Assembly: GCA_002694035.1 (NCBI GenBank)
Contig: NZKY01000054.1
Coordinates: forward strand, 21,749 to 55,331
Source: Opitutia bacterium
Lineage (GTDB): Bacteria > Verrucomicrobiota > Verrucomicrobiia > Opitutales > Seribacteraceae
Length of the DNA stretch: 33,583 nt
Direction: 5' to 3'
The notes beneath the pieces were generated by a model. It had not been told where the DNA came from and ran no database searches. It saw nothing but the letters and a program-made list of their open reading frames with translations. The position numbers and the translations under genes are program-made. This document shows, one piece after another, positions 1-33,583 of the stretch (positions within the stretch are counted from its first letter, which is position 1; each line of letters opens with the position of its first letter).

Positions 1-1127
1 GTGGGAATGGCATAATCATATTCAACTGCATAGGCCGGTCTTATTATTGTGGTGTTTTCAAGTCCGGGTATGGTTGTCATTATTTGGTTCTGAACATCAA
101 AAGGAAGGCTTGTCGAAAGTCCATTGATATACCATTCATCTGTTTTCTTTCCTTCTGGCTCCAGATGTATTAGATGACTTTCCTTGTCCGCAAATTTAAC
201 TATTTTGTCCTCTATGCTTGGGCAGTATCTAGGTCCAGTTCCGCAAATTTCTCCGCTGTACAAAGGGGATAAATGAAGATTATCATTAATTATTTCAGAA
301 GTTTGCTTTGATGTTCTGGTAGTGAAGCACTTCACTTGCTCTTGGTGGCCAAATGAGTGTTCCACATGGAACATTTTTGTTTTGTGTTCCACGTGGAACA
401 CTTCTTCTTTTGTTCGTGTGTCGGCAAACGAGAATCTTGTAGGGATTTCATCACCAAATTGTTCGGTTGTTTTGCTGAAATCAATACTAGAGCCAAGTAT
501 CCTAGGTGGAGTTCCAGTTTTGAATCTGCCAAGATCAATCCCAATTTTTTTAAAGTCAGCGGAAAGTCCTTTCGCTACATGGTCACCCATTCTACCGCCT
601 TCAGATTTATTTTGACCAACATGCATAAGTGCCCTGAGAAATGTGCCTGTTGTTACAATGACTGTGTAAGCAAAAAAGTCTAGTCCAAGGCTAGTTTTTA
701 CTCCTGTACATTTTCCATTTTTGATAATTAGCCCATCAACAATCGCCTGAAATATTGTAATATTATCCTCTAATTCAAGAACATGTTTCATTCGGAATTG
801 ATACTGCTTTTTGTCGCATTGGGCTCTTGGAGCTTGAACGGCTGGCCCTTTGGATGAATTAAGCAACTTATATTGTATCGCAGTAAAATCAGTATTTAAT
901 GCCATTTCACCCCCAATAGCATCAATCTCACGCACTATTTGTCCTTTTGCTTGGCCGCCGATTGCCGGGTTACAGCTCATTTGAGCAATTGTGTCTAAAT
1001 TCCCAGTGAGGATTAAAACAGAGGAACCATTTCTTGCGGCAGCAAGAGCAGCCTCACAACCTGCATGGCCCGCACCACAAACAATTACATCATAGGGGTT
1101 GCTTGAGTTGGAGTTTCTTATTTTCAT
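1..1127 (-). CDS. mnmG: MnmG (GidA) tRNA uridine-5-carboxymethylaminomethyl synthesis enzyme, C-terminus cut by window edge
   Basis: Own translation of the minus strand from CAT at 1125-1127: MKIRNSNSSNPYDVIVCGAGHAGCEAALAAARNGSSVLILT...NPAIGGQAKGQIVREIDAIGGEM...FKTGTPPRI...GTGPRYCPSIEDKIVKF. FAD-binding and MnmG signatures; open to the window edge. Confidence 0.95.
   Translation of the reverse strand, partial: MKIRNSNSSNPYDVIVCGAGHAGCEAALAAARNGSSVLILTGNLDTIAQMSCNPAIGGQAKGQIVREIDAIGGEMALNTDFTAIQYKLLNSSKGPAVQAPRAQCDKKQYQFRMKHVLELEDNITIFQAIVDGLIIKNGKCTGVKTSLGLDFFAYTVIVTTGTFLRALMHVGQNKSEGGRMGDHVAKGLSADFKKIGIDLGRFKTGTPPRILGSSIDFSKTTEQFGDEIPTRFSFADTRTKEEVFHVEHKTKMFHVEHSFGHQEQVKCFTTRTSKQTSEIINDNLHLSPLYSGEICGTGPRYCPSIEDKIVKFADKESHLIHLEPEGKKTDEWYINGLSTSLPFDVQNQIMTTIPGLENTTIIRPAYAVEYDYAIP
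358..373. promoter_or_regulatory. parS-like palindrome 1, TGTTCCACATGGAACA, inside mnmG
   Basis: Perfect 16-bp palindrome read directly; one symmetric change (CACATG for CACGTG) from the consensus-like copy at 385-400. Confidence 0.75.
385..400. promoter_or_regulatory. parS-like palindrome 2, TGTTCCACGTGGAACA, inside mnmG
   Basis: Perfect palindrome (18 bp with flanks, 384-401) close to the conserved chromosomal ParB site TGTTTCACGTGAAACA / TGTTCCACGTGGAACA. Confidence 0.88.
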
Positions 1128-2485
1128 TATTTTCCGATACAAAAACTATTGAACAGCTTATCCAGCATATCCTCGTTTGTTTTTGTTCCAACAATGAGAT
1201 TAAGAAATTCTAACCCAAGTTTAAGTTCAAGCAGAATAATTTCTTCATTTTTACCTGCAGTCATAGTTTGCAAGGCTTCTGAAAAATGAATCTTACACTC
1301 ATTAAGAAATTGAAATTGTCTTTTATTTACAACTATTTGATCTGAGAGATCATCTTCAATGTTTTCTTTGATAAACTTGTTTACTTCTTCCTTTATTTCT
1401 TCAGTGCCTGCATCTGAATATATTGAGGTATTAATTGTTGTTCCTTCGAAAATAGGATCGGATATTTTCGTCGAGGAGTTTAAGTCCGTTTTGTTTTTAA
1501 CTAATATAAAGTTGTTCCTTGGATATTCGTTCATAATCTGATTTATAAAATCAACAGGGTAGGGGGCTGAAACATCAATGACCATAAAGGTGATATCCGA
1601 ATCATTTATATTCCTCCTGGTATTCTCTATACCCAGCATTTCAATCTTATCCGAAGATTCTCTTATTCCTGCAGTATCAATGAGTTCAACTAGATATCCG
1701 TTCAGTAAAATCTCCTTTGACACATAATCTCGAGTTGTACCAGGGAGATCGCTTACAATAGACCTATCTTCGGAAAGTAATTTATTAAATAAACTACTTT
1801 TTCCTGCATTAGGCGGTCCGATAAGTGTCACTTTAATTGCATTAGAAATTTTGTTTTCTAATGAGTGATTGCGGATAAGGTCATCGAGTCGTTGAATTAA
1901 ATCTGTTAGTTTATTTATTAATTCTGAATAATCTGGTTCTGATATGTCATCTTCGGGAAAATCAATTGATGCTTCAAGTTGAGATTGAATTTCAAGAGTA
2001 TTGTCTTGTATTTTTTCTAAAACTTTCCCAAGCGAACCAGAAAGTTTTTTATTAGCAACTTTTAATTGCGCATCACTTTTTGCAGTAATTATTTCAGCAA
2101 TTGATTCAGCTTGTGTTAAATCTATTTTACCATTGAGAAAAGCTCTTTTAGTATATTCACCTGGTTCGGCTAATCTGCAATTTCTTCTGATCAAATCATC
2201 GAGAATTTTATTCGCAATAATGACATTTCCATGAAATGTGATTTCTATCATTTCTTCTCCCGTGAAAGATTTACCATCTGGGTAATAAACAAAAATGACT
2301 TGATCTATATGTTCATTATTTGTCGAAACATAGTTACCAAGATTTGATTTTCTTGGAGTAGGGGAGGGGATACCAAATATTTTATTACATAACAACAGGC
2401 AACTTTGACCACTAACCCTAATCAAACCTAAAGCTGATTCTTTAGCTGGCGTAGCCAAAGAAGCTATCGTATCATGATGATACAC
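1127..2485 (-). CDS. mnmE: MnmE (TrmE) tRNA modification GTPase
   Basis: MYHHDTIASLATPAKESALGLIRVSGQ; G1 GPPNAGKSSLFN; DLPGTTRD; DTAGIRES; C-terminal FCIGK. Overlaps mnmG start by 1 nt. Confidence 0.97.
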   Translation of the reverse strand: MYHHDTIASLATPAKESALGLIRVSGQSCLLLCNKIFGIPSPTPRKSNLGNYVSTNNEHIDQVIFVYYPDGKSFTGEEMIEITFHGNVIIANKILDDLIRRNCRLAEPGEYTKRAFLNGKIDLTQAESIAEIITAKSDAQLKVANKKLSGSLGKVLEKIQDNTLEIQSQLEASIDFPEDDISEPDYSELINKLTDLIQRLDDLIRNHSLENKISNAIKVTLIGPPNAGKSSLFNKLLSEDRSIVSDLPGTTRDYVSKEILLNGYLVELIDTAGIRESSDKIEMLGIENTRRNINDSDITFMVIDVSAPYPVDFINQIMNEYPRNNFILVKNKTDLNSSTKISDPIFEGTTINTSIYSDAGTEEIKEEVNKFIKENIEDDLSDQIVVNKRQFQFLNECKIHFSEALQTMTAGKNEEIILLELKLGLEFLNLIVGTKTNEDMLDKLFNSFCIGK

Positions 2486-2501
2486 AATGTTTTAGGTAAA
2501 A

Positions 2502-3554
2502 TTATGAGTCGTCATCCGTACTTTGTGCAAGTACAGAACCAACCGTAACTTCTGCTTTTTCAAGAATTGCAGCAGTAATCTCGTTCATAAGATTTTGATT
2601 TTCTGATAAAGCTTGTTTGGCGGCTTCCCGACCCTGTCCGATCAAATCTCCATTGTATGATATCCATGCTCCTTTTTTAGAAAGTATACCATGTTCAATT
2701 CCGAGGTCTAACACAGAGCCTGTTCTTGATATTCCCTCATTATACATAATATCAAATTCGCAAGCTGTGAATGGAGGAGCTATTTTATTTTTTACTATCT
2801 TTAGTCTAGTTCTATTTCCTGTAACCGTTCCGTTTGACTCCTTGATTTGTCCGATTCTACGTATATCCATTCTGATTGAGCAAAAGAACTTTAAAGCTCT
2901 CCCTCCAGGAGTAGTTTCAGGACTGCCAAACATTACTCCAATTTTCTCTCTAATTTGATTTGTAAAGATACATACGCAGTTAGTTTTAGAAATAGCTGCA
3001 GTTAATCTTCTCATTGCCTGGCTCATCATTCTTGCTTGTAAACCTACTGTAGTGTCCCCCATTTGACCGTCTAGTTCTTGACGAGAAACAAGAGCCGCAA
3101 CCGAATCAAGAACTATTACATCAATTGCTCCAGATCTAATTAAGGTTTCGGTAATATTAAGAGCATCTTCACCACTTTCGGGTTGGGAAACCATTAAATT
3201 ATCCAAATCAACACCAACTACTTTTGCATATCTTGGATCTAGTGCATGTTCAACATCAACAAAAACCGCATTTCCACCGTTTCTTTGTGCTTCAGCTATA
3301 ACACTTAGACAAAATGTAGTTTTTCCAGAAGATTCGGGTCCATAAATCTCTACTATTCTGCCTCTTGGAAGCCCACCTGCACCCAGACATAGGTCAATCG
3401 CAATGGAGCCGGTTGAAATAACGGATACATTCATTTTGGTAGCATCACCAAGCCTCATCAAAGCTCCATCTCCAAACTTTTTGTTTATTCCTTGAAAGGC
3501 CAGTTCAAGGTCAGGGTTATTGGATTTATTTTTTTCTTTGGTATTTTTTGCCAT
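2502..3554 (-). CDS. recA: RecA recombinase
   Basis: GPESSGKTT Walker [61 protein letters not shown]. Confidence 0.99.
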
Positions 3555-3686
3555 AAAAATTAAAGGGTTAAGTTAACGACAATGTTTTACTATTTAGTAT
3601 AATCAAGAGTTTTGTTGCGAAAGATGCTTTTTGATAGTTATTAACTTTATTTTCATCAGCTTCTTCATCAAGTTATATTTAGAGGT

Positions 3687-4328
3687 TTGAATTATTCACA
3701 CATTATATGGGATTGGAACGGTACGGTTGTTGACGATGCTCATCTGTGTGTAAAGATAGTCAATTGCCTACTTAGAGAGTACTCCAAACCTGAAATTTCA
3801 CTAAATTTCTATTTGAATAATTTCGGTTTTCCAGTGAGAGACTTTTATCTTTTGTTAGATTTGCCAATCGACCAGATAAACTATTGTAAAATTTCAACCA
3901 GTTTTATTGATGCTTACAGAGACAACTATCGTGAATGCAGACTACATCCGGGAATATACAATTTAATCTATGAATTCGACCGCACGGGGATATCTCAATC
4001 AATTTTATCAGCCGGTCATCCAAATGATCTAAACTTATTCCTAAAATACTTTGATTTATCACCCGTGTTTAAGACCGTTAGCGGAGTCGCTAATTTTCGA
4101 GCTGAAGGTAAACAACATATTGCCAAAAAACATCTAGAGAAAATTTCTTTACCAAAATCAGATATTCTTTATATCGGTGACACCATACATGATCATCAAA
4201 TATCTGAATTATTAGGTGTTGATTGTCTTCTAGTCAGTCATGGACACAATTCCAGATCCGTTTTAAAATCAACACATAATAAAATAGTTGATGATTCATT
4301 TGAGATTAAGGATTGGGTTCTAGATTGA
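3687..4328 (+). CDS. HAD-superfamily hydrolase, phosphoglycolate phosphatase-like (TTG start)
   Basis: IIWDWNGTVVDD motif I, SAGH motif II region, YIGDTIHDHQ motif IV; only a TTG start fits. Confidence 0.8.
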   Translation: MNYSHIIWDWNGTVVDDAHLCVKIVNCLLREYSKPEISLNFYLNNFGFPVRDFYLLLDLPIDQINYCKISTSFIDAYRDNYRECRLHPGIYNLIYEFDRTGISQSILSAGHPNDLNLFLKYFDLSPVFKTVSGVANFRAEGKQHIAKKHLEKISLPKSDILYIGDTIHDHQISELLGVDCLLVSHGHNSRSVLKSTHNKIVDDSFEIKDWVLD

Positions 4329-4359
4329 CCGATGATTTTGATGTACTATTTTAAAAATT

Positions 4360-5700
4360 GTGAAGAGTGTTTATATAAAAACATATGGGTGTCAGATGAA
4401 TGAAAGAGATTCTGAAGATGTTGCATATAAACTAAAAGAAAAAGGCTATGAGATCGTTTCGGATGAAAAGATTGCTGATGTGGTTTTGTTGAATACATGC
4501 AGCGTTCGAGAACAAGCAGAATTGAAAGCAATTGGTAAAGCCGGTCATCTATTGAGAAGTCAAAATAAAAATACCAGACCAATTGTTGGTGTGATGGGCT
4601 GTATGGCACAAAATAGGGGTGCTGATTTATTTGATCATCTTCCCGATTTAGATTTAGTTGTAGGTACTCAGAAATTCCATCGAGTTCCTCAATATGTCGA
4701 CTCACTAATCGATAGGGTGGGGGATATTCCTAAGAGAATTGTTGCGATTGAGGATGAGGAAGGATCTGAAAGTGAAATTAAAGATCATTTAGATACTGAA
4801 ATAGACAACCCCACCGCTTTTGTGTCTATCATGCAGGGATGTAACATGAATTGCTCGTTTTGTATTGTCCCTAAGACAAGAGGCAAGGAAAGGTATAGAA
4901 CAATAGAAAGCATTGTAGAGGAGTGTCGTGAGTTGGCGGATAGAGGAATACGAGAAGTTACATTACTCGGTCAAATCGTCAATGCATACGGACGAGGTTC
5001 TTTAAGGAAAATTAATAATAAAACACCATTTGTTCAATTGCTTGAAAGTATAGACAAAATTGATGGCCTTGAAAGAATACGCTTTACTTCTCCTCACCCT
5101 ATAAGTTTTGGAGAGGATTTAATAAATTGTTATAAGACAATTCCTTCTCTGTGCGAATATGTTCACTTACCTATGCAAAGTGGTTCTGATAGAATTCTAA
5201 AATTAATGAATCGTCCCTATTCCAGGCAAAGGTACTTGGAAATTGCTATGAAATTAAGAGAAGTAAATCCTAAGATGCGCTTAAGTACTGATATTATAGT
5301 TGGGTTTCCAGATGAAACTGAGAATGATTTTGAATTAACAAAATCAGCCTTTGAAGAAGTTAATTTCGAAATGGCTTTTATTTTTAAATATAGCGAAAGA
5401 AAGGGAACACCAGCGGTTTCTTTTAATAATCATGTGCCTCGTGAGGTAAAGGAACAACGAAACCAAGTATTACTTTCTCTTTTGGAAAAGCAGTCCTTAA
5501 AATCAAATAATTTAAGCATCGGAAAGAGATTTCAAATCCTTGTTGAAAGTAAAGCAAAGCGGGGAGTTGGTAAGTTGATGGGGCGTACAAGGTGTAATCG
5601 AAAGGTAATTTACGATGGAGAAAATTGCGAAATTGGGCAGATGTTTAATGTTCAGATATCGTCTGCAACACCAACAACTTTGTTTGGGGAAAAAATATAA
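4360..5700 (+). CDS. miaB: MiaB tRNA-2-methylthio-N6-dimethylallyladenosine synthase (GTG start)
   Basis: TYGCQMNERDSE; VMGCMAQ; radical SAM CNMNCSFCIVP (CxxxCxxC); LRLSTDIIVGFPDET; TRAM-like C-terminus. Confidence 0.93.
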   Translation: MKSVYIKTYGCQMNERDSEDVAYKLKEKGYEIVSDEKIADVVLLNTCSVREQAELKAIGKAGHLLRSQNKNTRPIVGVMGCMAQNRGADLFDHLPDLDLVVGTQKFHRVPQYVDSLIDRVGDIPKRIVAIEDEEGSESEIKDHLDTEIDNPTAFVSIMQGCNMNCSFCIVPKTRGKERYRTIESIVEECRELADRGIREVTLLGQIVNAYGRGSLRKINNKTPFVQLLESIDKIDGLERIRFTSPHPISFGEDLINCYKTIPSLCEYVHLPMQSGSDRILKLMNRPYSRQRYLEIAMKLREVNPKMRLSTDIIVGFPDETENDFELTKSAFEEVNFEMAFIFKYSERKGTPAVSFNNHVPREVKEQRNQVLLSLLEKQSLKSNNLSIGKRFQILVESKAKRGVGKLMGRTRCNRKVIYDGENCEIGQMFNVQISSATPTTLFGEKI

Positions 5701-5702
5701 AT

Positions 5703-6242
5703 ATGGATTTAGGTCAATTTACACTTACAACTTCCTTCCTTCTTGTTTTTCTAGGATTTCTTTTCACAAATAAATCAAATAAAATCGATTCCTTAATAAA
5801 GAATTTTCCTCGCTCAAAGCTTTCAGCAATTTTACTTCTTTGCATTGGAATATTTTGGTTTTTATTTAGACATGTTAATAATTTAGGAGAAGCGGACTTT
5901 GGAGAATACAAGGTAACTATTGGAATTATCGGTGTATTGGTAGGGGTAGCGTCCTATTTTTTCATTTTTGATTTTTTAGCTGTTCGTGCTCTGTGTATTA
6001 TAATTTTATTCTATTCTAGGGAGGTTTTAGATGCGGCATTTCTTCAAGAACCAATTTCTAGATTGTTTTTAGTTAGCATAATATATTTTTTTATCACTGT
6101 TTCTCTGTATTTTGGTGCCTGGCCTTACCGTCTAAGAGATTTTTTAAACTGGTTATTTAAAAATTATAAATACCGTTTTCTTTTCGGTTCTTTTTTTCTA
6201 ACATATTCAGTAATTCTTGTTATTGTAAGGTTTACTTACTGA
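5703..6242 (+). CDS. Hypothetical multi-pass membrane protein
   Basis: Several hydrophobic segments; starts 2 nt after miaB stop; no family recognised. Confidence 0.7.
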   Translation: MDLGQFTLTTSFLLVFLGFLFTNKSNKIDSLIKNFPRSKLSAILLLCIGIFWFLFRHVNNLGEADFGEYKVTIGIIGVLVGVASYFFIFDFLAVRALCIIILFYSREVLDAAFLQEPISRLFLVSIIYFFITVSLYFGAWPYRLRDFLNWLFKNYKYRFLFGSFFLTYSVILVIVRFTY

Positions 6243-6254
6243 AATTATTATTTG

Positions 6255-6845
6255 ATGCATTGTATCTCATTAGTTATTTCAGGCCCGGCAGGTGTCGGAA
6301 AAACTACAATTTGTGATCGTTTGGTTCGAGAGTTTGAAGCATCTTTAAAAAGGGTCATCACTTCTACAACAAGAAGACCAAGAAATTCTGAAAAACACGG
6401 TATCGACTATTATTTTTTATCAAATCAACAATTTGAAGACCTGAAAGAGAAAAATTCTTTCATTGAGCATGCCAAAATTCATGGAAACTATTACGGTACG
6501 ACAAAAGAATCCGTAAATGAACAATTAGAAAAAAAATTTGATGTCTTATTGAATATAGATGTCCAAGGAGCTGCCGAACTAAAAAAGCTAAAGCAAAGTA
6601 ATGATTTGTTTACCAACTTTCTTTACACAATATTTATAGCACCAAAATCAATTGATGATTTAAGAAAAAGACTCATAAGTAGGGGACAAGACTCTATCTG
6701 TGAAATAGAGAAAAGACTTCAGACTGCTATGAATGAAATTAGTTTAAAGGATCGTTTTGACTTTGTTATTTACTCGGACACTAAGGAAATTGACTACGCA
6801 AAAGTGCGAGAATTTTATATGTCTAAATCTATAATTTCTAATTAA
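6255..6845 (+). CDS. gmk: Guanylate kinase
   Basis: SLVISGPAGVGKTTICDRL, TSTTRRPRNSEKHGIDYYFLS, HGNYYGTTKESV, LLNIDVQGAAELK. ORF track starts at 6252 (TTG); ATG at 6255 preferred. Confidence 0.95.
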   Translation: MHCISLVISGPAGVGKTTICDRLVREFEASLKRVITSTTRRPRNSEKHGIDYYFLSNQQFEDLKEKNSFIEHAKIHGNYYGTTKESVNEQLEKKFDVLLNIDVQGAAELKKLKQSNDLFTNFLYTIFIAPKSIDDLRKRLISRGQDSICEIEKRLQTAMNEISLKDRFDFVIYSDTKEIDYAKVREFYMSKSIISN

Positions 6846-6846
6846 A

Positions 6847-8346
6847 TTATATAGTTATTTCTGGTCTATCAGGGTCCAACCAATCCAAATGAAAGAATTT
6901 TCCTCTGTCCTCATCAATCCTTTCATATGTGTGTGCACCAAAATAATCTCTTTGTGCCTGAAGTAAATTTTGAGGGAGTCTGTTATTTCTGTAGCCGTCA
7001 TAGTATGAAAGTGCAGAGGAAAAAGTTGGAACTGGAATGCCGGACTGTATTGCGATAGAAATTACTTTCCTCCAATTGTGCTGATATTTATTAATGCACT
7101 CCTTAAAATGACCATCAATTAACAAGTTTGAAAGATTTGAATTTTTAGTAAATGCCTCTGTTATTTTTTGAAGAAATGCAGCCCTTATAATACACCCACC
7201 TCTCCAAATTTGTGCAATTTCACCAAAATTCAAGGACCAATCATATTCTTTTTGGGCCTCACGCATCAGTTGAAACCCTTGAGCATAAGAACATATTTTA
7301 GAGCAATATAAAGCATCATGAATAGCTTGAATTATCTCGTCTTTATTTTGAATACTTTTTGAAATTGCTGGGCCAGTTAAAATATCTGAAGCTTGGGTAC
7401 GCTCTTTTTTTATTGCACTTAAGCATCTAGCAAACACAGCTTCAGCTACTGTTGGGGCTGGTACGCCCATATCTAATGCATTAACAGAAGTCCATTTCCC
7501 AGTTCCTTTTTGTCCTGCTGCATCCATAACCACATCAACAAATGGTAAATTTGTACGTGGATCTTTTTGTTTGAGAATGTCGGCGGTAATTTCTACTAAA
7601 AAAGAATCAAGTTGTCCTTTGTTCCACTCTTCAAAAATTTGGCCAATTTCATAAGGCTCTAGTTTTAAAACTGATGCCATAAGGTGATAGGCTTCACATA
7701 TCATCTGCATGTCGCCATATTCTATGCCATTATGAACCATTTTAACATAGTGACCTGCACCATTCTCTCCAATATAAGCAGAACATGAGACTCCACCTTC
7801 TATCGGTTTACCCGGACTTGCACCTTCTAGTGGTTTTCCGGTGTTTTCATCTACTTTAGCAGAGATAGCATTCCAAATTGATGAAATATGATTCCATGCC
7901 TCTTTGGAGCCTCCAGGCATCAATGATGGGCCAAACCTTGCACCTTCTTCTCCGCCACTGACTCCTGAACCAACAAATAGTATATTTTTTTCTTTAAGGG
8001 ATTTTTCACGAGAAATAGTATCAGTCCATTTTGCATTTCCGCCATCAATAATTATGTCACCATTTTTTAGAAATGGAACCAAAGTATCTATTACCGCATC
8101 CGTTGCTTTCCCGGCCTGAACCATTATGATAATTTTTTTTGGAGGTTGGAGGGAATCAACAAAAGATCTTAAAGATTCAAAACCGATTAAATTATTATTT
8201 GCTGTGTTTGAACTCAGAAAATTTTCGGTTTTGGAATAAGTTCGGTTGTAGACTGAAATTTTATAGCCATGATCTGCAATATTGAGAGCAAGGTTTTGAC
8301 CCATAACTGCTAGCCCGATCAAGCCTATATCAGAAGATTTTGACAT
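6847..8346 (-). CDS. gnd: 6-phosphogluconate dehydrogenase (decarboxylating)
   Basis: [85 protein letters not shown]. Confidence 0.98.
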
Positions 8347-8410
8347 ATTAAATAATTAGGTTGGAAGGTTAAAAATTGTTAATTTTGGTTGAGGATCTAA
8401 AGAGAGGTCT

Positions 8411-10561
8411 TCAAATTGGAGAAGCAAAAGGAAACTTATTTTCAAAAGGAAGGTTATCTTCATCAGCCGCATTCGGATTGGAAAAGATTTTGGTTGGATT
8501 TGTGTAAAGGGGATTGATGTTAAATTTTCTCATCAACAAAAGCATGTCCTGCGAACTCGTTTGTATGGTCTTTACTGCCATGGTACTATTTGCTTTCACG
8601 GCAGCTTCGTCATTAGTTTTTTTGATCGCAGATTTCATCGCAACAGCCGACTTAAAATTGACGCTATCTGCAACATTCTCATTATATCCTAGAGCTAGAG
8701 AGGCACCAACAGTTGCACCCTCAGTCGTGCCTTGATAAATTGCTTGTTTGATAATCAAGCCGTCTTCTCCAGATGTAATTCCACCAGTAATTGCCCCGTA
8801 TGTGGAACCATAGCTTACTGCTTCAGCGGCAGATATTGTTTCAAAATCATAAGTTCTTTTATCAGGCAAGGAATCCTTTTTCAGTCCGACTACCTGAAAC
8901 AAAGCACCGTGAGCGGCTCCATGGGCAATTGCCCTTGCAATTTCAATTTCGAATTCCTCGGTTACACCTTGAGGTTTGTCAACAAAAGATAGATTTTTGG
9001 CGGTTATTCCGCCGTAAGTCGAACCTTGAGAAGAATTGTTGATGATTGGTTGCAAAAGGGTAGGGTAGTATACTGCCAGTGCTGTATTACCTAATGAAGA
9101 ACCTAAGGCAGCACCGCTAGCAACAGAAAGGATTTCCTCACGCGTTGTTTTGTTGGCACTATCAGCAATAGTTGGATCGTTTTGAATGTGGATACTGGCA
9201 GCATCAATTGAACCATTTGCACTACCCTTAGCAGTTGCTTTGGCCAACTCATTTCTAGAATACATTTCCCAGCCTTCTTCGTAATCCCAAGATTTATCTA
9301 ATACACTTGCAAGCTGTGCACCCATTGAAGTGCCAAAAGCAACAGATTCTGCTAAACGATTGAGGGCATACCCATTTGCTTTTTCAATGGAGCTGGAAAT
9401 TATTTGATAAGATAATGATTGTGAAATTGACTCAGCAGCTTTCGTAGCAAGATTATTTTCTCTATAAATTTCGGTGCCCGAAGTGTTGTAAACTAAACTC
9501 AATGTCAATCCTGTAGAAATTGATTTAGTGGCTTCAAAAGCGAATAAGGTATTGTCACCTGCCAAAGAGAAGAACTGTTCGGCAACACCTTTCATCGATT
9601 CTTCCCCTAAAATTTTTGCAAAACCCTCAACATTTTGATCTGATAAATTATTTATATTCTGATACAGTAATCCGTCTGTTAAACCTTTTGACGCAAATTC
9701 CAAAAATCTAGACTTCTCTGGATCAAATTTCATAAAGCCCTTTATTCCATCAAACATCATCTGCTGATTTGGCTCATTTCTGCTAGAATTAACAGTACTT
9801 ATACTACCGGTAAAACCATTTCCACTTTCAGTTGCTTCGGATAGGATTTTTAGTAGTGATTTTATTGAATTTCTTACAAGATTTCTTTGGTGTTGATCGA
9901 TGATCTTTAGCTGATTTGGATATTTATTGCTGTTGAGATCAGATTCATTTAATGATCTAGCTAGTTGTTCTGAGATTTTCCTACTCCAATACGAAACATT
10001 TTCGTTCCATGATATTACTTTTTTGGGAATGATATTGGAGTATATGATTTCTGGCATTATGGAAATGTTTGCAGAAATGTCTTCACTCTTTGCTAAACTT
10101 GAATTTATATATGAAACCATTGAAGCATTAATTCCGGCTAATAAAGAATCATCGTTTAGATTAAAGTTCGTTTTATTGTCCACCAAGTAAGAAACTGCAT
10201 ACTCAAGAGCTTCACCAAGGTTTTCATCAGTAAAACTGTTAAAAGTTTTGGTCAGGGATGAAATTAACGCGGTTGTATCAGGCAAGGCTGATTGGTTTAA
10301 ATCTACAACACTCTGAATTGAAGTTGTGGCTGTATCACTAAGTCTTCTTTGATTAGAAATTGAGGGGATATGTGAGCCATCTGTTAGCGAAGGTAGATTA
10401 ATCAGTATAGTAGACTCGACCAAAGCCTTGTCTATTCCGGCATATAAAACATTGACCAATGTCGAAGCATTGATGCAAGTTATAATTAAGCAATGATTTA
10501 ACGGACTAAAATTAAAGGGCATTAATAGAAGTAAGTTACTCGCAACTAATTTAAAGTTCAA
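8411..10561 (-). CDS. Uncharacterised Ala/Ser/Gly-rich protein with repeated GxxxG motifs, in exopolysaccharide locus
   Basis: 716-aa ORF beginning 3 nt after the upstream O-antigen-ligase-like gene; at least six regularly spaced G[AST]xxG motifs (GTSMG, GSANG, GSSLG, GSTYG, GAAHG, GSTYG, GTTEG). Confidence 0.75.
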   Translation of the reverse strand: MNFKLVASNLLLLMPFNFSPLNHCLIITCINASTLVNVLYAGIDKALVESTILINLPSLTDGSHIPSISNQRRLSDTATTSIQSVVDLNQSALPDTTALISSLTKTFNSFTDENLGEALEYAVSYLVDNKTNFNLNDDSLLAGINASMVSYINSSLAKSEDISANISIMPEIIYSNIIPKKVISWNENVSYWSRKISEQLARSLNESDLNSNKYPNQLKIIDQHQRNLVRNSIKSLLKILSEATESGNGFTGSISTVNSSRNEPNQQMMFDGIKGFMKFDPEKSRFLEFASKGLTDGLLYQNINNLSDQNVEGFAKILGEESMKGVAEQFFSLAGDNTLFAFEATKSISTGLTLSLVYNTSGTEIYRENNLATKAAESISQSLSYQIISSSIEKANGYALNRLAESVAFGTSMGAQLASVLDKSWDYEEGWEMYSRNELAKATAKGSANGSIDAASIHIQNDPTIADSANKTTREEILSVASGAALGSSLGNTALAVYYPTLLQPIINNSSQGSTYGGITAKNLSFVDKPQGVTEEFEIEIARAIAHGAAHGALFQVVGLKKDSLPDKRTYDFETISAAEAVSYGSTYGAITGGITSGEDGLIIKQAIYQGTTEGATVGASLALGYNENVADSVNFKSAVAMKSAIKKTNDEAAVKANSTMAVKTIQTSSQDMLLLMRKFNINPLYTNPTKIFSNPNAADEDNLPFENKFPFASPI

Positions 10562-10563
10562 CC

Positions 10564-12153
10564 TTATTGCTCAAAATCTTTGCTAGATAAAACTGAGTAC
10601 TTAAAAGCACAACCTGTAATGATAGAGAAATAAAGTAAGCATGCGGGCGTCTGACTGGGGAAATCTACTATTGAATAAAGCAAAAATAAAACGCTCCCCA
10701 ATAAAAGTATCTTAGCTGTGTCAGATCTAGTTAAAAACAAAAATTTGAGAATATAAAATAAGTAAGGTACGATTAATAAGAATCCAAATAATCCAAATTC
10801 TGAAACTTTTTCTAACCAATCATTATGACCATATCTTACTAGTGGTGTGTATTCAACATGTGCATGTTGAAGACCAAGACTGCGCTCATTTCTAGTCTCT
10901 AATGATTGAAAAATCGGATTTACAATTTTATAAGAACCAAATCCGTAACCAAATATAGGTTTTTCGCTAATTTGAGAAACTAAATCCTTCCACAATAATA
11001 TTCTAAAGGGTAACTTTCCAGCCTTTAAATTATTTACTTGAGAATCGAAGTTGGATAACATTTCTTTCCATGTTTCATTATGGTAAATTTTAGTAAAAAA
11101 AATGGAGCTTACTATTATAATAAAAAATAAAAAAACAAAGTAAAAATATTTTTTATAAGATTTTATTTGTAGAAAAATTCTCGGAAATAACATTATGGTT
11201 AAAAAAAATATAATTAATAGAATTGAGCCAGATTTGGAACCCGAGAATGGTATTGATAAAACTCCTAAAATTATACTAACCATTAGCATTACGAGTTTTG
11301 GTTTTCGATAATCTATGGTTCGAGTTTTTTTGTATTGATGAAGTAGATAAGCAAAAGAAGCGGTTAAGCTTAAAAGAACGAAACATGCCCAATGGTTTTT
11401 ATAGGTAAATGTTGAAAAAAAATAGCGAGGTTCAGGCGTATCCCAAATACCAAGAATCTCCAGTAAATTATCAGATGGAACATAGTTAAGTTTCTGCCAT
11501 AAACCAACAATTGCGAGAAGCCCACTGTTTATTCCCATCAAAAAAATCAAATTACGAATGTGCTTTCGTTTTTTTATGGTTAAAAAAATAATTATAGCGG
11601 CAGACAATTGAATTAATTTATGAAAAAAATCTAGAAGAATTTCATTGTCTCTAAAACTAATGGCAGGAAGATAGGTTTTATTATTTAAAGTAATTTTTTT
11701 TTCATAATTGTTAATTAATTTATCAATTGGAGTGCTTGAAACTTCAAATTTATCATAATAACGATTTTTAAAATCAAAAAATGTTGTCAAAGATAATTGT
11801 TGATTTGACCGAGAAAGGATGTAGTTGTCTTTAAAAAACGATGAGGTAAATATAACCTTTTCAAAGTTTTTTTCTCTAGAAAGTGCTTCTTCTACCGATA
11901 ACTCAGTCCAATCCTGCTCGTTTAATGCCTTGTAAGAAGGATTTAAATATGAGCATACAAAAAGAAATACTACGAGTATTACAGGGGCAAAATATTTAAG
12001 TATGTATTTAAGCCTGTATTCAGAATATAATATTATAATTATATAATACACTAATACTATGTCTATTGTGAATAAGATCCAAGTACCGGCAAGACCTGCT
12101 TTACACCAAGGTACAAGTACAAGCAAAAAAACAATTGGGTTAAGGGATTTCAA
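10564..12153 (-). CDS. O-antigen ligase/polymerase-like (WaaL/Wzy_C) membrane protein
   Basis: Many TM segments, ISEKPIFGYGFGSY ... RYGHNDWLEKVSEFGLFGFLLIVP typical of the O-antigen ligase family. Confidence 0.85.
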   Translation of the reverse strand: MKSLNPIVFLLVLVPWCKAGLAGTWILFTIDIVLVYYIIIILYSEYRLKYILKYFAPVILVVFLFVCSYLNPSYKALNEQDWTELSVEEALSREKNFEKVIFTSSFFKDNYILSRSNQQLSLTTFFDFKNRYYDKFEVSSTPIDKLINNYEKKITLNNKTYLPAISFRDNEILLDFFHKLIQLSAAIIIFLTIKKRKHIRNLIFLMGINSGLLAIVGLWQKLNYVPSDNLLEILGIWDTPEPRYFFSTFTYKNHWACFVLLSLTASFAYLLHQYKKTRTIDYRKPKLVMLMVSIILGVLSIPFSGSKSGSILLIIFFLTIMLFPRIFLQIKSYKKYFYFVFLFFIIIVSSIFFTKIYHNETWKEMLSNFDSQVNNLKAGKLPFRILLWKDLVSQISEKPIFGYGFGSYKIVNPIFQSLETRNERSLGLQHAHVEYTPLVRYGHNDWLEKVSEFGLFGFLLIVPYLFYILKFLFLTRSDTAKILLLGSVLFLLYSIVDFPSQTPACLLYFSIITGCAFKYSVLSSKDFEQ

Positions 12154-12216
12154 ATTCAGTACACTCTTAGGTATTTTTAGGCAAAATTACGAATATATTG
12201 ACAATATTTTTATAAG

Positions 12217-13515
12217 TTGATTGATTATAAGGATACCCAAATCATAGTGTCTATCTATACTTTTCTGCCCAAATTTTCATTTAGACTATTTTGCATTTCG
12301 CTAAGTCTAGCATTTACAATAAATGTTAATGCATTTGTTGAGGGCAAGTTTGGTAAACTTGAAGCTTCAGCAACTCTAAGGGGCGAATATGATTCCCGTG
12401 TTTTTGGAATATCAACAAATTCATTTCAGGGTGCAAAATCTTCTAATAGTCCATTGATTGCCGCCAATGAATTAAAAAGTGAGGACGATCTTATAATAAG
12501 TTTGTCTCCTGCCTTACATTTCACAAAACAGACGAGGTGGTTTACTTTTAGCGGAACTGGGGGTCTTCAAATGACTCGGTATATAAAAAATAATGATAAA
12601 AGCTACACCCAACCTCTCACCACCTTTACAATTGATTTTGATGAAACTTTAACCAAAAACAAACGCGTTTCAAACAATGCTAAAATTAGATTTGATGCTA
12701 CATTTGATCTTGGTCAAAGCGTTGGCGGAAGTGTTTTAGAACAGGATCTTATAGCCTTCACTTATTTTGTTGCCGGTCTTAATGTTCGCTATAACCATAG
12801 CCCTAAATTTGGCGTTGGTGCTGGTACTTCCTACAATGTTCGATATTATCAATCTGGTGCTACACAAGAAAGGGTTTATCATGACATTACAACCATACCT
12901 GTTTCTCTTAGAGCATTCTATATATACTCTGAAAAATTAGATTTTTATTCAGATTATACTTTCAGTCGAACCAACGATGATCAAGCTGGGTCCAATACAC
13001 TTTCTGACTCCATTTCTCACTCGATTACCTTTGGAGCACAAGGGAATTATTCATCAAAACTTTCTGGCAATGCTAATGTCGGATATGCATTGCAAGATTA
13101 CGATAATGAAAAAGTTTCTAATCAAGATAATTTAATCACAAGTATAGGGTTAGATTGGAACCTTAATACCAAAACTTCTTTGGGCTTTGATGTTAACCGA
13201 GCATTTTCACCTTCTGCTCAAGGTTTTTCAACTTTTAGCACTATGGGGCGCGTAAGTGTTTCTCATCGGTTAAATGAAAAAATCACAGGACTTGCATATC
13301 TGAGTGGGGGAAATGTCAGTTACACATATCCTACAAATGCCATAACCTCTCGAGATTCCTCCAGCCTTAATCAATTTGGATTAGGTGCGAGTTTGCAAAG
13401 ACGGTTAACGCCATACATTACAATCAGTGGTGGATACGATTTTTCATTTACAGACAGGTCCATTGAAGAATACAGTCGACATCTTTTTCATGCACAAGCT
13501 ACTGGTCGGTTCTAG
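12217..13515 (+). CDS. Outer-membrane beta-barrel protein of a polysaccharide locus
   Basis: Signal-like N-terminus, alternating beta-strand pattern, terminal Phe (HAQATGRF*), immediately upstream of Wza-like gene. Start uncertain (TTG 12217 or GTG about 12247). Confidence 0.75.
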   Translation: MIDYKDTQIIVSIYTFLPKFSFRLFCISLSLAFTINVNAFVEGKFGKLEASATLRGEYDSRVFGISTNSFQGAKSSNSPLIAANELKSEDDLIISLSPALHFTKQTRWFTFSGTGGLQMTRYIKNNDKSYTQPLTTFTIDFDETLTKNKRVSNNAKIRFDATFDLGQSVGGSVLEQDLIAFTYFVAGLNVRYNHSPKFGVGAGTSYNVRYYQSGATQERVYHDITTIPVSLRAFYIYSEKLDFYSDYTFSRTNDDQAGSNTLSDSISHSITFGAQGNYSSKLSGNANVGYALQDYDNEKVSNQDNLITSIGLDWNLNTKTSLGFDVNRAFSPSAQGFSTFSTMGRVSVSHRLNEKITGLAYLSGGNVSYTYPTNAITSRDSSSLNQFGLGASLQRRLTPYITISGGYDFSFTDRSIEEYSRHLFHAQATGRF

Positions 13516-13518
13516 GTT

Positions 13519-14154
13519 ATGATTAAATGGGTTTTGTTTTTAAATTGTGTTTTTATTCTAAATCCACTTGTAGGGCAGAATAAGTATAATGATGATCCTT
13601 CAATCATTAAAGATCCCACGGGATATAAATTAAGAATTGGAGATAGCCTGAGAATTGCGGTACGTGGAGAAACCGAGACTGCTGTAGATGCTATAATCGA
13701 TTCAGAGGGCAAAGTTCGAGTTGTTTATCTCGGAGAACTTAAGGTTTCTGGGATGAATTCAAAACAAGTCGAGAAACTTATTGTTAACGAGTATCAAAAA
13801 AACTTAATTTATCAAAATCCAATTGTTAGTATATTAATAACAAAATATTCTGATCGGGTTGTTTTTCTATCTGGATCTGTTAATCGAAAGGGACCTTATA
13901 TTTTTCCTCCAGAAGTTGAGGCAATGAATATTGTAGAAGTTATAGCTAGGGCAGGCGGATTCACTGATATTGCACGTAAAAACAAAGTATTTGTTACCCG
14001 AACTTTTTATGATGTATCTGGACAAGTGAAAGACACCAAAACATATGAGGTCAATGTAGAAGCGTTGAGCACAGGAAACCTACTTCTGGGTTCAGCAAGT
14101 AGATTTTGGATTTATCCCGGTGATCGAATTGAAGTCCCCGAGAGACTTATTTAA
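13519..14154 (+). CDS. Polysaccharide export protein, Wza-like (Poly_export/SLBB)
   Basis: YKLRIGDSLRIAVRGETETAVDAIIDSEGKVRVVYLGELKVSGM...VFLSGSVNRKGPYIFPPEVEAMNIVEVIARAGGFTDIARKNKVFVTR. Confidence 0.9.
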   Translation: MIKWVLFLNCVFILNPLVGQNKYNDDPSIIKDPTGYKLRIGDSLRIAVRGETETAVDAIIDSEGKVRVVYLGELKVSGMNSKQVEKLIVNEYQKNLIYQNPIVSILITKYSDRVVFLSGSVNRKGPYIFPPEVEAMNIVEVIARAGGFTDIARKNKVFVTRTFYDVSGQVKDTKTYEVNVEALSTGNLLLGSASRFWIYPGDRIEVPERLI

Positions 14155-16406
14155 TGGAAGAAGAGATTGAAAATTTAAATTCGCAGGGATCAGTTCGTTC
14201 TAAAAGTAAGACCAAAAGTATTGCTGAAATATTACTTGTTATTAGGGACAGATGGCTTTTGGCACTATCTTTAGCATTACCGATTTCATTAGGATATGTT
14301 TACCTGAAATTTCAGGACACAGAATTTTTTCAGTCCTCTTCATCTTTTCGTTTAATCCCGCCCCCCGCAGTTCTCAATCTTCAGAAGGTTGATCGAGACA
14401 CACAAGTTCAGGGTCTTGTTGCAAAACATAGGGAAGGATTGAATAGCCAAGAACTTAAAGCAAGTGTAATTCAAAAAATTTCCGATAATCCCGAGTCTAA
14501 ATCAATTATGTTGGCGCCTTTCTTAAGGGAAGGAATACCAGTTGGAGTTGAGTCAACTATTAGTTATTCAATAAGTGTTTCTCCCCCTTCTGAAGGAAGA
14601 CCGCGATTTGTAATAAGTTCAACTTCTAGAAGTGCAAAAGGGGCAATGCTTGTTGCTGATTTGGTTCAGTCAGAATACGAAAAACTTCATAAAAGTAAAA
14701 AGAATCAACAAGTTGAATCTGTTAGAAATCTTCTAGAAAAGTTGCTTGCACAAAGTATTGAGAAAGAATCACAACTTGCCGACGAAATGTCAGCCTATAA
14801 GAAAAACTTAGGCTTACCATTTATTGAAGATGAAAAAAGGGACACTGCAGATAGGAAAAGCCAATACTCTGCAGAGGTCACCACATCTAAACTCGAACAA
14901 ATTAAAATAGATTCGCTTTTAAGACAAGTGTTACAAATTCAGGCTAGAATTGGCTCTAGAAATAGCTCAAGTAGATCTAAGGATATCGATAATGACATAG
15001 CATTAATCAAAGATTTTTTTGAGATTGATGCGATTGAGAGTTTTGGCAATGTACCTTCCTTAAGAAAAACTCTATTTGATCTCGAAAAAACACGTATGAG
15101 GTATCAAGAGGGATCACCAGGTTATCTAGAGAGACATCCTAAAATGCTTGAAAATGCTAGACAGGTAAATGAAGTAAAGAATTCATTGATTAAGGAAGTG
15201 ACTTCAGCCATTGAAGATTTGAAAGACAAAAGGGTTCAACTCACTGCACAAGAAAAAGAGTTCCAGCAAGCGATGGAAAAAGTTCAACAAGATTCAATGA
15301 AACTAAGTGAAATTGAAGAATGGTTAATCAATAAAGAGAGGGAGCTCACTGTGGTTAGAACAAGTACGGATCAAATTCAGAAAAGGTTGAATGAAGTAAG
15401 AATTGAACAAGCATTGCCTTCTGAACAAGAGGAACCTTTGCATAAAGAGCAATATGCATTTTTACCTGGTGGTCCGTACACTCCGGATAAAGCAAAAATC
15501 AAGAGAACTGGTATTTATATTTTTCTAGGTTTGTTCATTCTCATTCCTGTAAGTCTTGAATTAGTAGACAACCGAGTAAAATCTCCATTTGATGTAGAGG
15601 TTTTCATTGGTAAAGATTTAATAGGTGGTATTCCTAAAATATCCGATGTGGAGGAGGCACACAGACCTTTGATCGTTGGTAATGACCTTGATGATGGACT
15701 TACAGAATCTTTTCGAAGTATGTTTAGCAGAATTCAAATGAATTCTCAGACTGAATACCCCAAAACAATTCTCATTACTTCAGCAATTCCAAGTGAGGGG
15801 AAAAGTTTAATTTCAGCTAATCTAGCATACAGTTGTGCAAATCATGGTCGCAGGACTGTGTTAGTTGATTTTGATTTAAGACGACCTGGATTGCACAAAT
15901 TTTGTGGAATAGAAAACAAGACTGGGCTTGTTTCTCTTGTAAATGTGGCTTCCTCAAAAGAAAATTTAAAGAACTCTATTAATGATTCGGTTCAAGAAAT
16001 TCATCCTAATCTATACATCTTACCATCAGGAGGAAAGACGCGTGCAGCAACTGAAATGTTAGAACAAAAAGAATTTGATATTGTTCATAATGAATTAAAA
16101 GAAATGTTTGATGTTATAATTGTGGACAGTCCCCCTATTGGTTTATTTCCGGATTCCCTGGCAATCGCTAGAAAGGTAGACGATGTTCTTTTCGTAACGC
16201 GTTATGGAAAAGTTTCGAGAAAAATTGCAAAAAACCTTGTAGAGAACCTTGAAGAAACAGGCGTAAATGTTCTAGGAGTCGTATTAAACGATCTACCACA
16301 GAAGAAAGCTCCAGGTTATTATTATTCTGGCTATTATGGATATGGGTATTTTCGCTATAAATATTACAATAAATATTATGGAAAAGAGAAAAAGTCTGAA
16401 GCATAG
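14154..16406 (+). CDS. Polysaccharide co-polymerase / bacterial tyrosine autokinase (Wzc/BY-kinase)
   Basis: Wzz-like N-terminus; Walker A TSAIPSEGKSLISANLA; A' VLVDFDLRRPGLH; B DVIIVDSPPIG; Tyr-rich tail. Overlaps previous stop by 1 nt (TAATG). Confidence 0.95.
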   Translation: MEEEIENLNSQGSVRSKSKTKSIAEILLVIRDRWLLALSLALPISLGYVYLKFQDTEFFQSSSSFRLIPPPAVLNLQKVDRDTQVQGLVAKHREGLNSQELKASVIQKISDNPESKSIMLAPFLREGIPVGVESTISYSISVSPPSEGRPRFVISSTSRSAKGAMLVADLVQSEYEKLHKSKKNQQVESVRNLLEKLLAQSIEKESQLADEMSAYKKNLGLPFIEDEKRDTADRKSQYSAEVTTSKLEQIKIDSLLRQVLQIQARIGSRNSSSRSKDIDNDIALIKDFFEIDAIESFGNVPSLRKTLFDLEKTRMRYQEGSPGYLERHPKMLENARQVNEVKNSLIKEVTSAIEDLKDKRVQLTAQEKEFQQAMEKVQQDSMKLSEIEEWLINKERELTVVRTSTDQIQKRLNEVRIEQALPSEQEEPLHKEQYAFLPGGPYTPDKAKIKRTGIYIFLGLFILIPVSLELVDNRVKSPFDVEVFIGKDLIGGIPKISDVEEAHRPLIVGNDLDDGLTESFRSMFSRIQMNSQTEYPKTILITSAIPSEGKSLISANLAYSCANHGRRTVLVDFDLRRPGLHKFCGIENKTGLVSLVNVASSKENLKNSINDSVQEIHPNLYILPSGGKTRAATEMLEQKEFDIVHNELKEMFDVIIVDSPPIGLFPDSLAIARKVDDVLFVTRYGKVSRKIAKNLVENLEETGVNVLGVVLNDLPQKKAPGYYYSGYYGYGYFRYKYYNKYYGKEKKSEA

Positions 16407-16456
16407 TTACCACTTTGATTAATTAGAGAAACAAATTTTTTAAAAAGTAAATTATT

Positions 16457-16666
16457 ATGTTTGAATATAAGACTATTTCTGTTTCTCCTGAAGGTATAAG
16501 AGTTAAAGGGGATGACATGAGTGAACAATTATCTGAATTGCTTAACAAACATTTTAATCAATATGCAAAAAGTGGATGGCGTGTTATTTCTCTCTTGCCA
16601 ACAATGAAAAGTGAAGGTGCCGTTACAAAAATTTTGATTACATTGGAACGTGAAAAAGATAATTAA
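16457..16666 (+). CDS. Small hypothetical protein, DUF4177-like
   Basis: MFEYKTISVS...LLNKHFNQYAKSGWRVISLLP pattern (YK...LN..G..GW..I). Confidence 0.6.
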   Translation: MFEYKTISVSPEGIRVKGDDMSEQLSELLNKHFNQYAKSGWRVISLLPTMKSEGAVTKILITLEREKDN

Positions 16667-17088
16667 AGAAACTCCACATTCACTATTCGATCTCCATTAA
16701 TAGTGAGAATTACAAAATCTCTATTTTTTTGACAGAGCTTAAATTGCAGAGAGTCTAGCGACCAATTTGAAGAAACAATATTTTCCCAAAGATATAATCT
16801 TCTTTCCCACAGTTTATTTTCAATAAAATTTTGTGCGAGGACTTTATACTGCAAACCAAGTAAATCATTTAATTTGTATATATTTTCTCCAACCTTCATA
16901 TCCACGAGAATTCTGCTTTCTAGATCTCGAAGGCTTTCAACGGCTTCAATCTCTAAGGCTCTTAAATGGTTATTTTGTTTTAATTGAATAGCCGCAGATT
17001 GTTGTTGATACTGTAAGTCAGGATCCCACTTATTGTTTCCGCAAGAAACAAATAAAAGAATTAAAATAACGACGGAAGATTTAAACAT
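16663..17088 (-). CDS. Small predicted lipoprotein
   Basis: From internal ATG: MFKSSVVILILLFVSCGNN, signal peptide with lipobox-like LFVSC. ORF track gives longer start at 17151. Confidence 0.6.
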   Translation of the reverse strand: MFKSSVVILILLFVSCGNNKWDPDLQYQQQSAAIQLKQNNHLRALEIEAVESLRDLESRILVDMKVGENIYKLNDLLGLQYKVLAQNFIENKLWERRLYLWENIVSSNWSLDSLQFKLCQKNRDFVILTINGDRIVNVEFL

Positions 17089-17109
17089 AGCATATTTTCT
17101 TAATCGGAA

Positions 17110-17664
17110 ATGGCATTTAAGATGCTTTTGAACTATTTGTTGAGTCATCAAGAGATATATCCCTACAAAATTGAAAAACTTGCAGCAAGCATAAGTGCTC
17201 CAGTTTTTATGCCTGAACCCGATTCTGGTAATCTCTCCATGAGATTTGCAAAATTCCCCTTAGGTGGAAGTGAGTCTATAATTGATATTTACACATGCGG
17301 TAAGAGAGTTTTTATAACTGTTACTCGATTTTTAGCATCTCTACGAGTTTTTCTCGATAAATCGGCTATAAATCCTCCTCTTAAAATTCCGATTGAAATT
17401 TCCACTTCAGAAATTAACAAACAAGAGCCATTATTTAACGAAGTCTTTTTTAGAAATCAGGAACTGTCTGGAAATTTGAGTAAATCTGAGAATGATGATC
17501 ATTATTTTCTATTTAAAACAGATTCGATAAATTGTTTCGTTTACGGGATCAGCAATCCCTGCTTAAAAAAAGATGAGTCATGGATAAGATTAATTAATCG
17601 TTCGTTTGGTACCGAATTGGTACCACCGCGTAGAAAATTTGTCGAAAAATTAGTTTATAAATGA
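17110..17664 (+). CDS. Hypothetical protein upstream of and coupled to pssA
   Basis: 184-aa ORF overlapping pssA start by 4 nt (ATGA). Confidence 0.6.
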   Translation: MAFKMLLNYLLSHQEIYPYKIEKLAASISAPVFMPEPDSGNLSMRFAKFPLGGSESIIDIYTCGKRVFITVTRFLASLRVFLDKSAINPPLKIPIEISTSEINKQEPLFNEVFFRNQELSGNLSKSENDDHYFLFKTDSINCFVYGISNPCLKKDESWIRLINRSFGTELVPPRRKFVEKLVYK

Positions 17665-18455
17665 AGGTCAAGAGTGAAAATATTAAAGCCCGTAAAATTT
17701 CAGTTCTAAAATTACTTCCAAATATTTTCACTACCATTGGCTTATGCTCAGGTTTGACTGGTATTAGATTTGCTCTGGAAGGCAACTGGCAAAATGCTGT
17801 TTTGTGTATACTTGTTGCTGCATGCTTTGATATGATTGATGGCCTATCGGCTAGATTATTAAAAGCTTTCTCTCCTTTCGGGGCTGAGCTCGACAGTTTG
17901 GCAGATGCAATTAGTTTTGGTGTCTCACCTTCTATTATTTTTTATCTATGGATTAGAGAACCCATTCTTGAGATAAAGCAAGCTCACCTACTAGAATGGT
18001 TTTGGATACCTATATTGTTTTACACTGCGTGCAATGCCTTTAGACTTGCAAGATTTAATGTGCTTCACCTCTCAGAAGAATCAACTATTTCAAGAAAGAG
18101 CTATTTTACAGGAGTACCTGCACCAGCAGGTGCTGGCTTACTACTTATGCCCTTAGGTTTACAGTTTATTTTCGACCGGTTTGATTATAATTTAAAATTA
18201 TCTGAATATCCCTTTTTAATAACAATTTGGGTGTTTATTATTTCTTTGTTGATGATTTCTAGAATTCCAACTTTTTCATTTCGAAATGTAAGATTTAACA
18301 TAGCCAGAAACAAAGCTATTTTGGTACTTCTTTTTGTTTGTTTAGGAGTATCAATATTTATGAAGGAGACATGGATTTTCTTATTTTCTGTGGGAATACT
18401 TTATTTTATTAGTATTCCCTTTTCCTATTTCGCTCAGAAAAAAGATACTAATTAA
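17661..18455 (+). CDS. pssA: CDP-diacylglycerol--serine O-phosphatidyltransferase
   Basis: LLPNIFTTIGLCSGLTGIRFALEG...ACFDMIDGLSARLLKAFSPFGAELDSLADAISFGVSPS: CDP-alcohol phosphotransferase motif. Confidence 0.93.
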   Translation: MKVKSENIKARKISVLKLLPNIFTTIGLCSGLTGIRFALEGNWQNAVLCILVAACFDMIDGLSARLLKAFSPFGAELDSLADAISFGVSPSIIFYLWIREPILEIKQAHLLEWFWIPILFYTACNAFRLARFNVLHLSEESTISRKSYFTGVPAPAGAGLLLMPLGLQFIFDRFDYNLKLSEYPFLITIWVFIISLLMISRIPTFSFRNVRFNIARNKAILVLLFVCLGVSIFMKETWIFLFSVGILYFISIPFSYFAQKKDTN

Positions 18456-19803
18456 CCAACAGTTCAGTATTTCTAATAGCTTCTTTATTATTAGGCTCTA
18501 AATCTAGAACTATTTGATAGTGCATTTTGCTTTTTTCACGCTTTTTTTTCATTAAGGAAATGCGTGCTAGTTGAAGATGAGAGTTAATGTGTTCCCAATT
18601 TAACTCACAAGCATATTCAAAAGACTTTTGAGCTTTATCGATTTCCTTAAAAGATAAATAATGAATTCCTAATTCGTAATGTGCTTCAAAGTTATCAAAG
18701 TCCAGATCAATAATCTTCATTAAATTTTTTTGTTGATCATCAAGAGAAGAAGGAGGATTGATTTTGTGTATGTATAAATGGGTTTTTGAAATTAATTTTC
18801 TAATATTTAATGAATCAGTGTATAACTGCCTTGCCCTATCAAAATCATTTAAATTTGCACTCTTTTTTGATTTTTTCTCAAGTTCTTTTTTTTCTAAATT
18901 TAAAAGTAATTCTGCTTTTTTAAATTCTTCAAATGCTCTTTGTGGTTTTTCCCCTTGAAAATGAATGAGTGCAATATTGAATGAACATTCTGCTTGTCTA
19001 AATTCGCATTCGAATGATTTTTTAAAATATAGATTAGCCGATTTAAAATCCTCATTTAGCAATTTTAAATTAGCAATTTTGTATGACGCTATGCCTTTGG
19101 TTTCATCATGTTTAGTTGATTCCTCCAAAAGTTTAATTGCTTCAGGAAAGTTATTCTTAATGAGTTCTAATTCACCTAGCTTATAAAGTACCTTAGGTCT
19201 GTATTGATCAATCCTAAGAAGGGGAGAGAACATATTTTTGATTTTTAAATAGTCATTTTGAGAATCATTACTTTCATGTAATGTATCCATATGTGAAACC
19301 GCTAGATCAAATTGAGCTTGATGGTGATCAGAAATAAGATCGTTAGTAACTTCAAGTAGCGAAATCTTCTTTTTGTAGTTTTCTTTTTGAGTAATGAGTT
19401 TAGAAAGCAAATAATATGCATTTCCATCATTTGGATCTAATTTGATGATCATTTCCAAATATGGAGATGCAAGATGTTCTGCGTTATAATTTTGTAAAAT
19501 CTTAATTGCTAGCTTGTAATATTTGAGAATGTTTTTCTCGGCGTTGATGGCTTGATCAATTTGAAATTTTGCTTTTTCGAAGGAAGAACAGTAAAGATTT
19601 TTTTTTGCCAGCAAGTAATGAAATTCTGAGGATTTTAAACCCCTTTTGATTGAATTTACAATTAAGTCATCAATCATATCGAATTTTTTGTTTATAAGGT
19701 ATATCTCACAAATTAAAGAAATTGTTGGAATGTGATTAGCATCAATACTGAGTGATTTTCTCAGATGAAACAAAGCTAATTCATTACTGATATTATTGTC
19801 CAA
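18448..19803 (-). CDS. TPR-repeat protein
   Basis: Repeated A.Y.L......A...F..A motifs (e.g. VLYKLGELELIKNNFPEAIKLLEES; AHYELGIHYLSFKEIDKAQKSFEYA). Confidence 0.85.
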   Translation of the reverse strand: MDNNISNELALFHLRKSLSIDANHIPTISLICEIYLINKKFDMIDDLIVNSIKRGLKSSEFHYLLAKKNLYCSSFEKAKFQIDQAINAEKNILKYYKLAIKILQNYNAEHLASPYLEMIIKLDPNDGNAYYLLSKLITQKENYKKKISLLEVTNDLISDHHQAQFDLAVSHMDTLHESNDSQNDYLKIKNMFSPLLRIDQYRPKVLYKLGELELIKNNFPEAIKLLEESTKHDETKGIASYKIANLKLLNEDFKSANLYFKKSFECEFRQAECSFNIALIHFQGEKPQRAFEEFKKAELLLNLEKKELEKKSKKSANLNDFDRARQLYTDSLNIRKLISKTHLYIHKINPPSSLDDQQKNLMKIIDLDFDNFEAHYELGIHYLSFKEIDKAQKSFEYACELNWEHINSHLQLARISLMKKKREKSKMHYQIVLDLEPNNKEAIRNTELLVN

Positions 19804-19833
19804 AATTAATCGATCAGATTTGTAATATTTATA

Positions 19834-21384
19834 TTATTTTTTTCTTCTTCCAGAATTTGTCGACTTCAAATCAATAATGTTAACAGCATCTTTGTTCATT
19901 AATAAAACGGCGAGACTGTAGTGCGCCCTTGCAAATGATGCGTTTAGTTTGATTGCTTTTAAAAACTTTTCGTACGCATTTTTATATTCCATCGCATCGT
20001 AAAGTAGAAGACCCAGTCTGTAATAAGCTTTATCAAATGAGGGGTCAATTTGTATTGCTTTTTCGAAATGAAATTTCGCCTTTTCAGGATTTGGTTCGCT
20101 TAACAATGTTCCATCATTTGCAAGTTTTTGTCCTGATGTTAACAGCTTCGCAAACCAGTAGTGACAAATTGACATTTTAGGATCAATTTCAAGTGCAGTT
20201 TCATAGTTTCTAACGGCCTGATCATGCTCTGCAGGACTATTGAGAATTCTCGCTAAATTAAAATAAGCTTCGACAAAGTTCTGATCCACATCCGTCGCTT
20301 TTTGAAAATGTATTTTTGCTTCATTTAGATCACCATTTTTTTCGCAGTGATGGGCAAGTTCATAGTATGCCAAGGAATATTCAGGGTTAATTTCTAGTGC
20401 TTTGAAAAAATGTTTTTTAGCAAGAGAGGCATCATCATCATCTCTTAGAATCATTGCTAAGTGAAAATGTGCTTGGTCTAATTCGCTATTATACAAAATA
20501 GCTTTTTTAAGATTTTCTTCTGCTTTCTTTAACTCATTTTGTTGTCTTAAAATTACTCCGATTTTAAAATGTGCGAGTGCATTTTCTTTGAAAAACTGTA
20601 CAGATAAATTATAGTGCTTTAATGCTTTCGATAAGTCTTCTTCCCTCTCATAGCAGGATGCCAATAGATAATGAGCTTTTGAATATTCTGAATTAATTCT
20701 TATCGAGCAGAGTAGGGATTTTTTAGCTTTGTTGACCTCATTTTCAAGGAAGAGAAGTTTTGCTAAATTATAGTGCGCTTTGTAATGTTCGGCATCGAGC
20801 TTGATAACTTTTTCAAAGTGTTTTCTGGCTTCAGGGTAATTTGTTTTGTCAATTATCGAACCTTCCTTATTGGTAGCTACTCCACCTGATAGTAATTTAC
20901 CCATAGAGTAGTGAGCTTCGATATAATCACTATTTATATCAATAGCAGTTTCATAATTTTTTCTCGCTTCTTCGAAGTCATCAGCATTGGTAAGAAGGGT
21001 AGCTTTATAATAATAAGCCTGTTCAAAATTTTGATTTATTTCAGTAACTTTATCAAAATTGTTTTTTGCTTCTTCAAAATCTTCGATTTTTATTAATAAT
21101 AATCCATAATTGAAATAAGCATGTGCGAAATTAGGGTCCACTTCTAGTGCATTAAGAAAACAGTTTCTCGCATTTTCTAAGTCGTCGTTAACCGACAAAG
21201 CAATTCCAAGCTCACATTGTGCCTTGGCATAATCAGGTTTAATTTCGACTGCTTTCTTAAAATTTTTTATACACTCTTCAATTGAATTCTCTTCTTTCAA
21301 TAACACACCAAGTTCGTAGTATGCTTCAGCAAATTCTGGATTGAGTGAGATTGCTTTTTCTAAATGCGATCTAGCATTGCTCAT
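19834..21384 (-). CDS. TPR-repeat protein made almost entirely of 34-aa-type repeats
   Basis: Repeated AHYxLAxLLxxxxDxxxAxxxFxKAIEIDPxY units. ORF track start 21423 overlaps the upstream cyclase; MSNARSHLEKAI (start 21384) preferred. Confidence 0.9.
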   Translation of the reverse strand: MSNARSHLEKAISLNPEFAEAYYELGVLLKEENSIEECIKNFKKAVEIKPDYAKAQCELGIALSVNDDLENARNCFLNALEVDPNFAHAYFNYGLLLIKIEDFEEAKNNFDKVTEINQNFEQAYYYKATLLTNADDFEEARKNYETAIDINSDYIEAHYSMGKLLSGGVATNKEGSIIDKTNYPEARKHFEKVIKLDAEHYKAHYNLAKLLFLENEVNKAKKSLLCSIRINSEYSKAHYLLASCYEREEDLSKALKHYNLSVQFFKENALAHFKIGVILRQQNELKKAEENLKKAILYNSELDQAHFHLAMILRDDDDASLAKKHFFKALEINPEYSLAYYELAHHCEKNGDLNEAKIHFQKATDVDQNFVEAYFNLARILNSPAEHDQAVRNYETALEIDPKMSICHYWFAKLLTSGQKLANDGTLLSEPNPEKAKFHFEKAIQIDPSFDKAYYRLGLLLYDAMEYKNAYEKFLKAIKLNASFARAHYSLAVLLMNKDAVNIIDLKSTNSGRRKK

Positions 21385-21389
21385 GATGA

Positions 21390-23675
21390 TTATTTGGTTG
21401 TCATTACCCATACACCATCCCATTCACCCTTAGGTGGATTTTTTTTCATATGGTCACACCTATCTAAGTATAATTGAGCTGCTTTATCATTAGGATTAAT
21501 TTTTTTAACATCTTTAAAAAGTTTTATAGCCTGATCCCACTTTGCCTCATTCCACGAACGGTATCCATCATTAAAAATTCCAAGTGCTTCAACTAAATTT
21601 GGGTAACTACTATCATCATGAAAATCGAGCACCTCATAAACTCCTACAGGTTCTGTCTTACCCTTAACAATAACATAATCAACTTGTCTGGTTCGATAAG
21701 TTGCTTTGACCGCTTTGTAGGTGAATTCACTTATAAGTATATGAGCACCGTATTGCTTGCAAGCACTCTCAATTCTAGCTGCAAGATTAACACCATCACC
21801 AATTACGGTATAATCCATTCTTTTGGGAGATCCAATATTACCAGAAACAATCGAATCTGTATTGATACCCATTCCATGATCTATGGCCATTTTCCCTTCA
21901 GTAGATCTTTTATCATTAAAGACTTTAAGATCAGTCATCATTCTAATGGCAGCCCGAACAGCTCTGTCAGGATCATCATCATGTGGCACAGGTGTTCCGA
22001 AAATACACATCATTGCATCACCAATAAACTTATCAAGCATGCCACCCTCATCTGTGATACAATCAACCATTATGGTAAAGTATTCATTCAGTAATTTGAC
22101 AGTTCCTTGAGCACCTAATTCCTCGGTGATCGTAGTAAAACTTCTAACATCAGAGAAAAGTACGGTACCTACACTTTGTTTGCCGCCCATAATATCATCA
22201 CTATCACCAGCATTCATAAGTTGGTCAGCTAGTTCGGGGTCCATATAGCGTGACATTGTAGACTTCATCCGCTTTTCCGAGCTAATGTCTTCAATCATCA
22301 ACATAATACCGAGATTCTCCTTTTTTTGACCAATAAGAGGAAGAAGAGAAATATTCACCGATAATTTCTCGCTATCAAGAATGATTTCATGATCTAGAAA
22401 TTCTTCTTCTTCTTCAACTTTTTCAAGTTTGTTAAGCAACCAATCATTTTTATTACTCAAGATGTCTTTTATTGGTTGCTCGAGAATATCGGAAACAATC
22501 GGAATCTTCAATATCCTTAGGCCAGCTGTATTACATGTTTTGACAATACCATTTTCATCAATTGTGAGCACAGCATCATGCATACTGGAAAGAATACTTT
22601 CAGAGTAGTTCTTCTGATTCTGAACATCGTCAAACAGTTTGGCATTTTCAATACCCATGGAAATCTGGGAAGTAAACGCAGCAAGTCTTTTTTCATCTTC
22701 AGAATTAAATGAACCTCCTCTTTTATTTAATACCTGACTTACCCCAATTGTTTTACCTTCTTTGTTTAAGACAGGCATGCAAAGAATTGATCTTGTAAAA
22801 AATCCAGTCTGTTTATCAAAACTTGGATTAAATCTTAAATCAGCGTATGCGTGAGGAATGTTGACGGGTTTACCGGTAGTAAAGACAGTCCCCGCAATTC
22901 CAAGATGATTAGGGAATTTAATAACCGATTTTTCATCCAAACCTTCCCCGACTTCTGTATAAAGTTCATTTGTTTTTTCGTCGTTTATGAAAAGGGTAGC
23001 CCTTTCGCAGTCTAACATTGTAGAAATAGTCGTAATAATTTTCTGCAAAAGTGGAGTTAGTTCCAATTCAGATGATACTTGTGAAACAACATCAAGGAAT
23101 TCAAGCTCTTGCTTTCTGGCAGCTTCTATTTGTTCGACAATGATATTTCCCTGAATTGCAATGGCAGCCTGTTCAGTCATTGCTTCAAGTAGGTCTAAAT
23201 CGTCTTGTTCGAATTCACCGTCAATTTTGTTTAGAATTTGAGAAACTCCAATTTCCTCACCAGAAACAGTTCGTAAAGGTGCACAAAGAATACTTTTAGT
23301 TCTAAATCCTGTCCTGACATCAACAGCTTTATTAAAGCGGTCATCTTTATAAGCATCATGGATTATAGCCCCTTCATTTCTTGTAAAAACCCAACCCGCA
23401 ACTCCTTTGGTGTTTAATATTCTGATTTCTCTTCTAAAACTCCCCTGAGCTATTCTTGAATATAGTTCACCGGTTGCCGGATCGTTAAGGAAAATTGTGC
23501 CTCTTTCAGCACCAATGGTTGTAGTTGTAATCTTTACTAGTGTTTCTAGTGCTTCATCGAGGCTCTTGGTTTTGGCGAGGTCAGTAGTTACCTGTAGCAG
23601 CATGTCGGAAAACCTTTCTGTCCTTTTAGACTTCGGGTTAGAAGATTTCTCTTTATTTTTTTCTTTTTCTTGCAT
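21390..23675 (-). CDS. GAF-GAF-PAS class III adenylate/guanylate cyclase
   Basis: Two GAF domains (GAERGTIFLNDPATGELYS...; CERATLFINDEKTNELYTEV...), PAS-like segment, catalytic core VLFSDVRSFTTITEELG...MLDKFIGDAMMCIFGTP...YTVIGDGVNLAARIESACKQYG. Confidence 0.95.
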   Translation of the reverse strand: MQEKEKNKEKSSNPKSKRTERFSDMLLQVTTDLAKTKSLDEALETLVKITTTTIGAERGTIFLNDPATGELYSRIAQGSFRREIRILNTKGVAGWVFTRNEGAIIHDAYKDDRFNKAVDVRTGFRTKSILCAPLRTVSGEEIGVSQILNKIDGEFEQDDLDLLEAMTEQAAIAIQGNIIVEQIEAARKQELEFLDVVSQVSSELELTPLLQKIITTISTMLDCERATLFINDEKTNELYTEVGEGLDEKSVIKFPNHLGIAGTVFTTGKPVNIPHAYADLRFNPSFDKQTGFFTRSILCMPVLNKEGKTIGVSQVLNKRGGSFNSEDEKRLAAFTSQISMGIENAKLFDDVQNQKNYSESILSSMHDAVLTIDENGIVKTCNTAGLRILKIPIVSDILEQPIKDILSNKNDWLLNKLEKVEEEEEFLDHEIILDSEKLSVNISLLPLIGQKKENLGIMLMIEDISSEKRMKSTMSRYMDPELADQLMNAGDSDDIMGGKQSVGTVLFSDVRSFTTITEELGAQGTVKLLNEYFTIMVDCITDEGGMLDKFIGDAMMCIFGTPVPHDDDPDRAVRAAIRMMTDLKVFNDKRSTEGKMAIDHGMGINTDSIVSGNIGSPKRMDYTVIGDGVNLAARIESACKQYGAHILISEFTYKAVKATYRTRQVDYVIVKGKTEPVGVYEVLDFHDDSSYPNLVEALGIFNDGYRSWNEAKWDQAIKLFKDVKKINPNDKAAQLYLDRCDHMKKNPPKGEWDGVWVMTTK

Positions 23676-26043
23676 TTTTGACCTCCAATTCAGCCCTCAA
23701 TTCTATTATTGTTTCTTGAAGTTGTTTGTGTTCCAGAGTTTTCAACTGATTTTGCTTTTGCAATTTTTCCTCCTGAAAGTGTTTTTTACTGTCTATCTCA
23801 TCCCTTAGTGCATTTACCATACTTTTGAAATGATTTATTTCTCTGTTTTGCGTACTTAAAGCTTTTTGAACAGCGTCGTTTTTACTAGCTTCTAGTTCAA
23901 TTAGTTTATCCCTGAGTGTATTTATATTTTTCCGTAAATTTTTAATTTCGTTGTTAGAAGTATTTTCTGAAGCTTGTTTAAGTTCATCCTTTTTAATTTT
24001 TAAAGTTTCTACTTGATCTCTTAAATTGACAATAGAAGATTTTAGCTGATCGTTTTCTTTGGCAGAAGCAAGATAAGCTTTTTGGATGCCTGCTTCATTC
24101 TCAATGGTTTTGTTTTCAAGTTCTTCCCTTAAGTTAGAAATATTTTCTTTTAGATATTTGATTTCGCTTTCTTTAGTAGAAACTGCTCTTTGAATTGAAT
24201 CCTCCTTTTCTTGTGTTATGCGGTCAATTTTTTCTCTAGCTAATACAACATTTTCTTTAAGTGTTTTTATTTCAATGGAAAAACCTGCTTCCACACTTTG
24301 TTTTATTGCTTTCTCATTAATCTGAGATTCTTCTAGATCAATCCGTAAATCTACGACAGTTTGTTTGAGTGCTGCGATTTCATGCTCATAAGATGCACTA
24401 ACTTTTTGAACTTTATCATCATTGCGTGAATTGGAAAGGTCGATTTGGTTTCTAAGTGTACGAACGGATTCCTTAAGTTGATTTATTTCTTTTACAGAAT
24501 CAGCGTGAGCTTTTTGCACACTTTCCTCTTCTTTGATTTGGGCCTTATCTAATTCTTCACGTAGAGTTACAGTAAGGTCTTTTAAAGACCTAATTTCGTT
24601 CTCTTTTTCACTCTTAATCTTTTGTGCGCTAGCCTCAGAATCAAGTTGTTGGTTTTCTAGTTGTTTTCTTAATGAAGCAAGAGAATTTTTGAGCTGTTGG
24701 ATTTCTTGATTAGAAATCGCCGAAGCCTTTTGAACGGCGTCTTCTTTTTCGACTAGTTTCTTTTCGAGTTCATCTCTTAGTTCTGCAACAGTATTTTGTA
24801 GCGATTTTATTAGGGAATTTGCCTGCGAAGTAGCTTTTTGAATATTGTCTTCTTCGCGAGCTTTTAGAGTTTCTAAATTTTCCCTAGTTACAGATAAAGA
24901 ATTTTTCAACTGCTGGATCTCTGTATTTGCAAAAGTTTGTGCTTGCTGTACAGCTTCCTCTTTTTCTACTAACACTCTCTCGATTTCCGTTCTAATTTCG
25001 GAAATTGTGCTTTTGAGTGATTTAATTTCAATTCTAGAAGAGGACTTTATTTTTTGAATGCGGTCAGCTTCGCGAGATTTATTGATTTCGAGATTGTCAC
25101 GTGCCAATGCGAGAGAGTTCTTGAGCTGCTCTATTTCATTGTGTGATTTAGAAATTGCAGATTGAATATTTTCACTTTCCTTGTTTGCGGCAACTTCCAA
25201 TTCTACCCTCAATTTTTGAACTGTATTTTTAAAATCTTCTATTTCCTTTGCATAATTAACCTGTAATTTTTGAATTTTGTCTTGTTCTTCTTCCTTTTGT
25301 CTATCGAGTTTACTTCTTATCAATAAGAGGTTTGATTTTAGTGATCCAATTTCTTGAAGGTTAGTTGATTGTGCTTTTTGAACCGCGTCTTCTTTAGCAC
25401 TTTCTGCTACTTCCAAAAGTTTGTTTAGCTCGAAAATAGTTCTCTTATGTTCATTGATCTCAGAAGTGAAATTAGATTTTGTTCGTTGAATAATTTGTTC
25501 ATTGTCGAGATTGATATTGTTAATCTTCTCTCTTAGTTTTTCTGAGGATGATTTTAGTTGAGCTATTTCTTGTTGAAAGCCTCTGCTTATTTGCTGTTTG
25601 ATTTCTTGCTTTTCTGCTTCACTCTGATCGAGAGACTTTCTAAGTTCAACAAGACTTGTCTTCAGATTTAATGAATCTAAATTCTCTTGTGACTTTAATT
25701 TTTGAATTTCTTCCTCATTTTTTGTCTTTTGAAATTGGATTTCCTCTCTTAAATTTTTAATCGTACTTTTTAGTTGCTTGATTTCTAAGGAATTATTGAG
25801 GGAAATTTCTTGTTTTTTTTCCTCAAAACCAACTTGTAGTCTTTCATTTTCTTCTCGTTGCTTTTCTATTATTTTACGGTAATTTCTTTTCTCCTTTTCG
25901 AAATTTGAAATCACGGTCCCAACTTCTTCATCTTTCTCCCTGGAGCATTCATCCAGTTCATTTCTTAGGGAAAGAATGGTTTGTTTTAAAAACCGATTTT
26001 CTTGGGATAAAATTAGAGCCTCTTCTTCAGATAAATGAGACAT
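23653..26043 (-). CDS. Long coiled-coil protein of uninterrupted 36-residue repeats
   Basis: Repeat consensus EIxxLKxxIxxLRxELExxxxxxExxxQKAxxxxxx, 21 full copies plus one partial; no family recognised. Confidence 0.9.
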   Translation of the reverse strand: MSHLSEEEALILSQENRFLKQTILSLRNELDECSREKDEEVGTVISNFEKEKRNYRKIIEKQREENERLQVGFEEKKQEISLNNSLEIKQLKSTIKNLREEIQFQKTKNEEEIQKLKSQENLDSLNLKTSLVELRKSLDQSEAEKQEIKQQISRGFQQEIAQLKSSSEKLREKINNINLDNEQIIQRTKSNFTSEINEHKRTIFELNKLLEVAESAKEDAVQKAQSTNLQEIGSLKSNLLLIRSKLDRQKEEEQDKIQKLQVNYAKEIEDFKNTVQKLRVELEVAANKESENIQSAISKSHNEIEQLKNSLALARDNLEINKSREADRIQKIKSSSRIEIKSLKSTISEIRTEIERVLVEKEEAVQQAQTFANTEIQQLKNSLSVTRENLETLKAREEDNIQKATSQANSLIKSLQNTVAELRDELEKKLVEKEDAVQKASAISNQEIQQLKNSLASLRKQLENQQLDSEASAQKIKSEKENEIRSLKDLTVTLREELDKAQIKEEESVQKAHADSVKEINQLKESVRTLRNQIDLSNSRNDDKVQKVSASYEHEIAALKQTVVDLRIDLEESQINEKAIKQSVEAGFSIEIKTLKENVVLAREKIDRITQEKEDSIQRAVSTKESEIKYLKENISNLREELENKTIENEAGIQKAYLASAKENDQLKSSIVNLRDQVETLKIKKDELKQASENTSNNEIKNLRKNINTLRDKLIELEASKNDAVQKALSTQNREINHFKSMVNALRDEIDSKKHFQEEKLQKQNQLKTLEHKQLQETIIELRAELEVKNARKRKK
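23734..26001 (-). repeat. 21 tandem degenerate 108-bp (36-codon) repeats within the coiled-coil gene
   Basis: Counted by hand in the protein: residues 15-770 divide into 21 units of exactly 36 aa. Confidence 0.93.
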
Positions 26044-26168
26044 AAAATATTCTATTAAATTAAATTTTTATCTCATTGCAATCAAGATTACTTTTTCCAT
26101 TTTAATTTTGCTTGCAATGTTTCTTTGACAGATTTTTTCTATTTAACTCGTCCTACTTAGACTCAACA

Positions 26169-27356
26169 ATGAAACTTTTATTATCAAAATTTACTTGCAT
26201 TATATTCCTTCTGTTTGGATCTTGCTCGGAAAATATTGATCAAACTGAAAAGAATGGCACCAATCCTTCTGGCGATACTGACCGAAGAAAATCCTTGGTC
26301 GAAACGCTCACGAAGAATTCTTCTTTCGAAAAAAAAGTCGACTTTGAAAATCTTTTAAGCTCAGGTAAAAATCTACCTACAATAGATGTCGACACTGATA
26401 ACGAAGATATAACAATTATTGGTACAACCAAATCTTCCCCCAATATTTCGGAAAAACTTGATGGAAATGATTTAGCCGCAGAAAAAGCTTTTAAAAATCT
26501 TGAAGTTAATTCATTGGAGCATCAAAAATCAATTGATGATCTTCGCTTAATAAACCGTAAGAAAGATCAAACAATTTCTACTCTTACAAAACTTAATGAT
26601 GAACTTGTAAAAGAAATCAAAAAATTGAAAGGGCAGACTTATTCCAATTTTGCAATTGAAAGTTCTATTCCAAACAAACCCGTAACCGATCTTGGCGTTT
26701 TAAGAAGTGAAATAAAGAAACTAAAAAATAATCTTGCTCTCAAGTCGGAGGAATTGAAAAGTCTAAGATTCAGAAATGATTCGTTAGAAGGTAGAATAAT
26801 CGAATTAGAAAAATCACCATCCATAACAACATCTGATTTACTTCCTAGATTTAACGAACAAAACAGCTTAAGCAATATTACAAGTTCTAACTACAGAGGA
26901 GAAATTGTATCTGGTGAATGTACATTGCAATTTGAAGCTGTTGTTACAGCGTTGAATGGCAAAAGCAAAGAAGCTTTTTTTACTGAATTTTTTGTTTTAC
27001 CATCACACTTGGAAGAGATTCTAAGAAAAGGCGGAATTCAATTGAGTGAATATTCTGGTGTTGATACCTATGCCGAATTGTGGGCACGTTCCCGAAAAAA
27101 TTCATTTCTTTTTCCAGGTGTACACAAAGATATTAGATCGTTATTGCTTGACTTTATTCAAAATGGAAGCGGGCAAAGGATTCGTACGGATGTCAATGGG
27201 GAGGGCGTTGTCTCTGGTCTTTCTTCCGGTAAATATTTCGTAATTGGCACTGCTTCTTTGGGTAAGGTTGGTGTTACTTGGAATGTTCCGGTTATTTTAA
27301 ACAATGGTAATAATAAGATTTCACTTACACTAGCAAATTGTGATTGGAGCCTTTAA
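26169..27356 (+). CDS. Predicted lipoprotein with central coiled coil and C-terminal beta-sandwich-like region
   Basis: MKLLLSKFTCIIFLLFGSCSEN (lipobox-like LFGSC); coiled coil KKLKNNLALKSEELKSLRFRNDSLEGRIIELEK. ORF track start 26112 is probably too long. Confidence 0.75.
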   Translation: MKLLLSKFTCIIFLLFGSCSENIDQTEKNGTNPSGDTDRRKSLVETLTKNSSFEKKVDFENLLSSGKNLPTIDVDTDNEDITIIGTTKSSPNISEKLDGNDLAAEKAFKNLEVNSLEHQKSIDDLRLINRKKDQTISTLTKLNDELVKEIKKLKGQTYSNFAIESSIPNKPVTDLGVLRSEIKKLKNNLALKSEELKSLRFRNDSLEGRIIELEKSPSITTSDLLPRFNEQNSLSNITSSNYRGEIVSGECTLQFEAVVTALNGKSKEAFFTEFFVLPSHLEEILRKGGIQLSEYSGVDTYAELWARSRKNSFLFPGVHKDIRSLLLDFIQNGSGQRIRTDVNGEGVVSGLSSGKYFVIGTASLGKVGVTWNVPVILNNGNNKISLTLANCDWSL

Positions 27357-27386
27357 TTTAAGATTATATTTTATTTGCCATAAATT

Positions 27387-27417
27387 AAGTTAATGTATGT
27401 TCTAGATACATTAAGTT
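27387..27417. promoter_or_regulatory. Inverted repeat (aagTTAATGTAT-gttctag-ATACATTAAgtt), operator or weak terminator candidate
   Basis: 9-bp perfect arms 27390-27398 / 27406-27414, extended by 2 bp after one G:G mismatch; lies 29 nt before the DUF1538 start. Confidence 0.5.
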
Positions 27418-27445
27418 TAGTTAATTACTACAACCCATTAACGAT

Positions 27446-29608
27446 ATGTCACCTGAACAATCATCAGACACGAGTAAACTTCAACTTAGTTTAAAACAGA
27501 AGTTAAGCATAATTCTATCATTTTCGAAGGACAAAGTTATTGAACAAATACAATGTGTTTGGTTTATAATAATGTACCTTATCGTTTTTCAAATCCTTGT
27601 CCTTGGTCTTCCTATTGTCTATTCCTTGATGATAGCAGTTGGGATTCTCATAGTGATAGTTGGTCTAGCTTTTTTTATGGAAGGCCTTCGACTTGGACTA
27701 ATGCCCCTTGGTGAGATTTTGGGTTCAACCCTCCCTAGAAAAAAAATCTTTGGACTTCCGTGTCTACCAACAAGTCTTGCATTTGGATTTGTTCTCGGTG
27801 CATTCGCCACATTCGCAGAGCCTGCGATAGGGGTTTTGAGAGCTGCTGGTTCTGGAGTTGATCCTACCGCAGCACCTCTACTTTGGACAATATTAAACAC
27901 CGGTGCTGGCTTATTAGTAAATTGTGTAGGAGTAGGAGTAGGTATTGCAGTTTTGCTTGGTGTACTTCGTTTTTATAAAGGATGGTCGCTAAAACCTTTT
28001 ATTTACGCCGGAGTAATCATTCTATCGTGCTTGACACTTTATATGCAGTTTTCTGATGACAGATTAAAGCATGTTCTAGGTCTAGCGTGGGATTGTGGGG
28101 CTGTCACAACTGGGCCGGTTACCGTTCCTTTGGTTTTAGCATTAGGTATTGGGGTGTGCAGGATTGTTTCCACTGGTGGATCTAGTAACACAGGTTTCGG
28201 GGTTGTTACCTTAGCGTCCCTTTTTCCAATACTTGCTGTAATATGTTACGCTTTATACCTTTTTAATACTGATAACTACTACTATGCATCACAGTCTAAT
28301 GCTGAATGGCACAAGCAAGCTGGTGAATATGGGAAAAATTATCCTAAAGATCTACAAAAGTTTGGTGATTTGAAAGCACAAGCGCAACTTGAGGCAACCC
28401 AAGGAATAGATGAGTCTGAACTGTCCTGGTCATTGTCACCCGATGAAACTGTCATGGTGGAGAATTATTTAAACGAAAATAAACGTTTACCAGAAGGATA
28501 CACATTAAAAACCAAAGTTACCGAAGGTGAAATCAGTGCCTCTAAACTAACATCTGGTGAAAGAGAAAATGTAGAAGTGAAGGGTGCAAAAACATATGTT
28601 GTTAGAGAAGGTTTCAAAGCACCTGACGGAGTTTGGAATCCGGATTCGGAAATAGCTTCTGCTTTTTCAAATAATTTAGATTTCTTCCCAAACACATTCC
28701 GACCCCAAGAAGTTGATAAGAACGAAAATGGTAAAGTTGATCCTGGGGAAGACTTTTACAGTATCGAGCCTGATGGATCTATTAACTACTCAAAAACTGA
28801 CGGTAAGTTAACAGGCCCAGATCAGGATAGGGGAGCACTTGAGGGAGCTATTTGGGCTATTGTGCCTCTTTGCTCTATTTTATTACTAGTCTTAATAGGT
28901 GGTCTAAGACAGAAGCCAAAACATTTAGACGAACTTTTCATTGGTATTACTTGTGCTGTTGTTGGGATGTGCTTGTTCAATCTAGGTATAGCATTGGGAC
29001 TGACTCCTCTTGGTGAACAACTTGGGGGTAATGTTGTTTCTAGTTTTGCATCTATCCAACCATGGCAAAGTGAAGGTTTCGTTGAACCCTTATTTAAGTC
29101 ATCTACTGCAGGTAAATGCTTAGCTATATTATTTGGTTTTCTTCTTGGCTACGGAGCTACGTTAGCTGAACCTGCTCTTAATGCTCTCGGGTCAACAGTC
29201 GAAAAAATTACAGTTGGTGCATTTAAGAAAAATTTATTAATGCAAGCTGTTGCTACAGGTGTTGCTTTGGGGATCGCGACTGGAGTTGCGAAAATAGCTT
29301 TCAACTTGGAATTATGGTATTTATTGATCCCCCCCTATGCTATGCTGTTAATTCTTACTTTTATTTCGAGCGAAGATTTTGTTAATTTTGGATGGGATAG
29401 TGCTGGTGTTACAACAGGTCCGATTACGGTGCCTCTTGTATTAGCAATGGGATTAGGAATTGGAGCTAAAACTGGAGCAATAGATGGTTTTGGAGTTTTG
29501 TCCTTAGCGTCGGTAGGTCCAATTATCACCGTATTGACAGTAGGTCTATTGGTAAGGAAAAAACCAAGCTCTGCAGAAAATGTAGAAAAAACAATGGAGG
29601 CAGCATAA
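27446..29608 (+). CDS. DUF1538-type multi-pass membrane protein (putative transporter) with two related halves and a large inserted loop
   Basis: Duplicated motifs: GLRLGLMPLGEILG / GIALGLTPLGEQLG; FATFAEPAIGVL / GATLAEPALNAL; WDCGAVTTGPVTVPLVLALGIG / WDSAGVTTGPITVPLVLAMGLG; GFGVVTLASLFPI / GFGVLSLASVGPI. Confidence 0.85.
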   Translation: MSPEQSSDTSKLQLSLKQKLSIILSFSKDKVIEQIQCVWFIIMYLIVFQILVLGLPIVYSLMIAVGILIVIVGLAFFMEGLRLGLMPLGEILGSTLPRKKIFGLPCLPTSLAFGFVLGAFATFAEPAIGVLRAAGSGVDPTAAPLLWTILNTGAGLLVNCVGVGVGIAVLLGVLRFYKGWSLKPFIYAGVIILSCLTLYMQFSDDRLKHVLGLAWDCGAVTTGPVTVPLVLALGIGVCRIVSTGGSSNTGFGVVTLASLFPILAVICYALYLFNTDNYYYASQSNAEWHKQAGEYGKNYPKDLQKFGDLKAQAQLEATQGIDESELSWSLSPDETVMVENYLNENKRLPEGYTLKTKVTEGEISASKLTSGERENVEVKGAKTYVVREGFKAPDGVWNPDSEIASAFSNNLDFFPNTFRPQEVDKNENGKVDPGEDFYSIEPDGSINYSKTDGKLTGPDQDRGALEGAIWAIVPLCSILLLVLIGGLRQKPKHLDELFIGITCAVVGMCLFNLGIALGLTPLGEQLGGNVVSSFASIQPWQSEGFVEPLFKSSTAGKCLAILFGFLLGYGATLAEPALNALGSTVEKITVGAFKKNLLMQAVATGVALGIATGVAKIAFNLELWYLLIPPYAMLLILTFISSEDFVNFGWDSAGVTTGPITVPLVLAMGLGIGAKTGAIDGFGVLSLASVGPIITVLTVGLLVRKKPSSAENVEKTMEAA

Positions 29609-29609
29609 G

Positions 29610-30725
29610 ATGAGTGACTTAAATTCAAGCAACCATATGTCATTATTAACGCTGATTTTGCCCAGAGAATCAGTCAGTGAAGTTTCCAGTGCTATTGAGA
29701 AAATTGGTGCTAACGGAATTGTACAAATAAATGCGCGAGGTTCTGTACTCAATGAAGGTGGTGGAATTTTAAATAAAATGTTCCCACCACCTGCACCTGA
29801 ACAGCAAATATTACAGGTTTTAGTTAACAATTCTGATCAGGATAAGATAGTCGATGCGGCAATCCAATCTGGAAATTTAGACAAAGTGGGTGCTGGTGCA
29901 GTATTTTCAATTTACTGTAATGAAGTTCATTTAAGCTCTCAATATCCTACTTCAATAAGCGACAATGAAGAAGAAGCAACAAGCTCAAAATCAGGAGATC
30001 TCGAAGCAATATGTTGTGTCTGTGAAATAGGAGTTGCAGAGGATATTGCAAAAGCCGCCTTACTAAGCGGAGCACCGGGCCCAACTGTTACTTTTGGTGA
30101 AGGTGGTGGAATTCGTGATAAAATTCCACTTCTGAGGATTACCAAAGGACCCGAAAAAGAATTTGTATGGTGCGTAGTAGATAAGTCGGAATCTGATGAG
30201 ATTTTCGCAGATATGGCTCGAGCCGGTAGAATCACTGAACCTGGTCGTGGATTCATGTATTCGATTCCAGTTTCTTCGGGTTTAATTAACATATCGAGTA
30301 CAGTTTCATCTTCAACTCATGGAGCAAATATGGAACAAATCATAGCTGCTCTTGACGATTTGAAGGGTAATAAAGAGTGGAGACAATCTTTGGATTCAAA
30401 CAAAGGCAAATCTCTAAAAACTACATATTTAGAAAATTTAGTTGGAGTCTACTGTATTATACCTCGAGATAATTATTCTGATGTATACGATGCAATTTTG
30501 GATTCAGGGGCTCCAGGAGTTAGTACAAATTTTGGTGTAATGACAGATTCTGATTCCGAACAGGGCCAAAATGAAGAGTGGGCTTTGGTTTACACTTCTA
30601 TCGGACCCTCTGGTGTTGAGGATTTGAGAAACTCTGTGACTAAAAAAATAACCGAAATTGGCATCGACCGTTTCGCATTTTACACATTGCCAATACCTAG
30701 AGCACTCACATATTTGGGCGGATAA
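29610..30725 (+). CDS. Protein with three tandem PII-like (GlnB-like) domains
   Basis: Three related units (about aa 11-106, 131-222, 275-363): SGAPGPTVTFGEGGGI / DSGAPGVSTNFGVM / GANGIVQINARGSVLNEGGGI; PII C-terminal-like IFADMARAGRITEPGRGFMYSIPV and IVDAAIQSGNLDKVGAGAVFSIYC. Start 1 nt after the DUF1538 stop. Confidence 0.75.
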   Translation: MSDLNSSNHMSLLTLILPRESVSEVSSAIEKIGANGIVQINARGSVLNEGGGILNKMFPPPAPEQQILQVLVNNSDQDKIVDAAIQSGNLDKVGAGAVFSIYCNEVHLSSQYPTSISDNEEEATSSKSGDLEAICCVCEIGVAEDIAKAALLSGAPGPTVTFGEGGGIRDKIPLLRITKGPEKEFVWCVVDKSESDEIFADMARAGRITEPGRGFMYSIPVSSGLINISSTVSSSTHGANMEQIIAALDDLKGNKEWRQSLDSNKGKSLKTTYLENLVGVYCIIPRDNYSDVYDAILDSGAPGVSTNFGVMTDSDSEQGQNEEWALVYTSIGPSGVEDLRNSVTKKITEIGIDRFAFYTLPIPRALTYLGG

Positions 30726-30742
30726 TTTAGCAATAGCGGATT

Positions 30743-31612
30743 TTATCTAAATTCGAAGACAGATAAATTCCATTCGTTCATATCCTCAGATATAAGTTCA
30801 AAATTAATTTTCATTTCATTTAAAAGTTTGACATATTCTTGATGAATGTTGCTAGACTCATTTTTAAGGATACCAGACAAAATTAATTTCCCATTTTTGT
30901 TTACCAAATTGCAGAGGATAGAGGCATTTTGTATTAGCGTGCTGGTTTCAATGTTAGAAAAGACAACATCGAATTTATTTGTTGATTCTAATTCACCAAG
31001 GCACTTTTTAGATACTACAATATCATCAATTTGATTTAGTTGAGCATTTATTAGAGTATTTTTTACGGCTTCATCATCGTTGTCTACAGCATGCACATTT
31101 TTAAAGCCAATCAACGATGCCGTAAGGGCAATAATCCCAGATCCGCATCCAATATCAATAAGTAATTCCGAACAGGGCTTTTGAAGATTTTGAATTAAAT
31201 ATTTTAGACACAATTTTGTAGTTTCATGGTTCCCAGTCCCAAAAGCCATTCCAGGGTCGATGAGGAGTTTTTGGTTACTGTGAATGTTTTTGAATTCATT
31301 CTCTCTCCAAGTTGGGATAAAGTGAAAATCATTAAGATTCCAAGGGACAAAATGTTTTTTGTAAGAATTTTTCCAATCCTCATTTTTGATTGTACTGTAT
31401 TCGAAATTAATATCAGTGGTAAAAGGAGTGCATTTGTTAAATTGAGATATTTCTAATTCAGTTTCGGAAATATTCTTGAAATAGCCTACTAATTCATAAA
31501 TTTTTGTCTGATTTTTATATAAAATACTCCAATTGTGTGGATATAAATCGTAAAGAACATTTTCTATCTCTTCCAAGTGATTTTCATTGAGCGAAGTATG
31601 TACCTTTATCAT
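30743..31612 (-). CDS. prmA: Ribosomal protein L11 methyltransferase
   Basis: LLIDPGMAFGTGNHETTKLCLKYL...LLIDIGCGSGIIALTASLIGFKNVHAVDNDDEAV. Start MIKVHTSLNE at 31612 preferred over 31657. Confidence 0.92.
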   Translation of the reverse strand: MIKVHTSLNENHLEEIENVLYDLYPHNWSILYKNQTKIYELVGYFKNISETELEISQFNKCTPFTTDINFEYSTIKNEDWKNSYKKHFVPWNLNDFHFIPTWRENEFKNIHSNQKLLIDPGMAFGTGNHETTKLCLKYLIQNLQKPCSELLIDIGCGSGIIALTASLIGFKNVHAVDNDDEAVKNTLINAQLNQIDDIVVSKKCLGELESTNKFDVVFSNIETSTLIQNASILCNLVNKNGKLILSGILKNESSNIHQEYVKLLNEMKINFELISEDMNEWNLSVFEFR

Positions 31613-32199
31613 TGTGGAAAAGGTGTAGTACCAAGTGCCAAATCTCTTATCACCCACGGGAGAAGTATATGTTCAGCGGCTTGTACTTTTTGTCTAACTA
31701 AAGGTAATTCATCATCGTTCATTATTCTCACGGGTGCTTGAGCAATTATTTCTCCATCATCTACTCTTTCGTTCACCCAATGAACAGTGCATCCGGTAAT
31801 TTTTACATTTTTATTAAAGGCCTGTTCTATAGCATTTAAGCCTTGGAAACTAGGCAAAAGACTAGGATGCAGGTTAATAATTCTATTTTGGAAATGATTA
31901 ATAAAGTTGGACGATAAAATTCTCATAAATCCAGCTAGCACAATTAAGTCAGGATTCAAATCACTGATTTTTTGAATCCAGTTATTTTCTTCATTTTTTT
32001 CAATGATTGATTTTTTGAATCCCGGGGATAAAAAATCATTCACAATATCGTTCTGTGAAGCAATTTTTAGGATTTCAGCATCTGGATTGTCTGTAAAGAT
32101 GCCAACGATGTTAGCATTTGCTAACTGGTCTTGTTGGGAAGCTTTAATAACAGCAAGTGCATTTGTACCCTTTCCTGAACCCAAGATTACAACATTCAT
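31609..32199 (-). CDS. purN: Phosphoribosylglycinamide formyltransferase
   Basis: VVILGSGKGTNALAVIKA; DLIVLAGFMRILSSNFI...RIINLHPSLLPSFQGLNAIEQAF; GCTVHWVNERVDDGEIIAQA. Confidence 0.95.
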   Translation of the reverse strand: MNVVILGSGKGTNALAVIKASQQDQLANANIVGIFTDNPDAEILKIASQNDIVNDFLSPGFKKSIIEKNEENNWIQKISDLNPDLIVLAGFMRILSSNFINHFQNRIINLHPSLLPSFQGLNAIEQAFNKNVKITGCTVHWVNERVDDGEIIAQAPVRIMNDDELPLVRQKVQAAEHILLPWVIRDLALGTTPFPQ

Positions 32200-32210
32200 G
32201 TTTTCAACTC

Positions 32211-32708
32211 CTACATTTCTCTTTTAATTTTTTCTACTATGGATGATGTGCTATAACCATCCAAAAAAGGCACAAAGTGAATTTTAGCATTAATACTTAT
32301 GAGGGCTTTATGTTCTTCTTTGTCTAAATTACTTAAGTTGTAATCACCCGATTTTACATATATGTCGGGCTTCAATTCGATGATTTCATTAACCAAACGC
32401 AATGAATTGAAAATAGTTACTCCTGAAACAGAATTTAGATTATTTAGCATGTACGCACGATCAACTTCAGATAAAATTGGTCTATGGTCACCCTTTAATT
32501 TTGCGATGCTTTTATCAGAATTAATTGCTACCCATAAGCAATCACCTAATTTTCTGGATTCGTTTAATGAATATACATGACCAGCATGAATAAGATCAAA
32601 ACATCCATTAGTTAAAACAAATCTTTTTCCCTCAGCTCTAATTTTTTCCCTGAATTCGACTGCCTCAATTAATGATAATGAAGTATTAACTTTACAGTTA
32701 TTTTTCAT
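32211..32708 (-). CDS. RfaE2-like D-glycero-beta-D-manno-heptose 1-phosphate adenylyltransferase
   Basis: FVLTNGCFDLIHAGHVYSLNESRKLGDCLWVAINSDKSIAKLKGDHRPI...KPDIYVKSGDYN: cytidylyltransferase-like fold. Confidence 0.88.
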   Translation of the reverse strand: MKNNCKVNTSLSLIEAVEFREKIRAEGKRFVLTNGCFDLIHAGHVYSLNESRKLGDCLWVAINSDKSIAKLKGDHRPILSEVDRAYMLNNLNSVSGVTIFNSLRLVNEIIELKPDIYVKSGDYNLSNLDKEEHKALISINAKIHFVPFLDGYSTSSIVEKIKREM

Positions 32709-32710
32709 TT

Positions 32711-33583
32711 TTAATCGAACAATCTTTTAGCTTTATCGAGAAACCCTTCATCTGCGTGAAGATCTTCTTCTCCAGACGCTTTAGCGTATTCTATAAGTTT
32801 TTCCTTCTGTAGCTTTGTGAGTTTTTTTGGAATATGAATAATTATACGGGCATATAAATCACCCTTCCTTGAGGGTGATCTAAGATTTGGCATGCCTTTG
32901 TCTTTTATCCGAAAAGTTTTATTAGCTTGAGTTCCGCTTGGTATCTTTAATGAAACCTTTCCATCAATTGTTGGTACTTGAACCGTTCCACCTAATGTAG
33001 CAAGGGTAAAAGGAACAAGTATTTCATGAAAAAGATCATCTTCATCTCTTTCGAATTTCTCATGTTCTTTTATCCTTACATCAACATATAGATCACCGGC
33101 AGGACCACCCATGGTACCAGCATCACCTCTTCCTCTCGAGCATAAACGATTTCCATCATTAACTCCTTGAGGTATATTAACCTTTACATTTGTGGGAGAT
33201 TTTTTTCTGCCATCACCGTTACAATCTTTACAGGGTTTTTCTATTTTTACACCAGTTCCTTTACAAGTTGGACAAGTTCTTCTAATACTTATAAAACCTT
33301 GGTTTGTAGCAACTTGCCCAATTCCGCCACAAGTTGCACACATTACTTTACCGGAACCGCTTGAGGCTCCAGAACCTGAGCATGTTTTGCATGATGCATG
33401 ATGATGATATTTAATTTCTTTCTCAACACCTGCTGCTGCCTGTTCCAAAGTAATTTCAACGCTGACTTTTAAATCAGAACCCCTAGATCCACCATCTGAA
33501 GGACTTGAAGTGCCACCGAAAAAATCTTCAAAAATACTTCCGAAGCCACCACCTCCAAAGGCATCTTTAAACAGATCAAATGG
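32711..33583 (-). CDS. dnaJ: DnaJ chaperone, N-terminal J domain cut by window edge
   Basis: Open to the edge: PFDLFKDAFGGGGFGSIFEDFFGG (G/F region) then four zinc motifs CKTCSGSG, CATCGGIG, CPTCKGTG, CKDCNGDG. Confidence 0.95.
   Translation of the reverse strand, partial: PFDLFKDAFGGGGFGSIFEDFFGGTSSPSDGGSRGSDLKVSVEITLEQAAAGVEKEIKYHHHASCKTCSGSGASSGSGKVMCATCGGIGQVATNQGFISIRRTCPTCKGTGVKIEKPCKDCNGDGRKKSPTNVKVNIPQGVNDGNRLCSRGRGDAGTMGGPAGDLYVDVRIKEHEKFERDEDDLFHEILVPFTLATLGGTVQVPTIDGKVSLKIPSGTQANKTFRIKDKGMPNLRSPSRKGDLYARIIIHIPKKLTKLQKEKLIEYAKASGEEDLHADEGFLDKAKRLFD

Follow-up and report, generated by a model that had tools for sequence, protein, structure and literature searches.

PII domains are metabolic sensors that normally occur as separate chains assembling in threes. 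All known PII proteins are homotrimeric and hold nucleotide in the clefts between subunits; residues 38, 39, 87, 88 and 90 come from one subunit, the facing subunit supplies Thr29, residue 64, Arg101 and Arg103, and the B-loop and the T-loop base belong to the same subunit (PMC8395244). In the GlnK-AmtB and SbtB-SbtA systems, a PII-family regulator stands beside a transporter and acts through its T-loops, which the PII trimers insert into the transporter (PMC10117731). The ligands are known in both cases (AMP/cAMP for SbtB; ATP/ADP/2-oxoglutarate for GlnK), and SbtB, which is encoded with SbtA, binds adenyl nucleotides including cAMP. In the NIF3-family protein SA1388, a PII-like domain is inserted into a longer chain; there is one PII domain per chain, and trimers are formed between chains (PMC1779786). 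On the transporter side, the Na+(Li+,K+)/H+ antiporter UmpAB of Halomonas zhaodongensis is a heterodimer of two separate proteins, and the paper describing it makes no mention of PII (PMC5484666). No natural tandem or fused PII protein was found in the open-licence literature; a description in a subscription journal is possible.

The locus analysed here lies in a window of 33,583 nucleotides, the whole stretch of DNA that was studied, from a Verrucomicrobiota genome with Opitutae MAGs as its closest named relatives, and consists of a gene for a fused DUF1538 membrane protein followed by a gene for one chain with three PII domains, called below the triple-PII protein. The main features of the pair are as follows, with hhalign probabilities given for the comparison with PII proteins encoded behind DUF1538 genes (DUF1538-linked PIIs).

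27446..29608, + strand: fused DUF1538-DUF1538 membrane protein, 720 aa, first gene of the pair (PF07556, 2.4e-106, in two stretches)
29596..29600, + strand: GGAGG, ribosome-binding-site-like, within the 3' end of the DUF1538 gene and 9 nt before the ATG
29610..30725, + strand: triple-PII protein, 371 aa (stop included), ORF intact, ATG at 29610
29631..29939, + strand: PII domain 1 (D1), residues 8-110 (PF00543, 3.8e-7; hhalign 98.5%)
29991..30281, + strand: PII domain 2 (D2), residues 128-224 (hhalign 99.5%)
30282..30425, + strand: D2-D3 linker, residues 225-272, two predicted helices, no PII match
30426..30722, + strand: PII domain 3 (D3), residues 273-371 (hhalign 97.6%; model pLDDT 80.7)

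The triple-PII ORF is real and encodes three PII units: it is intact and preceded by the GGAGG, it has matches in 32 of 56 related genomes (identity at most 78%), and homologs with three domains were found across many Verrucomicrobiota families. Orthologs at 65-78% identity are present in the same genus and family. Two copies deserve separate mention. Genome G045, of the same order, carries two DUF1538-triple-PII pairs (L134 and L133) on different contigs, and in L134 the third domain is strongly diverged (14 bits). The ortholog in genome G030 (L033/L036) has an in-frame TGA in D1, which is likely an assembly error, since the gene is broken across two contigs and this copy sits at the end of one of them.

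Just upstream of the DUF1538 gene, a + strand gene (26112-27353) encodes a 414-aa protein with a lipoprotein-like N-terminus (FGSC) and a long coiled coil, for which no Pfam family scored above cut-off. Downstream, on the - strand (30743-32199), a PrmA-like methyltransferase gene is convergent with the triple-PII gene and shares about 49 nt with the next ORF (31609-32199); judged by eye, that ORF resembles phosphoribosylglycinamide formyltransferase (PurN). Further away, a polysaccharide export group (10567-16403) comprises an O-antigen ligase, a beta-barrel porin, a Poly_export/SLBB protein and a ParA-like/Wzz-type ATPase; the adjoining 716-aa ORF (8414-10561, - strand) matched no Pfam family.

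The earlier note had proposed that three diverged units in this chain each resemble PII, and that a third without the PII fold would speak against it. Pfam P-II (PF00543) matches D1 directly (residues 10-107), D2 and D3 lie below its reach, and in one homolog (L037) D3 alone scores over its cut-off. In profile comparisons, all three domains matched the DUF1538-linked PIIs over 91-95 columns and matched one another at 95.5-97.9%; the DUF1538-linked PIIs, which also belong to Pfam P-II, match canonical PII at 96%. The membership of D2 and D3 runs through this group; when the two domains were compared by HHalign directly with canonical PII, the scores were too low to be of use (1.4% and 8%, respectively). 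Column-shuffled control profiles reached a median of about 0.1-0.3% against canonical PII, with one outlier, a shuffled D3 profile, at 49%, for which reason the direct comparison of D3 was set aside. The linker between D2 and D3 gave no match to PII (0.1%). Secondary structure prediction returned beta-alpha-beta-beta-alpha-beta for each of the three domains. As D3 is the weakest third by sequence, it was also folded alone with AF2 (pLDDT 80.7); the best PDB matches of this model were nearly all GlnK, GlnB, SbtB, CPII, PotN and their kin, the top match being GlnK (E 1.7e-6) and the TM-score reaching 0.78. The C-terminal domain of HisG was considered as the fold of D3 (E 0.05) and rejected in favour of PII. 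Profile comparison and the D3 model thus left no third without a predicted PII fold, and all three domains can be assigned to the PII superfamily (ferredoxin-like, GlnB/GlnK-related). The proposal of three fused, non-identical PII domains stands to that extent, and some of the motifs on which it was built fared less well. The note had also passed over the transporter partner, the relatives with one or two domains, the conserved linker between D2 and D3, and the loss of the canonical ATP/2-oxoglutarate residues throughout the family.

Conservation was scored over 15 lineages of three-domain proteins, defined as clusters at 60% identity, and the elements within the domains are located as follows.

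29886..29906, + strand: D1 B-loop VGAGAVF, residues 93-99, from the alignment
30096..30155, + strand: D2 T-loop GEGGGIRDKIPLLRITKGPE, residues 163-182, with the pattern GxGxG[VIL]R[DE]xLxxLR over the 15 lineages
30237..30260, + strand: D2 B-loop EPGRGFMY, residues 210-217, from the alignment
30507..30527, + strand: D3 alpha1-beta2 turn GAPGVST, residues 300-306, in which Ser305 is the Thr29 equivalent
30540..30578, + strand: D3 acidic loop MTDSDSEQGQNEE, residues 311-323, at the T-loop position of the alignment

Of the three units, to all of which a strand end of the GxGxxF type had been ascribed, D1 (VGAGAVF) and D2 (in the form PGRGFMY) possess it; D3 has IDRFAFY instead. Likewise, a Gly-rich T-loop segment had been read in two domains. 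For GEGGGI (residues 163-168) this holds, as GEGGG aligns with the T-loop base (GlnK 33-37); NEGGGI (residues 48-53), however, lies further out and is not conserved, D1 having ARGS at the T-loop base, so the two segments do not occupy equivalent positions. The replacement of the T-loop in D3 by an acidic loop was borne out, MTDSDSEQGQNEE aligning at that place.

D2 is the best conserved domain, with a mean information of 3.08 bits against 2.39 and 2.48 for the other two. It retains the T-loop base, Lys58 and the B-loop, and its invariant residues are G154, G167, R169, K183, E184, G212 and G214; only D2 has Lys58, Glu59, Gly37 and the T-loop Arg (R169) without exception across the 15 lineages. 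The signature of the DUF1538-linked PIIs (GxGxG T-loop base, Lys58-Glu59 and PGxG B-loop) is found in D2 of nearly all 15 lineages. Of its elements, D1 keeps only the B-loop, in which the Gly87 position is Gly in 15/15 lineages (also 15/15 in D2) and the Gly89 position in 14/15 (15/15 in D2). D3 keeps only the alpha1-beta2 turn (GAxGx[ST]); it has lost the T-loop base, and the B-loop GxG is absent from D3 in all 15 lineages. Conversely, the Thr29 position is Ser or Thr in D3 of 15/15 lineages, in D2 of about half (by weight) and in D1 of none of the 15. The linker has a higher mean conservation than either D1 or D3, and its motif A-x3-Q-x5-D-x7-W-R (A239, Q243, D249, W257, R258) occurs in 15/15 lineages. 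Judged by its profile it is outside any PII fold; one guess is that it contacts the transporter or acts as a clasp closing a ring.

The lead of D2 in conservation and the freely varying loops of D1 and D3 could also mean that D2 is the sole working PII domain, with D1 and D3 as degenerate arms that serve as scaffold or transporter contacts and no closed ring. We regard this as rather improbable: D1 and D3 retain specific cleft residues family-wide, and D3 modelled alone takes on a well-formed PII fold, which exceeds the needs of a bare scaffold.

The partner gene ends one base before the triple-PII start. Its 720-aa product has two clusters of hydrophobic segments; the first DUF1538 half is most like UmpA (NCBIfam 1.3e-56) and the second most like UmpB (1.5e-47). 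UmpA and UmpB of Halomonas zhaodongensis are thus homologous to the two halves, but they are separate proteins, while the protein here is fused and has a long middle insert. It is a member of the DUF1538 family and not a UmpAB equivalog, since its scores of 191.6 and 162.2 bits are below the equivalog cut-offs of 490 and 500 bits; its function is presumably transport. A PDB sequence search found no DUF1538 structure. Within the insert between the DUF1538 repeats (28715-28753, residues 424-436), we noted an EF-hand/dockerin-like calcium-loop motif, DKNENGKVDPGED, which is kept in relatives as DSNGNGKLDPGED (L034) and DTNGNGLLDEKED (L035).

The pairing of the two genes is widespread. Among 243 genomes spread across Verrucomicrobiota, the 19 with a triple-PII match are exactly the 19 with DUF1538 (PF07556), and a PII gene follows DUF1538 at every locus whose downstream side is readable. 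Outside Verrucomicrobiota, where the loci covered are on plasmids only, PII also stands behind DUF1538 at the readable loci, with one domain in Alphaproteobacteria and two in Clostridia. Verrucomicrobiota contain DUF1538-linked PIIs of all kinds, with one, two and three domains. The three-domain form always accompanies a fused DUF1538 protein, and the one-domain form mostly accompanies separate DUF1538 genes. The triple-PII protein belongs to this DUF1538-linked group, and the two genes form, as their arrangement in the sequence demonstrates, an operon-like pair. It is the pairing of the genes that suggests binding of the triple-PII protein to the DUF1538 protein.

The likeness to GlnK-AmtB and SbtB-SbtA concerns a PII-family regulator beside a transporter; these regulators differ in being homotrimers on trimeric transporters of other families, whereas the partner here is DUF1538. 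The triple-PII protein shares with SA1388 the presence of PII in a longer chain, but has three such domains instead of one. Its nearest counterparts are within its own group. The one-domain proteins (WP_277367899.1 of Chelativorans; one on a Methylocystis rosea plasmid), likewise behind DUF1538, are closest to D2, with which they share the GRGxG T-loop, the EKE strand start and the PGxGxxF B-loop; they differ in being about 112-122 aa long and presumably homotrimeric, with a partner that is usually two separate DUF1538 genes. The two-domain proteins of Clostridia (WP_021431978.1, Paraclostridium bifermentans) and of some Verrucomicrobiota also have tandem PII domains behind DUF1538, but each of their domains has a GlnK-like turn and loop.

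The Pfam name of the family, P-II, nitrogen regulatory protein, might suggest an ordinary GlnB/GlnK nitrogen regulator that was triplicated and lies beside DUF1538 by chance. This is highly improbable. The DUF1538 pairing is without exception in the loci read, and the genome carries two ordinary 116-aa GlnB/GlnK genes elsewhere, so the triple-PII protein is not the nitrogen PII of the cell. Moreover, what defines canonical GlnB/GlnK is missing, namely the GDGK B-loop with Lys90, Arg101 and Arg103 of the C-loop and the Tyr51 T-loop motif. At the Lys90 position D1, D2 and D3 have A, F and A, and the one- and two-domain relatives have I/V/L, so that among the aligned DUF1538-linked PIIs the lysine has given way to hydrophobic or small residues; in the alignment, Arg101 and Arg103 were absent from the DUF1538-linked PIIs examined, and no Tyr51 uridylylation motif was seen at the three T-loop positions. 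By these residues the triple-PII protein is not a canonical GlnB/GlnK. Sensing in the canonical MgATP/2-oxoglutarate mode is unlikely given the replacement of Lys90 and the absence of Arg101 and Arg103, which also makes the far side of the cleft already non-canonical. The retained Gly loops, Lys58 and Thr/Ser29 point to the continued binding of some small ligand. A 761-aa protein encoded on the - strand (21393-23675), at a distance of about 3.8 kb from the DUF1538 gene, has the architecture GAF-GAF-PAS together with an adenylate/guanylate cyclase domain and is a possible source of a cyclic nucleotide ligand.

The domain tree of the 15 lineages placed all D1, all D2 and all D3 in three clades (support 0.88, 0.92 and 0.90), each of which splits into the same two genome groups. 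These parallel clades place a single triplication before the divergence, after which the domains were inherited together and diverged as one unit; the triplication is old and has been inherited vertically. The first domains of the clostridial and verrucomicrobial two-domain proteins group in a separate clade (support 0.82), so the two-domain tandem probably arose independently of the triple. That the two-domain Verrucomicrobiota loci are two separate genes was considered and rejected, as a single open frame spans both domains.

The cleft-half pattern is the only evidence here that bears on quaternary structure. In the one- and two-domain DUF1538-linked PIIs both cleft halves lie in the same domain (Thr29 89%, Gly89 89%, Gly35 100%). 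In the triple-PII proteins the halves are lost in complement, D1 having the B-loop without Ser/Thr29 and D3 having Ser/Thr29 without the B-loop. A ring in the order D1->D2->D3->D1 has an intact D2/D3 cleft, a partial D1/D2 cleft and a D3/D1 cleft that is dead on both sides, and only this ring yields one intact, one partial and one dead cleft. The argument rests mainly on Thr29 and the GxG loop and would be expected by chance about one time in three; the pattern is consistent in all lineages. Ser/Thr29 may also be structural, and the loss of Arg101 and Arg103 likewise counts against the argument. Owing to this complementary loss, a covalent pseudo-trimer with unlike clefts, as the earlier note had envisaged, is likely and is favoured here. 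A full-chain AlphaFold model was built on only four closely related sequences (pLDDT 45.6, pTM 0.33), so the packing of the domains cannot be read from it, and its Foldseek matches to GlnK were not relied upon.

The same pattern weighs on another arrangement, in which three 371-aa chains would stack so that D1, D2 and D3 each build their own symmetric ring (nine domains); ligand binding and attachment to the transporter would then be left to the D2 ring alone. It would agree with the homotrimeric state of all known PIIs (PMC8395244) and with the possession of both cleft halves by D2, and the two-domain relatives could make two stacked rings; as those of Clostridia and Verrucomicrobiota cannot close a ring alone, linked PII domains may assemble between chains. 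Homotrimers of like domains do not fit well, however, since D1 and D3 would be left with half-clefts: the halves of a domain's own cleft should go together, and D1 and D3 show opposite losses in every lineage. We consider the stacked arrangement unlikely, though not negligible.

Our reading of the locus as a whole, towards which we lean on balance, is that of a single-chain PII regulator dedicated to the upstream DUF1538 (UmpAB-like) transporter. By analogy with GlnK-AmtB and SbtB-SbtA, its most likely role would be to gate this transporter, docking by means of the D2 T-loop. The chain would close upon itself as a single PII-like ring, with its domains ordered D1->D2->D3, and dock on the cytoplasmic face of the transporter mainly via the strictly conserved T-loop of D2, the linker helices (AxxxQ...D...WR) perhaps clamping the docking. 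A small ligand, probably not the canonical MgATP + 2-oxoglutarate, would bind chiefly in the D2/D3 cleft, the D1/D2 cleft being modified and the D3/D1 cleft dead, and would switch the docking, so that cation/H+ exchange would be gated by a metabolic signal. The asymmetric three-domain form would thus replace a symmetric homotrimer and match the fused, asymmetric transporter. The fuller picture is put forward tentatively, as possible and short of probable: a natural PII pseudo-trimer, covalently linked, whose three clefts differ from one another and which, with a new ligand, is seated as a monomer on a fused DUF1538 cation/H+ antiporter.

Cross-talk between PII sites is hard to study because the three sites are identical. 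In a natural single-chain PII with separately encoded domains each cleft could be mutated alone, and the lineages serve as evolutionary replicates of which PII sites can be lost, while the one-, two- and three-domain forms allow comparison. The findings point to a widespread, uncharacterised regulatory link between PII-type sensing and DUF1538 cation/H+ antiporters. If the pseudo-trimer is true, it would be the first known case in which gene fusion has broken the symmetry of a PII ring, and the three fused sensor pockets on one transporter could each take an evolutionary course of their own.
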